Shown here: one piece after another, positions 1-51,162 of the stretch
Layout of the letters: the number at the start of each line of letters is the position of its first letter
Position numbering within the stretch: position 1 is the stretch's first letter
Assembly (NCBI GenBank): GCA_003134555.1
Contig: PLBO01000113.1
Coordinates: forward strand, 75,374 to 126,535
From: Actinomycetota bacterium
GTDB lineage: Bacteria; Actinomycetota; Acidimicrobiia; IMCC26256; PALSA-610
Reading direction: 5' to 3'
DNA: 51,162 nt
Notes under the pieces: model-generated
Database searches by the model: none
What the model saw: the letters and a program-made list of their open reading frames with translations, nothing else
What the model was told of the DNA's origin: nothing
Made by a program: the position numbers and the translations under genes

Positions 1-1427
1 GAGCCGAGCTGCGCGCGGCGGAGGAGGAACGCCGCCGGCGCGTCGAGCTCGAGCAACTCACGGCGCGCGCCGCGCAGCTACTGCGCGAGGTCGAGGTCGG
101 CGCCGCGACCCTCGACGCCCGCCGGACCTCGCTCGCGGCACGCGCCGGCGAGCTGGAACAAACGCGTGCGACCGGCCCGGTGGCCGAATCCGACGCCCGC
201 GCCCGGCTCGCGACCGCCGAGCAACAACGCGACGAAGCACGCGCCCGGCGCGCCGAGATGGAGCGGATGCGGTCGCAGGCCTCCGCCTTGCGCCGCGACT
301 ACGAGTTGCGCGGCGCGGCAGTCGAGGAGCGGCGCACCGTGCTCACCGCGCGCCTGGCCGAAGTCGAAGCTCGCCTCGCGGTGCGACCCGACGAAGAAGC
401 GCGGGCTTCCGCTCGGCGTGCGGCTATGGAGCGCCGCCGCGAGGCGATCGCGCAGATCGCCGACCGGCTCGGGTCTCGCACCGGTCAGATCGAAGCGCTG
501 GCCGAGCGTCTGCGCACGCGGCGTCGCGAACAGTCGGAAGCCGCGCGCGAGGCCGGCCGTCGCCTCGACGGTCTGCGGGCGCGACGGTCCGAGGCCGAGA
601 AGCGTTTGACCGACCTGCGCGAGCGCGCGGGCAAGCTCGAGGTCGAAGAGGCCGAGATCCGCCTGCGCCTCGAACAAGCGGTGGAGCAGGTGCGCCGCGA
701 CTTCGACTGCGAGCCCGACGCCGCGATCGCCGCGCCCGTGCCCGAGTCTCCCGACGGGGTCACGCTCCCGGGGCGGGCGCGCGAGCTCGAACGGGAACTG
801 AGGCTCATGGGTCCGGTCAACCCGCTCGCGCTCACCGAGTACGAGGCGTTGCTGGAGCGGCACGAGTTCCTGCAGAAGCAGCTCGACGACGTGCGTAACT
901 CGCGCCGCGAGCTGACGCGTGTCATCAAGTCGGTCGACGAGGAGATCGTGCGCGTCTTCGACTCCGCGTTCACCGACGTCGCACGCAACTTCTCGGAGCT
1001 GTTCTCGATGTTGTTCCCGGGTGGCTCGGGACGGTTGGTCCTCACTCAGCCCGACGACCTGCTCAACACCGGCATCGAGATGGAGGCGCGACCGTCCGGC
1101 AAGATGTTGCGCCGACTTTCGCTGCTGTCGGGCGGCGAGCGCTCGCTGTGCGCCCTCGCGTATCTGTTCTCCGTCTTCCGGGCGCGGCCGTCGCCCTTTT
1201 ATCTGATGGACGAGGTCGAGGCCGCGCTCGACGACGTGAACCTCCACCGATTCCTCGATCTGGTGCACGAGTTCCGCAACGAGGCCCAGTTGCTCGTCGT
1301 GTCGCACCAAAAGCGCACGATGGAGGCCGCCGACGTGCTGTACGGCGTCTCGATGCCGCCCGGTGGGTCGAGTCGGGTTGTCACGCAACGGATGCGTGAT
1401 CTGAACTTCGACGACGCGACCCAGTAA
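1..1427 (+). CDS. smc: Chromosome segregation protein SMC, C-terminal part (5' end outside window)
   Basis: The open frame enters from the left edge (first full codon at base 3) and ends at TAA 1425-1427. The visible part starts with a long Arg/Glu/Ala-rich coiled coil (to about base 780), then the C-terminal ATPase head. The head has the ABC signature LLSGGERSLCALAYLF, a Walker B-type segment FYLMDEVEAALDDVN and the H-loop LLVVSHQKRTME. SMC dimers with ScpA/ScpB compact and help segregate the chromosome. The hinge and the N-terminal Walker A half are outside the window. It lies directly upstream of ftsY, as in many actinobacteria and firmicutes. A RecN or SbcC relative is unlikely because the head and the smc-ftsY-ffh order match SMC. 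Confidence 0.95.
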   Translation, partial: AELRAAEEERRRRVELEQLTARAAQLLREVEVGAATLDARRTSLAARAGELEQTRATGPVAESDARARLATAEQQRDEARARRAEMERMRSQASALRRDYELRGAAVEERRTVLTARLAEVEARLAVRPDEEARASARRAAMERRREAIAQIADRLGSRTGQIEALAERLRTRRREQSEAAREAGRRLDGLRARRSEAEKRLTDLRERAGKLEVEEAEIRLRLEQAVEQVRRDFDCEPDAAIAAPVPESPDGVTLPGRARELERELRLMGPVNPLALTEYEALLERHEFLQKQLDDVRNSRRELTRVIKSVDEEIVRVFDSAFTDVARNFSELFSMLFPGGSGRLVLTQPDDLLNTGIEMEARPSGKMLRRLSLLSGGERSLCALAYLFSVFRARPSPFYLMDEVEAALDDVNLHRFLDLVHEFRNEAQLLVVSHQKRTMEAADVLYGVSMPPGGSSRVVTQRMRDLNFDDATQ

Positions 1428-1449
1428 TCGGCAGGGCCGGGCGCCTGGG

Positions 1450-1455
1450 TAGCCT
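1450..1455 (+). promoter_or_regulatory. -10 element TAGCCT of a leaderless ftsY promoter
   Basis: TAGCCT ends 6 nt before the ATG of ftsY and there is no Shine-Dalgarno sequence. A start site about 7 nt downstream would fall on the A of the ATG. The same arrangement recurs before at least twelve other genes here. No clear -35 is visible. Confidence 0.55.
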
Positions 1456-1461
1456 CCGGCA

Positions 1462-2634
1462 ATGGTGACCGTGATCCTCGTCGTCGCTGTCGCGCTCGTG
1501 CTCGTATCGGCCGGGGTGTTCGTGGCCGTCAGCATGCTGGGCCGGACCGGCCGTCGCGGCGGCGTTGCGGGCGAGCCGTCCGCTCCGCCAGTCGCTCGAC
1601 AACCGCGACCGCCGGCCGAGCGCCTACCCGAACGCGATCTCCCGACTCCGAGCGTCGACGAGCTCGAAGAGCTGTTGCGCGCGCCCGACATCGAGGTCGC
1701 GGCTCCGCCCGAGCCCGAGGTCGTCGAGCGACCGCGCCTGCGCGACCGCCTCGGCCGTACCCGCAGCACGTTCTCGGGCGCGTTCGGTCGTATACGCGGC
1801 CGCAAGATCGACGATGAGACCTGGGACGAGCTCGAAGAGTCGTTGCTGTTGGCCGACGTCGGCATGGTCACCACGGCCCGCCTGCTCGACGCGGTTCGAA
1901 CCCGCGCCAAGGAGGAGTCGGCAACCGAGCCCGACGAGCTCATCGCGTTGCTGCGTGACGAGGTCGTCGCGCTCCTCGCGGGCGATTCCGGCGATCGCTC
2001 TTTGCGCGTGCTGGCCGGCGAGCAGAACGTTTGGATGTTCGTCGGTGTCAACGGAGTCGGCAAGACAACAACGATCGGGAAGCTGGCGTCGCAGCGCGTC
2101 GCCGAGGGCCATCGCGTCGTGCTCGCGGCCGGCGACACGTTCCGCGCCGCAGCTGCCGATCAGCTGCAACTCTGGGCCGAGCGCACCGGCGGCGAGCTGG
2201 TCCGCGGGCAGGAAGGTGCCGATCCCGGTTCGGTCGTGTTCGACGCGATGGCCGCCGCCTCGGGTCGGGGCGCCGATCTCGTGCTCGTGGACACTGCGGG
2301 CCGGTTGCACACGAAGACCAACTTGATGGAAGAGCTGAAAAAGCTGCGCCGCATCGTCGATCGCACTCCGGGTGCGCTGAAGGAAGTGCTTCTCGTGATC
2401 GACGCCTCGACCGGGCAGAACGGTCTCGTGCAGGCGAAGCAGTTCGCGGAGGCCGTCGACGTCACCGGGATCGCGCTGACGAAGCTCGACGGGACGGCCA
2501 AGGGCGGGATCGTCATCGCGATCCAGGCGGAGCTCGGCATTCCGGTGAAGATCGTCGGCGTGGGTGAGGGCCTGGGCGATCTCATCGAGTTCGACCCGCA
2601 CGAGTTCGCCGCCGCGCTGTTCGCCGACGACTAG
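1462..2634 (+). CDS. ftsY: Signal recognition particle receptor FtsY
   Basis: A 390-residue SRP-family GTPase that docks SRP-ribosome complexes at the membrane. The N-terminus has one hydrophobic segment (about residues 2-26), giving a direct membrane anchor. A Pro/Glu-rich A-domain linker follows to about residue 95, then the N domain. The G domain has G1 GVNGVGKTTTIGK, DTAGRLHTKTN, and TKLDGTAKGG. The ending VGVGEGLGDLIEFDPHEF is typical of FtsY. The ATG at 1462 is chosen because it opens the hydrophobic anchor and follows a TAGCCT element with no leader. It lies 34 bp after smc, with the partner ffh next. Confidence 0.97.
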   Translation: MVTVILVVAVALVLVSAGVFVAVSMLGRTGRRGGVAGEPSAPPVARQPRPPAERLPERDLPTPSVDELEELLRAPDIEVAAPPEPEVVERPRLRDRLGRTRSTFSGAFGRIRGRKIDDETWDELEESLLLADVGMVTTARLLDAVRTRAKEESATEPDELIALLRDEVVALLAGDSGDRSLRVLAGEQNVWMFVGVNGVGKTTTIGKLASQRVAEGHRVVLAAGDTFRAAAADQLQLWAERTGGELVRGQEGADPGSVVFDAMAAASGRGADLVLVDTAGRLHTKTNLMEELKKLRRIVDRTPGALKEVLLVIDASTGQNGLVQAKQFAEAVDVTGIALTKLDGTAKGGIVIAIQAELGIPVKIVGVGEGLGDLIEFDPHEFAAALFADD

Positions 2635-2652
2635 CCATTCGCGTCCCGGTTG

Positions 2653-2658
2653 TACTCT
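2653..2658 (+). promoter_or_regulatory. -10 element TACTCT of a leaderless ffh promoter
   Basis: TACTCT lies 9 nt before the GTG at 2668, with no Shine-Dalgarno sequence between. The spacing suggests that transcription starts at or next to the GTG. Confidence 0.5.
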
Positions 2659-2667
2659 GGCTGCCCT

Positions 2668-4056
2668 GTGTTCGACGCGCTGAGTGATCGTCTCGACGGC
2701 ATCTTCTCCAAGCTCCGCAGCCGCGGACGGCTGACCGAACGCGACGTCGACGAGATCTCGCGCGAGATCCGGCTCGCGCTCCTCGAAGCCGACGTCAACG
2801 TGCGCGTCGTGAAGTCGTTCATCGGCCGCGTGAAGGAACGCGCGATCGGCGCCGAGGTGGCGAAGGCCCTCGATCCGGGCCAGCAGTTCATCAAGATCGT
2901 GCACGAGGAGTTGGTGGCGACGCTCGGCGGCACCACCGGCAAGCTCAACATGAGCCCGAAGCCGCCGACCGTCCTCATGCTCGCGGGGCTCCAGGGCTCG
3001 GGTAAGACGACGGCGGCCGCGAAGCTCGCGCGGCTGCTGAAGTCGCAGGGCCTGCATCCGCTTTTGGTCGGCGCCGACTTGCAGCGTCCGGCCGCGGTTG
3101 AGCAGCTCCGTGTGCTCGCCGGTCGTGTCGACGTGCCGTTCTACAGCGAGGCCACCGATCCCGTGAGCGTCGCACGCGGCGCGATCGTCGAGGCGCAACG
3201 GCTGGGTCGCAACTTCGTGATCGTCGACACGGCGGGTCGGTTGCAGATCGACACCGAGCTGATGGACGAGCTGCGTGCGATCGACGCCGCGGTCGAACCG
3301 CACAACACGCTTCTCGTCGTCGACGCGATGACCGGACAAGAAGCGGTGAACGTCGCCGAGGCGTTCAACGAAGCGGTCGGTCTCGACGGCGTGATCCTCA
3401 CCAAAATCGACGGCGACGCCCGCGGCGGCGCGGCGCTCTCGGTGAAGGAAGTCGTCGGCAAGCCGATCCTGTTCGCGGGTACCGGCGAGAAGCTCGACGA
3501 GTTCGAGCCCTTCCATCCCGATCGAATGGCGAGCCGCATTCTCGGCATGGGCGACGTGCTGACCCTCATCGAGAAGGTGGAAGCCACCTTCCAAGAGGAC
3601 GAGAAGCGCAAGGCCGAAGAGTTGCTGCAGAGCGGGCGGCTCACCCTCGAGGACTTCCTCGAGCAGATGCAGCAGATCAAGCGCATGGGACCGCTGCAGA
3701 ACGTGCTCGGGATGCTGCCCGGCGTTCCGAAGGAGGTCCGCAACGCGGAGATCGACGACAGGGAGCTCGGCCGCATCGAGGCGATGATCCGGTCGATGAC
3801 GCCGGAGGAGCGTCGGCGCCCGGAGCTCATCAACGGTTCGCGGCGCACGAGGATCGCTCAGGGGAGCGGCACCTCGACGAGCGACATCAACAATCTGCTC
3901 AAGCAGTTCAAGCAAGTGCAGCAGATGATGAAGGGCATGGGTGGCCTGGCCCGCAAGGGCAAGGGCGACAAGTTGGGCAAGGGCAAGTCGCGGGGTCCGA
4001 AGATGCCTGCAGGCGGCCTTCCCGGTGGCGGCCTTCCGGGCTTTCCGCCCCGGTGA
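2668..4056 (+). CDS. ffh: Signal recognition particle protein Ffh
   Basis: A 462-residue SRP54 homologue that binds signal peptides and SRP RNA and pairs with FtsY. The N domain begins MFDALSDRLDGIFSKLRSRG. The G domain shows GLQGSGKTTAAAKLA, DTAGRLQID, TKIDGDARGGAALS and FAGTGEKLDEFEPF. The methionine-rich M domain follows (LEDFLEQMQQIKRMGPL, then SGTSTSDINNLLKQFK with MMKGM). A Gly/Lys/Pro-rich tail ends the protein. An in-frame TTG at 2650 would add six residues, but it overlaps the TACTCT -10 element, so GTG 2668 is preferred. No 4.5S RNA gene is seen nearby. Confidence 0.97.
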   Translation: MFDALSDRLDGIFSKLRSRGRLTERDVDEISREIRLALLEADVNVRVVKSFIGRVKERAIGAEVAKALDPGQQFIKIVHEELVATLGGTTGKLNMSPKPPTVLMLAGLQGSGKTTAAAKLARLLKSQGLHPLLVGADLQRPAAVEQLRVLAGRVDVPFYSEATDPVSVARGAIVEAQRLGRNFVIVDTAGRLQIDTELMDELRAIDAAVEPHNTLLVVDAMTGQEAVNVAEAFNEAVGLDGVILTKIDGDARGGAALSVKEVVGKPILFAGTGEKLDEFEPFHPDRMASRILGMGDVLTLIEKVEATFQEDEKRKAEELLQSGRLTLEDFLEQMQQIKRMGPLQNVLGMLPGVPKEVRNAEIDDRELGRIEAMIRSMTPEERRRPELINGSRRTRIAQGSGTSTSDINNLLKQFKQVQQMMKGMGGLARKGKGDKLGKGKSRGPKMPAGGLPGGGLPGFPPR

Positions 4057-4058
4057 CG

Positions 4059-4095
4059 TAGACTCCCTCCGCCGTTCCCCGAAGAGGAGTTCCTG
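4059..4095 (+). promoter_or_regulatory. Promoter and leader of the rpsP operon
   Basis: A TAGACT -10 candidate at 4059-4064 immediately follows the ffh stop. A short leader carries the Shine-Dalgarno sequence GAAGAGGAG, followed by TTCCTG and the TTG start of rpsP at 4096. Unlike neighbouring leaderless starts, this one has a normal ribosome binding site. ffh readthrough could also supply transcripts. Confidence 0.5.
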
Positions 4096-4575
4096 TTGGC
4101 TGTCAAGATCCGCCTGATGCGCGTCGGCAAGAAGAAGCAACCGACGTATCGCGTCGTCGTCGCCGATGCCCGCAGTCCTCGCGACGGCCGTTTCCTCGAG
4201 ATCCTCGGCCAGTACGCGCCGCGCCAGGAGCCGTCACTCGTGACGATCGACAGCGAGCGCGCGCTGCACTGGCTGAACGCCGGCGCCCAGCCCACCGAGA
4301 GCGCGGCGAAGCTCCTTCAGATCGCCGGCGTGTGGGATGCCTACAAGGAGTCGAACGGCAAGGCTGCGGCATCGAGGCCGAAGCTGAAGTCGAAGGCGAA
4401 GGCAGTGAAGGAAGCTCCCGCAGCTGCTGCTCCCGCCGCTCCTGCTGCTGCTCCTGCTCCTGCTCCCGCCGCTCCGGCCGCAGCTCCCGCCGAGGCGCCT
4501 GCTGCCGAGGCCGCTACGGAAGCGCCCGAGGCTGCCGAAGCACCGGCCGAAAGCACGGCGGAAGCCGAAGCATGA
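4096..4575 (+). CDS. rpsP: 30S ribosomal protein S16 with Ala-rich C-terminal extension
   Basis: A 159-residue protein starting at TTG with a clear GAAGAGGAG site. Residues 1-85 are canonical S16 ([50 protein letters not shown]). S16 is usually about 80-90 residues. The remaining 70 residues are a low-complexity Lys/Ala/Pro then Ala/Glu tail, seen in several actinobacterial S16 proteins; its role is unknown. The stop overlaps the next ATG (ATGA), so translation of the KH-domain protein is probably coupled. The order rpsP-khpA-rimM-trmD-rplS is the classic S16 operon. Confidence 0.96.
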
Positions 4576-4913
4576 GCGACGAGGTCGACGACGATTTCGA
4601 AGAAGACGACGACTTCGAGGAGGACGACGACTTCGAAGACGACGACGTCGCCCCCGAGGGGAATCGCGTCGTCGGCGCGCGAGCCCGCGCTTCGGTCGAG
4701 CACATCGCCCGCCATCTCGTCGACGATCCCGACGGAATATTCGTCGACGCGAACGAGCGCGGCGACAACGTCACGTTGCTCGTACACGCGAGTCCGGGCG
4801 ACCTCGGTCGCATCATCGGCAAGCGCGGTCGCGTCATCCAAGCGGTGCGCCAGGTCGCCCGCGCGGCGGGCGCAACCGAAGACGTGCGCGTCACGGTCGA
4901 CGTCGCGGAGTAG
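4572..4913 (+). CDS. khpA: KH-domain RNA-binding protein (KhpA/YlqC family) with acidic repeat N-terminus
   Basis: A 113-residue protein. The C-terminal 80 residues form a single KH domain of the KhpA family ([13 protein letters not shown], then the GxxG loop in [17 protein letters not shown], then VRVTVDVAE). KhpA proteins bind RNA, often with KhpB, and affect cell division and envelope genes in firmicutes. The odd part is the N-terminus. Residues 6-25 are a DDDFEE repeat encoded by an 18-bp tandem repeat, and family members of usual length (about 75-80 residues) lack it. Start ATG 4572 overlaps the rpsP stop. A start nearer the KH domain is possible but no codon with a ribosome site is obvious. 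Confidence 0.88.
4587..4646 (+). repeat. 18-bp in-frame tandem repeat coding DDDFEE
   Basis: About 3.3 copies of an 18-bp unit (GACGACGACTTCGAGGAG with silent and one Glu-to-Asp difference) encode the acidic start of the KH-domain protein. Copies differ at third positions, so the repeat is not brand new. Confidence 0.8.
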
Positions 4914-4942
4914 TCGACTCCGGTCGGGAAGAGGCGAGGCTC

Positions 4943-5407
4943 GTGCGGCTCGAAGTGGGGCGCATCGGACGCGCGCATGGGCTGCGCGGTGAGGTCGTCG
5001 TGACTCCCGTGAGCAACATCGCGGAGCGGTTCGCGCCGGGTTCCACCTTGTGGGTCGATGGTCGCCCGTACGTGATCGCGTCGGCGCGCCCCAATCAGCA
5101 CCGGTTCGTCGTTCGCTTCGACGGCGTCGATGACCGCGACGCAGCCGACGCGCTGCGCAGCAAGATCGTCGAGGCCGAACCGCTCGAGGCCCCGCCCGAG
5201 GGCGAGCTCTGGATTCACGAGCTGATCGGATCCGAGGTGCGCGACCGTTCCGGCGCGCCACTCGGACGCGTGGTCGCGGTCGAGGCGAACCCGGCGCACG
5301 ATCTCCTGGTCCTCGACGGGGGCGGCCTCGTCCCGATGGTGTTCGTGGTGTCCGCCGAGTCCGGCGTGGTCGTGGTCGATCCGCCGGAAGGTCTGCTCGA
5401 CCTCTGA
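4943..5407 (+). CDS. rimM: 16S rRNA processing protein RimM
   Basis: A 154-residue 30S maturation factor that acts on the head domain near S19. The N-terminal RimM barrel starts LEVGRIGRAHGLRGEVVV and includes FVVRFDGVDDRDAADALR. The PRC-barrel follows (LWIHELIGSEVRDRSG, LLVLDGGGLVPMVFV, VDPPEGLLDL). GTG 4943 gives the conserved N-terminus, and GGGAAGAGGCGAGG just before it can serve as the ribosome binding site. It is 29 bp after khpA and 8 bp before trmD, inside the S16 operon. Confidence 0.95.
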   Translation: MRLEVGRIGRAHGLRGEVVVTPVSNIAERFAPGSTLWVDGRPYVIASARPNQHRFVVRFDGVDDRDAADALRSKIVEAEPLEAPPEGELWIHELIGSEVRDRSGAPLGRVVAVEANPAHDLLVLDGGGLVPMVFVVSAESGVVVVDPPEGLLDL

Positions 5408-5415
5408 CCTGAACC

Positions 5416-6171
5416 GTGCGCATCGACGTCTTCTCGATCTTTCCCGAGTTCCTCGACCCGCCGTTGCAGGTGTCGCTGCTGGGACGCGCGCGCACCGCGG
5501 GTCTGCTCGACGTGCACCTGCACGACCCGCGCGCGTTCACGACCGACCGGCACAAGAGCGTCGACGACGAGCCGTTCGGGGGCGGTGCCGGGATGGTGAT
5601 GACGCCGGAGCCCATGTTCGCGGCGGTCGAGGCCGTGCAGCCGCGGCGGCCGTTGCTGTTGCTGTCGGCGAGTGGTCGCCGCTTCGATCAGGAGCTGGCG
5701 CAGGAGCTCGCGGCCGGCGGAGGGTTCTCGTTGATCTGCGGCCGGTACGAGGGCGTCGACCAGCGCGTCGCCGATCATCTTTGTGACGGCGAACTGTCGA
5801 TCGGCGATTTCGTTCTCGCGGGGGGCGAGGGTGCGGCGCTCGTCGTCATCGAGGCGGTGACGCGCCTGCTCCCCGGCGTGATGGGCAACGAGGCGTCGGC
5901 CGCCGAGGAGTCGTTCTCCGATGGCCGGCTCGAGTACCCGCAGTACACGCGCCCGGCCGAGTTCCGCGGTTGGGCCGTTCCCGAGGTGCTGCGCTCGGGC
6001 GATCACGCACGGATCGCCCGCTGGCGCGACGCGCAGGCGCTGCGCCGGACCCTGGCGCGTCGTCCCGATCTCGTCGTGCTTCCCCTGGACCACGCCGACG
6101 AGGCGCTGCTGGCGGAGTTTCCCCCCGACGAATTTCCCGACGAATTCCCTGACGACTCGCCGCCCCGCTAG
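5416..6171 (+). CDS. trmD: tRNA (guanine-N1)-methyltransferase TrmD
   Basis: A 251-residue SPOUT methyltransferase making m1G37 in tRNAs with 36GG37, which prevents +1 frameshifting. Family motifs are [49 protein letters not shown] and the knot [17 protein letters not shown]. The catalytic-domain segment [20 protein letters not shown] follows. The C-terminus ends with an acidic, phenylalanine-punctuated tail ([16 protein letters not shown]) beyond the usual helix. GTG 5416 is the only start giving the standard N-terminus. The stop codon is inside the TAGCAT promoter element for rplS. Confidence 0.96.
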
Positions 6172-6221
6172 CATCCGAGGTCGCGCTCGTCAGGGCGCGC
6201 GCGTCCACCGGGAGCCCCCTC
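6169..6221 (+). promoter_or_regulatory. Candidate rplS promoter (TAGCAT) and short leader
   Basis: TAGCAT at 6169-6174 shares its TAG with the trmD stop. A leader of about 40 nt runs to the ATG at 6222, with CCGGGAG as ribosome binding site. It would let rplS be transcribed apart from trmD. Confidence 0.4.
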
Positions 6222-6566
6222 ATGCACCGCACCGATCTTGTCGACCGCGCCGGTCTGCGCGACGACGTGCCCGATTTCGGGCCCGGAGACACCCTCAAAG
6301 TGCACGTCCGGGTCGTGGAGGGCAACCGCGAGCGGGTCCAGGTCTTCCAGGGCGTGGTGATCCGCCGCCAGGGCGGCGGTGCCCGGGAGACGTTCTCGGT
6401 TCGCAAGATCAGCTTCGGCGTCGGGGTGGAGCGCACCTTTCCGGTGCATTCGCCGATCCTCGCCCGTATCGAGGTGATCACCCGGGGTGACGTACGCCGG
6501 GCCAAGCTGTACTACCTGCGCGATCGGATCGGAAAGGCCGCAAAGGTCAAGGAAAAGCGGTTCTGA
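6222..6566 (+). CDS. rplS: 50S ribosomal protein L19
   Basis: A 114-residue L19 of normal length, located at the 30S-50S interface. Clear motifs are [40 protein letters not shown] and [20 protein letters not shown]. It is the last gene of the S16 operon. In many actinobacteria lepB and rnhB follow here before DUF2469; both are missing from this window. Confidence 0.97.
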
Positions 6567-6617
6567 CCGATCTGGCCGGGGCTTTTCCGGACCGACGAGG
6601 GTGTCGCGGGCCGGTCG

Positions 6618-6623
6618 TACACT
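6618..6623 (+). promoter_or_regulatory. -10 element TACACT of a leaderless promoter
   Basis: TACACT lies 7 nt before the ATG at 6631 with no ribosome binding site, the same geometry as at ftsY, dxr and ispG. Confidence 0.55.
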
Positions 6624-6630
6624 GGCCCCG

Positions 6631-6924
6631 ATGAGCGCCGAAGACCTCGAACGATACGAGACGGAGATCGAACTACAGCTCTATCGCGAGTACCGCGATG
6701 TGCTGCCGATGTTCCAGTACGTCGTCGAGACCGAGCGCCGCTTCTACCTCGCGAACGACGTGAAGCTCGACGCCAAACAAGAGAACGGCCGCACCTACTT
6801 CGAGCTGCAGTTACGAGACGCCTGGGTGTGGGACATGTACCGGCCGACCCGATTCGTCGCCGACGTACATGTCGTGACGTTCAGGGACGTGAACATCGAG
6901 GAGCTTCCCGGCAAGGAGCTCTAA
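6631..6924 (+). CDS. DUF2469 family protein (actinobacterial, function unknown)
   Basis: A 97-residue protein starting MSAEDLERYETEIELQLYRE, with MFQYVVETERRFYLAND and LRDAWVWDMYRPTRFVADV. This matches the DUF2469 family, a small conserved protein found next to rnhB/yraN in actinobacteria. The fold appears mixed alpha/beta, with no signal peptide and no catalytic motif I recognise. Start ATG 6631 is leaderless behind TACACT. The family is a good marker for Actinobacteria; its function is not established to my knowledge. Confidence 0.85.
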   Translation: MSAEDLERYETEIELQLYREYRDVLPMFQYVVETERRFYLANDVKLDAKQENGRTYFELQLRDAWVWDMYRPTRFVADVHVVTFRDVNIEELPGKEL

Positions 6925-6955
6925 GGGCGCTTGTCGACAAGCCGGCCGAGGCCCG

Positions 6956-7315
6956 ATGACTGATGCGCGGCGTGCGCTCGGCGCGGCGGGCGAAGACGCC
7001 GTCGCGCAGTGGTACTCCGAATCCGGGTGGTCGGTGCTCGCCCGCAACTGGCGGGTCCGCGAAGGCGAGATCGACCTCATCGCGCGGCGCGCGACGACGA
7101 TCGTGTTCTGCGAGGTGAAGACGAGGCGGGGCGACGCCTTCGGCACACCCGCGGAAGCCGTGACGCTGCGTAAGCAGGTCCGATTGCGCCGGTTGGCGGT
7201 GCAGTGGCTCAGTGACAACCAAGCGCGTGCCGACCTGTTGCGATTCGACGTGGCGTCGGTCAAACCCGACGGGCGCGGCGCGTGGATCGTCGATGTGATC
7301 GAGGCCGCGTTCTGA
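6956..7315 (+). CDS. yraN: YraN / UPF0102 family nuclease-like protein
   Basis: A 119-residue protein of the UPF0102 family, with the restriction-endonuclease-like fold and Holliday-junction-resolvase similarity. Typical segments are LGAAGEDAVAQWYSESGWSV, ARNWRVREGEIDLIARR and VFCEVKTRRGDAFGTPAEAV, which includes the E-I-D...E-V-K core expected for metal binding. The gene lies 31 bp after DUF2469 and ends 4 bp before a convergent minus-strand gene. In many genomes yraN is beside comM and dprA; here two other genes intervene. Confidence 0.92.
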   Translation: MTDARRALGAAGEDAVAQWYSESGWSVLARNWRVREGEIDLIARRATTIVFCEVKTRRGDAFGTPAEAVTLRKQVRLRRLAVQWLSDNQARADLLRFDVASVKPDGRGAWIVDVIEAAF

Positions 7316-7319
7316 CGAG

Positions 7320-7577
7320 TCAGCGCTTGCGCGGACGGGACGCGCGATTCTGCCGTCCGGCCGCGCGCTCACTCTGGCGCGCGGCGCGATGCCAGCAACC
7401 ACTGTGCCAGTGCCGTCTTTCAACGGGTCGCTCGCGGGGGACCACCACCTCGTGGCCCTCGCCGGGCCGGATCTCGTGGTCGCAGCCGGGGCAGCGGTAG
7501 GCCTTGTCGGCTTCGTAGGGCTGGACGTGCCGTACGTCGACGCCGTCGTCGGGTTCCGTCCAGCCGTGCGCGCTCAT
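7320..7577 (-). CDS. Small zinc-binding-type protein, unknown function
   Basis: A predicted 85-residue protein read from ATG 7577. The core YRCPGCDHEIRPGEGHEVVV followed by HWHSGCWHRA has a CxxC pair and a later His/Cys cluster, as in a treble-clef or zinc-ribbon metal site. The C-terminus is strongly Arg-rich. A longer frame upstream to 7619 is possible, but ATG 7577 follows a TACCGT element with a 9-nt spacer, consistent with a leaderless start. I recognise a conserved small actinobacterial protein but no defined function. It is convergent with yraN. Confidence 0.6.
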   Translation of the reverse strand: MSAHGWTEPDDGVDVRHVQPYEADKAYRCPGCDHEIRPGEGHEVVVPRERPVERRHWHSGCWHRAARQSERAAGRQNRASRPRKR

Positions 7578-7585
7578 GCCAGGGT

Positions 7586-7592
7586 TACGGTA
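7586..7592. promoter_or_regulatory. Overlapping divergent -10 elements
   Basis: TACGGT reads on the plus strand (7586-7591) toward the enoyl-CoA hydratase. TACCGT reads on the minus strand (7592-7587) toward the zinc protein. The two -10 elements share five base pairs, so polymerases could not occupy both at once. Confidence 0.4.
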
Positions 7593-7648
7593 TCGCCGCC
7601 GGCGGAGGGCTCGGTGCACGGTGCGATGACACGAGAGGTGAGAACGAC

Positions 7649-8434
7649 TTGGACGGCTTGCACGTCGAACGAGACGACGGCGTGGTGACGCTCACGATCG
7701 AGCGTCCGGAACGCAAGAACGCGATCACGAACGAGATGTGGCGGGGATTGGTCGAGATCTTCGACGACCTTGCTACGCGTCGCGACGATCGCGTCCTCGT
7801 GATCACCGGCGCGGGCGACGCGTTCTGCTCGGGCGCCGATCTGAGCGCCGCCGCCGACGGCGGGGCGCCCACCGGCGCCGGTGCGGCGGTCGCGTCGATG
7901 CGCATGGTCGGCCGCGCCGCGCTGAGGCTCCACGAACTTCCGCTGCCAACGATCGCCGCAGTGAACGGCGTCGCGGCCGGAGCGGGATGCAATCTTGCGC
8001 TCGGCTGCGATCTGATCGTGGCGTCCGAGCGCGCGCGCTTCAGCGAGATCTTCGCCAAACGCGGTCTCGCGCTCGACTTCGGCGGATCGTGGCTCCTGCC
8101 GCGGCTCATCGGGCTACATCGGGCGAAAGAGCTCGCGTTCCTGGCCGACATCATCGACGCGACCGAAGCCGAGCGCATCGGTCTCGTGAATCGTGTCGTT
8201 CCTCACGACCGGCTCGTCGCGGAGGTCGGCGCGCTCGCGACGCGGCTCGCGGGGATGCCGCCGCTACAGCTGGCGGTGATCAAGCGTCAGCTGAACGACG
8301 GTCTGAGTCACACGATGGCGGAAGCGCTCGAGTTCGAAGACGTGGCGCAGGCATTGATGTTCTCGTCGCGCGACACGGCGGAAGCGATGATCGCGTTTGC
8401 CGAGAAGCGCGAGCCGCGCTTCACCGGCGAGTAG
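7649..8434 (+). CDS. Enoyl-CoA hydratase/isomerase family protein
   Basis: A 261-residue crotonase-fold protein. Start TTG 7649 has the strong Shine-Dalgarno GAGAGGTGAG seven nt upstream. Motifs are IERPERKNAITNEMW and SGADLSAA (first oxyanion-hole strand). The second oxyanion segment is AVNGVAAGAGCNLALGCDLI, with SERARFSEIFAKRGLALDFG in the region of the catalytic Glu residues. The protein ends EFEDVAQALMFSSRDTAEAM and EKREPRF, as in fatty-acid or phenylacetate-type hydratases. It probably hydrates 2-enoyl-CoA; the exact substrate cannot be told. It stands alone, convergent with a small gene. Confidence 0.88.
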   Translation: MDGLHVERDDGVVTLTIERPERKNAITNEMWRGLVEIFDDLATRRDDRVLVITGAGDAFCSGADLSAAADGGAPTGAGAAVASMRMVGRAALRLHELPLPTIAAVNGVAAGAGCNLALGCDLIVASERARFSEIFAKRGLALDFGGSWLLPRLIGLHRAKELAFLADIIDATEAERIGLVNRVVPHDRLVAEVGALATRLAGMPPLQLAVIKRQLNDGLSHTMAEALEFEDVAQALMFSSRDTAEAMIAFAEKREPRFTGE

Positions 8435-8462
8435 GCGCCCAGGCGAGTGGCCTGACCGACGG

Positions 8463-8699
8463 CTACGTCGCGGGCTCGGTCGATTTTCCGTTGGCCCGGG
8501 CGGCGAGCATCTTCTCGCGATCCGGTTCCCGGAACCGCCGCAGCCACGCCCCGTGCCATTCCCACGCGGCCTCGCAGGCCGGGCACGTCAACACGACCGA
8601 CCCGCCCGAACAGGCCTCGGCCGTGATCGGCGTGTGGTCGTAGGGACACTGGGTGAGTTCCACACATTTACTTCGGCGTCCGGCGCCGAGAGTTGACAC
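8463..8699 (-). CDS. Small zinc-ribbon protein downstream of dprA
   Basis: Up to 78 residues. Two Cys knuckles are visible (QCPYDHTPITAEACSGG and LTCPACEAAWEWHGAW), then a charged helix RRFREPDREKMLAARANG. This looks like a single zinc ribbon with no enzyme domain. GTG 8699 directly follows the dprA stop (TGAGTG on the minus strand), so it may be translated by coupling. A second GTG at 8663 would start right before the first knuckle. I see no good ribosome binding site for either. Function unknown. Confidence 0.6.
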   Translation of the reverse strand: MSTLGAGRRSKCVELTQCPYDHTPITAEACSGGSVVLTCPACEAAWEWHGAWLRRFREPDREKMLAARANGKSTEPAT

Positions 8700-9581
8700 T
8701 CAGCGTGGCCACCAGAGGCCCCGCTTGCGCTCGAGGTGACCGCCGATCTCGAGGGCGCGCAGGGCCGAGCCGAGCCGATCGGCCGGGTACGGGACCCGTC
8801 GTTCGATCTCGTCGATCGTCGCCGATTCGCCGGCCAGGGCGCGCAGCACCGCTCGCTGGTCGGGGTCGATCGGCGCCGGGGGATCCGACCAACCGCCTTC
8901 GACGGTTCCTCCGCGGCCGATGGCGAACAGCACATCCGACGGATCGAGGAGTGGCTTCGCGCCATCGAGGAGGAGCGCGTTGCAGCCCGCTGCAGCCGGA
9001 TTCCGACGCGAGCCCGGCAACGCGTAGACGTCGCGACCGAAGCGCGCGGCGTCGTTCGCGGTGATACGAGCGCCGCCGCTGGAGGTCGCCTCGACGACGA
9101 CCACCGCGTCGGCCAGCGCCGCGATGATCCGGTTGCGGATGGGAAAGCGCCACGGCAGCGGCTGGGTTCCGTAGCCGTTCTCGCCGACGATCAGACCTCG
9201 TTCGCGCACGCGCGCGTACAGATGCTCGTGCCGGCGCGGGTAGACCACGTCGAGTCCCGTCGCGACGACGCCGACCGTCAGTCCGCCGGCATCGAGCGCG
9301 CCCGCGTGGGCGGCACCGTCGATGCCGATCGCGAGCCCGCTGATCACGGTGATTCCGGCACGCGCGCAGAACGCGGCGATCTCCCGCGCGTCGGCGATAC
9401 CCATGGGTGTCGCCGCGCGCGTGCCGACGATCGCCACCCGCGGCGCGTCGAACGCGTCGGGACGGTCGCCCTCGCCGAGGAGCACCTGCGGCATCTTGGC
9501 GCCGAGCATCACGTCGAGTAGCTCGGCGTCGCGGATCGGGAAGTCGTCGCCGCGCTCCCACCGATGCGTCCGGCGGCTCAC
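8700..9581 (-). CDS. dprA: DNA-processing protein DprA (short N-terminus)
   Basis: About 293 residues if started at GTG 9581, which overlaps the comM stop (GTGA). DprA loads RecA on single-stranded DNA during uptake. The Rossmann core is complete: VAIVGTRAATPMG, SGLAIGIDGAAHAGAL, VGVVATGLDVVYPRRHEHLY and the phosphate-binding GARITANDAARFG with YALPGSR. A C-terminal winged-helix (DML1-like) domain ends the protein. The usual N-terminal SAM-like domain (about 70 residues) is nearly absent. The upstream frame is Arg-rich shadow of comM, so the shortness seems real. Partnered with comM as in many bacteria. Confidence 0.9.
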   Translation of the reverse strand: MSRRTHRWERGDDFPIRDAELLDVMLGAKMPQVLLGEGDRPDAFDAPRVAIVGTRAATPMGIADAREIAAFCARAGITVISGLAIGIDGAAHAGALDAGGLTVGVVATGLDVVYPRRHEHLYARVRERGLIVGENGYGTQPLPWRFPIRNRIIAALADAVVVVEATSSGGARITANDAARFGRDVYALPGSRRNPAAAGCNALLLDGAKPLLDPSDVLFAIGRGGTVEGGWSDPPAPIDPDQRAVLRALAGESATIDEIERRVPYPADRLGSALRALEIGGHLERKRGLWWPR

Positions 9582-11074
9582 CAGAGGTCCTCGCGCATCC
9601 AGGCCGCGCGGTCGACGTCGGCCGCCGTGATCTCGGTTCGATCGTCGAGGTCGGCGACGGTGCGGGCGACGCGACGGATGCGCGCGGCCCCGCGTCCGGT
9701 GAGTTGGCGGACCAGGCACTGTCCGACCCAGGCCTCATGTGCCTCGTCGCCCAGCGCGAGGTAACGCTCCAGCGCGCCCGCGGGGATGTGGGCATTGCGC
9801 CGCCACGGCGTGCCGCGCAATCGCGCCTGCTGGCGCGCGACCGCCGTCGCGACGCGCGCGGCGACGACCGCCGACGATTCGCCGGGTTCCGTCCCGGCCG
9901 CCTCCACCTTGATCCGCAGGTCGAAACGGTCGAGGAGCGGCGCCGAGAGCCGCCTCGCGTAGCGCGTTCGCTGCACGTCACCGCATTTGCAGGCGTTCTC
10001 GTCTCGGCCGCAGGGACACGGGTTCGCGCACGCAACGAGCAGGAAGTCGGCCGGGAATTCGATCGTTCCCGAGGCGCGACTGACGCGCACGACACGCTCC
10101 TCGAGCGGTTGCCGCAACGACTCGAGTGCGTGCACGGGAAATTCGGGCAGCTCGTCGAGGAAGAGCGCGCCTCGATGCGCGAGGCTCACCTCGCCGGGGC
10201 GCACGCGGCCGGTCCCGCCGCCGACCAACGAGACCATCGACGCGCTGTGATGCGGCTGGCGGAACGGCGGATCGATCCGCAGCGCCGGCCCGCGGTTCGT
10301 TCCGGCGGCGGAGTGGATCTTGGTGACCTCGAGGGCGGCGGCCCGGTCGAGCGGGGCGAGGATCGTCGGCAGTCGCCGCGCGAGCATCGTCTTGCCGACG
10401 CCGGGTGGCCCGACCATCAGGAGATGGTGGGCGCCCGCGGCTGCGATCGCGAGCGCGCGACGCGCGTGCGTGAGGCCGCGCACGTCGGCGAGATCGAGGG
10501 GTTCGTCGCCCTCGGGCGCGGCCGCGATCGTGGGCGGGGGATCGGGTGGGTCGGGCCAGGGCGCTTCGCCCTTCAAGCAGGCGTGGAGCTCGCCGAGCGT
10601 GCGCGCGACGCGCACGGCCACGCCCGGAATGAGCGCCGCCTCCGATGCGTTCTCGGCCGGCACGATGACGTGCTCGACTCCCGTGCGGGCGAGCGCGTCG
10701 ACGAGGGCAACGGTGCCGACGACCCCGCGCACCGCGCCGTCGAGGCCGAGCTCGCCCAGCACCGCGACCCGATCGAGCACTCCCGACGGCAGGCCTCCGG
10801 CTGCACACGTCAACGCCAGCGCGACACCGAGCTCGAGACCCGCGCCGGTCTTACGGACCGACGCGGGCGCGAGGTTCACGGTCACGCGCTGTTGCGGGTA
10901 CTCGAGCCCTGAGGACAGCAGCGCGGCGCGCACCCGCTCTCGCGACTCGCGCCCGGCCGCGTCGGGAAGGCCGACCACCGTATAGCCGGGAAGACCCCGG
11001 GACACGTGGACCTCCACGGTGACGATCCGGCCGTCGACGCCCTCCAGGACGGCACTGCGAACGGCTGCGAGCAC
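9578..11074 (-). CDS. comM: ComM/YifB family Mg-chelatase-like AAA+ ATPase
   Basis: A 498-residue helicase-like ATPase that aids branch migration in natural transformation. The N-terminal Lon-like domain has VEVHVSRGLPGYTVVGLPD and ASVRKTGAGLELGVALAL. The AAA+ core has Walker A GPPGVGKTMLARRLP, FRQPHHSAS, and Walker B-region GALFLDELPEFP. A Cys-rich insert (CANPCPCGRDENACKCG) is typical of YifB proteins. The C-terminal Mg-chelatase segment ends the protein (ARIRRVARTVADLD). GTG 11074 has CGAGGGAG as ribosome binding site. It overlaps dprA by 4 bp and diverges from the xer gene. Confidence 0.94.
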   Translation of the reverse strand: MLAAVRSAVLEGVDGRIVTVEVHVSRGLPGYTVVGLPDAAGRESRERVRAALLSSGLEYPQQRVTVNLAPASVRKTGAGLELGVALALTCAAGGLPSGVLDRVAVLGELGLDGAVRGVVGTVALVDALARTGVEHVIVPAENASEAALIPGVAVRVARTLGELHACLKGEAPWPDPPDPPPTIAAAPEGDEPLDLADVRGLTHARRALAIAAAGAHHLLMVGPPGVGKTMLARRLPTILAPLDRAAALEVTKIHSAAGTNRGPALRIDPPFRQPHHSASMVSLVGGGTGRVRPGEVSLAHRGALFLDELPEFPVHALESLRQPLEERVVRVSRASGTIEFPADFLLVACANPCPCGRDENACKCGDVQRTRYARRLSAPLLDRFDLRIKVEAAGTEPGESSAVVAARVATAVARQQARLRGTPWRRNAHIPAGALERYLALGDEAHEAWVGQCLVRQLTGRGAARIRRVARTVADLDDRTEITAADVDRAAWMREDLW

Positions 11075-11174
11075 GGTCGACTCCCTCGGTTCCTGAATTG
11101 CTCGGAAAGGAGGGTCGTGACCGCGACCTCGACGGCGAGGGCGACCATACGCAGGGGGTGTGACAGGTTCGAAC

Positions 11175-11180
11175 TACCGT
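11175..11180 (+). promoter_or_regulatory. -10 element TACCGT, leaderless xerC-like gene
   Basis: TACCGT lies 8 nt before ATG 11189 without a ribosome binding site. It supports this start over the longer upstream frame, which overlaps comM. Confidence 0.45.
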
Positions 11181-11188
11181 GCTCGCGG

Positions 11189-12148
11189 ATGAGCCCCGCC
11201 ACCGCCGGCCCGCGTGCCGATCGCCCGCGCGCCGATAAATCGCGCCCCGCGTCGCACGACCCCGACGGGTTCGCCGTGGCGCTGAGCGCTTTGAGTGCGA
11301 ACACGCGCCGCGCGTACGAGCACGATGCGCGCGAGTTCGTGCAGTGGTGTGAGCGCGGGGGTTGTCCCGACGCCTCCGCGCTCGACCATCGCGTGTTGCG
11401 GCGCTATCTGGCCTACCTGCAGACGCGCGGGTTCTCGCGTTCGTCGACCGCGCGCAAGGCGGCGTCCGTGCGGGCCTATCTCCGCCATCTGCGCCGACGG
11501 GGGGTGCTCGGCCGCGACGTTGCCGCGGCGGTCCAGGCCCCCAAAGGCGTGCGTCGGTTGCCCCGGATGCCCAGGCGCAAGGAGGCGGCGGCTCTGCTCG
11601 ACGACCTCGTGGCCGGGACCGAATCCGACGATCCTCGGGCCCGCCAAGATCTCGCCATCGTGGAGCTCCTCTACGGCGCCGGGCTCCGGGTCAGCGAATG
11701 TTGCGGCCTCGACGTCGGCGACGTCGACCTCCGCCGGCGGACCGTCACCGTGCTCGGAAAAGGTGCAAAAGTCCGCCGGCTTCCGCTGGGCGAGCCCGCC
11801 CGCGATGCCGTTGCCGGCTACCTCCACTCCGGGCGCGCTGCTCTGCCGGCCGCCCCACAACCCAGTGCCGGGGCCGCCGCCGCACTCTTCTTGAACGCCA
11901 GAGGCCGGCGTATGACCCCACGGGACGTCCGGCGAGTGCTCGAGCGCCATCCGCTCGCCGATGGCCGGTCGCTGCACCCGCACGCCCTGCGGCACGCCTA
12001 CGCCACCCACCTCCTCGAGGGAGGAGCAGATCTCAGAGCAGTTCAGGAGCTGCTCGGACACGCCGATGTGGGGACGACACAGATCTACACTCACGTGACA
12101 CGTGAGCTCATGAGGGCTGTGTACGAACGGACGCACCCAAGGGCCTAG
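11189..12148 (+). CDS. xerC: Tyrosine recombinase XerC/XerD type
   Basis: A 319-residue site-specific recombinase with all catalytic residues: R167 (GAGLRVSE), K191 ([12 protein letters not shown]), H265-R268 ([17 protein letters not shown]), H291 (ELLGHADVG) and Y300 (TTQIYTHV). The N-terminal SAM-like core-binding domain has [18 protein letters not shown]. Length and motifs fit chromosomal XerC, which resolves chromosome dimers at dif, rather than a phage integrase. The location next to a whiG-like gene and rpsB supports this. The first 30 residues are disordered and basic. ATG 11189 follows TACCGT directly. Confidence 0.9.
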
Positions 12149-12165
12149 GGAGCAGGGCGAGCAGA

Positions 12166-12954
12166 GTGGACGAGTCCGCCGCGGAAATCGCCGAGCTTTG
12201 GCGTGATTACAAAGATGGCGGCACGTCCCACGCGCGCGAGCGTTTGATCCTGCACTACTCGCCGCTGGTGAAGTTCGTTGCCGGGCGGGTCGCCGCCGGG
12301 CTCCCGCAGAACATCGAGCAGTCCGATCTCGTCAGCTACGGGATCTTCGGCCTCATCGACGCGATCGACAAGTTCGATCCGGGGCGCGGCTACAAGTTCG
12401 AGACGTACGCGATCAGCCGGATCAAGGGCGCGATCATCGACGAGCTGCGGTCGATCGACTGGGTCCCGCGCTCGGTGCGCGCCAAGGCCCGCGCCATCGA
12501 GCGCGCGTACTCGAAGCTCGAGAACGAGCTGCGCCGGAGCCCGGAGGACAAAGAGGTCGCGACCGAGCTCGGCTTGACCGAGGACGAGCTCGCGACGACG
12601 CTCGGACAGATCAGCTTCGTCGGCGTCGTCGCGCTCGACGAGCTGCTTTCGGCCGGTTCCGAGCGCGGCAGCGGAGCAACGGTGGGCGACACGATCGCGG
12701 GCAGCGGTCACGACCCGGTCGCGGCGTTCGAGTCGGAAGAGATGCGCCAGGTGCTCGCCGACGCGATCAACCGCATGCCCGATCGCGAGCGGCTCGTGCT
12801 CACTCTCTACTACTACGAGGGCTTGACCCTCGCCGAGATCGGCAACGTGCTCGGAGTCACCGAGAGCCGCGTGTGCCAGATCCACACGAAGGCGATCTTC
12901 CAGTTGCGCTCGCGACTTTCGGAACCGCTGCCCGAGCGCGGCATCGTCACCTGA
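12166..12954 (+). CDS. whiG: RNA polymerase sigma factor of the FliA/WhiG family
   Basis: A 262-residue group 3 sigma factor. Region 2 is clear ([71 protein letters not shown]). Region 3 follows, and region 4 has the HTH ([36 protein letters not shown]). In streptomycetes WhiG in this same position controls sporulation and is held by a c-di-GMP-dependent anti-sigma; no such partner is in this window. No flagellar genes are seen, so a flagellar role is not supported here. GTG 12166 lies 17 bp after xerC; GGGAGCAGGGCGAG is a plausible ribosome site. Confidence 0.93.
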
Positions 12955-13047
12955 CCATCGCGCCGCGGCCCTGCACGGAACCCGTCGCCGGGCGACGATT
13001 TCGCTGCACACCCGTTCCGCGCTGACGATCACCCGGGCGGTCACGCG

Positions 13048-13053
13048 TACCTT
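13048..13053 (+). promoter_or_regulatory. -10 element TACCTT, leaderless M23 peptidase gene
   Basis: TACCTT lies 7 nt before ATG 13061 in the 106-bp gap after the sigma factor; no ribosome binding site is seen. Confidence 0.5.
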
Positions 13054-13060
13054 CGCCGCG

Positions 13061-13726
13061 ATGCGCAGACTCACCGCCGCGACGCTCGTCGCCTTGGCAA
13101 TCGTCGGTTCCCTCGCGGTCGGGCCGGCCCCGGCGTCGGCTATCGGGGTCTGGCGGCGCCCCGTCGCCGGACGGGTCGTGCATCCGTTCGGCCCGCCGGT
13201 GACCCGTTACGGGCGCGGGCACCTGGGAGTCGATTTCTCGGCCCTTCCGGGAACGCCGGTGCGCGCCGCGGGCGCGGGCACGGTCGTGTTCGCCGGGGCC
13301 GTCGCGGGCGTCCTTCACGTCGTCGTCCGGCATGCCGGCGGCCTCCGGACCTCGTACTCGTTCCTCGCCGGGATTCGCGTGCACCGAGGTGAGCGGGTCG
13401 GGCGCGGCGCCGTGCTGGGAACCACGGGTGGTCGAGGTGAGCACCACGACGGCCACGTTCTGCATCTCGGGCTGCGGATAGGAGACGCGTACGTCGATCC
13501 GATGCGGCTCTTCGCGCCGGGCGGCCTCCCGGCACGGGTGCACCTCGCCCCGTACTCGGCCGGCTCGGATTTCGCACGGGATGAACCACAACGCGGGCCG
13601 CTACACTGGAGTCGCTTCCGGACCGATCCGGCGGCGTCAATCATCCATTCGCACGCCCGTGATCCCAAGGTGGTGCCGACGATTTTCGATCGATCGGTGC
13701 TCGCGCGGGCGGTAGATCAAACCTAG
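13061..13726 (+). CDS. Secreted M23-family (LytM-like) peptidase domain protein
   Basis: A 221-residue protein with a signal peptide (residues 1-27, ending PAPASA). The M23 domain spans residues 31-165. HLGVDF (H54, D58) gives the first metal motif. [16 protein letters not shown] and [12 protein letters not shown] are standard strands. The second motif reads HVLHLGLR, where the usual HLH is VLH; metal-binding H135 is kept but the first, catalytic-type His is Val133. It may be a weak enzyme or a cell-wall binding or regulatory protein. About the last 41 codons run through what looks like the rpsB promoter and leader, so the tail may be non-conserved. M23 genes before rpsB are common in actinobacteria. 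Confidence 0.85.
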
Positions 13727-13739
13727 GGGAGGCGCGGCC
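13602..13739 (+). promoter_or_regulatory. rpsB promoter and long leader inside the M23 gene's 3' end
   Basis: TACACT at 13602-13607 is a -10 candidate. The leader of about 125 nt contains the small hairpin CCGGA-CCGA-TCCGG and a GATCGATC palindrome, then the ribosome site AGGGGAGG before GTG 13740. It overlaps the end of the preceding frame. rpsB leaders often carry S2 autoregulation; that role is inference here. Confidence 0.4.
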
Positions 13740-14750
13740 GTGGCCGTCGTGAGCATGAAGCAGCTATTGGAGGCCGGAGTCCACTTCGGTCACCAGACCC
13801 GGCGCTGGAATCCGAAGATGCGCCGTTTCATCTTCGGGGAGCGCAACGGCATCTACATCGTCGATCTGCACCAGACGCTGGATCGCATCGACGGTGCTTA
13901 CCGGTTCGTGCGCGAGAACGTCGCGAACGGCGGAATCGTGCTCTTCGTCGGCACGAAGAAGCAGGCGCAGGAACCGATCGAGAACGCAGCGAACGCGTGC
14001 GGAATGCCGTACGTCAACTTCCGCTGGCTCGGCGGCATGCTCACCAACTTCCAAACGGTGCACTCGCGCGTCGCGAAGCTGCGCGAGTTCCAGCGTCAGG
14101 TCGACTCCGGTGAGGTCGATCTGATGTCGAAGAAGGAAGGCCTGAAGATCCGTCGCGACCTCGCCAAGCTCGAGCGCAACCTCGGCGGTATCAAGAACCT
14201 CGAGAAGATCCCGTCGGTCGTGTTCATCATCGATACCAAGAAGGAACACATCGCGGTCACCGAGGCGAACCGCCTGCGGATCCCCGTCGTCGCGGTCGTC
14301 GACACGAACTGCGATCCCGACATCATCGATTACGTGATCCCGGGCAACGACGACGCCATCCGTTCCGCGCAGCTCATGTGTCGCGTGATCGCCGATGCCG
14401 TCACCGAAGGGCGCGAGATCGCGCGCCGTCGCGGCGCGCGTCCCGGAACGCGTTCCGAAGAGGTCGCGCCCGCCGCGCCCGCCAAGCCGCAGCGGACGTC
14501 CGAGGAGCAGGCTGAGTTCGACCGCCGCCAATCCGAAGCCCGCGACGCGGCCGCCGCGAAGCAGCGTGAGATCGAGGAACGGGCCCGCGTGGCGAAGGAT
14601 GCGGCCAAGTCGGGTCCTGCGACGGCGGCAACCGAAGAGGCATCCGAGTCGGCTTCGTCCGCCGTCGCGACCGCGGAGGCGGCCCCCGAACCCGCCGAGC
14701 CCGAGACCGGGCCGGATGCGACCGCGGCCGACGAGAGCGGGGAGGGCTGA
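13740..14750 (+). CDS. rpsB: 30S ribosomal protein S2 with long C-terminal tail
   Basis: A 336-residue S2. The conserved part runs to about residue 235 ([83 protein letters not shown]). Standard S2 is about 230-270 residues. The extra 85-100 residues are Glu/Ala/Arg-rich with a helical stretch, then an Ala/Glu/Pro tail, like the S16 tail upstream. GTG 13740 follows AGGGGAGG. It is 2 bp from tsf, in the conserved rpsB-tsf-pyrH-frr order. Confidence 0.97.
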
Positions 14751-14752
14751 TC

Positions 14753-16951
<2,199 letters not shown>

Positions 16952-17008
16952 TCGCTCGCCTCTGGGCGGGTTGCGGCGGTCGACATGCGAGCCGCGAGGA
17001 CGAGCCCC

Positions 17009-17038
17009 TAGCCTGGCTGAGCCCCCTGGGAGGATGAC
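17009..17038 (+). promoter_or_regulatory. Candidate cdsA promoter (TAGCCT) with ribosome site
   Basis: TAGCCT at 17009-17014 is followed by a short leader with CTGGGAGGA before GTG 17039. It would let cdsA be expressed apart from frr, which ends 87 bp upstream. Confidence 0.45.
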
Positions 17039-18592
17039 GTGAGGGACCGCAACGAATCCGACCGTGCCACCGCGATGCCCGTCGAGGGTGTCCGGATCCT
17101 CGGCGCGAAAGAGACGCCCGTCATCCGTGACGAAGATCGCGATGCCTTCGACCCCCCGGTGATCCCGCCCGACGAGCCTGAACCCCGGCAGAGCTTCACG
17201 CATCGGGCCACGGTCCCGATCGTCACCGGTGCGCCAGACGAGCCAGCAAGCGCCGAAGCCGACGACGACGATGAGCAAGGCGATGAGCAAGGCGATGAGC
17301 AAGGCGATGAGCAAGGCGATGAGCACGACGAGGACGCGTCCGGTGACGGCCCGCCGGCCTCGGAACCGCCGGGTGGCGAGATGCCCCCGCTGCCGCACTG
17401 GACCGAGCCGCCGACGGGTGCCGTTCCGGCGATCTTTGCGGACGACACCGGAGAGCAACCGATCAGCGACGAGCTCGGGGCCTGGGCGCAGGTCGCCGGG
17501 AGCTCGCCACGCTTTCGGGCCGAAGGCTCCGATTGGGCCGAGGCCGACTTCGGCGAAGACATGAGCGGCGAGCACGAGCGACTCGGCGCGCTCTCCGAGG
17601 CCGAGCCCGTCGACGAGGAGGCCGAATTCGCGGAGGCGCTCGCGCAGCGCCGCCGGCGGGTGCCCCGTTCCCTTCGGGCGGACCGCAGCGCGGCTCCCGC
17701 GACCGCGCCGGCCACCGCGGGCCAGGAGCGCCCCGCGCGGCGCCCGGCGCCCCCCGAGCCCGATCCCACGAACGGGAACGCGGCGCCGGCGCGCGACCTG
17801 CCGACCGCGATCATGACTGCCGCGACGATCGTGATCCTCGCGTTGGTGTGCTTCGTCCAAGGCCGCACCACGACCGCACTGCTCGCGGCAGTGATCATCG
17901 CCATCGCGTCGATCGAATTCTGCAACGCGCTGCGCACGAAGGGCCTGCGGTCGGCGACCCCAATCGTGCTCCTCGCGAGCGGCAGCCTTCCGATCGCGGT
18001 GAAGCACTATGGAGTCGGCGCGTATCCGATCTACTTCGCGCTCGTCGTCGTGATCGCGATGCTGTGGTTCCTGTGGGAGGTGACGCCCGGACGCCCGCTC
18101 CTCGGCGTCGCCACGACCGTGCTCGGGTTCGCGTACATCGGCGGCCTCGGTGGGTTCGCCGGCTTGCTGCTCGCGGCGCGCGACGGCGTCGGACTCATCG
18201 TCGGCGTCGCAATCTGCACCATCGCCTACGACGTAGTCGGGTTCTTCGTCGGGTCGCAGTTCGGGCGCACACCGATCGCGCCGAAGATCTCGCCGAACAA
18301 GAGCGTGCAGGGAACTGTCGCGGGTATGGCCGCGTCGCTGTTCCTGGGTTGGGTCGTCGTGGGTCAGATCACGCCCTGGAACCACCACTACGGCGGCTTG
18401 TTGCTGGGTTTGTTGGTCGCCGGTGGTGCATTCCTCGGAGATCTGTGTGAGTCGATGATCAAGCGCGACCTCGGCCTCAAGGACTTCGGAACGCTGCTTC
18501 CCGGCCACGGTGGTGTGCTCGATCGTTTCGACGGCCTCCTGTTCTGCCTGCCGATCGCCTACTACCTCGCCGTCGCCCTGAAGTTGGGCTGA
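17039..18592 (+). CDS. cdsA: Phosphatidate cytidylyltransferase with long acidic N-terminal extension
   Basis: A 517-residue protein. The last 260 residues are CdsA, which makes CDP-diacylglycerol from phosphatidic acid and CTP. There are seven or eight hydrophobic segments from about residue 255, and the family signature is complete (CESMIKRDLGLKDFGTLLPG then HGGVLDRFDGL). CdsA is usually 270-300 residues. The first 250 residues are acidic, proline-rich and presumably cytosolic and disordered. They contain four exact DEQG repeats. The pre-membrane part (LAQRRRRVPRSLRAD) is basic. GTG 17039 follows GGGAGGA. Acidic N-termini occur on actinobacterial CdsA, but this one is unusually long. rlmN, often next, is absent. 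Confidence 0.93.
   Translation: MRDRNESDRATAMPVEGVRILGAKETPVIRDEDRDAFDPPVIPPDEPEPRQSFTHRATVPIVTGAPDEPASAEADDDDEQGDEQGDEQGDEQGDEHDEDASGDGPPASEPPGGEMPPLPHWTEPPTGAVPAIFADDTGEQPISDELGAWAQVAGSSPRFRAEGSDWAEADFGEDMSGEHERLGALSEAEPVDEEAEFAEALAQRRRRVPRSLRADRSAAPATAPATAGQERPARRPAPPEPDPTNGNAAPARDLPTAIMTAATIVILALVCFVQGRTTTALLAAVIIAIASIEFCNALRTKGLRSATPIVLLASGSLPIAVKHYGVGAYPIYFALVVVIAMLWFLWEVTPGRPLLGVATTVLGFAYIGGLGGFAGLLLAARDGVGLIVGVAICTIAYDVVGFFVGSQFGRTPIAPKISPNKSVQGTVAGMAASLFLGWVVVGQITPWNHHYGGLLLGLLVAGGAFLGDLCESMIKRDLGLKDFGTLLPGHGGVLDRFDGLLFCLPIAYYLAVALKLG
17270..17329 (+). repeat. 12-bp in-frame tandem repeat in cdsA (DEQG)x4
   Basis: Four identical copies of GATGAGCAAGGC (17270-17317) and a diverged fifth (GATGAGCACGAC) encode DEQGDEQGDEQGDEQGDEHD. 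Perfect identity, including third positions, suggests a recent slippage expansion; copy number may vary between strains. Confidence 0.9.
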
Positions 18593-18605
18593 ACGAAATC
18601 GGCCC

Positions 18606-18611
18606 TAACCT
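18606..18611 (+). promoter_or_regulatory. -10 element TAACCT, leaderless dxr
   Basis: TAACCT lies 7 nt before GTG 18619 with no ribosome site. TTGGGC at 18585-18590 is a possible -35 with a short 15-bp spacer. Confidence 0.5.
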
Positions 18612-18618
18612 CGCGGGC

Positions 18619-19731
18619 GTGACGCGCGGCGTTGTCATCCTCGGATCGACCGGATCGATCGGCACGCAGGCGCTCGACGTCCTGTCGCATCACCGCGACG
18701 AGTACCGGGTCGTCGCACTCGCAGCCGGCCGCAACACTGAGCTGCTCGCGCGCCAGGCGGCCGAGTTCGACGTCCCGGCCGATATGGCACGCGCGTGTGC
18801 CGACGAGCCGGAGGTGCTCGCAGAGCTCGCGTCGCTCGAGTCGGTCGACGTCGTGCTCAACGCCGTCGTCGGGTTCGCCGGACTGCCCGCGACTCTCGCC
18901 GCGCTGCAAAACGGGAAGCGACTCGCGCTCGCGAACAAGGAGAGTCTCATCGCGGCCGGACCCGTCGTCGCGAAGGCGCGCGCCGCCGGCGGCGGCGAGA
19001 TCGTTCCCGTCGACTCCGAGCATTCGGCGGTCTGGCAGTGCCTGCGCGCCGGTCGGGCGTCCGAGGTCGGTCGCATCGTGCTGACGGCCAGCGGCGGACC
19101 CTTCCGTGGCCGGACCCGCGAACAACTCCGTGAGGTCACGATCGCCGATGCGCTCGCGCACCCCACGTGGAACATGGGCGCCAAGATCACCATCGACAGC
19201 TCCACCCTGATGAACAAGGGGCTCGAGGTGATCGAGGCGCACGAGCTCTTCGGAGTCGGGTTCGACCGGATCGATGTGGTGGTGCACCCCCAGTCGGTGG
19301 TGCACAGCATGGTCGAGTTCTGCGACGGCGCGACGATCGCGCAGCTGTCGATGCCCGACATGCGCCTTCCGATCGCGCTCGCGCTGGGCGCGCCCAACCG
19401 GCTGCCGGAACCGTACGGCGCGATCGACTGGTCGACCCTCGGGCGGCTCGACTTCGAGGTGCCCGATCTCGCGACGTTCCGGTGCCTCGCGCTGGCCTAC
19501 GAGGCCGGACGGGTCGGAGGCACCGCGCCGGCGATCCTCTCGGCTGCCAACGAGGTGGCGGTCGACGCGTTCCTCGGCGGTCGAATCGCGTGGACCGAGA
19601 TCGCCGCCGTCGTCGAGGAAGTGCTGAGCGAAGGCGCCGGAACCGCCGATGAGATTGGCGACGTGCTCGAAGCCGACCGCCGCGCCCGCGAGCGGGCCTC
19701 GGTCAGGGCTCTGACCAGGGGTGCCGTGTGA
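18619..19731 (+). CDS. dxr: 1-deoxy-D-xylulose 5-phosphate reductoisomerase
   Basis: A 370-residue MEP-pathway enzyme turning DXP into MEP with NADPH. The NADPH site is VVILGSTGSIGTQALDVL. The catalytic domain has LANKESLIAAGPVV, PVDSEHSAVWQCL, ASGGPFRG, WNMGAKITIDSSTLMNKGLE, VIEAHELFGV and VVVHPQSVVHSMVEF. These include the metal-binding Asp/Glu residues and the substrate-binding Ser/Asn/Lys set. The C-terminal helical domain is complete. GTG 18619 is leaderless. The end overlaps the site-2 protease gene by four bp, and ispG follows, giving a dxr-rseP-ispG cluster as in other actinobacteria. Confidence 0.96.
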   Translation: MTRGVVILGSTGSIGTQALDVLSHHRDEYRVVALAAGRNTELLARQAAEFDVPADMARACADEPEVLAELASLESVDVVLNAVVGFAGLPATLAALQNGKRLALANKESLIAAGPVVAKARAAGGGEIVPVDSEHSAVWQCLRAGRASEVGRIVLTASGGPFRGRTREQLREVTIADALAHPTWNMGAKITIDSSTLMNKGLEVIEAHELFGVGFDRIDVVVHPQSVVHSMVEFCDGATIAQLSMPDMRLPIALALGAPNRLPEPYGAIDWSTLGRLDFEVPDLATFRCLALAYEAGRVGGTAPAILSAANEVAVDAFLGGRIAWTEIAAVVEEVLSEGAGTADEIGDVLEADRRARERASVRALTRGAV

Positions 19732-20975
19732 GGGCCAGCGATCCGTTCGAGGACATCGACGTCGACCCGGTCCGGACCTTCGCGCTCACGGGTGTGGTGC
19801 TGGTCGCCCTCGTCATCGGCGCGGTGCTGTTCCCGACGCAGACCGCGGTGGTCGCGGTGATCGTCGCGCTGTTCGTGATGATCATGCTGCACGAGTTCGG
19901 CCACCTCGTCGCGGCCAAGCGGTCGGGCATGAAGGTCACCGAGTTCTTCGTGGGCTTCGGTCCTCGGCTGTGGTCGACCAAGCGGGGGGAGACGGAGTAC
20001 GGCGTCAAGGCCGTTCCCCTCGGCGGCTACTGCCGCATCATCGGGATGACCAACCTCGAGGAGGTTGCTACCGAGGACGAACCGCGCGCCTATCGCAACA
20101 AACGTACGAGCGCGAAGATGCTCGTCGCCGCGGCCGGGCCGGCCGTGCATTTCGTCATCGCCATCATCTTGATGTTCGCCGTGCTTTTCTTCGCGGGCGA
20201 CTACCGCAGCGCCCACCCGGTGTTGACCTTGGCCGACACGACTCAGGGTGCGGCTGCGGCCGGACTCCGACCCGGCGACACGATCGTCGCCGTCAACAGT
20301 CAGACGGTCAACGAATGGCTGCAGGTGCAACAACTCATCAACCCGCCGGGGCATCCCGCGCACGTCGGCGACATCGTGCGTTTCGTCGTGCGTCGCGGTA
20401 GCGAGCAGCTCACGGTTCCCGTGAAGCTGCAGGAGAGCGCCGACCCGAGCTTGAAGCGGCTCGTCGCGGGCGTGACGCCGCGCACTGTGGTTCCGCGCCC
20501 GGGATTCGTCACGTCGGTCGTGCAGGCTCCACGGCAGGTCGCCGATATCGGCTGGCAGTCGATCAAGGCGATCGGCAGCATGTTCTCGCCAGCCGGGATC
20601 TCGAACTACTTCCGCATACTTTCCGGCGACACCAGCAGCAACGTCGATCAGTCGAAACGATTCGTCTCGCCGGCGGGCGTGGGCGCGCTCGCGAGCGACG
20701 CGGTGAAGGCGGGCTGGGTAAGCGTGTTCGGGCTCCTGATCGCGATCAACGTCTTCGTCGGGCTGTTCAACCTGCTCCCGCTCCTTCCCTTCGACGGCGG
20801 GCACATTGCGATCGCGCTCTACGAGAAGGTCGCGTCGACGGTCCGGCGGCGCCGGGTCCAGGTCGACGCGGCCAAGCTCCTGCCGATCACCGTCGCGGTG
20901 GTTGCGGTGCTCGGGTTCATCTTCTTGTCGAGCCTCTTCCTCGACATCACCCATCCCGTCGCGAACCCGTTCTGA
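19728..20975 (+). CDS. rseP: Site-2 membrane zinc metalloprotease (RseP/RIP family)
   Basis: A 415-residue M50 intramembrane protease. HEFGH (H55, E56, H59) lies in the first catalytic membrane segment. PLGGYCRIIGMTN and the second metal motif NLLPLLPFDGGH are also present. A single PDZ domain sits between them (GLRPGDTIVAVNSQTVNEWL). About four membrane segments can be counted. Relatives such as mycobacterial Rip1 cut anti-sigma factors. The substrate here is unknown, and no anti-sigma gene is in the window. GTG 19728 overlaps the dxr stop (GTGA). Confidence 0.92.
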   Translation: MRASDPFEDIDVDPVRTFALTGVVLVALVIGAVLFPTQTAVVAVIVALFVMIMLHEFGHLVAAKRSGMKVTEFFVGFGPRLWSTKRGETEYGVKAVPLGGYCRIIGMTNLEEVATEDEPRAYRNKRTSAKMLVAAAGPAVHFVIAIILMFAVLFFAGDYRSAHPVLTLADTTQGAAAAGLRPGDTIVAVNSQTVNEWLQVQQLINPPGHPAHVGDIVRFVVRRGSEQLTVPVKLQESADPSLKRLVAGVTPRTVVPRPGFVTSVVQAPRQVADIGWQSIKAIGSMFSPAGISNYFRILSGDTSSNVDQSKRFVSPAGVGALASDAVKAGWVSVFGLLIAINVFVGLFNLLPLLPFDGGHIAIALYEKVASTVRRRRVQVDAAKLLPITVAVVAVLGFIFLSSLFLDITHPVANPF

Positions 20976-21045
20976 GCCCGCGTCCGGCTCGCGGTACGGA
21001 TATGAAGCTTTGGTGCGTCGATCCGTCGCGGCCCCGCGCCCGCCG

Positions 21046-21051
21046 TAGGCT
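21046..21051 (+). promoter_or_regulatory. -10 element TAGGCT, leaderless ispG
   Basis: TAGGCT lies 6 nt before GTG 21058 without a ribosome site, in the 82-bp gap after rseP. Confidence 0.5.
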
Positions 21052-21057
21052 GGCCGG

Positions 21058-22263
21058 GTGATTCCTCGTCGCCGAACCCGCCAGGTGATGGTCGGCCGGG
21101 TACCTGTCGGCGGCGACGCGCCCGTGTCGATCCAGTCGATGACCACCACGAAGACGGCCGATGTCGACGGCACGCTGGCGCAGATCTACGCCCTCGCCGC
21201 TGCCGGTTGCGACATCGTGCGGTGCACGTGCAACGAGGAAGCGGCGGCCGAGGCGCTTGCGCAGATCGTGCCCCGCTCGCCGGTTCCGATCGTCGCCGAC
21301 ATCCACTTCCAGCACAAGCTCGCGCTCGGCGCGCTCGAAGCCGGCGTGCACGCGCTCCGTCTGAATCCGGGCAACATCCGCAAGCCGGAGCACATCAAGC
21401 TGGTCGCGGCCGAGGCCAAGGCGCGCGGCGTCCCGATCCGCATCGGCGTGAACGCGGGCTCACTCGATCCGGCCATGGCGGAGCGGCACGGCGGCATCAC
21501 TGCCGAAGCAATGGTCGCGTCGGCGATGCACGAGCTCGATCTGTTCCGCGAGGTCGACTTCGACGACGTCAAGATCTCGGTGAAGGCGTCGAGCGTGCCG
21601 TTGATGATCGACGCGTACCGGTTGTTGTCGGAGACGACCGACCATCCTCTTCATCTCGGGGTCACCGAGGCGGGCGTCATGCCGCACGGTCTCATCAAGG
21701 GCGTGGCGGGTATCGCCACGTTGCTCGCGGAAGGCATCGGCGACACGATCCGCTTCTCGCTCACCGCCGATCCGGTCGAGGAGGCGAAGACGGGCCGCAC
21801 GCTGCTCGAGGCGATGGGGCTGCGGGAACGTAAGGGACTCGACTTGATCGCGTGCCCTTCGTGCGGGCGCGCGGAGGTCGACGTGATCCGCGTGGCCACC
21901 GAAGCGCAAGCCGCCCTCGAGGCGCGCAGCATCCCGTTGCAGGTCGCGGTGATGGGATGCGTGGTGAACGGACCCGGCGAGGCGCGCGAAGCCGATCTCG
22001 GAATCGCCGCCGGACGCGGTAAGGGCCACCTTTTCGTGAAGGGTCAGGTCGTGCGCGTGGTGCCCGAAGCGGAGATGGTGGCGGCGCTGATCGACGAGGC
22101 CGAGCGCATCATGGCGGAGGGCATCGAAGCGCGACTCGCCGCGGCCGATCCGAACGCGGCCGCGATCGCCGACGCGACGCGCGACGAGCTGTTGCAAATC
22201 CAAGGCGTCGACGCCAACCATTCGGCTGAGCGAATTCAGAAGATCCGCGAGATCGCGGAGTGA
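21058..22263 (+). CDS. ispG: 4-hydroxy-3-methylbut-2-en-1-yl diphosphate synthase IspG (GcpE)
   Basis: A 401-residue [4Fe-4S] enzyme of the MEP pathway, turning MEcPP into HMBPP. The TIM-barrel part has VSIQSMTTTKTADVDGTLAQ, CDIVRCTCN, VADIHFQHKLAL, LRLNPGNIR and IRIGVNAGSLD. The cluster ligands are in CPSCGRAEVDV and MGCVVNGPGEAREADLGIAA, the standard C-x2-C plus C arrangement with the catalytic Glu. Bacterial two-domain type. About 35 residues after the reductase domain form a helical tail. GTG 21058 is leaderless. Its electron donor (flavodoxin or ferredoxin) is not in the window. Confidence 0.96.
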   Translation: MIPRRRTRQVMVGRVPVGGDAPVSIQSMTTTKTADVDGTLAQIYALAAAGCDIVRCTCNEEAAAEALAQIVPRSPVPIVADIHFQHKLALGALEAGVHALRLNPGNIRKPEHIKLVAAEAKARGVPIRIGVNAGSLDPAMAERHGGITAEAMVASAMHELDLFREVDFDDVKISVKASSVPLMIDAYRLLSETTDHPLHLGVTEAGVMPHGLIKGVAGIATLLAEGIGDTIRFSLTADPVEEAKTGRTLLEAMGLRERKGLDLIACPSCGRAEVDVIRVATEAQAALEARSIPLQVAVMGCVVNGPGEAREADLGIAAGRGKGHLFVKGQVVRVVPEAEMVAALIDEAERIMAEGIEARLAAADPNAAAIADATRDELLQIQGVDANHSAERIQKIREIAE

Positions 22264-22308
22264 CGACCGCATGCCGTGGGCGCGCATCTCGGAGCTACCC
22301 CGACGCCG

Positions 22309-22314
22309 TATCCT
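22309..22314 (+). promoter_or_regulatory. -10 element TATCCT, leaderless oxidoreductase gene
   Basis: TATCCT lies 6 nt before GTG 22321. This sets the start; the longer frame from 22276 would include the promoter. Confidence 0.5.
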
Positions 22315-22320
22315 GAGCCC

Positions 22321-23010
22321 GTGACCGATACAAGTTCTCCGATCGGGCGTCGGGTGTTTCTCGGGCTCGTCGGTGCGGGCGCCCTGGGCGTGTTGTTCGG
22401 CTCGAAGGTAGAGGACTACCTCGCGAAACATTCGCCGAAGTCACTGTCGCTGCTGCCCATCGGAGAGCACTTCCGCTTCTATACGGTCACCGACAAATTC
22501 CCGAATCGCGCGCCGCAGGACTACCGGCTCACCGTAGAAGGTCTCGTGCAGCGCCCCTTCACGCTGACCTACGACGAGTTGCGCGCAATGCCGCCGACGA
22601 TGCTGACCAAGGACTTCCAATGCGTCACCGGCTGGCGCGTGCGCAACACCCACTGGACCGGCGTGCGGCTGGCCGACCTGCTCGACAAGGCCGGTGTGCA
22701 TCCGGCTGCGACGGCATTGCGTTTCACGTCGTTCGACGGTGTCTACACGGAGAGCCTCACGCTCGAGCAGGCGCGCCGCCCGGACGTCATCGTCGCGTAC
22801 GACCTCGAGGGTAAGCCGCTCAGCAGTGACCATGGTGGTCCGGCGCGCCTGTACGTCGCCCCGATGTACGGCTACAAGTCGTGCAAGTGGCTCGACGGCA
22901 TCGAGGTCGTCGATCGCGTGATCCCGGGCTACTGGGAGGACGGAGGATACGACGTCGACGGGTGGGTCGGGCAGAGCAACGGCCGCGACGATCAACCCAC
23001 GTCGGCGTGA
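22321..23010 (+). CDS. Molybdopterin-dependent oxidoreductase (sulfite oxidase/MsrP-like domain)
   Basis: A 229-residue protein with a twin-Arg-like N-terminus (GRRVFLGLVGAGALG), suggesting Tat export or anchoring after cofactor insertion. The SUOX-type domain has LTVEGLVQRPFTLTYDELRA, FQCVTGWRVRNTHWTGVRL with Mo-ligand Cys101, SLTLEQARRPDVIVAYDLEG, and DHGGPARLYVAPMYGYKSCK ending in YWEDGGY. It is shorter than MsrP (about 300 residues) and lacks a dimerisation domain. The next gene is a membrane cytochrome b, overlapping by 4 bp, so electrons likely pass to or from quinone as in MsrPQ-like pairs. The substrate (sulfite, methionine sulfoxide or other) is not deducible. Confidence 0.85.
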   Translation: MTDTSSPIGRRVFLGLVGAGALGVLFGSKVEDYLAKHSPKSLSLLPIGEHFRFYTVTDKFPNRAPQDYRLTVEGLVQRPFTLTYDELRAMPPTMLTKDFQCVTGWRVRNTHWTGVRLADLLDKAGVHPAATALRFTSFDGVYTESLTLEQARRPDVIVAYDLEGKPLSSDHGGPARLYVAPMYGYKSCKWLDGIEVVDRVIPGYWEDGGYDVDGWVGQSNGRDDQPTSA

Positions 23011-23735
23011 GCGCAAGGAGCAAGCCGTTCCCGCGCTTCGACCGTTTGGAACGCGTCGTGCACTGGTGCAACGCGACGTTGTTCCTCGTGCTGCTGCTCA
23101 CGGGCGCGTCGCTCTACGCCGGCCCGCTGTCGACGATCGTCGCGCATCGTCACACGGTGAAGACGATCCACGTGTTCGCCGGACTGTTGCTCCCGCTCCC
23201 GCTGCTCATCGGGCTCCTGATGCCGTCGGGTCGTCAGCTGCGCCGCGATATCTCACGATTCAACCGCTGGACGGCCGCCGACCGGCGGTGGTGGTCGCGC
23301 CGCACTCGTGCGTCCGGGCAACTCGGCAAGTTCAATCCCGGTCAGAAGTTGAACGCGGTGTTCGTCGGCGCATCGATCGTCCTCATGCTGGCGACCGGCG
23401 CGATCATGCGGTGGTTTCAGCCGTTCCCCGACAGCATCCGAACCGGCGCCACGTTCGTGCACGACTGGATCTTCATCGCACTGATCTTCGTCATCGTCGG
23501 CCACATCATGTTCGCGCTGGCCGATTTCGACTCGTTGCGTTCCATGGTGCGCGGCTGGGTGCCCGAGCAGTGGGCACGCCGCGAGCGACCCGCATGGTGG
23601 GCGGAGGTGGTTGCCGCTCGTGCGGGTGAGACGGGCGCAGGGTCAGCGGGTGCGGCCGGCGACGTCGAGGCAGGCTTCGAGCAGCGGATCGACGAAGCGC
23701 GCGTTGGCACAGGCGAGATGCCCGTCGGCGACTGA
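23007..23735 (+). CDS. Cytochrome b561-type membrane subunit (partner of the molybdoenzyme)
   Basis: 242 residues from GTG 23007, which overlaps the preceding stop. Four hydrophobic segments carry histidines placed for bis-heme ligation: ERVVHWCNATLFLVLLLTG, TVKTIHVFAGLLLPLPLLIG, a third around VFVGASIVLMLATGAIM, and FVHDWIFIALIFVIVGHIMF. This resembles FdhI or NiFe-hydrogenase cytochrome b subunits. The last 31 codons are antisense to the convergent hydrolase gene (overlap 23643-23735). They are Gly/Ala/Glu-rich, so the tail is likely read-through of little function. The pair forms a transmembrane oxidoreductase. Confidence 0.82.
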   Translation: MSARSKPFPRFDRLERVVHWCNATLFLVLLLTGASLYAGPLSTIVAHRHTVKTIHVFAGLLLPLPLLIGLLMPSGRQLRRDISRFNRWTAADRRWWSRRTRASGQLGKFNPGQKLNAVFVGASIVLMLATGAIMRWFQPFPDSIRTGATFVHDWIFIALIFVIVGHIMFALADFDSLRSMVRGWVPEQWARRERPAWWAEVVAARAGETGAGSAGAAGDVEAGFEQRIDEARVGTGEMPVGD

Positions 23736-24506
23736 ATGCACGGTCGCGCCGCGGATTGCCTCAGCAGTCGCGAGCTGTAACGACGGCGACACCCCGCGGT
23801 CTTCGGTCGTGCAGACGATCGCCGTCGGTACGTCGACCTCGCCGATCCAGCGGTGCGCGCTGTACGTGCTGATCGAGTGACCGGCCTCGATGATCATGCG
23901 CCAGTCGTGTCTGCGCATCTCCGCGGCCGCCCAAGCCGGCATGGTCGCGGGATGCATGCTCACCATCGGTACGGGTGGGAGCAGACGCGACGGCCACGCG
24001 AGCCGCGCCATCGCGGTCGCGCCCAGCATGGCGGCCTGGTACGCGTTGCGCATGAGTCGGTGCGGCACGAAGCCCGCGCTCGTCGCGCACAGGACGAGAC
24101 CGTCGACGAGATCGCGGTGCCGGCGCCACATCAATTGCGCGACCGGCCCGCCCATCGAATAACCCACTGCGATGACGGGGCCGCTGTCGAGCTCCACGAG
24201 CGTCGCGGCGCAGTCGTCGGCGCAATCGGCGAGCCGGAAGATCTTCGGCGTCCGCAGGCCCCGCGCGTGGCCGCGCAGGTCGGGTGCGACCACGTTGAAG
24301 TGCGCGCTCAGGGGCTCGAATGCCTGGAACCAGTTGAGGCCGGCGCTCGCGACCCAGCCGTGCAAAAGGAGAAGAGTCGGCGCGCCGGGCGGTCCGGCGA
24401 TCTGGCGGACGAACGTCGTGCCTCGGTCGGGTAGCTCGATGCGACGACCGAACGGGAGGCGCGCCAGCGAGGCGTGGTGTTGCGGCAGGTCTATCGACGC
24501 CGTCAC
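23643..24506 (-). CDS. Alpha/beta hydrolase
   Basis: 287 residues from GTG 24506, which has a very strong Shine-Dalgarno GGAGGGGGGAG upstream; an ATG at 24524 overlaps that site and is less likely. Fold motifs are TLLLLHGWVASAGLNW (oxyanion HG), VVAPDLRGHARGL, the nucleophile elbow VIAVGYSMGGPVAQLMWRR (GYSMGG, Ser), and a final VHSVADGHLACANARFVDP with the catalytic His. An acid on strand 7 is likely near VPTAIVCTTEDRG. Substrate unknown; esterase or lipase-like. The 3' end overlaps the cytochrome gene antisense. It follows a methyltransferase by 70 bp on the same strand. Confidence 0.83.
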   Translation of the reverse strand: MTASIDLPQHHASLARLPFGRRIELPDRGTTFVRQIAGPPGAPTLLLLHGWVASAGLNWFQAFEPLSAHFNVVAPDLRGHARGLRTPKIFRLADCADDCAATLVELDSGPVIAVGYSMGGPVAQLMWRRHRDLVDGLVLCATSAGFVPHRLMRNAYQAAMLGATAMARLAWPSRLLPPVPMVSMHPATMPAWAAAEMRRHDWRMIIEAGHSISTYSAHRWIGEVDVPTAIVCTTEDRGVSPSLQLATAEAIRGATVHSVADGHLACANARFVDPLLEACLDVAGRTR

Positions 24507-24576
24507 CTGGGCTCCCCCCTCCATGCTGTCCGCCCGGGGTCCATGCTGACACATTCGTCAGTTCGTCGGCCGTTCT

Positions 24577-25338
24577 TCAGACCCGCTCTACCCAGAAACA
24601 GTCGACGCGGTAGGGAATTTCGACCGTTTTGCGGCCCCGGACGGCCGGATGGGTCGTCAGCACGTCGCGTACCTCGGCCAGAACCTTGGCCTGCTCGGGC
24701 TCCGGCAGCACCGCAACGTGGCTGACGGAGGCGACCCGTTGGACGACGCCTTCGCGGGTGATCCGCTGCGTGTGGCGGAACTGGGCGTCGTGCAGCTCGC
24801 CGAACCCCGGCATGGCGCTCGTCGCGCTGTCGCGCCAATTTTCGTGGTCGCGCCACGGCGCGTGCTTTTCGACACGGTCCATGATCGACCACACTTCGTC
24901 GACCCAAGGCTCGGTGCGATCGCGCGCGTTCCAGACGAGCCCGAGCCGGCCGCCGGATCGCAGCACGCGCGCGGCTTCGGCGGTCGCGCGGTCGTGGTCG
25001 AACCAGTGCCACGCCTGGGCGACCGTGATCGCGTCGAGCGATGCCGCGGTGAACGGCATCGCTTCTGCCGTAGCGGCGACGAGCGGCACCTCGGGCAGGA
25101 GGCGACGGAACGTCGCGCGCATTCCCGGGACGGGCTCGACCGCGAGCAGCTCGGCCCCGGTCGGGGCGAGCAACCGTGTCAGCTTGCCCGTGCCGGCGGC
25201 CACGTCGGCGACGCGGCGGCCGGCTGTGAGGCGGAGGTTCTCGACGAACCACGCGACCGCTTCCGGCGGGTACGTCGGCCGCGCGGCTTCGTAGTCGCCG
25301 GGGTCGTTGAAGCCTGCCGCCGCGATGTCGTGAACCAC
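24577..25338 (-). CDS. Class I SAM-dependent methyltransferase
   Basis: 253 residues from GTG 25338. The start is limited by the cysN stop 29 bp upstream; longer frames run into cysN. Motif I is VADVAAGTGKLTRLL, followed by LLAVEPVPGMRATFRRLLPE and the motif II region VAATAEAMPFTAASLDAITV with AQAWHWFDHDRATAEAARVL. The Methyltransf_11 core and the HWFDHD signature match a family annotated as class I methyltransferases near UbiE or trans-aconitate methyltransferases. Substrate unknown. It could be co-transcribed with the sulfur operon, which would tie SAM use to sulfur supply; that link is inference. Confidence 0.82.
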   Translation of the reverse strand: MVHDIAAAGFNDPGDYEAARPTYPPEAVAWFVENLRLTAGRRVADVAAGTGKLTRLLAPTGAELLAVEPVPGMRATFRRLLPEVPLVAATAEAMPFTAASLDAITVAQAWHWFDHDRATAEAARVLRSGGRLGLVWNARDRTEPWVDEVWSIMDRVEKHAPWRDHENWRDSATSAMPGFGELHDAQFRHTQRITREGVVQRVASVSHVAVLPEPEQAKVLAEVRDVLTTHPAVRGRKTVEIPYRVDCFWVERV

Positions 25339-25367
25339 GACCCCATTGTGACCGGTGATCCTGGTTG

Positions 25368-26612
25368 TTACAGGATCATTCCCGCGGCGAGGGTGTCGTT
25401 GCTCGCTTCGTCGACGAGGATGAACGAGCCCGTCGCGCGGTTGCGCCGGTAGTCGTCGAAGAACAGTGGCACGGTCGTACGCAGCGTCACCCGCCCGATC
25501 TCGTTGAGCGAGAGCGAGTCGGCATCCTCGTTCCGGTGCAGCGTGTTGACGTCGAGTCGGTAGTGCAGGTCCTTCACCAGTGCCCGCGTCCACTTCGACG
25601 TTTGCTTCAGCGCGTACTTGCCGCCGGGCTTGAGCGCCGCGCGCTCTCCGAACCAGCACAGCATCGCGTCGACGTCCTGGGCGATGTTCGGCTGGTTGTT
25701 GGGCCGGCAGATCATGTCGCCCCGGCTGACGTCGAGGTCGTCGGCGAGCCGGATCGTTACCGACATCGGCGGCACCGCTTCTTCGACCGGCCCGTCGGCG
25801 GTGTCGATCGACGCGATCCTCGACGCGAATCCCGAGGGCAGCACGACCACGTCGTCACCGACCTTGTAGGAGCCGCTCGCGACCTGACCCGCGTAGCCGC
25901 GGTAGTCGTGGTGCTTGTCGTCGCGAGGCCGGATCACGTACTGCACCGGGAAGCGGCAGTCGATGAGGTTGCGGTCGGAGGCGATGTGCACCTCTTCGAG
26001 GTGGTGCAGCAGCGACGTGCCCTCGTACCACGGCGTGTTCGCCGACCGGTCGACGACGTTGTCGCCGTTCAGCGCCGACATCGGGACGAACTGGAGGTCG
26101 CGCACGTCGAGCTTGGCCGCGAAATCGCGGAACTCGGTCTTGATGCGCTCGAAGACCGCCTGGTCGTAGTCGACGAGGTCCATCTTGTTGACGCACAGCA
26201 CGAGGTGGGGCACGCCGAGCAGCGACGCGAGGAACGCGTGCCGGCGTGACTGTTCGATGATGCCCTTGCGCGCGTCGACCAGGATCAGCGCGAGGTCGGC
26301 CGTCGACGCGCCCGTCACCATGTTGCGCGTGTACTGCACGTGCCCCGGCGTGTCGGCGATGATGAACTTGCGACGCGGCGTCGCGAAGTAGCGGTACGCG
26401 ACGTCGATCGTGATGCCCTGCTCGCGCTCGGCCCGAAGTCCGTCGGTCAAGAGGGCGAGGTTCATCCCTTCCTCGCCGCGGAGCATCGTCGAGTGTTCCA
26501 GCGCCTCGAGGGTGTCCTCGAAGATCTGTTTCGAGTCGTACAGCAGGCGACCGATGAGCGTCGACTTGCCGTCGTCGACCGAGCCTGCGGTCGCGAATCG
26601 CAAGAGCTCCAC
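25368..26612 (-). CDS. cysN: Sulfate adenylyltransferase large subunit CysN (GTPase)
   Basis: 414 residues from GTG 26612, which overlaps the cysD stop by one base (TAGTG). It hydrolyses GTP to drive APS synthesis by CysD. G motifs are TAGSVDDGKSTLIGRLL, ADTPGHVQYTRNM (DTPGH) and CVNKMDLVDYD. Domains 2 and 3 of the EF-Tu-like fold follow (FPVQYVIRPRDDKHHDYRGY, DVSRGDMICRPNNQP, GRVTLRTTVPLFFDDY). There is no C-terminal APS kinase (CysC) domain, unlike the fused mycobacterial CysNC. That fits the downstream use of APS rather than PAPS by the CysH here. Confidence 0.95.
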   Translation of the reverse strand: MELLRFATAGSVDDGKSTLIGRLLYDSKQIFEDTLEALEHSTMLRGEEGMNLALLTDGLRAEREQGITIDVAYRYFATPRRKFIIADTPGHVQYTRNMVTGASTADLALILVDARKGIIEQSRRHAFLASLLGVPHLVLCVNKMDLVDYDQAVFERIKTEFRDFAAKLDVRDLQFVPMSALNGDNVVDRSANTPWYEGTSLLHHLEEVHIASDRNLIDCRFPVQYVIRPRDDKHHDYRGYAGQVASGSYKVGDDVVVLPSGFASRIASIDTADGPVEEAVPPMSVTIRLADDLDVSRGDMICRPNNQPNIAQDVDAMLCWFGERAALKPGGKYALKQTSKWTRALVKDLHYRLDVNTLHRNEDADSLSLNEIGRVTLRTTVPLFFDDYRRNRATGSFILVDEASNDTLAAGMIL

Positions 26613-27517
26613 TAGAAGTATCCCTCCCGCTTGCGATCTTCCATCGCGGCTTCCGAGAACTTGTCGTCGGCGCGGGTCGCGCCGCGTTCGGTGACGCGAG
26701 ACGCCGCGACTTCGGCGATCACGTCGGCGATCGAGGCCGCGGTCGACGCGACGGCTGCGGTGCACGTTGCGTCGCCGACCGTGCGGTAGCGCACCGTTGC
26801 CTCGAAGACCTCCTCGCCCTCGCCCGGCCGCAGGAATTCGGTCACTGCCATCAGCATGCTGTCGCGCCGGAACACGTTGCGCCGGTGTGCGTAGTAGATG
26901 GAGGGAAGCTCGATCTCCTCGTCGGCGATGTACTGCCAGATGTCGAGCTCGGTCCAGTTCGAGAGCGGGAACACGCGAATGTGCTCACCCTTGCGGTGCC
27001 GTCCGTTGTAGAGCGACCAGATCTCGGGACGCTGGTTCTTCGGGTCCCATTGACCGAACTCGTCGCGAAACGAGAAGAAGCGCTCCTTCGCGCGCGCCTT
27101 CTCCTCGTCGCGGCGGGCGCCACCCATCACGGCGTCGAACCCGTGCTGTTCGACCGCGTCGAGGAGCGTTGTGGTCTGCAGGCGGTTACGCGACGCGCGC
27201 GGCCCCGTCTCCTCGACGACCCGGCCCGTGTCGATCGACGCTTGTACTGAAGCGACGACGAGGTTGACGTCGAGCCTCTCGACGGACGAGTCGCGAAACT
27301 CGATGACCTCGGGAAAGTTGTGGCCGGTGTCGATGTGCATGACCGGGAACGGCAGCCGTGCGGGCCAGAAGGCCTTCTTGGCGATGTGCAGCATCACGAC
27401 GCTGTCCTTGCCGCCCGAGAAGAGCAGGACCGGCCGTTCGAACTCGGCCGCCACCTCGCGCAGGAGATGGATCGACTCCGATTCGAGCGCGTCGAGATGA
27501 GAGATCAGCCGATGCAT
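26612..27517 (-). CDS. cysD: Sulfate adenylyltransferase subunit 2 CysD
   Basis: 301 residues from ATG 27517. An ATP-pyrophosphatase-fold enzyme making adenosine 5'-phosphosulfate with CysN. Motifs are PVLLFSGGKDSVVMLHIAKK (PP-loop), PFPVMHIDTGHNFPEVIEFR, FDAVMGGARRDEEKARAKER, FPLSNWTELDIWQYI and YYAHRRNVFRRDSM; it ends DDKFSEAAMEDRKREGYF. Length matches the family (about 300). It is 20 bp after cysH and is coupled to cysN. The ribosome site is weak (AGAAAG). Confidence 0.96.
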   Translation of the reverse strand: MHRLISHLDALESESIHLLREVAAEFERPVLLFSGGKDSVVMLHIAKKAFWPARLPFPVMHIDTGHNFPEVIEFRDSSVERLDVNLVVASVQASIDTGRVVEETGPRASRNRLQTTTLLDAVEQHGFDAVMGGARRDEEKARAKERFFSFRDEFGQWDPKNQRPEIWSLYNGRHRKGEHIRVFPLSNWTELDIWQYIADEEIELPSIYYAHRRNVFRRDSMLMAVTEFLRPGEGEEVFEATVRYRTVGDATCTAAVASTAASIADVIAEVAASRVTERGATRADDKFSEAAMEDRKREGYF

Positions 27518-27537
27518 CGTTTGCTTTCTGTCGTGGG

Positions 27538-28248
27538 TCAGGCCCCGGGCCACCCGTGAAGTCCGCACTCCATTTTGCCTTGTCCGGACCAGCGTCCGGA
27601 ACGGGGGTCTTCGCCGGGGGCCACCCGACGCGTGCACGGCCAGCACCCGATGGAGGGGTAGCCCTGGGACGCGAGGGGGTGTTCGAGGAGCTCGTGATCG
27701 TGCTTGTAAGCGGCGATGTCGGCGTCGGTCCAGGTCGCGAGCGGGTTGACCTTGACGATCCCGCGGCCGACGTCGAGATGCGCAATCGGGGCATTTGTGC
27801 GTGTCGGCGACTCGGCTCGGCGCAAACCCGTCATCCACGCCTGCTTGCCCCGGAGGGCGCGGGCCAGAGGCTCCACCTTGCGCATCGCGCAGCACTCGTC
27901 CTGGTCGGTCTGCCAGAGGTCGTCCGGAGATACGAGGGGCTGCATCACGGTGAGGTTGAGGTCGTAGCGCTCGCGCACGCGTTCGACGTACCAGAGCGTC
28001 TCTGCGAAGTGGTACTGCGTGTCGAGGAACACGACCTCGATGCCGGGCGCGGCTTTGGCCGCGACGTCGACGAGAACGCAATCCTGGAACGAGGCCGCAA
28101 GCACGACATCGGTGCCGTAGCGTTCCCACGCCCACTTGATGGCGCTCGACGCGGGCTTGCGTTCGAGCTCGGCCGACACGGCGGCGAGCTCCGCCAGGTC
28201 GACGTCTACCAACGGCCGATCGACGGTCACAGGATCCAGAAGGCTCAT
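27538..28248 (-). CDS. cysH: Assimilatory adenylyl-sulfate (APS) reductase, CysH family with [4Fe-4S] motif
   Basis: 236 residues from ATG 28248, overlapping the sir stop (ATGA). It reduces APS to sulfite. The PP-loop-like fold has VVLAASFQDCVLVD and VFLDTQYHFAETLWYVERV. The iron-sulfur cysteines C119-C120 (DECCAMRKV) and C202/C205 (IGCWPCTR) mark the APS-using type. The catalytic Cys228 lies in MECGLHG. PAPS-only enzymes lack the CC...CxxC set. Longer upstream frames are sir shadow. Confidence 0.94.
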   Translation of the reverse strand: MSLLDPVTVDRPLVDVDLAELAAVSAELERKPASSAIKWAWERYGTDVVLAASFQDCVLVDVAAKAAPGIEVVFLDTQYHFAETLWYVERVRERYDLNLTVMQPLVSPDDLWQTDQDECCAMRKVEPLARALRGKQAWMTGLRRAESPTRTNAPIAHLDVGRGIVKVNPLATWTDADIAAYKHDHELLEHPLASQGYPSIGCWPCTRRVAPGEDPRSGRWSGQGKMECGLHGWPGA

Positions 28249-30035
28249 GTCGCCGCGCACTCCCCGTCGCCTACTTCGGCGACATAGGGACCGGTTTCGT
28301 CGTAGTCGACGTAGAACTCGGGGCCGACGTCGGGTGCGGGGAACTGGTCGAGATCGGCGAGCGTGCCACCCACGCCTTTGGCACCACCCGAACGCGCGAG
28401 CCACGTCTGGAACATCTCGCCCGACTGTCGCTCCTCGTTGAAGCGCCGGACGACCCGCACGACCGCTTCCGGAGCGCTCTTGGCGGGAACCTTGGTGGCC
28501 TTGTCGCCGAACTCGACCTCGGTCTCGGCCAGGTGCCCACCGAGGAGCATCTGGTATCCCGGTGCCGCGCGTCCGTGCGCCCGGCGCTCGAGCCCGAAGA
28601 AGCCGATGTCGGAGACGTGGTGCTGGCCGCAACTGTTGGTGCAGCCCGAGATGTTCACGCGCACGCCCGGAACCTCGGCCAGGCCGGCTTCCTCGAGCGC
28701 ATCGCCGACCGCGGCGGCCAGGCCGCGCGACTGCGTCACCGCGAGGTTGCAGGTGTCGGCGCCCGGGCACGAGACGACGTCGCGGGCGAGCTCCGCGCCC
28801 GCCTGCGCCATCCCGATGTCGCTCAAGCGGTCGTAGAGCGGGCGGAGGTCGGCCTCGCTCAGGTCGCGCAGTGCGAGGTTCTGGCGGTTCGTGATGCGAA
28901 TGTCGAGCCCGAGGTCGCGCTGGATGTCGGCGAGGGCGCGGAACTGATCGGCGGTGATGTCGCCGAGCCGCGAGTACGCGACCGCGCTCACCGTGCCCCG
29001 CGCGACGCCGCGCACGACGTTCGCTTCCTGCCAGCGGTCGTACGGGTCGCTCGAGAGGAGCTTGACGGGAACGTGCGCGGCACCGACCTTCGTGGCCGTC
29101 GGCGTTCCGCCGGCGGGCGCGTCTCCGACCGCGCGCACCTGCTCCGGAATGCCCCACGGCCAGTCGCGTGCGCCGCGCAGGAACTTGCGTTCGCGGAAGA
29201 TGCGCTCACGGAGCTCGTCGATTCCCATCGAGTCGACGAGCCACTTCATGCGCGCACGGATCTTGTTGTCGCGGTTGCCGTAGTGGTCGAAGGTGCGCAG
29301 GCACGAGTAGATGGTCGGCAACAGCTCTTCGCGGGGCGTGAACTCCTCGAGGGCCTGGGCGGGATGCGGGTTGGCGCCGAGCCCGCCGGCGATGAACACC
29401 CGGAAACCGGCCTCGGTGGTGCCGTCGGGGAGAGTGCGCGTGGTTGCGACCACACCGACGTCGTTGAACATCGCCTGGCCGCAGTCGGTCGCGCATCCCG
29501 AGAAGTTGATCTTGAACTTCCGGGGCAGCCGTTGCCCGTACGGGTGCCGGAGCAGGAAGTCGGTCGTCGCCTGCGCCCACGGTGTGATGTCGAGAACCTC
29601 CTGCGGGCACGCGCCGGCGAGGTGGCAGCCCATGACGTTGCGAACAGTGTCGCCGCACGCCTCCCTCGACGTCAGCCCGACCGACGCCATGAGTCGAAGG
29701 ATCTCGGGCGATTGCTCCAACGGGATGAAGTGGAACTGCACGTTCTGACGCGTCGTGAGATGACCCCAGCCCCGCGAATAGTTGTCGGAGATGTACGCGA
29801 ACGTGTCGAGCTGTTCGGCCGTGATGCGACCGTGCGGGATCTTGATCCGCAGCATCTGCGCGTGCCCACCCTGGCGCTGGCCGTAGACGCCGTGGTTCAG
29901 GCGGAAGACGCGGAACGTGTCCTCGTCTACGCGCCCGTCGAGGTAATCGGCGACGGTGCGCTCGAAGATGTCGAGCTCTTCGGCGACGATCGGTTCGAGC
30001 GGGCGGGTCGCGAGATCGCGGACGTCGATCGCCAT
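28245..30035 (-). CDS. sir: Ferredoxin-type sulfite/nitrite reductase (siroheme, [4Fe-4S])
   Basis: 596 residues from ATG 30035 with AGGGAG eight nt upstream. It reduces sulfite to sulfide (or nitrite to ammonia) by six electrons. Siroheme/cluster ligands are C423 and C429 (SCPGADTCNLAVTQSRG) and C465/C469 (NISGCTNSCGQHHVSD). Other family segments are RIKIPHGRITAEQLDTFAYI, GWGHLTTRQNVQFHF and GDTVRNVMGCHLAGACPQEV. The context with cysH-cysD-cysN argues for sulfite as substrate. The N-terminal half keeps a matching SGCATDCGQ (C181, C185) and C127/C137, more cysteines than the usual degenerate half. No FNR or ferredoxin gene is in the window. Confidence 0.93.
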   Translation of the reverse strand: MAIDVRDLATRPLEPIVAEELDIFERTVADYLDGRVDEDTFRVFRLNHGVYGQRQGGHAQMLRIKIPHGRITAEQLDTFAYISDNYSRGWGHLTTRQNVQFHFIPLEQSPEILRLMASVGLTSREACGDTVRNVMGCHLAGACPQEVLDITPWAQATTDFLLRHPYGQRLPRKFKINFSGCATDCGQAMFNDVGVVATTRTLPDGTTEAGFRVFIAGGLGANPHPAQALEEFTPREELLPTIYSCLRTFDHYGNRDNKIRARMKWLVDSMGIDELRERIFRERKFLRGARDWPWGIPEQVRAVGDAPAGGTPTATKVGAAHVPVKLLSSDPYDRWQEANVVRGVARGTVSAVAYSRLGDITADQFRALADIQRDLGLDIRITNRQNLALRDLSEADLRPLYDRLSDIGMAQAGAELARDVVSCPGADTCNLAVTQSRGLAAAVGDALEEAGLAEVPGVRVNISGCTNSCGQHHVSDIGFFGLERRAHGRAAPGYQMLLGGHLAETEVEFGDKATKVPAKSAPEAVVRVVRRFNEERQSGEMFQTWLARSGGAKGVGGTLADLDQFPAPDVGPEFYVDYDETGPYVAEVGDGECAAT

Positions 30036-30096
30036 GAGGCGGCTCCCTGACGGGCGGGCGGAAGAGGACGGACGGCGGGGCGGGTGAGCGGGGCCG
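30036..30096 (-). promoter_or_regulatory. Leader segment between sORF stop and sir start with competing stems
   Basis: On the minus strand, CTGACGG (30100-30094, containing the sORF stop) is a perfect complement of CCGTCAG (30053-30047), which touches the sir Shine-Dalgarno AGGGAG (30048-30043). A rival pairing, GACGGC (30098-30093) with GCCGTC (30076-30071), would leave the Shine-Dalgarno free. A ribosome at the sORF stop would cover the shared arm. Confidence 0.4.
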
Positions 30097-30189
30097 TCAG
30101 CGGGAGCGGACGAGACTGAGCTCGTCGCGTACCTCGTGCGGCGTGCGGCCCATGAAGATGCTCGCAGCGCCCACTACCCGCAGAATCAT
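30097..30189 (-). CDS. 30-residue leader ORF upstream of the sulfite reductase operon
   Basis: ATG 30189 to TGA 30097 encodes a peptide starting MILRVVGAASIFMGRTPHEV and ending DELSLVRSR. TAGGGT lies 6 nt before the ATG, as at other leaderless genes here, so the operon mRNA probably begins at this ATG. The sir start is 61 nt after the stop. Cys-rich uORFs precede sulfur-assimilation operons in mycobacteria; this one has no cysteine, so simple cysteine attenuation does not apply. It could be a coding leader or a small protein. The gene is below normal length cut-offs, so confidence is moderate. Confidence 0.5.
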   Translation of the reverse strand: MILRVVGAASIFMGRTPHEVRDELSLVRSR

Positions 30190-30195
30190 GAATCC

Positions 30196-30201
30196 ACCCT
30201 A
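30196..30201 (-). promoter_or_regulatory. -10 element TAGGGT of the sir operon
   Basis: Read on the minus strand, TAGGGT ends 6 nt before ATG 30189. It is the only TANNNT element placed to drive the sORF-sir-cysHDN transcript. No convincing -35. Confidence 0.5.
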
Positions 30202-30231
30202 CGCCGCTCGACGGTGAAATACCAGTTCCAA

Positions 30232-30284
30232 GGTCGGGAATTTCTCCGACCACCGTGGTCAACATTCGGCAGCCGTCAACATTC
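30232..30284. promoter_or_regulatory. Palindrome and direct-repeat cluster between sir operon and proS
   Basis: Three symmetric elements lie together. GGTCGG (30232-30237) and CCGACC (30246-30251) flank 8 bp. GACCAC-C-GTGGTC (30248-30260) is a perfect 13-bp palindrome overlapping the first. GTCAACATTC occurs twice in direct order (30258-30267 and 30275-30284). They sit upstream of both divergent promoters and look like regulator binding sites. No regulator gene is adjacent. This and the sORF account for the 306-bp stretch between sir and proS. Confidence 0.45.
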
Positions 30285-30327
30285 CTCGGCACCTCGGAAC
30301 GGAACATGCGGCTCCGGAGGCCGCCGG

Positions 30328-30333
30328 TAGCCT
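30328..30333 (+). promoter_or_regulatory. -10 element TAGCCT, leaderless proS
   Basis: TAGCCT lies 8 nt before ATG 30342. A longer frame from GTG 30255 would contain the promoter and is rejected. Confidence 0.5.
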
Positions 30334-30341
30334 CGGCGCCC

Positions 30342-32048
30342 ATGCGGATGAGCTCCCTGTTCTTGCGTACCTTGCGCGACGACCCCGCCGACGCCGAGGT
30401 CGAGAGCCACCGCTTGCTCGTCCGGGCGGGCTACATCCGCCGGGTCAGCGCCGGGATCTATTCGTGGCTCCCGCTGGGCTACCGGGTACTCCGAAAGGTC
30501 GAACAGATCGTCCGGGAGGAGATGGACGCGGCCGGCGCCCAAGAGGTCCTGCTGTCGATCGTGCAGCCCCTCGAGCTCTGGGACCGCAGCGGCCGCGACA
30601 AGGCGTACGGCCCCGTGATGTTCCGCCTCCACGACCGGAAGGAGACCGGCTACTGCCTGTCGCCGACGGCGGAGGAGTTGGTGACGAGCATCGTCGCCCA
30701 GGAGTACGGGTCGTACCGCGACCTGCCGGTGACCCTCTACCAGATCAACTGGAAGTACCGCGACGAGCTGCGGCCGCGATTTGGTCTGTTGCGCGGGCGC
30801 GAGTTCCTGATGAAAGACGCGTACTCGTTCGACGTCGATCTCGACGCGTTCCGGGCGAGCTACCGGCAGATGTACGACGCATACCAGCGCGTGTTCGAGC
30901 GGTGCGCGCTGACGTTCCGCGCGGTCGAGGCCGACTCGGGCGAGATGGGCGGTTCGGAGAGCCGCGAGTTCATGGCCGTCGCCGCGGTGGGCGAGGACGA
31001 CTTCGTGTGGTGCCCGAATTGCGAGTACGCGGCCAACGTGGAAGCGGCGCGCCGCGGCGCGGGCGCGGACCCGACAGCAGGCGCGGGAGAGCAGCCTCCG
31101 ACGGAGGAGGTACACACGCCCGACGTGCCTGGTATCGCGGGCGTCGCCGACCTCCTGAAGGTCGAGCCGAACACGTTGTTGAAGTCGATCATGTTCGACG
31201 TCGACGGCAAGCTCGGGCTCGCGATCGTGCCCGGCGACCGTGAGGTCAACGAGCTCGCGCTCGCCGCGGCGCTCGCGCCGAGGCCGGTTCGCCTCTACGG
31301 CGACGACGACTTCACGGCCCATCCCGAGCTCCCGAAGGGCTACGTCGGCCCGCACTATTCGGGGGCGAGTGTCGTCGTCGCCGATCCGATGGTGCGCTCC
31401 GGGTCGGCGTGGGTCACTGGCGCGAACCGCGTCGACCATCACGCACGCAACATGGTTCTGGGTCGCGACTTCGCCGTCGACGTGTGGGCCGACATCGTCA
31501 GCGTCGTCCGCGGCGATCCGTGCCCGCGCTGCGGCGAACCGCTGTCGATCGATCGAGGCATCGAGGTCGGCCACGTCTTCAACCTCGGCACCAAGTTCAG
31601 CGAAGCACTCGACGCGCGTTACACGGACGAGAAGGGTGAACAGCACCCGATGGTGATGGGTTGCTACGGCATCGGGGTCTCTCGCGTCGTCGCCGCGGTC
31701 GCGGAGGAATACCACGACGAGCACGGTCTCGCGTGGCCCGCGGCCCTCGCCCCCTACGCGGTGCACCTCATCGCCGTGCCGGGTCGGGGTGAGCAGGCCG
31801 CGTCGGTGACTGCGGAGGCCGAACGCGTCTACGAAGAGCTGCGAGGGCGGGGGATCGACGTGCTCTTCGACGACCGCGACGTGAGCCCGGGCGTGAAGTT
31901 CGCGGATGCCGACCTCGTGGGGATGCCCGTCCAGCTCGTGGTGGGTGCGAAGGGTGTGGGCCGCGGCGTGATCGAGCGGAAGGTGCGCGCCACGGGTGCC
32001 CGCGACGAGCTCCCCTTGCGCGACGTGTCCGATCCCCGCGTGCCGTAA
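30342..32048 (+). CDS. proS: Prolyl-tRNA synthetase (bacterial type with editing insertion)
   Basis: 568 residues, class II synthetase charging tRNA-Pro. Motif 1 region: YIRRVSAGIYSWLPLGYRVL. Motif 2: PRFGLLRGREFLMKDAYSFD. Motif 3: VMGCYGIGVSRVVAAVAEEY. The editing (INS) domain lies between motifs 2 and 3 (about residues 220-400; PDVPGIAGVADLLKV, MFDVDGKLGLAIVPGDREVN). The C-terminal anticodon-binding domain has YEELRGRGIDVLFDDRD and KFADADLVGMPVQLVVG. Length fits the bacterial ProRS of about 570. It is monocistronic and convergent with the next gene. Confidence 0.96.
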   Translation: MRMSSLFLRTLRDDPADAEVESHRLLVRAGYIRRVSAGIYSWLPLGYRVLRKVEQIVREEMDAAGAQEVLLSIVQPLELWDRSGRDKAYGPVMFRLHDRKETGYCLSPTAEELVTSIVAQEYGSYRDLPVTLYQINWKYRDELRPRFGLLRGREFLMKDAYSFDVDLDAFRASYRQMYDAYQRVFERCALTFRAVEADSGEMGGSESREFMAVAAVGEDDFVWCPNCEYAANVEAARRGAGADPTAGAGEQPPTEEVHTPDVPGIAGVADLLKVEPNTLLKSIMFDVDGKLGLAIVPGDREVNELALAAALAPRPVRLYGDDDFTAHPELPKGYVGPHYSGASVVVADPMVRSGSAWVTGANRVDHHARNMVLGRDFAVDVWADIVSVVRGDPCPRCGEPLSIDRGIEVGHVFNLGTKFSEALDARYTDEKGEQHPMVMGCYGIGVSRVVAAVAEEYHDEHGLAWPAALAPYAVHLIAVPGRGEQAASVTAEAERVYEELRGRGIDVLFDDRDVSPGVKFADADLVGMPVQLVVGAKGVGRGVIERKVRATGARDELPLRDVSDPRVP

Positions 32049-32073
32049 CCGCCGCTTCCCGCCGCGCAGGTGC

Positions 32074-32322
32074 TCACGAATCCGACTTGTCCAGCGCGTC
32101 GAGCGCGTCGATCGACGGTTCGTCGACCGCCTCGCGGCGGGGGCGATGGAGGAGTGTCACCGCGAGGAACGCGCATCCGATCGTGACGAGCGCGAGCGCC
32201 GCGACCCAGGCCGTGTCGAACGCCCGGTTGGTGGTTTGTTGCACGATGAATCCGCCGCCGGTCGCCAGGAAGGCGAGCCCGAAGAGCAGCTCCACGAAGT
32301 CGGTGCGGTGACGTTGCATCAT
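32074..32322 (-). CDS. Small two-helix membrane protein downstream of the PspC gene
   Basis: 82 residues from ATG 32322, which overlaps the PspC gene's stop (ATGA). Two hydrophobic segments (FVELLFGLAFLATGGGFIV and FDTAWVAALALVTIGCAFLA) are followed by an acidic tail rich in Asp. No motif is recognised. It is co-translated with the PspC/LiaF-like protein and probably acts with it in the envelope. Other in-frame starts upstream lie inside that gene. Confidence 0.7.
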   Translation of the reverse strand: MMQRHRTDFVELLFGLAFLATGGGFIVQQTTNRAFDTAWVAALALVTIGCAFLAVTLLHRPRREAVDEPSIDALDALDKSDS

Positions 32323-33641
32323 CCTGCTCCCAAGATGGTCTCGATGCCGCCCGGTTCGAAGCGGCGAACGCGTATCTGTCCGGCGCCCACGCGCAGGTTG
32401 AGCTGCAGTACGCCCGTCCCGTTCCCCGCGACGGATCGCTGCACGTTCTCGTGCCAACCTCCGGTCTCCGACCCGAACAGCATCAGCGATCCGGCGCCGG
32501 CGTGCGCGTGCACCTCGACGCGCACCGAGCTCGGCACGAGCACCCGGAGCGCACCGACGCCGGTCTGTGCGTCGACGACCGTCGTGCGACCCGCGAGCGG
32601 TACGTCGCGTAGGTCGAGCTGGAGGTCACCGATGCCGAGCTCGTAGTGGCCGCGCAGCTCGGAAACCTGGAGCGGTCGATATTGGCGGTTGCCGACGCCG
32701 CCGCGCAGGGGCACGTCGATCGTGCTCGAGATCGCGGTGGCGGCGAGCAGCACGATGCCGACGAGGATGAGCATGTGCGCCCGCCCCGCGAATGCCGCGG
32801 TCACGAGCGCCGCGCCGACGACGCAAGTGGCGATCGCGAGTACCACGGTGAGGTTCACCTCGAGCGCGCCCGTGGCCTGGAGCAGGCTCGCGATTCCCCC
32901 GCCGATGAACAATGCGCTGAGCGTGAGCGGGGTGAGGAACGGGCGGCGTCGCGGCCGCCGCCGTTCGAGCCACGGGAAGCGGCGGAAGACGCGCGCCGGG
33001 GGCGGTGGCGGTGCCGGCCACGGCGCGGTTTGGGTCCACGCGCTGGGCGGGACCCTCTCCGTCGTCTCTGTCGTCTCTGTCGTCTCTGTCGCCGAGAGCG
33101 GCGCGGTCGGCGGTTCGATCGTCGTTCCGGCCTCGCTCGCCTCGGAGGCGGTCGCCGCGAACTCCTCCGGTGTCGCGCGCGGCTTCTCCGGCTCGATGCG
33201 CGGTTCGTCGGCGTCGTCGCCGTGGCGGCGCAGGAAGAGGATCGCGAGACCTCCGCCGATCAACAGCAGCGGCGCGCCGAAATGGTCGAAGTGGGGAAGT
33301 ACGCGGACGCTCGCGACGATGATGCCGATGGCCACCAACACCAGGCCGAGGATCATCCCCGTGTCGCGCGAACGAGTTGTGCGTTCGGCCGGTCCGTGGG
33401 CGGGCGCGATCGCGATCCATGCGACGATGTACGCGGGAACGCCGATCCAGAGGACACCGGCGACGACCCACAGGACGCGCACGAGCGTGACGTCGAGGCC
33501 GTACGTCTTGGCCATCCCCGCGGCGACACCGCCCAGGATTCCGTTCGCGCGGTCGCGGCGCAGCGGACGGCGCGGGCCGAATGGCGGGGACGGAGGCGGT
33601 GTAGGAGGAGGCGGGAGCGGCGCGGTCGGAGGTGCATTCAT
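32319..33641 (-). CDS. PspC-domain membrane protein with LiaF-like C-terminal region
   Basis: 440 residues from ATG 33641 (GGGAG lies eight nt upstream; ATG 33647 would be too close). A Pro-rich start leads into a PspC domain (GILGGVAAGMAKTYGLDVTL, VRVLWVVAGVLWIGVPAYIV). More membrane pairs follow (about residues 93-140 and 250-310), separated by a Glu/Thr/Pro linker. The last 120 residues form a predicted beta-strand region (YELGIGDLQLDLRDVPL, GVGALRVLVPSSVRVEVHA, LQLNLRVGAGQIRVRRFEPG) like the C-terminal domain of LiaF or DUF2154 toastrack proteins. These monitor or repress envelope-stress kinases. The gene diverges from a kinase-regulator pair and probably belongs to the same pathway. Confidence 0.82.
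   Translation of the reverse strand: MNAPPTAPLPPPPTPPPSPPFGPRRPLRRDRANGILGGVAAGMAKTYGLDVTLVRVLWVVAGVLWIGVPAYIVAWIAIAPAHGPAERTTRSRDTGMILGLVLVAIGIIVASVRVLPHFDHFGAPLLLIGGGLAILFLRRHGDDADEPRIEPEKPRATPEEFAATASEASEAGTTIEPPTAPLSATETTETTETTERVPPSAWTQTAPWPAPPPPPARVFRRFPWLERRRPRRRPFLTPLTLSALFIGGGIASLLQATGALEVNLTVVLAIATCVVGAALVTAAFAGRAHMLILVGIVLLAATAISSTIDVPLRGGVGNRQYRPLQVSELRGHYELGIGDLQLDLRDVPLAGRTTVVDAQTGVGALRVLVPSSVRVEVHAHAGAGSLMLFGSETGGWHENVQRSVAGNGTGVLQLNLRVGAGQIRVRRFEPGGIETILGAG
33061..33087. repeat. Triple 9-bp in-frame repeat in the PspC gene linker
   Basis: GTCGTCTCT occurs three times in tandem (minus strand AGAGACGAC), coding ETTETTETT in the cytoplasmic linker. Exact identity suggests slippage. 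Confidence 0.8.
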
Positions 33642-33694
33642 GTCCATGGCTCCCAGCGTGCGCTCGAGGCGATCGGACCGGTATCGGGAATGAC

Positions 33695-33718
33695 CCTGAC
33701 GTCGACCCGGATGTCAGG
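33695..33718. promoter_or_regulatory. 24-bp inverted repeat operator candidate between divergent PspC and kinase genes
   Basis: CCTGAC (33695-33700) and GTCAGG (33713-33718) form a perfect inverted repeat with a 12-bp spacer. Half-site centres are 18 bp apart, close to two helical turns, as expected for a dimeric regulator. The site lies in the only region shared by the divergent genes, so autoregulation by the NarL-type regulator at 35003 is plausible. Confidence 0.45.
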
Positions 33719-33746
33719 CGACCGGGTGCGGCGCGATCATCTCCGT

Positions 33747-35006
33747 GTGCCTGCACCACGCGTTCTCGGTCGCCGCGACCTCACGCGGCCCGTCGAGGGG
33801 CGCATGGTGGCGGGTGTCGCCGCCGGTCTGGCCGACGCGCTCGGTCTCGACCCGAACGTTGTGCGCTGCGGCTTCGTGGTGCTGGCGATCGCGAGTGGCT
33901 TCGGTGTGATCCTGTACGGCATGGCCTGGGCGTTGATGCCGGGCGCGCCCGAAGGAGCCGAGCGCGGGGAGGCGCCGCGAGGCGACGCAGTGGCGACCGC
34001 GGCGTTCGGGGCCGTGGTGCTCGGTGGGCTGCTGCTGGTGCGCGCCGTCGGCCTCTGGCCCGGTGACGTCGTCGTCTGGCCGCTCGCGGCCGCGCTCGCC
34101 GGTCTGGCGTTGCTCGCGATGCGGACAGTGCCGACGGGCTCGACGGCCGAACTTCCCGACTGGCAGATCCTGCAGCGTCTCCCGCCCGATGCGGCGGAGG
34201 CGGTCGCGGTGCTCGTCGGTACCCGTAGGGGCGCGCTCGCCCGGATCGCGGCCGGCGCCGCGTGCGTCGTCGTCGGACTTGCCGCCTTCGTCGTCAGCGT
34301 CGACTCGTGGCGCGCGCTGCGCGGCGCGTTCGTCGCGGCCGCCGCGGTGGTCATCGGCGTCGCCCTCGTTGTCGGTCCTGCCGTCTCGCGGCTGGTGCAC
34401 GCGCTCGTCACCGAGCGGCGCGAGCGGATCCGCGCCGACGAGCGCGCCCAGGTCGCGGCCCATCTGCACGACTCGGTGCTGCAGACGCTCGCGCTCGTGC
34501 AGCGACGCGCTGACGAACCGCGCGAAGTCGTGCGGCTCGCGCGCATGCAGGAACGCGAGCTGCGCGCGTGGCTGTTGGGGGCCGATGCCCCGGCCGCGAG
34601 CGCGAGCACGTCGCTGGGGGCTGCCCTCGAAGGGCTTGCGGCCTCGATCGAGGCCGAGCAGGGAGTGCCGGTAGAGGTGGTGCGCGTGCGCGATTGCGGG
34701 ATCGAGGGAACCGAGCCGTTGCGGGCGGCCGCGCGTGAGGCGATCCTGAACGCGACCCGTCACTCCGGAGCGGCCGCCGTTTCGGTGTATCTCGAGGTCG
34801 AGCCGGGCCGGGCCACGATCTTCGTCCGCGACCGCGGCCGCGGTTTCGACCCCGGCACGGTTCCCGCCGACCGCGGCGGGATCAGCCACTCCATCGTGGG
34901 CCGGATGACCCGAGCGGGCGGCCGGGCCGAGGTGCGCTCGATCGCGAACGAAGGAACCGAGGTCGAATTGGTGCTCCCATTGGCGAAGGTCGGTGAACCG
35001 TCGTGA
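33747..35006 (+). CDS. Sensor histidine kinase with N-terminal PspC domain
   Basis: 419 residues from GTG 33747; GTG 33726 or ATG 33690 are in-frame alternatives, but they would place the operator candidate inside or beside the coding start. The PspC domain (GRMVAGVAAGLADALGLDPN, then ASGFGVILYGMAWALMPG) is followed by four more membrane segments. A HisKA_3-type phosphoacceptor follows (HLHDSVLQTLALVQR, His241). The HATPase domain has AREAILNATRHSGAAAVSV (N box), FVRDRGRGFDPGTVPADRGG and GTEVELVLP. It likely senses envelope state and phosphorylates the overlapping regulator gene (GTGA). Confidence 0.88.
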   Translation: MPAPRVLGRRDLTRPVEGRMVAGVAAGLADALGLDPNVVRCGFVVLAIASGFGVILYGMAWALMPGAPEGAERGEAPRGDAVATAAFGAVVLGGLLLVRAVGLWPGDVVVWPLAAALAGLALLAMRTVPTGSTAELPDWQILQRLPPDAAEAVAVLVGTRRGALARIAAGAACVVVGLAAFVVSVDSWRALRGAFVAAAAVVIGVALVVGPAVSRLVHALVTERRERIRADERAQVAAHLHDSVLQTLALVQRRADEPREVVRLARMQERELRAWLLGADAPAASASTSLGAALEGLAASIEAEQGVPVEVVRVRDCGIEGTEPLRAAAREAILNATRHSGAAAVSVYLEVEPGRATIFVRDRGRGFDPGTVPADRGGISHSIVGRMTRAGGRAEVRSIANEGTEVELVLPLAKVGEPS

Positions 35007-35647
35007 CGACGGATCGCGCGCGTGTGTTCCTCGTCGACGATCATCAGCTGTTTCTTGCCGGCGTGCGCGCCGAACTGGGGGAGGTCGTCGACGTCGTCGG
35101 CGCGGCGTCCGATGTCGACACGGCGATCGAGATGATCCGCGAACGCGTGCCCGATGTCGTCCTGGTCGACGTGCACATGCCCGCCGGCGGAGGCGGCCGT
35201 GTGATCCGCGAAATCGTGAGGACCCATCCCAACGTCCAGTTCCTCGCGCTGTCGGTCAGTGACGCGCCCGAGGACGTGATCGCCACGATCCGCGCCGGAG
35301 CGCGCGGTTACGTGACGAAGACGATCGCGCCGGACGAGCTCATCGACGCGATCGCGCGGGTGCGCGGTGGCGACGCGGTGTTCTCGTCGCGTCTCGCGGG
35401 ATTCGTGCTCGACGCCTTCGCCGATGCCGCGCCGCCCGCGGCCGATCCCGAGCTCGACCAGCTCACGCCGCGCGAGCGCGAGGTGCTTCGCCTCATCGCG
35501 CGGGGCTACGCGTACAAAGAGGTCGCACACGATCTCGGCATCTCCGCGAAGACCGTCGAGAGCCACGTCTCGTCGGTTCTGCGCAAGCTTCAGCTGTCGA
35601 GCCGCCATCAGCTCGCCCGCTGGGCATCCGATCGCCGCCTCATCTAG
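35003..35647 (+). CDS. LuxR/NarL-family response regulator
   Basis: 214 residues from GTG 35003, overlapping the kinase stop. The receiver domain has VFLVDDHQLFLAGVRAEL, phosphoacceptor Asp56 (VVLVDVHMP) and the Lys of GYVTKTIAPDEL. The DNA-binding HTH is LTPREREVLRLIARGYAYKE, then LGISAKTVESHVSSVLRKL. It pairs with the upstream PspC-domain kinase. Probable targets are its own divergent promoter region with the CCTGAC/GTCAGG site, and the PspC/LiaF-like gene pair. Confidence 0.93.
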   Translation: MTTDRARVFLVDDHQLFLAGVRAELGEVVDVVGAASDVDTAIEMIRERVPDVVLVDVHMPAGGGGRVIREIVRTHPNVQFLALSVSDAPEDVIATIRAGARGYVTKTIAPDELIDAIARVRGGDAVFSSRLAGFVLDAFADAAPPAADPELDQLTPREREVLRLIARGYAYKEVAHDLGISAKTVESHVSSVLRKLQLSSRHQLARWASDRRLI

Positions 35648-35655
35648 CCAATAGC

Positions 35656-35661
35656 TACGGT
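35656..35661 (+). promoter_or_regulatory. -10 element TACGGT, leaderless ligase gene
   Basis: TACGGT lies 7 nt before GTG 35669 without a ribosome site. Confidence 0.45.
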
Positions 35662-35668
35662 TCGGGCC

Positions 35669-36742
35669 GTGTCCCTCCCCGTACGCCCTCCGTTCGAGCC
35701 GATGCTGGCCAAGCTCACCCGAGAGATGCCCCCTGCGGGAGGTGTTTCCTACGAGCCCAAGTGGGACGGCTTTCGATGCATCGTCTTTCGCGACGGCGAC
35801 GAGCTCGACCTCCAGTCGCGCAATCAGAAGCCGCTCCTTCGCTACTTCCCGGAGCTGCGCGAACCGCTGCTCGAGCAGCTTCCGGATCGCGTCGTGCTCG
35901 ACGGCGAGCTCGTCGTCGCGAACGAGCGCGGTCTCGACTTCGACGCGCTGCAGCTGCGCCAACACCCGGCCGCGTCGCGCGTGAAGAAGCTCGCGGCCGA
36001 GATCCCGGCGTCGTATGTGGCGTTCGACCTCCTCGCGCTCGACGACGACTCGCTGCTCGACGTGCCGTTCGGCGATCGGCGCGAGGCACTCGAGCGCGTG
36101 CTCGCCGGCGCGCGTCCGCCGGTGTACCTCACGCCGACGACGCTCGAGCGCGACGTCGCGGCCGACTGGTTCTCGCGTTTCGAGGGCGCAGGGTTCGACG
36201 GGGTCGTCGCGAAGCCGCTCGCCGACGGGTATCGCCCGGGAAAACGGACGATGCTCAAGGTGAAGCACGAGCGCACCTGCGACTGCGTGGTCGCGGGCTT
36301 CCGTGTGCACAAGGACGGCAACGGCGTCGGTTCGTTCCTGCTCGGCTTGTACGACGAGCAGGGGACGCTGCATCACGTCGGGGTCGCGAGCGCGATGGCG
36401 GCGAAGCTGCGTACCGATCTCGCAAACGACGTCGAAGATCTCCGCGCCGGTGCGCTCGTCGACCATCCCTGGAAGGATTGGGCAGAGTCGATGTCGCATG
36501 CGGCGGCGCAGGGCCAGCGGATGCCGGGCGGCCCGAGCCGGTGGAACGCGACCAAGGATCTTTCCTGGGAGCCGCTGCGGATCGAGCGGGTCTGCGAGGT
36601 CGAGTTCGAGGGCATGATGAACGGCCGTTTCCGGCACAACGCGCGCTTCCGCAGGTGGCGTCCCGACAAGGATCCGGCCGACTGCACCTATGCGCAGCTC
36701 GAGACCGTTCCGCCGGCGGAGCTGCGGGAGATGTTCGGCTAA
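35669..36742 (+). CDS. ligC: ATP-dependent DNA ligase (LigC-like)
   Basis: 357 residues, covering a nucleotidyltransferase and an OB-fold domain only, as in mycobacterial LigC. Motif I EPKWDGFRCIVF with adenylated Lys31; DRVVLDGELVV; motif III YVAFDLLALDDD; motif IV FDGVVAKPLADGYRPG; motif V MLKVKHERTCDCVVAGFRVH. The OB fold ends VCEVEFEGMMNGRFRHNARF and WRPDKDP. LigC enzymes act in repair or end joining beside LigD/Ku in mycobacteria. No ku or ligD is in this window. It is 21 bp after the response regulator but has its own -10 element. Confidence 0.92.
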   Translation: MSLPVRPPFEPMLAKLTREMPPAGGVSYEPKWDGFRCIVFRDGDELDLQSRNQKPLLRYFPELREPLLEQLPDRVVLDGELVVANERGLDFDALQLRQHPAASRVKKLAAEIPASYVAFDLLALDDDSLLDVPFGDRREALERVLAGARPPVYLTPTTLERDVAADWFSRFEGAGFDGVVAKPLADGYRPGKRTMLKVKHERTCDCVVAGFRVHKDGNGVGSFLLGLYDEQGTLHHVGVASAMAAKLRTDLANDVEDLRAGALVDHPWKDWAESMSHAAAQGQRMPGGPSRWNATKDLSWEPLRIERVCEVEFEGMMNGRFRHNARFRRWRPDKDPADCTYAQLETVPPAELREMFG

Positions 36743-36802
36743 GGGGCAGGTGCGCAGCGGCATTCGCCCGATTCCTGCCTGGTACAGGAGGGTCGTTCGC
36801 GC

Positions 36803-36898
36803 TACACTTCTACGGTTGTGTCGGGCGCCCCCGCGGGGGCGGGAAACGTGGGCCGTGGCCCACGTTTTTTCTTGGGATCACGAGGAAAGGCGCGGAGT
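36803..36898 (+). promoter_or_regulatory. Promoter and attenuator-type leader of the rimP-nusA-infB operon
   Basis: TACACT (36803-36808) should start transcription near 36815. The leader folds into a CGCCCCC/GGGGGCG hairpin (36826-36841), then the intrinsic terminator at 36844-36870, then GAGGAAAGG before the GTG of rimP at 36899. So the terminator lies between promoter and first gene. Readthrough must be controlled or constitutive at a fraction; NusA itself is a candidate. Confidence 0.6.
36844..36870 (+). terminator. Intrinsic terminator in the rimP leader
   Basis: AAACGTGGGC and GCCCACGTTT pair perfectly around a CGTG loop, and six T run to 36870. It is the strongest terminator in the window. 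It sits downstream of a -10 element and upstream of rimP, so it can act as an attenuator as well as ending ligase transcripts. Confidence 0.85.
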
Positions 36899-37423
36899 GT
36901 GAGTGCGACGGACACGCAACTCGAAGCGGTACGTGCCGCAGTCGAGCCCGCCGTCGCCGCGCTCGGACTCGCCGTTTACGACGTCGAAATGCTCGGCGGT
37001 GCCGGGGCGCGCACGTTGCGCGTCACCGTGACCCGGGCCGACGGCGTCGACCTCGAGACCATCACCGCTGTCACCCATGCAGTCTCACCGATCGTCGACG
37101 GTACGTCGACCATCGGGAGTTCGTACCTGCTCGAGGTCAGCAGCCCGGGCGTCGAGCGCGCGTTGCGCCGGCCCGAGCACTACAGCTCCGCTCTGGGCGA
37201 GGAGGTTTCGGTCAAGTTCCACACCGGCGCGGGGCCGCAGCGCGTGCGGGGCGTACTTCGCCGTTTCGACGGCGTGACCTGTGTCGTCGAGTCCGCCGAC
37301 GGCGTCGACGAGGAGATCGCGATCTCCGACGTCACCCAGGCGCGCACCGTGTTCGAATGGGGTCCGCAGCCGCGTCAACGGTCGAAGGACCAGGGGCGCG
37401 CGCGGGCGAAAGGGAAGTCATGA
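36899..37423 (+). CDS. rimP: Ribosome maturation factor RimP
   Basis: 174 residues from GTG 36899, with GAGGAAAGG eight nt upstream. An in-frame upstream start at 36818 would read through the terminator and is rejected. RimP helps early 30S assembly. N-terminal domain: LEAVRAAVEPAVAALGLAVY, DVEMLGGAGARTLRVTV. C-terminal SH3-like domain: YLLEVSSPGVERALRRPEHY, GVLRRFDGVTCVVE. A short Lys/Arg tail ends it. The stop overlaps nusA (ATGA). Confidence 0.95.
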   Translation: MSATDTQLEAVRAAVEPAVAALGLAVYDVEMLGGAGARTLRVTVTRADGVDLETITAVTHAVSPIVDGTSTIGSSYLLEVSSPGVERALRRPEHYSSALGEEVSVKFHTGAGPQRVRGVLRRFDGVTCVVESADGVDEEIAISDVTQARTVFEWGPQPRQRSKDQGRARAKGKS

Positions 37424-38769
37424 AAAACCCGGAGATGCTCGAAGCGCTCTCGGCGCTCGCGATCGAAAAGGGCATTCCCGAAGAGGTGATGCTCGAGGCG
37501 CTCGCGAACGCGTTGGTCACCGCGTACAAACGGATGCCGGAAGCGGCCGAGGAAGCTCTCGTCGAGATCGACGTCGAGACCGGCGAGATCCGCGTGATCG
37601 CGCAGGAGCTCGACGAGGACGGCAACGTCACGCGCGAGTGGGACGACACGCCCGGCGACTTCGGGCGCATCGCCGCGCAGACCGCGAAGCAGGTGATCCT
37701 GCAGCGGATTCGCGAGGCCGAGCGCGAGATGAAGTACGAGGAATACGCCGGACGCGAGGGCGACATCGTCACCGGCATCATCCAACAGACCGATGCTCGC
37801 TACACGCTGCTCGACCTCGGCCGGGTCGAGGCCCTGCTGCCGCAGGCCGAACAGGTCCCCGGCGACCGTTACGACCACGGCTCGCGCATGAAGGCGTACA
37901 TCGTCGAGGTGCGCAAGACGGCGAAGGGTCCGCAAATCGTGGTGTCGCGCACGCACCCCGGCCTCGTACGCCGCCTCTTCGAGCTCGAGGTCCCCGAGCT
38001 GCTCGACGGCGTCGTCGAGATCAAGGCCGTCGCGCGGGAGCCCGGACACCGCACCAAGATCGCGGTCGCGTCGAACGATCAAAACGTCGACCCGGTCGGG
38101 GCGTGTGTCGGCGCCCGCGGGATGCGCGTCCGGCAGGTCGTGAACGAGTTGCGCGGCGAGAAGGTCGACATCGTCCCGTACAGCGGCGAGTCGCAGGAGT
38201 TCGTCATGCGCGCGCTCGCTCCCGCCAAGGTGCGCGAGGTTCGCATCCACGAGGACACGGGTATCGCGGAAGTCATCGTCCCCGACTTCCAGCTCTCGCT
38301 CGCGATCGGCAAAGAAGGCCAGAACGCGCGACTCGCGGCCCGCCTCACGGGTTGGCGCGTCGACATCAAGAGCGAGACGCAACTCGCGGACGAAGAGGCC
38401 GGAGGGGGCTACGCCGAGGGCGAATGGGTCGAAGGGCCCGACGGTCAGCTGATGTGGCAGCCCGCCGAGGGCGGCGAGGCGATCAGCGCGGCGGAAGCCG
38501 GCTACGGCACGATCGCCGGCGGTGAGGCCCCGCCCGAGATCGCGGCCGCGACCGCGACTGCTCCGGAGGTTGCGCCCGAGACGCGTGACCTCGACGACGA
38601 GGAGCCGCAAGCGCCGGCCGCGGAGGAGGCGGCGGTGCACGTCGACGCCACGGTGGCCGACGAAGCTGCCGACGAGCTGGCGGCCGACACCGACCTCGAC
38701 GAAGAGGATCCGGGGGTTCGCACGGAAGAGGAAGCCGAAATCGAAGAGACGGCAGGAGATCAGAGCTGA
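37420..38769 (+). CDS. nusA: Transcription termination/antitermination factor NusA
   Basis: 449 residues from ATG 37420. The N-terminal RNAP-binding domain has MKNPEMLEALSALAIEKGIP and VTAYKRMPEAAEEALVEID. The S1 domain follows (YAGREGDIVTGIIQQTDARY, LLDLGRVEALLPQAEQVPGD). KH1 and KH2 are clear (RTKIAVASNDQNVDPVGACV, GARGMRVRQVVNELRGEKVD and LAIGKEGQNARLAARLTGW). An acidic low-complexity tail of about 80 residues follows. NusA acts on pausing and termination, and in other bacteria it represses its own operon, which is relevant to the leader terminator upstream. Its stop overlaps the CTG start of ylxR. Confidence 0.96.
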   Translation: MKNPEMLEALSALAIEKGIPEEVMLEALANALVTAYKRMPEAAEEALVEIDVETGEIRVIAQELDEDGNVTREWDDTPGDFGRIAAQTAKQVILQRIREAEREMKYEEYAGREGDIVTGIIQQTDARYTLLDLGRVEALLPQAEQVPGDRYDHGSRMKAYIVEVRKTAKGPQIVVSRTHPGLVRRLFELEVPELLDGVVEIKAVAREPGHRTKIAVASNDQNVDPVGACVGARGMRVRQVVNELRGEKVDIVPYSGESQEFVMRALAPAKVREVRIHEDTGIAEVIVPDFQLSLAIGKEGQNARLAARLTGWRVDIKSETQLADEEAGGGYAEGEWVEGPDGQLMWQPAEGGEAISAAEAGYGTIAGGEAPPEIAAATATAPEVAPETRDLDDEEPQAPAAEEAAVHVDATVADEAADELAADTDLDEEDPGVRTEEEAEIEETAGDQS

Positions 38770-39020
38770 CGGAGCCGCGGCGCACATGCGTCGGCTGCCG
38801 CCGGACCGACCGGCCCGAGGGGTGGATCCGGATTGCAGCGACGCGTGAGGGAGCGGTACAGATCGGCCGGACGGCGCCCGGCCGGGGTGCATGGGTCTGT
38901 TCGGGAGCATGTTTCGGACAAGCCGCGAAGCGAGGAATGCTCGCCCGGGCGCTGCGGCGAGAGCTAACGAGCACCGATGTCGAGGCGTTGCGCGCGAGAC
39001 TAGAGAGCATCAATTTCTAA
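38766..39020 (+). CDS. ylxR: YlxR family (DUF448) RNA-binding protein with apparent CTG start
   Basis: 84 residues. The frame reads TEPRRTCVGCRRTDRPEGW, GRTAPGRGAWVCSGACFGQA and KRGMLARALRREL, ending SINF before TAA 39018-39020. This is the YlxR/DUF448 family with its CVGCR signature, always found between nusA and infB. No ATG, GTG or TTG lies in a sensible place in frame. CTG 38766 overlaps the nusA stop (CTGA), and AGGAG sits seven nt before it, so CTG is the probable start. YlxR proteins bind RNA and nucleoid DNA and affect gene expression in firmicutes. Gene callers that require ATG/GTG/TTG will miss it. Confidence 0.85.
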   Translation: MTEPRRTCVGCRRTDRPEGWIRIAATREGAVQIGRTAPGRGAWVCSGACFGQAAKRGMLARALRRELTSTDVEALRARLESINF

Positions 39021-39034
39021 GGGAACGGACTGTT

Positions 39035-41827
39035 TTGGCGACGAAGAAGATCCGGGTCTACGAGCTGGCACGAGAGCTCGGCGTTGACAACGCCGTCGTG
39101 GTCGAGCTTTCCAACGAGCTCAAGATCGGGGTGAAGAGCCACTCGTCGAGTATCGACGAGCCTTCGGCCGACCGCGTCCGCCGGCTGGCCGACTCTCGTG
39201 GCCTCAAGCGCGCTCCCGTCGTCGAGCCCCAGCCGGCTCCGGCTCCGCCCGAACCCAAGGCCGCGGCTGTCGCCGCCGTGGCGCCGGTCGCGCCTGCGGC
39301 CGGCGAACCCCTCGCGCCCGCGGCGTCCGCGCCCGTAGCTGTCGAGGAACCCAAGCCCGCGGTGGTGCGCTCGGCGCACCGGGTCGTGCGTTCTTCGCCC
39401 GCGCCTCCGGCGCCGCCCGCGCCCGCGCCGATCGAGCGGCCCGCCGCGGCGACGATCGCGCCGCCCGCCGCTCCCGCGTCGCGGCCCACCCCGGCCGACG
39501 AACGTCCCGCGGCGCGCACGACTTCGACGCCGCCCCCGACCGCGCCTTCGCGCCCGACGTCGGGAAGCGGCAGGTCGATTCCTCCGCCTCCGGGCGGCGC
39601 GAAGGTGCCCCCGCCGCCGCCCGGTCCCCGCACAAGCTTCGGGAGTCGTCCCGGTGGTCCGCGGCCCGGTCCGGGGAGCAGCACGGGTGGTCCCGGCGCG
39701 GGTGGCGGTCGTAGCGGCCCCGGTGGTGGAGGCGGCGGTTTCGGCGGTCCTCGCCCAGGCGGTGGCGGCGGGGGCGGCGGATACACGCCCGGCGGTGGTC
39801 CGGGCGGCGGCCCTAGTGGCCCGGGCGCGGGTCGTACCGGCGCGCCCGGTCGCGGCCGCGGCGGCCCCGGTGGTGGTCCCGGTGGATTCGGAGGAGGACC
39901 CGGTGGTGGTCCCGGCGGTCGGGGACGACCGGGTGGACCGCCGCAACGGCGTCGCAAGAAGCGCCGTCGCGATCGCGCCGAGCTCGAACCGGCGTCGCAG
40001 CGGCTCACGCCCACCGACGCACCGGTTCCCGAGGGCGAGATCGTCGTCGCGCGCGGAAGCACGATTCAGGAGTACGCGCCGAAGCTGAACCGCACGCCCG
40101 CCGATCTCGTACGGATCTTGTTCGAGGCCGGCGAGATGATGACGGCAACCGCGTCGCTCGCCGACGAGATGATCGAGCTGATCGCCGAGGCGCTCGGCGC
40201 CCAGATCCTCATCGTCGAGCCGGGCAGCGAGCAGGAGATCGAGCTGATCGCGCTCCTCACCGCCGACGACGACGAAGACGACGAAGCGCTGCTCGAGCCG
40301 CGCCCGCCGGTCATCACGGTGATGGGTCACGTCGACCACGGCAAGACCACGCTGCTCGATCGCATCCGTAACGCGAACGTCGTGGCGGGAGAGGCCGGTG
40401 GCATCACCCAGCACATCGGCGCCTATCAAGTGAATCGCGCCGGTCGTCGCATCACGTTCATCGACACACCCGGCCACGAAGCGTTCACCGCGATGCGGTC
40501 TCGCGGCGCGCAGATCACCGACATCGCGATCCTCGTCGTCGCGGCCGACGACGGCGTGATGCCGCAGACGCTCGAAGCGATCAGTCATGCACGCGCGGCC
40601 GAGGTTCCGATCGTCGTCGCGGTCACGAAGGTCGACCGCGAAGATGCCGACCCCACGCGCGTCCGCCAGCAGCTCACCGAGAACGAGCTGGTGCCCGAGG
40701 AGTGGGGCGGCGACACCATCGTGCTCGACGTCGCCGCGCCGACGGGGCAGGGCATCGAGGAGTTGCTCGACGCGCTGTTGCTCGTCGCCGACGCCGAGAT
40801 TGCCGAGGACCTGGTTGCGAATCCGAAGCGTCCCGCCAAGGCATACGTGCTCGAGTCGTTCCTCGACCAGGGCCGCGGTCCGGTCGTCACCGCGCTCGTC
40901 GAGGAAGGCACCTTGCGCGTCGGCGATCAGATGGTCGCCGGGCCCGCGTGGGGCCGCGTGCGAGCGATGTTCGACGAGCACGGTCAGCAAGTGACCGAGG
41001 CCGGTCCGTCGGTCCCCGTCGAAGTACTCGGCCTCGACGACGTACCGCTCGCGGGCGACGAGCTGCGAGTCGCGCCGTCCGACAAGGTCGCCCGCACGGT
41101 CGCAGAAGCGCGTGCTCACCGTCGCAAGGTCGCGGCGCAACGCAACCCGATGATGTTGGGCGGCGGCGCACGACTCGAGGACATCTTCGCGATGGTGCAG
41201 CGGGGCGAGGTCGCCACGCTCAACCTCATCGTGAAGGCCGACGTGAACGGCTCGCTCGAAGCGCTCACCGACGCCCTGCGCAAGCTCGACGCGGAGCACG
41301 ACGAGGTCCGGTTGTCGTTCGTGCACCGCGGCGTGGGTGGCATCACAGAATCCGACCTGAACCTGGCGGCGGTATCGAACGCGACCGTGATCGGGTTCAA
41401 CGTCCGTCCCGACCGCAAGGCGCGCGAGGTCGCCGAACGCGAGGGTGTCGAGATCCGCACCTACGAAGTCATCTACGGCGTGCTCTCCGACGTCAGCAAC
41501 GCCCTCGTCGGGATGCTCAAGCCCGAGTACGAAGAGGTCGTCACCGGGGACGCGGAGGTCCGCGAGGTCTTCTCGGTGCCGCGCATCGGCAAGGTCGCGG
41601 GCTGCTACGTCACGAGCGGTGTCATCACGCGCGGCTCGAAGGTGCGCTTCCTGCGCGAGGGCACGGTCATCTGGAAGGGTCAGATCGCCACGCTGCGTCG
41701 GTTCAAGGACGACGTACGCGAGGTGCGCGACGGCTTCGAGTGCGGTATCGGGCTGGAGAACTACCAGGATCTCAAGCCCGGCGACGTGATCGAGACCTTC
41801 GAGGAACGCGAGATCGCGCGGGTCTGA
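39035..41827 (+). CDS. infB: Translation initiation factor IF-2
   Basis: 930 residues from TTG 39035 (GGGAAC nearby), 14 bp after ylxR. IF2N domain: [21 protein letters not shown] low-complexity region follows to about residue 320: first Ala/Pro, then very Gly-rich (many GGGG and GPGGG runs), then [11 protein letters not shown] second IF2N-like segment follows ([20 protein letters not shown]). The GTPase domain has [14 protein letters not shown] (from residue 431), [26 protein letters not shown] and VTKVDRE. Domains II-IV are complete and end [22 protein letters not shown]2 places initiator tRNA on the ribosome. Many leaderless mRNAs here would depend on IF2-driven 70S or 30S initiation. Confidence 0.97.
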
Positions 41828-41845
41828 TCGCCGGATATCGACGAT

Positions 41846-43009
41846 GTGAGCGCAGTCGCAGTCGCTCTTCTCGCAGTCGGGCTTGTCGGCGCGCTGACCC
41901 GCCCGCGGAACATTCCCGCCTGGTCGCTTCCGGTGATAGCGGCGCTCGTCGCGGTCGCCACCGGCGTCGTCGACGGCTCGCAGGTGCACGACGTCGTGCG
42001 ACCGCTCGCCTCGCCGCTCGCATTCGTGCTGATAGCAGTGCCGTTTGCGGCGTCACTCGACCACGTCGGCGTGTTCCACGAGCTGGCGGCGTTCGCGGCC
42101 CGTAGCCGCCATGTCGTCGGCGCGCTCTGGATCCTCGCCGCGCTCGTCGTGGCGTTGTTGAACCTCGACGCCGCCGTCGTTCTGCTCACGCCGTTGTACA
42201 TACGGACGGCGTTGCTCGTCGACGTCGACCCGGTCGCGCTCGCGTTCCAGCCGGTGCTACTTGCTTCGCTCGCGAGCAGCGTGCTCGTGGTGTCGAACCT
42301 CACGAACCTGCTCGCGGCGTCGCACCTGTCACTGCACAACTCCGACTTCCTCCGTCACCTCGCGTTGCCGTCGCTCGCCGCCTCGGCCGTCGGCTGGTTC
42401 GCGTACCGCCGCGTCTTTCGGATCCGGCCGCGCGCCGCGGCGCGCGTCGGAGCGCATGGGCCGGACAAACGAGCGCTCGTCGTCGGGCTGGGCGCGATCG
42501 CGCTGTTCCTCCTGCTGCTGCTCGAAGGCGAGCCGTTCGGAGTGCCGGCGTGGGCGGCCGCGCTCGCGACCGAGCTCGTGCTGATCGGAATCACTCGCCG
42601 AGTCCCATGGCGCGAGGTCCCGCTCGGGACCGCGGTCCTCGCGGCTGCGCTCGCGGTGCTCGCGGCCGGCGTCGCGGGCGCACTGCCGCACGCCTTCACG
42701 AGCTTGGACGCGGGTGGGACGCGCGGCTTCGCGGCCGGTGTCGTCTCGGCCAATCTGCTGAACAACCTGCCGGCGGTCCTGGTGGGAGTGACCCACCTCT
42801 CGGCGCGCGGCCGGGTGTGGCCCCTGTTGCTTGGTGTGAATCTCGGCCCCCTCCTTCTGCTGACCGGCTCACTCGCCGCGCTGCTGTGGCAGGCGAGCGC
42901 GCGGCGGGCGGGCGTGGAGGTCGACGCCCGCCACTACAGCCGCGTGGGGGCCGCGGTGGGCCTGCCGGCGATGGTGGCGGCGGCGCTGGTGCTCCACGTC
43001 CTCGGGTGA
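41846..43009 (+). CDS. ArsB/NhaD (SLC13-like) family permease
   Basis: 387 residues from GTG 41846, with ten or eleven hydrophobic segments. SPLAFVLIAVPFAASLDHVG, LLNLDAAVVLLTPLYIRTAL, VVSNLTNLLAASHLSLHNSD and VVSANLLNNLPAVLVGVTHL match the repeated N/P-containing helical hairpins of the ArsB/CitM ion-transporter superfamily. The substrate could be arsenite, an organic anion or Na+/H+; no arsenic genes (arsR, arsC) are nearby. It lies 18 bp after infB inside an otherwise translation-only cluster, so it may be co-transcribed with it. I see no ribosome binding site of note. Confidence 0.82.
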   Translation: MSAVAVALLAVGLVGALTRPRNIPAWSLPVIAALVAVATGVVDGSQVHDVVRPLASPLAFVLIAVPFAASLDHVGVFHELAAFAARSRHVVGALWILAALVVALLNLDAAVVLLTPLYIRTALLVDVDPVALAFQPVLLASLASSVLVVSNLTNLLAASHLSLHNSDFLRHLALPSLAASAVGWFAYRRVFRIRPRAAARVGAHGPDKRALVVGLGAIALFLLLLLEGEPFGVPAWAAALATELVLIGITRRVPWREVPLGTAVLAAALAVLAAGVAGALPHAFTSLDAGGTRGFAAGVVSANLLNNLPAVLVGVTHLSARGRVWPLLLGVNLGPLLLLTGSLAALLWQASARRAGVEVDARHYSRVGAAVGLPAMVAAALVLHVLG

Positions 43010-43032
43010 CCGAACCGCGTATCCGTATCGAG

Positions 43033-43051
43033 GCGCCACTGCCGGTGGCGC
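43033..43051. promoter_or_regulatory. Perfect hairpin/palindrome before ylxP
   Basis: GCGCCAC and GTGGCGC flank TGCCG, giving a 7-bp perfect stem. There is no T-run, so a terminator is unlikely. GAGAAT at 43052-43057, 6 nt before GTG 43064, could be a non-consensus -10. The palindrome abuts it and may be an operator or an RNA element at the end of the permease mRNA. Confidence 0.35.
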
Positions 43052-43063
43052 GAGAATGGACAC

Positions 43064-43360
43064 GTGCACGCGGCCGCCGTTCGTTTCGATCTGCACATAC
43101 CGCAGAGTCGATCGCTGAAGACGAAGCGCGCCGCGATCCGCCCGATCGTCGAGGGGCTGCGTCATCGGTTCCGGGTTTCGGCGGCGGAGGTCGACCACCA
43201 CGACCAGTGGCAGCGGGCCGCGATAGCGGTCGCCGTCGTCGCCGCCACCGATACCCAGCTCCGGGAGGTGCTCGCCACGATCGAGCGGTTCGTGGTCGCG
43301 GCGCCCGACATCGAGCTGCTCGACGTCGAGACCGCGTGGCTCGAGAGCGAGCGGGCGTGA
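43064..43360 (+). CDS. ylxP: YlxP-like protein (DUF503)
   Basis: 98 residues from GTG 43064. The DUF503 signature is plain: FDLHIPQSRSLKTKRAAIRP, IVEGLRHRFRVSAAEVDHHD and a second half with VAVVAATDTQLREVLATIE. The fold is a small ferredoxin-like alpha/beta. Members sit between infB and rbfA across firmicutes and actinobacteria; a ribosome-assembly role is likely but unproven. It lies 4 bp before rbfA. Confidence 0.9.
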   Translation: MHAAAVRFDLHIPQSRSLKTKRAAIRPIVEGLRHRFRVSAAEVDHHDQWQRAAIAVAVVAATDTQLREVLATIERFVVAAPDIELLDVETAWLESERA

Positions 43361-43364
43361 GCGC

Positions 43365-43784
43365 ATGACTTCGGCGAGGCGGTACCCGCGCACGGCGCGA
43401 GTGAACGAAGTGATGCTCGAGGTGCTCGCCGACGAGCTCGAGCGTATGAGCGACCCGCGCCTCGAGCTGGTCGCGCTCACTGGTGTCGACGTGAGCCGCG
43501 ACCTCGCGCACGCCAAGGTGTACTACTCGACGCTCACCGCGACCGCCGTCGACACGAGAGAATCGATTCCCGACGAGGTGGCGGCCGCGCTGCACTCGGC
43601 CGGCTCGCACCTGCGCGGGGCAGTCGGGCGCCAGATGCGCATCCGCCAGGTGCCGCGTCTCGAATTCCTCGTCGACCCCGGCATCGTGTCGGGCCAACGG
43701 ATCGAAGACATCCTGCGCGAGATCCACCACCAGGAGGCGGCAACCGACGAGAGTGATGGCGCGGGTGGCGAGGAGATCTCGTGA
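43365..43784 (+). CDS. rbfA: 30S ribosome-binding factor RbfA
   Basis: 139 residues from ATG 43365. RbfA binds the 16S rRNA 5' helix region late in 30S maturation. The KH-like fold has RVNEVMLEVLADELERMSDP, LVALTGVDVSRDLAHAKVYY, LRGAVGRQMRIRQVPRLEF and DPGIVSGQRIEDILREI. A short acidic tail (ESDGAGGEE) follows. Length is normal for actinobacteria. The stop overlaps nrnA (GTGA). Confidence 0.95.
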   Translation: MTSARRYPRTARVNEVMLEVLADELERMSDPRLELVALTGVDVSRDLAHAKVYYSTLTATAVDTRESIPDEVAAALHSAGSHLRGAVGRQMRIRQVPRLEFLVDPGIVSGQRIEDILREIHHQEAATDESDGAGGEEIS

Positions 43785-44767
43785 ACGGCGACATGGGCAC
43801 GGATGTTGCGGTAGAGGAGGCGTTGACTCGGGCCGCGGCTGCAATTCGGTCGGCGCGTGAGGTCAGCCTCGCGTGCCATGTCAGCCCCGACGGCGACGCG
43901 CTCGGTTCGATGCTCGCGTTGCACCATGTGCTGCGCGCGGCCGGGATCAGGAGTGTCGCCTCCTTCTCGGAGCCGTTCATCGTCGCGCCGCACTACCGCG
44001 AGCTGCCCGGGCTCGAGTTGCTCATACCACCCGACCGGTTCCCCCGTGAACCGCGAGTGATGGTCACGTTCGACTCCGGTTCGCTGGCCCGCCTGGGCGA
44101 CCTCGAGCCGTCGGCCAAGGCCGCGGGTGAGCTCATCGTCATCGACCATCACGTCTCGAACCAGCGCTACGGCACTATCAACGTGATCGATCCCGACGCC
44201 GCGGCCAGCGGTGTGCTGGTCCGCCGGTTGATCGGGCGGCTCGAGCTGCCGATGACCCGCGACGCGGCGGTCTGCCTGTACGCCGCGCTCGTGTGCGACA
44301 CGGGTCGCTTCCAGTATCAGTCGACTACCCCCGCAGTCTTCGAGCTCGCGCGCGAGCTCGCCTGCTTCGATCTTCCGATACCCGAGCTCTCGCGCACGCT
44401 GTTCGAGGAGCACCGGTTCGCGTACCTGCAGCTGCTCGCCGACGCGTTGCAGAACGCGGTGCTCGTCCCCGACAAGAAGTTCGTGTGGACGAAGGTGAGT
44501 CAAGCCGACCTCGCCCGCCACGGCGTGTCTTTCGAAGAGGTCGAGGGGCTCATCGACGTCGTGCGCCGAACCCGTGAGGCCGAGGTGGCGTGCGTGTTGA
44601 AGGAGGGGGCCGACTCGACGTGGCGCGTCAGTCTGCGCTCGCTCGGGAGTGTCGACGTGCGCCAAATCGCGGAGCGCCAGGGCGGCGGCGGCCACCGTTT
44701 CGCGGCCGGCTTCACGAGTGACGAGTCGGCCGAGGCCGTCGTCGCACAGATCCTCAACGCGCTCTGA
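43781..44767 (+). CDS. nrnA: DHH-family oligoribonuclease/pAp phosphatase NrnA
   Basis: 328 residues from GTG 43781. DHH phosphoesterase domain: LACHVSPDGDALGSMLALH, VMVTFDSGSLARLGDLE, VIDHHVSNQRYGTINVID (the DHH triad) and LVCDTGRFQYQSTTPAVFEL. The DHHA1 domain ends with RQGGGGHRFAAGFT, the GGGH substrate loop. NrnA degrades nanoRNAs and 3'-phosphoadenosine 5'-phosphate. As the window also encodes APS-based sulfur assimilation without CysC, pAp may come mainly from acyl-carrier-protein maturation. Confidence 0.94.
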   Translation: MNGDMGTDVAVEEALTRAAAAIRSAREVSLACHVSPDGDALGSMLALHHVLRAAGIRSVASFSEPFIVAPHYRELPGLELLIPPDRFPREPRVMVTFDSGSLARLGDLEPSAKAAGELIVIDHHVSNQRYGTINVIDPDAAASGVLVRRLIGRLELPMTRDAAVCLYAALVCDTGRFQYQSTTPAVFELARELACFDLPIPELSRTLFEEHRFAYLQLLADALQNAVLVPDKKFVWTKVSQADLARHGVSFEEVEGLIDVVRRTREAEVACVLKEGADSTWRVSLRSLGSVDVRQIAERQGGGGHRFAAGFTSDESAEAVVAQILNAL

Positions 44768-44770
44768 TGC

Positions 44771-45682
44771 GTGGGCGTTGCGCTCGTGCGTGATGGATTA
44801 GTCGTCGTCGACAAGGCCCCGCAGTGGACGAGCCACGACGTCGTCGCCAAGCTGCGAGGGGTCTACGGCCAAAAGCGGGTCGGACACGCGGGAACGCTCG
44901 ATCCCGACGCCACCGGTGTGCTGCTCGTCGGCCTCGGCCGGGCCACGCGCCTGTTGCGCTACCTGCAGGAGGCGGGCAAGGAGTATCGCGGCCGCGTCGT
45001 GTTCGGCGTCGCCACCGACACGCTCGACGCGTCCGGTGCGGTGCTCGAACGCGCCGAGATGACCATCACGCACGACGAGCTCGACATTGCCGCGCGCGCG
45101 TTCGTCGGCGACATCCAGCAGGTGCCGCCGATGGTTTCCGCCCTGAAGGTCGGCGGCCGCCGTTTGTACGAGATGGCACGCGCCGGCGAGGAGATCGAGC
45201 GCGCGGCCCGACCGGTGCGCATCGACGAGCTGGTGGTCGAGGAGTTCGAGCCGGGCGCGTACCCGGAGGCCACGATCCGGGTCGCGTGCTCGACCGGAAC
45301 GTACATCCGGACGCTCGCGGCCGACCTCGGCGCCGCGTTGGGTGGGTGCGCGCACCTCGGCTCGTTGCGCCGCCTGCGCGTCGGCAGCTTCACGCTCGAC
45401 GAAGCGCGCCCGATCGAGGCGGTGGAGGCCGATCCCGACGCGGCGCTGCGGCCGCCGACCGAAGCCGTGCGCGATCTCGAATGCGTGCGGGTCGACGCGG
45501 AGCGGGCGCGCGCGGTCGTGCACGGCGCGACGTTCGCGGCGCCCGCATTGCTCGGCGATCGAGATGGTGCCGGCCCCTTCGCGGTCGTCGACGACGCGGG
45601 TGTGCTCCTCGCGGTGTACGAACGGCGAGGTGGAGGCGTCAAGCCGTCGGTCGTGCTCGCGACTGAGGCGGCGATCTCGTGA
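44771..45682 (+). CDS. truB: tRNA pseudouridine(55) synthase TruB
   Basis: 303 residues from GTG 44771, 3 bp after nrnA. TruB makes pseudouridine 55 in the T loop of tRNAs. Motifs: GLVVVDKAPQWTSHDVVAKL, KRVGHAGTLDPDATGVLLVG (catalytic Asp in GTLDP), VFGVATDTLDASGAV, QVPPMVSALKVGGRRLYEMA and CSTGTYIRTLAADLGAALG. The C-terminus carries a PUA-like extension (VVHGATFAAPALL, PFAVVDDAGVLLAVYE). Stop overlaps ribF (GTGA). Confidence 0.96.
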   Translation: MGVALVRDGLVVVDKAPQWTSHDVVAKLRGVYGQKRVGHAGTLDPDATGVLLVGLGRATRLLRYLQEAGKEYRGRVVFGVATDTLDASGAVLERAEMTITHDELDIAARAFVGDIQQVPPMVSALKVGGRRLYEMARAGEEIERAARPVRIDELVVEEFEPGAYPEATIRVACSTGTYIRTLAADLGAALGGCAHLGSLRRLRVGSFTLDEARPIEAVEADPDAALRPPTEAVRDLECVRVDAERARAVVHGATFAAPALLGDRDGAGPFAVVDDAGVLLAVYERRGGGVKPSVVLATEAAIS

Positions 45683-46632
45683 AGATCTATCGCGATCCGG
45701 CCGAGATCCCGGACGACGAGCGCGGGCGCGCGGTGACGATCGGCGCGTTCGACGGTGTGCACCTCGGTCACCAAGCGGTGCTGCGGCTGGTGCGGGAGCT
45801 CGCACGGGCCCGCCGACTCTCCGCCACGGTGCTCACGTTTGATCGCCACCCGGCCGAGGTCGTGCGGCCCGACTCCGCGCCGAAGCTGCTGACGACCCTC
45901 GAGCAGAAGATCGAGCTACTCGAGGCGACGGGCGACGTCGACGAGTGTCTCGTGCTGCCTTTCGACGCGACGCGGAGCAAGGAACCCGCGGAGCAGTTCG
46001 TCGAGGAGCTCCTCGCGAGCGCGTTGCATGCCCGGCTCGTGGTCGTTGGTGCCGACTTTCATTTTGGTTACCGCCGCCACGGCGACGTTCCACTGCTTCA
46101 GCTGATGGGTGCGGAACTCGGCTTCGAGACGATCGGCCTGGGCCTCATCGCCGCGCTCGACCGCGACACCGGTGTTCCCTACTCGTCGACACGACTCCGC
46201 GAGCTGATCGCCGCGGGCGACGTCGCCGGTGCGGCCGCGATGCTCGGCCGGCCGCACGAAGTGCGCACGCCGGTCGAGCACGGCGACGGGCGCGGCCGCC
46301 TGCTCGGTTTCCCGACCGCGAACGTGAGCGTGCCCGAGAACATCTGCCTGCCCGCCGACGGCGTGTACGCCGGAACGTTCTCGGCCGCCGACGGCGCCGC
46401 GCGACTCGCGGCGATCTCCGTGGGCCGGCGCCCCACCTTCTACGCGGAGGCGGGGATGTCGCTGGTCGAGGCCTATGTCCTCGATTTCGACGGCGACCTC
46501 TACGGCCAGCAGGCTCGCGTCCGCTTCACGCACCGGCTCCGCGGTCAGGAGCGATTCGACGAGGTCGACGATCTGGTCGCCCAGATGCACCGCGACGTCG
46601 AAAAAGTGCGAGAGCTGGGTGCAAAGCAGTGA
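45679..46632 (+). CDS. ribF: Bifunctional riboflavin kinase/FAD synthetase RibF
   Basis: 317 residues from GTG 45679, overlapping truB. It makes FMN and FAD from riboflavin. The N-terminal FMN adenylyltransferase domain has VTIGAFDGVHLGHQAVLRL, LTFDRHPAEVV, VVVGADFHFGYRRHGDVPLL and PYSSTRLRELIAAGDVAGA. The C-terminal kinase domain has GDGRGRLLGFPTANV (GFPTAN), LPADGVYAGTF, SVGRRPTFY and EAYVLDFDGDLYGQQARVRF. Length is standard. ribF after truB and before rpsO is the usual order. Confidence 0.95.
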   Translation: MKIYRDPAEIPDDERGRAVTIGAFDGVHLGHQAVLRLVRELARARRLSATVLTFDRHPAEVVRPDSAPKLLTTLEQKIELLEATGDVDECLVLPFDATRSKEPAEQFVEELLASALHARLVVVGADFHFGYRRHGDVPLLQLMGAELGFETIGLGLIAALDRDTGVPYSSTRLRELIAAGDVAGAAAMLGRPHEVRTPVEHGDGRGRLLGFPTANVSVPENICLPADGVYAGTFSAADGAARLAAISVGRRPTFYAEAGMSLVEAYVLDFDGDLYGQQARVRFTHRLRGQERFDEVDDLVAQMHRDVEKVRELGAKQ

Positions 46633-46657
46633 GCAAGGGCCGACGGGACGGGTCTGG

Positions 46658-46719
46658 TAGCCTCGACAGCTGAATCCGTATCGAATGATTGCCGGATCGA
46701 AGAAGGTTCGAACGCACGT
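46658..46719 (+). promoter_or_regulatory. rpsO promoter and leader with hairpin-loop ribosome site
   Basis: TAGCCT at 46658-46663 is the -10 candidate. In the leader, TCGAA (46697-46701) and TTCGA (46707-46711) pair around the loop GAAGG, the likely Shine-Dalgarno core, eight nt before ATG 46720. S15 represses its own mRNA through varied leader folds in other bacteria; a similar role is inferred. Confidence 0.45.
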
Positions 46720-46977
46720 ATGCCCGACAAAGCCGCAACGATCAGCGACAACAAGCTCCACGACTCCGACACCGGCTCCGCCGAGGTCCAGATCGCACTC
46801 CTCACTGAGCGCATCCGCCACCTCACGGAGCACATGAAGGTCCACAAGAAGGACTTTCACACGCAGCGTGGGCTGCTGATGCTCGTCGGTCGCCGTCGGC
46901 GAATGCTCGACTACCTCCGACGCAACAACGTCGAGCGGTACCGGGCACTCATCGCCAAGCTCGGCATCCGTCGATAG
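46720..46977 (+). CDS. rpsO: 30S ribosomal protein S15
   Basis: 85 residues, slightly shorter than the usual 88-89. Core: [60 protein letters not shown], ending [12 protein letters not shown]. It binds 16S rRNA helices 20-22. It lies directly upstream of pnp, the widely conserved rpsO-pnp pair. Confidence 0.97.
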
Positions 46978-46985
46978 TGATTCGC

Positions 46986-47013
46986 ACGAGGAGCGGTCAA
47001 CCGCTCCTCGTTT
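46986..47013 (+). terminator. Intrinsic terminator/processing hairpin between rpsO and pnp
   Basis: ACGAGGAGCGG and CCGCTCCTCGT pair perfectly (11 bp) around TCAA, ending in only three T. It is probably a partial terminator that lets some transcription reach pnp, and may be an RNase III target, as at the enterobacterial rpsO-pnp junction (by analogy). Confidence 0.75.
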
Positions 47014-47153
47014 GACATTCGAAACTAACGCCGAGAGGAAGTGTCGGTTGTCAGTTGCGAGCGCCCGTTTCTCTGCCCACGAATTCTTGGGGAGATCCGG
47101 ACGCTGACAACTGGGAACCGGTGCCTCTCGGCTCAACAGAGAGGAACCGTCGC
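47014..47153 (+). promoter_or_regulatory. Structured pnp leader with mutually exclusive Shine-Dalgarno pairing
   Basis: GCCGAGAGG (47030-47038) complements CCTCTCGGC (47124-47132), and inside it GTTGTCAG (47047-47054) complements CTGACAAC (47104-47111), giving a nested long-range stem. The same CCTCTC (47124-47129) can instead pair with GAGAGG at 47139-47144, which is the pnp ribosome binding site. GAGAGGAA is thus present twice, once as decoy and once as real site. Confidence 0.55.
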
Positions 47154-49649
47154 GTGAGTGACGCAATTTCGGTTTCCGGTCCTATCAACGCCGCTGGGCT
47201 CGAGATGACGCTCGAGACCGGCCGACTCGCATCGCTGGCCGCCGGCGCGGTCGTCGTCAAGGTCGGCGGCACCACACTGCTGTCGACCGTGGCCACGTCG
47301 AAGCCCCGCGAGGGCATCGACTTCTTCCCGCTGACGGTCGACGTCGAGGAGCGGGCCTACGCCGCGGGCAAGATCCCCGGTTCGTTCTTCCGGCGCGAGG
47401 GTCGCCCGGGCGAGCTCGCGATCCTGACCTGCCGGCTCACCGACCGGCCGCTGCGCCCGTCGTTCCCGGCCGACTTCCGCAACGAGGTGCAGGTCATCGC
47501 CACCATCCTCGGGGTCGACCTCGAGAACCCGCACGACGTCGCGTCGATCAACGGCGCGTCGGCCGCGCTCACCGTCTCGGGCATCCCGTTCGACGGCCCG
47601 ATCGGCGCGGTGCGCCTAGCGCACCACAACGGCGAATGGATCGCGCATCCCACCTTCCAAGAGGGTGACGACTCCACGTTCGAGATCGTGGTGGCCGGCC
47701 GTCAGCTCGACGACGGCGACGTCGCGATCATGATGGTCGAGGCCGGCGGTACAGAACGCACGTGGGAGCTCTATGAAGAGGGCGCCCCGAAGATGACCGA
47801 AGAGCTCATCGCTCAGGGTCTCGAAGCGTCGAAGCAATGGATCTCGGCGTCCATCGAGTTGCAGAAGAAGCTCCGCGACGAGTTCATCAAGGCCCGCGGC
47901 CCGATCACACCGATCGAGTACATGCCGAATGTCGACTACACGCCCGCGGTGTACGCGGCCGTGAAGGCGAACGCGGAAGCGGAAACCGACGCAGCGATGA
48001 AGATCGCCGACAAGACCGACCGCAACAACAAGCTCGACGAGATCCTCGTCAGCATCCAGGTCGCGCTGATCGGCACGCCCGAAAAGCCCGGCGTGCACGC
48101 CGAGCAGGCCGGCGAGGTCAAGAAGGCCTTCCGTTCGCTGCAGAAGGAAGTCGTCCGGCGGCGCATCGTCAACGAGGGCGTGCGCATCGACGGACGCGGT
48201 CCGGCCGACATCCGGTCGCTCTCGGCCGAAGTTGGCGTACTCGACACCGCGCACGGCTCGTCCCTGTTCCAGCGGGGCGAGACCCAGGTGCTCGACGTGG
48301 CGACGCTTGCGATGCCGCGCATGGAGCAGATGCTCGACACGATCACGCTCGAGACCAAGAAGAAGTACATGCACCACTACAACTTCCCGCCGTTCTCCAC
48401 CGGCGAGACGGGCCGGGTGGGTTCGCCGAAGCGGCGTGAGATCGGTCACGGAGCGCTGGCCGAGCGGGCGTTGATCCCCGTGCTGCCGAGCAGTCTCGAG
48501 TGGCCATACACGATGCGTGTCGTCTCCGACGTGCTCGCGTCGAACGGTTCCACGTCGATGGCGTCGGTCTGCGGGTCGAGCCTTTCGTTGATGGACGCGG
48601 GTGTGCCGATCAAGGCGCCGGTCGCCGGCATCGCGATGGGCCTCGTGTTCGCGGAAGGCAAGTACACGACCCTCACCGACATCCTCGGGCAGGAAGACGC
48701 GTTCGGCGACATGGACTTCAAGGTCGCCGGTACGGCGGAGTTCGTCACCGCGTTGCAGCTCGACACGAAGATCGCCGGCATTCCCGCCGACGTGCTCGCG
48801 GCCGCGTTGCTCCAGGCCAAGGACGCCCGCCTGAAGATCCTCGCGGTCATGGAGGGTGCGATCTCCGCGCCGCGTGAAGAGGTGCGCAACACGGCACCGA
48901 AGATCGTGAGCTTCGAGATCCCCGTCGACAAGATCGGTGAGGTGATCGGCCCGAAGGGCAAGGTCATCAACACCATCCAGCAGGAGACGGGCGCCGACAT
49001 CTCGGTCCAGGACGCCGATGGCGTCGGCATCGTGTCGATCGGTTCCAAGGACGGTGCCGCGGTCTCCGAGGCGCAGCGTCGGATCGAGCTCATCCTCGAC
49101 CCGCCGACCGCCGAGGTGGGCGCGGTCTACGAGGGCCGGGTCGTCAACATCACGAAGTTCGGCGCGTTCGTCAACATCCTTCCGGGCCGCGACGGCCTGG
49201 TGCACATCTCGAAGCTCGGTCGCGGCAAGCGCATCGACCGGGTCGAGGACGTGTTGGCGTTGGGCGACGAGCTCTCGGTTCGGGTCGACGACATCGACCA
49301 GAACGGAAAGTTGTCGCTCTCGCTGTTGGGTGACGACGGCGACGAGCCGCGCGACGGCGGGAACGGCGACGGTGGCGGCAGCCGCGACCGCGAGCCGCGC
49401 GCACCGCGGTCCGACCGGGGCGACCGGCCCCCGCGTGAGTCACGCGACTCAGGGGGTTCGCGTGAACCGCGCGAGCCGGCCGACACCCGCGTGACGGCGT
49501 CGTTCGAGTCGGCGTGGGAGGAACAGGCCCGCGAGGAATTCGGCGATCTCGGACCCGCCGAGGAGCCGGCCAAGTCCGCGGCCGGCGACCGCCGCGGCGG
49601 ACGCGGTGGACGCGGTGGCGGTGCCCGGCGAGGTGGTCCGCGGCGGTAG
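47154..49649 (+). CDS. pnp: Polyribonucleotide nucleotidyltransferase (PNPase)
   Basis: 831 residues from GTG 47154, with AGAGAGGAA seven nt upstream; the longer frame from 47055 crosses the leader stems and is rejected. PNPase degrades RNA from 3' ends with phosphate. It has two RNase PH domains (ETGRLASLAAGAVVVKVGGT, PGSFFRREGRPGELAILTCR; then GVRIDGRGPADIRSLSAEVG and SSLSLMDAGVPIKAPVAGIA, with FGDMDFKVAGTAEF), a helical domain between, a KH domain (IGEVIGPKGKVINTIQQETG) and an S1 domain (GRVVNITKFGAFVNILPGRD). A 100-residue Arg/Gly/Asp tail ends in GGRGGRGGGARRGGPRR, longer than usual. Confidence 0.97.
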   Translation: MSDAISVSGPINAAGLEMTLETGRLASLAAGAVVVKVGGTTLLSTVATSKPREGIDFFPLTVDVEERAYAAGKIPGSFFRREGRPGELAILTCRLTDRPLRPSFPADFRNEVQVIATILGVDLENPHDVASINGASAALTVSGIPFDGPIGAVRLAHHNGEWIAHPTFQEGDDSTFEIVVAGRQLDDGDVAIMMVEAGGTERTWELYEEGAPKMTEELIAQGLEASKQWISASIELQKKLRDEFIKARGPITPIEYMPNVDYTPAVYAAVKANAEAETDAAMKIADKTDRNNKLDEILVSIQVALIGTPEKPGVHAEQAGEVKKAFRSLQKEVVRRRIVNEGVRIDGRGPADIRSLSAEVGVLDTAHGSSLFQRGETQVLDVATLAMPRMEQMLDTITLETKKKYMHHYNFPPFSTGETGRVGSPKRREIGHGALAERALIPVLPSSLEWPYTMRVVSDVLASNGSTSMASVCGSSLSLMDAGVPIKAPVAGIAMGLVFAEGKYTTLTDILGQEDAFGDMDFKVAGTAEFVTALQLDTKIAGIPADVLAAALLQAKDARLKILAVMEGAISAPREEVRNTAPKIVSFEIPVDKIGEVIGPKGKVINTIQQETGADISVQDADGVGIVSIGSKDGAAVSEAQRRIELILDPPTAEVGAVYEGRVVNITKFGAFVNILPGRDGLVHISKLGRGKRIDRVEDVLALGDELSVRVDDIDQNGKLSLSLLGDDGDEPRDGGNGDGGGSRDREPRAPRSDRGDRPPRESRDSGGSREPREPADTRVTASFESAWEEQAREEFGDLGPAEEPAKSAAGDRRGGRGGRGGGARRGGPRR

Positions 49650-49700
49650 TCGCGGCGCCTTCGTGAACGTCGAAGTATCGAGCGCACGCGCGGGTGCGTC

Positions 49701-50975
49701 ATGAACGGAATCGGGCGCACCCGTTGCGCCTCGGGTTTGCGCGTCGTCACCGAAGCGCTCCCCGAGCTGCGTTCGGTGACGCTCGGCGCGTGGGTCGGTA
49801 GTGGCGCGCGCGACGAGCAGGGCGCGGAGTGGGGCGCGAGCCACTTCCTCGAACACCTGCTGTTCAAGGGCACCGGTCAACGGAGCGCGCGAGAGATCGC
49901 GGAGGCGATCGAGTCGGTCGGCGGCGAGATGAACGCGTTCACGACCCACGAACAGACGGTGTTCTACGTACGCGTCCCCGACGTGCAGCTGGAGCCCGCG
50001 TTCGATGTCCTCGCCGACGTCTTGTGGCATCCCGCCTTTCGCCTCGACGACGTGGAGTCCGAGCGGCGCGTCATCCTCGAAGAGATCGGCATGCGCGACG
50101 ACACGCCTGACGATCTTGTCCACGACCTGTTTGCGAGCGCGATCTTCCCCGATCATCCGCTTGGGCGCGAGGTGCTCGGGAGCGACGTGTCGATCGCCGC
50201 GATGACGCGCGACAACATCGCTGCGTACCACGCCGCGCACTACCGGCCGTCGAACGTCGTCTTTGCCGCGGCCGGAAACCTGACGCACGAAGCGGTGCTC
50301 GAGCTCGTCGACGCGCGCTTTCCGTCGGCCGACGGTGTGCGCCCGCCGCGACCACGATCGGAAGCCGCCGCCGCGCAGCCGGTCGTCGTGCTGAACCGCG
50401 ACACCGAACAGACGCACGTCGTCACCGGCGTCCGGGCACCGGCGGCGCTCGACCCCGATCGCTACGCCCTCACGGTCGTGAACCAGGTGCTCGGGGGTGG
50501 CATGTCGTCGCGGCTGTTCCAGGAGATACGTGAGACCCGCGGTCTCGCGTACTCCGTCTTCTCGTATCACGCTTCCTTCGACGACGCGGGGTACCTCGCG
50601 ATCTACGCGGGGACCGCGCCCGAACACGTGCCCGAGACGCTTGCGGTCATCGAGGCCGAGCTCGACCGGCTCGTCAAGGAGGGTCTCTCCGACGGAGAGA
50701 TTGCCGCCGCCAAGGGTCACTTGGTCGGCTCACTCGCAATGTCGCTCGAGACGTCGGCGAGCCGAATGCGTCGCCTCGGACGGTCGGAGCTGATCGAAGG
50801 TGACATCCCGAGCCTCGAGGAGCTCGTTGCCCGCGTCGACGCGGTGACCCCCGACGACGTCGCGCGGGTCGTCGATCGCGTATTCGCCGACGCCCCGCGC
50901 ACGCTGGCGGTCGTCGGTCCTCATTCGGTTTCCGAGTTCGCCGCCTCCGACCTTGATGACGGGTCCGGCGCGTAG
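49701..50975 (+). CDS. M16-family zinc peptidase (PepR/YmxG type)
   Basis: 424 residues from ATG 49701, 51 bp after pnp. The inverted zinc motif HFLEH (H48, E51, H52) lies in ASHFLEHLLFKGTGQRS. NAFTTHEQTVFYVRV and ERRVILEEIGMRDDTPDDLV (third ligand Glu) follow. The C-terminal non-catalytic half has GGGMSSRLFQEIRETRGLAY, with the R...Y substrate-binding pair. Such peptidases follow pnp in actinobacteria and firmicutes. The target is not known. The next gene is dapB, as in those clusters. Confidence 0.93.
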   Translation: MNGIGRTRCASGLRVVTEALPELRSVTLGAWVGSGARDEQGAEWGASHFLEHLLFKGTGQRSAREIAEAIESVGGEMNAFTTHEQTVFYVRVPDVQLEPAFDVLADVLWHPAFRLDDVESERRVILEEIGMRDDTPDDLVHDLFASAIFPDHPLGREVLGSDVSIAAMTRDNIAAYHAAHYRPSNVVFAAAGNLTHEAVLELVDARFPSADGVRPPRPRSEAAAAQPVVVLNRDTEQTHVVTGVRAPAALDPDRYALTVVNQVLGGGMSSRLFQEIRETRGLAYSVFSYHASFDDAGYLAIYAGTAPEHVPETLAVIEAELDRLVKEGLSDGEIAAAKGHLVGSLAMSLETSASRMRRLGRSELIEGDIPSLEELVARVDAVTPDDVARVVDRVFADAPRTLAVVGPHSVSEFAASDLDDGSGA

Positions 50976-50978
50976 GCT
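50973..50978 (+). promoter_or_regulatory. -10 element TAGGCT, leaderless dapB
   Basis: TAGGCT lies 8 nt before ATG 50987 and partly overlaps the end of the peptidase gene (stop 50973-50975). Confidence 0.45.
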
Positions 50979-50986
50979 GCTAGTGC

Positions 50987-51162
50987 ATGATTCGGGTCGG
51001 CGTATTCGGTGCGGGCGGGCGCATGGGATCGACCGTGTGCCGCGCAGTGAGCGAAGCCCCCGACATGGAGTTGGTTGCGGCGGTCGACCCGGTACACGCG
51101 GGAACGGAGTCGGGCGAAATCCGGCTCGCGGCGAGTGCGCACCAGCTCGAAGCCGCGGGCGC
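50987..51162 (+). CDS. dapB: 4-hydroxy-tetrahydrodipicolinate reductase DapB, 5' part (runs off window)
   Basis: The first 58 codons are seen before the window ends. The protein begins MIRVGVFGAGGRMGSTVCRA, the NAD(P)H-binding GxGGRMG of DapB, then DMELVAAVDPVHAG with the Asp after the second strand. DapB reduces the dipicolinate intermediate of lysine and diaminopimelate synthesis. The position after the M16 peptidase is common. The catalytic HH motif and C-terminal domain are outside. Confidence 0.9.
   Translation, partial: MIRVGVFGAGGRMGSTVCRAVSEAPDMELVAAVDPVHAGTESGEIRLAASAHQLEAAG

Follow-up and report, generated by a model that had tools for sequence, protein, structure and literature searches.

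A conserved leaderless leader peptide ahead of the sulfite reductase operon of Acidimicrobiia and its probable role in sulfur sensing

In the tnaC leader of E. coli, a nascent chain, amino-acid status, and Rho act together, and arrest occurs at the stop codon through free tryptophan. Leader peptides with runs of cysteine codons are predicted by PMC1262725 to precede cys operons in mycobacteria, P. acnes, and B. longum, and PMC4633059 describes those of mycobacteria as seen by ribosome profiling. Canestrari et al. 2020 put polycysteine leaderless sORFs to the test in M. smegmatis, according to the accounts given in PMC9031893, PMC9094748, and PMC13236596. A further case is CruR (DUF2946) of Bordetella, which is presented as a copper-responsive, operon-heading uORF whose nascent product gates Rho, as shown experimentally; it senses copper through a CXXC motif and arrests on a C-terminal RAPP motif (PMC9426467). 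Before cysS in Rhodobacterales, the uORFC-8-2 motif is described as having two tandem Cys codons, with UGC dominating, together with an intrinsic terminator (PMC8632094). We found no paper on the peptide described below in the open-access literature on leader peptides, cysteine attenuation, arrest peptides, and Acidimicrobiia.

The locus compared here with these systems lies in a window of 51,162 nt, the whole stretch of DNA that was analyzed (contig PLBO01000113.1, Acidimicrobiia), and its features are collected in Table 1. The last two genes of the operon are presumably cysD and cysN, giving the order sir-cysH-cysD-cysN. A preliminary description of this DNA had placed a leaderless leader peptide ahead of the sulfate-reduction operon, and this was confirmed: the minus strand reads as a 30-codon ORF from an ATG at 30189 to a TGA at 30099-30097, preceded by TAGGGT at 30201-30196, with no Cys codon among its 30 codons. 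The same TAnnnT pattern occurs 6-7 nt 5' of the start codon at 30 of 32 uORF loci, a spacing that, judged from sequence, would be expected of a leaderless mRNA.

Table 1. Features of the sir leader and operon within the window, from promoter to last gene
Feature	Position	Strand	Basis
Promoter-proximal element: GGTCGG (30251-30246), CCGACC (30237-30232), CTGGTATTT (30225-30217)	30217..30251	minus	conservation
-10 box TAGGGT, 6 nt 5' of uORF ATG	30196..30201	minus	TAnnnT common to 30/32 loci
Leaderless uORF, 30 codons + TGA, MILRVVGAASIFMGRTPHEVRDELSLVRSR	30097..30189	minus	homologues in 31 other genomes
Conserved part of the peptide, codons 1-24 (M..DEL)	30118..30189	minus	selection within genus, residue invariance over 32 rows
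Codon 25 (AGT, Ser), where other genera have UGU (Cys)	30115..30117	minus	alignment of 32 uORFs
Hairpin over uORF stop, GACGGC (30098-30093)/GCCGTC (30076-30071), centre ~36 nt past codon 25	30068..30101	minus	folding
Leader rich in C and poor in G (47 nt with 29 C, 10 G), a candidate site for Rho binding	30050..30096	minus	composition
CCGTCAG, proposed anti-RBS partner adjoining AGGGAG; unsupported as working element	30047..30053	minus	folding
AGGGAG, Shine-Dalgarno-like site of sir	30043..30048	minus	sequence
sir, nitrite/sulfite reductase, first gene 3' of uORF	28245..30035	minus	Pfam PF01077, PF03460
cysH-like, PAPS/APS reductase domain	27538..28248	minus	PF01507, E 7e-42
cysD-like frame, sulfate adenylyltransferase small subunit, start codon approximate	26612..27508	minus	PF01507, E 9e-46
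cysN-like, sulfate adenylyltransferase large subunit, GTPase	25368..26699	minus	PF00009, PF22594

Just upstream of the start lies a conserved element, ATTCC(C/T)GACC-N6-CTGG(T/C)ATTT, often with a matching GGTCGG at its left, which is a probable transcription-factor site combined with the -35 region. Its palindromic part, GGTCGG-N8-CCGACC, followed by CTGGTATTT, keeps a fixed spacing to the -10 box throughout the order and is retained at several loci that have no uORF (L065, L066, and L075-L077). This element is probably the site of a sulfur regulator. Sir promoters elsewhere in the class (L098-L134) often carry a related TTGACC..AGTCRGGTTT. Within the window's own genome, the exact form TCCYGACC-N6-CTGGYATTT has one match, the sir promoter itself, and a search of that genome for a wider regulon, with 3 mismatches allowed, yielded 17 matches, only slightly above the 11 of the reversed control.

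The preliminary description had raised the question of whether relatives carry the peptide upstream of sir or cysH. They do: the frame is kept, and it is intact in 32 genomes of the class. A nucleotide search combined with reading of upstream regions in 14 genomes of the window's family showed that other genera also carry this peptide ahead of sir. When a profile of 8 peptides was run against 395 genomes of the class (E < 1e-8), 32 genomes matched, each with a single strong copy, and all 32 matches read as intact uORFs. Thirty-one of these belong to the window's order (31/58 genomes), and G088 alone belongs to another family of the class. In a phylum sample of 396 genomes, the only matches were the window, G088, and a chance match within a long frame in G600; a phylum-level search for sir gave a match in 16 of 148 genomes. 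Scanning public species genomes with the degenerate pattern GRTPHExxDE yielded 36 matches, 23 of them to this short ORF and 13 of them lying in long unrelated frames (one at a contig end). Twenty-one of the short ORFs are labelled Actinomycetota, several of them Acidimicrobiia, and two are labelled Bifidobacterium breve. The latter two are MAGs (L166, CAMBEL010000012.1; L170, CAMDCC010000090.1) that carry an Acidimicrobiia-type sir leader under a B. breve title, and they look mislabelled. No relative of the peptide was found in 37 sir upstream regions of the class outside the order, where sir starts were assigned by rule. Three of these regions (L117, L131, and L133) pass a crude filter for leaderless ORFs, all unrelated in sequence, and L133 has two Cys codons.

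The genes that follow the uORF are constant in theme. Sir comes directly after it at 29 of 32 loci, 58-153 nt past the stop, and the remaining three uORFs also head sulfur-assimilation genes: ATP sulfurylase and then sir in G109, a PAPS-reductase-type gene in G218, and a TauE/SafE exporter and then sir in G088. The uORF of G088 (L080, 1013-1911) is a divergent member, MQGLTTTVLRRRGAPSVAMGRTPHQAHDTRCMPLR, from outside the order, and the operon that it heads combines this sulfite exporter with sir.

Within the order, sir was detected at E <= 1e-60 in 48 of 58 genomes, and G010 has a truncated copy. Among these 49 sir-bearing genomes, the uORF is intact in 31, frameshifted in one (G007), and not recognisable in 15; in two (G009 and G085), the contig ends too near upstream of sir to judge. 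G007 was left out of the intact count for its one-base frameshift in a C run. There (L010) the deletion of one base breaks the uORF, and sir on the same contig is likewise split into two frames, so the break is likely a sequencing error. In two of the 15, G038 (L076) and G054 (L075), the promoter is intact, and what lies between it and sir is a decayed LIRxxxAA remnant (CTG ATC CGA ...), a snapshot of leader-peptide loss. The uORF has also been lost from G042 (L065) and G016 (L066), where the same promoter adjoins sir; because the -10 box lies ~8 nt before the sir start, sir may itself be leaderless in these two genomes. Since 15 in-order sir loci have no recognisable uORF, the uORF is dispensable over evolution.

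Where it is present, the peptide is strongly constrained. The 32 uORFs give the consensus MIRxxGAPSISxGRTPHExxDE[L/M]C, with residues G, A, S, T, P, H, and D invariant across the aligned rows, followed by a tail that varies in length and sequence. The changes that separate the window from each of two congeners are all synonymous over codons 1-24 (5 of 5, Fisher p 0.0008); over codons 25-30, 4 are non-synonymous and 2-3 synonymous. Family-wide pN/pS, counted without L051, L057, and L080, is 0.28 in the core and 0.86 in the three codons past the Cys position, against control values of 1.02 after the stop and 1.7 and 2.6 in the two wrong frames. A Ka/Ks-type comparison, as envisaged in the preliminary description, thus bears out purifying selection up to codon 24 and drift thereafter. 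The loci are related by descent, so p-values here and below overstate independence. Because conservation is specific to the frame and stops at codon 25, it is the peptide, not the DNA, that is kept. Conserved RNA structure was considered as a cause of the conservation and rejected, RNAalifold having found no consensus structure within the uORF over the 32 aligned cores. Short ORFs are common, and a GC-rich leader could hold one by chance; we give that explanation practically no weight, as conservation and selection on the frame across homologues refute it. Strong conservation at the protein level would also be expected of a small protein that acts in trans or that joins the sulfur enzymes much as a subunit would. 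This we regard as highly improbable, for the tail varies in length and sequence, the frame is always first in the mRNA with no second strong copy elsewhere in the genomes, and 15 in-order sir-bearing genomes have lost it. The peptide also has no relative in Pfam or NCBIfam; a Pfam scan of 8 family members gave no match, and Rfam gave 0 matches at the gathering threshold over the whole window.

The position at which conservation ends has a peculiarity of its own. Codon 25 is TGT (Cys) in 29 of 32 uORFs; the other three, all from the window's genus, have AGT, GAT, and GAT. The preliminary description had set the window's peptide apart from Cys-rich uORFs because it has no cysteine; this is true of the window's genus (3/3), but elsewhere the peptide carries one UGU Cys codon (29/32). 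Only L038 has an adjacent second Cys codon, and the other Cys-bearing uORFs have a single one. UGU is thus fixed against genomic codon habit, as the sir genes of the same loci, related loci included, favor TGC over TGT by 240 to 9 (29/29 TGT in uORFs versus sir usage, Fisher 9e-32, 19 genera). All 32 uORFs end codon 25 in T, including those with Ser or Asp there, and they do so in genomes with a preference for C. UGU may be fixed because it is a slow codon, read by wobble, or because codon 25 takes part in a small hairpin (GCGACG-AGnnn-TGTCGC). The case for the small hairpin is weak: 75.9% of cells pair versus 73.0% when shuffled, with some two-sided changes.

These codon data bear on plain cysteine attenuation by tRNA charging, in which only the UGU would count and the peptide would be incidental, as in the mycobacterial polycysteine uORFs. 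TGT in 29 of 29 Cys-bearing uORFs, the sulfur operon context, and a close precedent within Actinobacteria all agree with it. We nevertheless consider it unlikely, given a single Cys codon everywhere except L038, 21-24 preceding residues under strong protein-level selection that codon counting would not need, and a genus without the Cys that has kept the peptide. In the window's genus the peptide is still selected after the loss of Cys, which argues for a role of the nascent chain in itself; in a device that still works in that genus, the signal would have to come from the nascent chain and not from Cys-tRNA.

Beyond codon 25, the RNA folds in a characteristic place. The window's hairpin over the uORF stop has a z of -3.14 (p 0.003) and a pair probability of 0.83, and in two congeners the stem is GACGAGC/GCTCGT(C/T), with arms that have changed yet still pair. 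Across 29 loci (near-duplicates L051, L057, and L032 left out of the hairpin counts), local folding relative to shuffles, anchored at codon 25, shows a single narrow minimum between +30 and +36 nt. The mean z is -2.07, -1.94, and -1.76 at +30, +33, and +36, with values of ~0 further on and a lesser dip at -30. Direct testing of the interval +14..+54 gave p < 0.05 at 17 of 29 loci, with a mean z of -2.05 and a Fisher combined p of 6e-18, whereas its flanks were weak before codon 25 (3/29 loci) and null past the hairpin (2/29). L032, tested alone, has the hairpin at p 0.043, and in G088 it is absent by the +14..+54 folding test. The GACGGC/GCCGTC stem of the preliminary description therefore survives as part of a hairpin conserved in position in most relatives, but no ribosome-dependent freeing of the RBS by it was seen.

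This hairpin is better anchored by codon 25 than by the stop, if by a modest margin, because its offset is similar whether the stop lies 18 nt or 27-33 nt past codon 25. In six loci the stop is at 18 nt, and in five the best hairpin offset is 33-36. Best positions for individual loci scatter, with an sd of 16.6 nt measured from codon 25 and 19.5 nt measured from the stop. Counted from the first nucleotide of codon 25, the hairpin has its base ~16-19 nt downstream, which, from the size of a ribosome footprint, places it just ahead of a ribosome with codon 25 in the A site. Such an arrangement could also serve an arrest of the opposite sense, in which free cysteine, sulfide, or another sulfur compound, when plentiful, would bind to the nascent chain and stall the ribosome at codon 25, so that the hairpin forms and represses. 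A conserved chain that ends at codon 25, a hairpin just ahead of the ribosome there, and a peptide that persists without Cys in the window's genus would all suit this alternative. We find it quite doubtful, however, because it leaves the fixation of UGU over UGC unexplained and because UGU would slow ribosomes under cysteine shortage too.

The preliminary description had proposed translational attenuation, with CTGACGG in the stop region pairing with CCGTCAG at the sir RBS and a rival stem freeing that site. Both complementarities are present in the window, where CTGACGG spans the uORF stop at 30100-30094, and two congeners have a 6-nt version of the first; no such pairing was seen outside the genus. 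Taken alone, the 7-nt complementarity is borderline (p 0.056 in one test and 0.013 in another), and its pairing probability is 0.00 in the window, with 0.001 and 0.14 for the 6-nt form in the two congeners. Over 29 loci, the stop and RBS regions are not unusually complementary to each other (3.76 nt versus 3.93 nt in shuffles). In folding models of the same 29 loci, masking the RNA under a ribosome placed on codon 25 or on the stop leaves predicted RBS accessibility unchanged beyond what is seen in shuffled leaders (Wilcoxon p 0.35 to 0.87). The masking and complementarity tests left out L041, L052, and L080, in which sir is not directly downstream. Neither the RBS-sequestering stem nor attenuation acting through the RBS is upheld by these results, and we now rate translational attenuation as very unlikely.

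Composition of the leader points elsewhere. From the uORF stop to the RBS, the C fraction is 0.513 and the G fraction 0.259, and C exceeds G in 26 of 26 leaders, a count without the near-duplicates L051, L057, and L032 and without L041, L052, and L080, where sir is not directly next. By comparison, the 16 upstream gaps of the window (sir gap included) have C 0.347 and G 0.321, with C > G in 9/16, and the 37 uORF-less sir upstream regions of the class have C 0.312 and G 0.279, with C > G in 21/37. Rho prefers a C-rich, G-poor stretch following a uORF stop. At the level of sequence, the C-rich leader is suggestive of Rho-dependent termination between the uORF and sir, although C-richness may serve another purpose, e.g., to keep the leader unstructured. 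No intrinsic terminator (a G+C-rich hairpin with a T run) occurs in 29950-30350. Because an intrinsic terminator and RBS sequestration are both unsupported, the readout is probably Rho.

Overall, the uORF probably makes the ribosome a sensor of sulfur or cysteine supply that controls the sir operon. As to how, we lean slightly toward an attenuator in which the nascent peptide helps to hold a leaderless ribosome at codon 25 and so gates the operon by sulfur status, probably via Rho. Under this attenuator model, the sir-cysH-cysD-cysN mRNA would start at the start codon of the leader peptide, and ribosomes would load without a leader. By the time codon 25 is read, MIRxxGAPSISxGRTPHExxDE(L/M) would lie entirely within the exit tunnel, and the ribosome would pause there, at UGU-Cys in most members and at AGU-Ser in the window. 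The length of the pause may be set by sulfur or cysteine status, through charged Cys-tRNA at UGU, through the nascent chain, or through the two together. While it waits at codon 25, a ribosome would leave the hairpin 16-19 nt ahead folded, and one that reaches the stop would melt it and release the C-rich RNA behind it. With cysteine plentiful, the free C-rich leader would most likely let Rho terminate before sir; with cysteine scarce, the held ribosome would prevent Rho termination, much as in tnaC and CruR. We favor stalling upon starvation as the way to exclude Rho, in line with the arrest in CruR, since cysteine is what the operon makes; arrest by a sulfur ligand is a less likely alternative. 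With a ribosome at codon 25 the C-rich stretch is left uncovered, and the geometry does not explain how Rho would be blocked. A more specific version, which we offer only tentatively, is that of a new sulfur-sensing arrest-peptide family, in which GAPSISxGRTPHExxDE(L/M) would position the leaderless ribosome on one obligatory UGU, the hairpin 16-19 nt ahead would be the readout, and in the window's genus the chain itself would be the sensor.

Set against the known systems, the sir leader would share with tnaC a sequence-specific nascent chain, amino-acid status, and Rho, but tnaC arrests at its stop by free tryptophan, and we know of no sequence relation between the two peptides. Like uORFC-8-2, it has a Cys codon in a uORF with stem-loops ahead of a cysteine-related gene; that motif differs in its tandem, mostly UGC codons, its terminator, its phylum, and its gene. 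With CruR it has in common an operon-heading uORF and a conserved nascent chain, probably also sensing by arrest and Rho; the chain is conserved up to the putative arrest site (pN/pS 0.28, versus 0.86 past it). The sequences are unrelated, however, and the 8 sir-leader members scanned have no Pfam match. The mycobacterial polycysteine uORFs resemble it in being leaderless short ORFs that stand first in sulfur or cysteine operons of Actinomycetota, with Cys codons near the ORF end and no intrinsic terminator. They differ in having a Cys run, where the sir leader has one codon, always UGU, and none at all in the window's genus, and where it adds a long conserved peptide and a hairpin at a fixed distance from codon 25, with RBS sequestration unsupported. 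As a Cys run is lacking, we do not file the sir-leader family with the polycysteine attenuators, although it may work on similar lines. Against the polycysteine runs described in mycobacteria, the sir leader shows one Cys codon, a UGU that is strictly kept, behind a long conserved peptide, and it does so in a class of Actinomycetota whose members are mostly uncultured. Because the peptide is absent from Pfam and NCBIfam, the consensus reported above should allow others to recognise it. If the proposed reading is true, codon sensing and nascent-chain sensing would be joined in one device, and the window's genus, which dropped the Cys and kept the peptide, would be a natural experiment that separates the two.

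Follow-up and report, generated by a model that had tools for sequence, protein, structure and literature searches.

The rpsO-pnp region and the fold of the pnp leader

The window, by which we mean the whole stretch of 51,162 nucleotides that was analysed, is part of a contig of an Acidimicrobiia genome and carries on its + strand, in this order, rpsO, a hairpin, the pnp leader, a Shine-Dalgarno (SD) sequence and pnp. The upstream gene, rpsO (46720-46977), is an 85-aa open reading frame with the sequence of ribosomal protein S15, and the gene order is the same in close relatives. pnp (47154-49649) starts with GTG and encodes a polynucleotide phosphorylase (PNPase) of 831 aa, which relatives match from residue 1. 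Its SD, GAGAGG (47139-47144), ends 9 nt before the GTG and forms a duplex of -10.1 kcal/mol with the 16S tail. The pnp frame is open upstream as far as a TTG at 47055, inside the leader core; no SD was seen at a suitable distance from this TTG. PNPase is a central enzyme of RNA decay and, to our knowledge, the setting of its level in bacteria other than E. coli is largely open.

Directly after rpsO, the fold of 46978-47180 contains a strong, terminator-like hairpin (46986-47011), and similar hairpins are found in relatives. It is GC-rich, has just three U behind it and may be a weak terminator or a protector of the 3' end, so that expression of pnp may require transcription to read through from rpsO. 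A scan of the + strand of the leader found neither a sigma-70 promoter nor an intrinsic terminator.

The leader folds into a long, irregular hairpin. Its stability compared with shuffled sequences (z -4.7 for 47025-47165 and -5.9 for 46978-47180, with 0 of 200 shuffles as stable) indicates that the structure is real. The lower stem joins GCCGAGAGG (the 5' arm, 47030-47038) to CCTCTCGGC (47124-47132) by nine Watson-Crick pairs with probabilities of 0.94-1.0, which bears out the first-pass annotation, where CCTCTC (47124-47129) had been paired with GAGAGG (47033-47038) and the helix extended to 9 bp. The GAGAGG within the 5' arm is a repeat of the SD sequence, and the CCUCUC of the 3' arm (CCUCUCGGC, 47124-47132) is, as also pointed out there, complementary to the SD itself and hence a potential anti-SD. 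Above the lower stem lie the 5' strand of the core (47044-47059, with GGUUGUCAGUUGCG at 47046-47059), an apical part (47060-47105) that folds in the window and differs widely in length and sequence among relatives, and the 3' strand of the core (47106-47121, with GACAACUGGGAACCG at 47106-47120). UCGGUU (47044-47049) pairs with AACCGG (47116-47121) and UCAGUUG (47051-47057) with CAACUGG (47108-47114), the two helices being separated by a G.G mismatch (47050/47115). The inner stem originally put forward, GTTGTCAG/CTGACAAC (47047-47054 with 47104-47111), is complementary but off register and had to be abandoned: forcing it costs 11.8 kcal/mol (-56.9 versus -68.7 kcal/mol), and it does not covary in relatives (7 double-change cells versus 6.3 expected).

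Since the lower stem and the pairing with the SD use the same bases, 47124-47129, the two folds are mutually exclusive, as had been noticed from the letters of the window, and an SD-complementary 6-mer with a distant upstream 9-bp partner arose in 1 of 20,000 dinucleotide shuffles. The alternative hairpin (47119-47149) exceeds the one first described, a 1x1 mismatch separating CCUCUC/GAGAGG from a further helix of CGGU (47119-47122) and ACCG (47146-47149). This extended hairpin is both the minimum free energy (MFE) structure and the centroid of the 3' fragment 47112-47165, in which the SD is closed. In the intact window leader its probability is near zero, the SD-open state of the uncut RNA lying at -68.7 versus -61.2 kcal/mol at equilibrium. 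With this preference of 7.5 kcal/mol for the open state the leader is not bistable alone; a spontaneous two-state switch is therefore unlikely, and the 5' strand must be removed or separated for the SD to close.

The exclusive folds, and the fact that some relatives are near balance between them, could be read as a riboswitch that moves from one fold to the other upon sensing a ligand or a temperature change. We regard this as very unlikely given the size of the energy gap in the window, the simple irregular hairpin that makes up the core, with its very variable apex and no aptamer-like junction, and the function of pnp, which is not a metabolite pathway gene. The window leader gave no match to an Rfam riboswitch.

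Conservation and spread of the leader element

We collected pnp leaders from 57 database loci as well as from genomes sampled at family, order and class level, and aligned them on the core, which was located with a weight matrix, an earlier search by regular expression having missed most of the order. The core alignment was converted into a covariance model, R1, for searches within Actinomycetota. R1 matches the window leader at 47032-47133 (G000:C113:122405-122506) with an E-value of 3.7e-7. In the order it has a match in 48 of 58 genomes; the figures for class and phylum are 106 of 218 and 49 of 246, and many of the phylum genomes with a match belong to other classes. The complete genome of IMCC26256 (CP011489) carries both the core and the arms. 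A genome nearly always has its match at one place, and pnp lies directly downstream at all 38 loci that were fetched. Among the class matches, for which some pnp positions are absent from the listing, two weak ones (G338 and G353) do not share a contig with the listed pnp. Some families had no R1 match among the matches listed; the true reach of the element is probably wider, because strict filtering was applied and the core can be seen in some leaders that were missed. The pnp gene and leader of one contig titled as a Bifidobacterium breve metagenome-assembled genome (L054, CAMDSG010000016.1) match those of IMCC26256-type Acidimicrobiia, and this contig is probably mis-binned or mislabelled.

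Covariation in the core was counted in an ungapped alignment of 78 diverse pnp leaders (A1). In the proposed register 85.8% of the cells are paired, compared with 23-43% in slid registers, and double changes number 182 versus 70 +/- 12 in shuffles; both counts lean towards structure, since alignment was preceded by clipping of the apical parts and pairing at nine positions helped to choose the anchors. Variation with pairing is also seen at the outer and apical pairs, which had no part in the anchoring. On a tree of the pnp protein with 82 members, each variable core pair underwent several independent changes of Watson-Crick type; four of these pairs, as examples, changed 6, 5, 7 and 6 times. 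In the lower stem, 5' and 3' arms from the same genome pair better than mismatched arms (z 3.5-13.3). By this comparison of leaders, pnp is preceded by a long predicted hairpin with a conserved two-helix core around the G.G mismatch and a lower stem that changes faster.

An ordinary terminator or a chance inverted repeat might have been suspected, given a GC-rich intergenic region with a terminator-like hairpin after rpsO. The covariation of the core, its conserved position, the lack of a terminator in the scan and the rarity of the arm arrangement among the shuffles leave this explanation practically no weight, and for the core hairpin it is refuted.

Conservation of the core sequence goes beyond pairing: five columns in A1 are invariant, and the G.G mismatch is present in 82 of 108 leaders. 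This would be expected if PNPase, through its KH and S1 domains, or some other protein bound the G.G core and repressed translation directly, with the arms only modulating the effect. A point in its favour is that a paper cited in PMC10362022 deals with translational repression by E. coli PNPase that does not require RNase III. Such a protein-binding leader would leave unexplained why the complementarity of the 3' arm to the SD is kept beside unrelated cores, and we consider it improbable.

For a leader in which a freed 3' arm closes the SD, compensatory changes would be anticipated in all three arms, as the first-pass annotation had pointed out. They are abundant between the 5' and 3' arms; between the 3' arm and the SD they are weak in the window's own order. 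With a test for contiguous helices, the covariation of the 3' arm with the SD reaches z ~2.1 in the window's order (reversed-SD control ~2.0-2.4), z 3.4-3.7 in the rest of the class (control 0.5) and z 5.9 overall (control 2.8). This test replaced an energy-based permutation because reversed-SD controls also scored there in the window's order; in the other orders, a control of the energy-based test in which the 3' arm was set against the first codons likewise gave z -4. Because the signal in the window's order does not exceed the reversed control, the complementarity there perhaps stems in part from base composition or from the SD-like 5' arm. Hand-picked trios of 5' arm, 3' arm and SD in which the arms change together, meant as an illustration and not as a test, are GAGAGG/CCUCUC/GAGAGG in the window, GCAGGAG/CUCCUGC/AGGAGG in L070, GUGAGG/CCUCAC/GUGAGAGG in L065 and GGAGAAG/CUUCUCC/GGAGAA in L102.

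Predicted accessibility of the SD

We expressed accessibility as the probability that the SD is unpaired, computed with one energy model at 37 C for sequences with assumed ends; the Wilcoxon values serve as a guide only, since the genomes compared are related and hence not independent. In the window, removal of the 5' half of the leader lowers the accessibility of the SD from 0.87 to 0.14. In the order (n=49) it falls from 0.52 to 0.32 (p 8e-10), where the control with shuffled linkers gives 0.52. The class outside this order shows a fall from 0.56 to 0.45, and 18 genomes of other classes that had not been used for model building show one from 0.53 to 0.29 (p 8e-6; control 0.39). Each of these values after truncation, that of the window included, is below its linker-shuffled control. 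Against a background of 21 SD-bearing open reading frames in the window, pnp is the only one with a closing of more than 0.3 on truncation; the mean effect of truncation at these 21 is that SDs open. Of the switch originally suggested for this SD, the part that holds is the predicted closing after loss of the 5' strand, while in the intact leader the open state is strongly favoured. The SD is predicted to be closed already in the intact leaders of two close relatives within the genus (L067, 0.14; L069, 0.23).

The Acidimicrobiales group showed no closing effect (0.53 to 0.49), so a leader can have the core and lack the SD step. In 11 of the 32 leaders of this group (L023, L026, L028, L029, L031, L034, L036, L048, L049, L051 and L064), a second hairpin with the conserved loop motif CGAA(G/C)G(U/A)CG lies between the core and the SD. 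The anti-SD arrangement of the window's order is found at this place, and the second hairpin is possibly a substitute element.

These results bear on a simpler explanation, according to which the leader is a hairpin for processing and stability, cut by RNase III and digested by PNPase as in E. coli, with no switch at the SD, and the SD complementarity merely follows from a purine-rich, SD-like 5' arm. Three observations agree with it: anti-SD/SD specificity is weak for the window's order, the Acidimicrobiales keep the core without closing of the SD, and we predict no anti-SD effect in the leader of E. coli. Such a hairpin accounts less well for three others: in three independent sets the closing is stronger than with linkers shuffled at constant composition, the other genes of the window do not show it, and the anti-SD/SD covariation is specific in the remaining orders of the class. 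We judge it somewhat unlikely and continue with a leader whose released 3' arm would act on the SD.

Known pnp leaders and a candidate mechanism

The first-pass annotation knew of no description of a similar fold and had overlooked both the Actino-pnp RNA (RF01688; PMC2864571) and the rpsO-pnp hairpin of Streptomyces coelicolor that is cut by RNase III (PMC10126417). Actino-pnp, a hairpin that contains conserved mismatches, is located in the 5' UTR of actinobacterial pnp genes (Weinberg et al. 2010, PMC2864571) and has been reported for Streptomyces lividans (PMC8079986). It resembles the window leader in its place in the pnp 5' UTR (window core 47044-47121, pnp at 47154) and differs in its core, GGUC-C-UCGGU ... 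AUCGA-A-GACC compared with UCGGUU-G-UCAGUUG ... CAACUGG-G-AACCGG in the window. Searched against Rfam 15, the window gave no match, and 17 related leaders scored no better than chance; for RF01688, with its gathering score of 47.7 bits, the window leader stayed below this score and gave no match at E-values up to 5, the 17 related leaders gave none at E-values up to 10, and none of 41 relatives had a hit over the cut-off. Conversely, R1 scored at noise level on Actino-pnp loci. RF01688 occurs in 9 of 149 genomes of the phylum, none of which is among the R1 matches, and in 60 of 60 genomes of the order to which genome G079 belongs. With different cores and no recognition of either by the model of the other, we do not file the window leader as Actino-pnp. 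Actino-pnp is its nearest analogue, common descent being neither shown nor excluded, and the R1 element is a conserved structured pnp leader RNA without an Rfam family. Our literature search returned no paper joining structured RNA, Acidimicrobi and pnp.

The likeness extends to the arms. Actino-pnp leaders (L100-L107 and L232-L259) have a trio of 5' arm, 3' arm and SD outside the boundaries of the RF01688 model; the trio of the leaders that we call Streptomyces-type on the basis of RF01688, GGAGAAG/CUUCUCC/GGAGAA, is arranged like that of the window, and 5' truncation is predicted to close their SD as well. Among 34 Actino-pnp leaders the accessibility falls from 0.60 to 0.42 (p 1e-6; control 0.54).

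In S. coelicolor, RNase III cuts a hairpin between rpsO and pnp, and PNPase activity is 2-4 fold higher in an rnc null mutant (PMC10126417); the cutting limits PNPase (PMC10126417, PMC5872136). This hairpin shares with the window leader its position in the operon and its long, irregular form before pnp. A feedback of PNPase and RNase III has been proposed in S. coelicolor and the cutting shown, whereas cutting of the window leader is proposed by analogy. An anti-SD step for the S. coelicolor hairpin was not found in the literature searched. PMC7866481 gives the general order of events: the stem of the pnp leader is cut by RNase III, and PNPase digests from the new 3' end. The autoregulation of pnp in E. 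coli goes back to work by Jarrige (2001) and by Robert-Le Meur and Portier, as cited in PMC5872136. The E. coli leader also has a stem, and loss of the upstream strand lowers expression there, but in our prediction this loss leaves the accessibility of the SD unaffected (0.42 to 0.45); the SD step is therefore not part of the E. coli precedent. Two E. coli-type features, the leader stem-loop and a gene for RNase III, are present here, the latter identified by TIGR02191 (235 bits, over the cut-off, E-value 1.4e-69). This gene (G000:C113:71417-72067) lies on the same contig, ~3.3 kb before the start of the window.

We propose, with about an even chance of being right, that the leader regulates pnp in cis: RNase III and PNPase would autoregulate the gene through it by freeing an anti-SD. 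RNase III and PNPase are the natural candidates because both are encoded in the genome and because pnp is controlled in this way in E. coli and probably in Streptomyces. In a new transcript the 5' arm would pair with the 3' arm, which would hold the anti-SD CCUCUC away and leave the SD open. By analogy with these systems, plentiful PNPase would be the physiological trigger: RNase III, or another nuclease, would cut the hairpin, and PNPase would digest the 5' strand starting at its new 3' end. The folding predictions suggest that the freed 3' arm would then fold onto GAGAGG, so that ribosome loading would be blocked and the message exposed to decay. The regulation would thus be negative, with PNPase limiting its own synthesis. 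If this model is correct, the new element would be the use of the released strand as an anti-SD, after the RNase III/PNPase step.

We further suggest, more tentatively and at slightly less than even chance, that actinobacterial pnp leaders with at least two dissimilar cores share this logic: the SD-like 5' arm would be a decoy for the anti-SD, and its digestion by PNPase would shut the enzyme's own gene. An exonuclease would in that case be sensed through what it eats. The analysis provides an RNA element that is absent from Rfam and conserved in several actinobacterial groups, together with a covariance model that works in searches. It also connects the removal of a strand to the closing of a ribosome binding site in a concrete way that experiments can test. 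As the three-arm layout also occurs in Streptomyces-type leaders, it can be tested in a tractable host. One Actino-pnp leader, L105, has its SD enclosed by an adjacent hairpin (CUUCCGUU/AACGGAGG), with an accessibility of 0.09 in the intact RNA.
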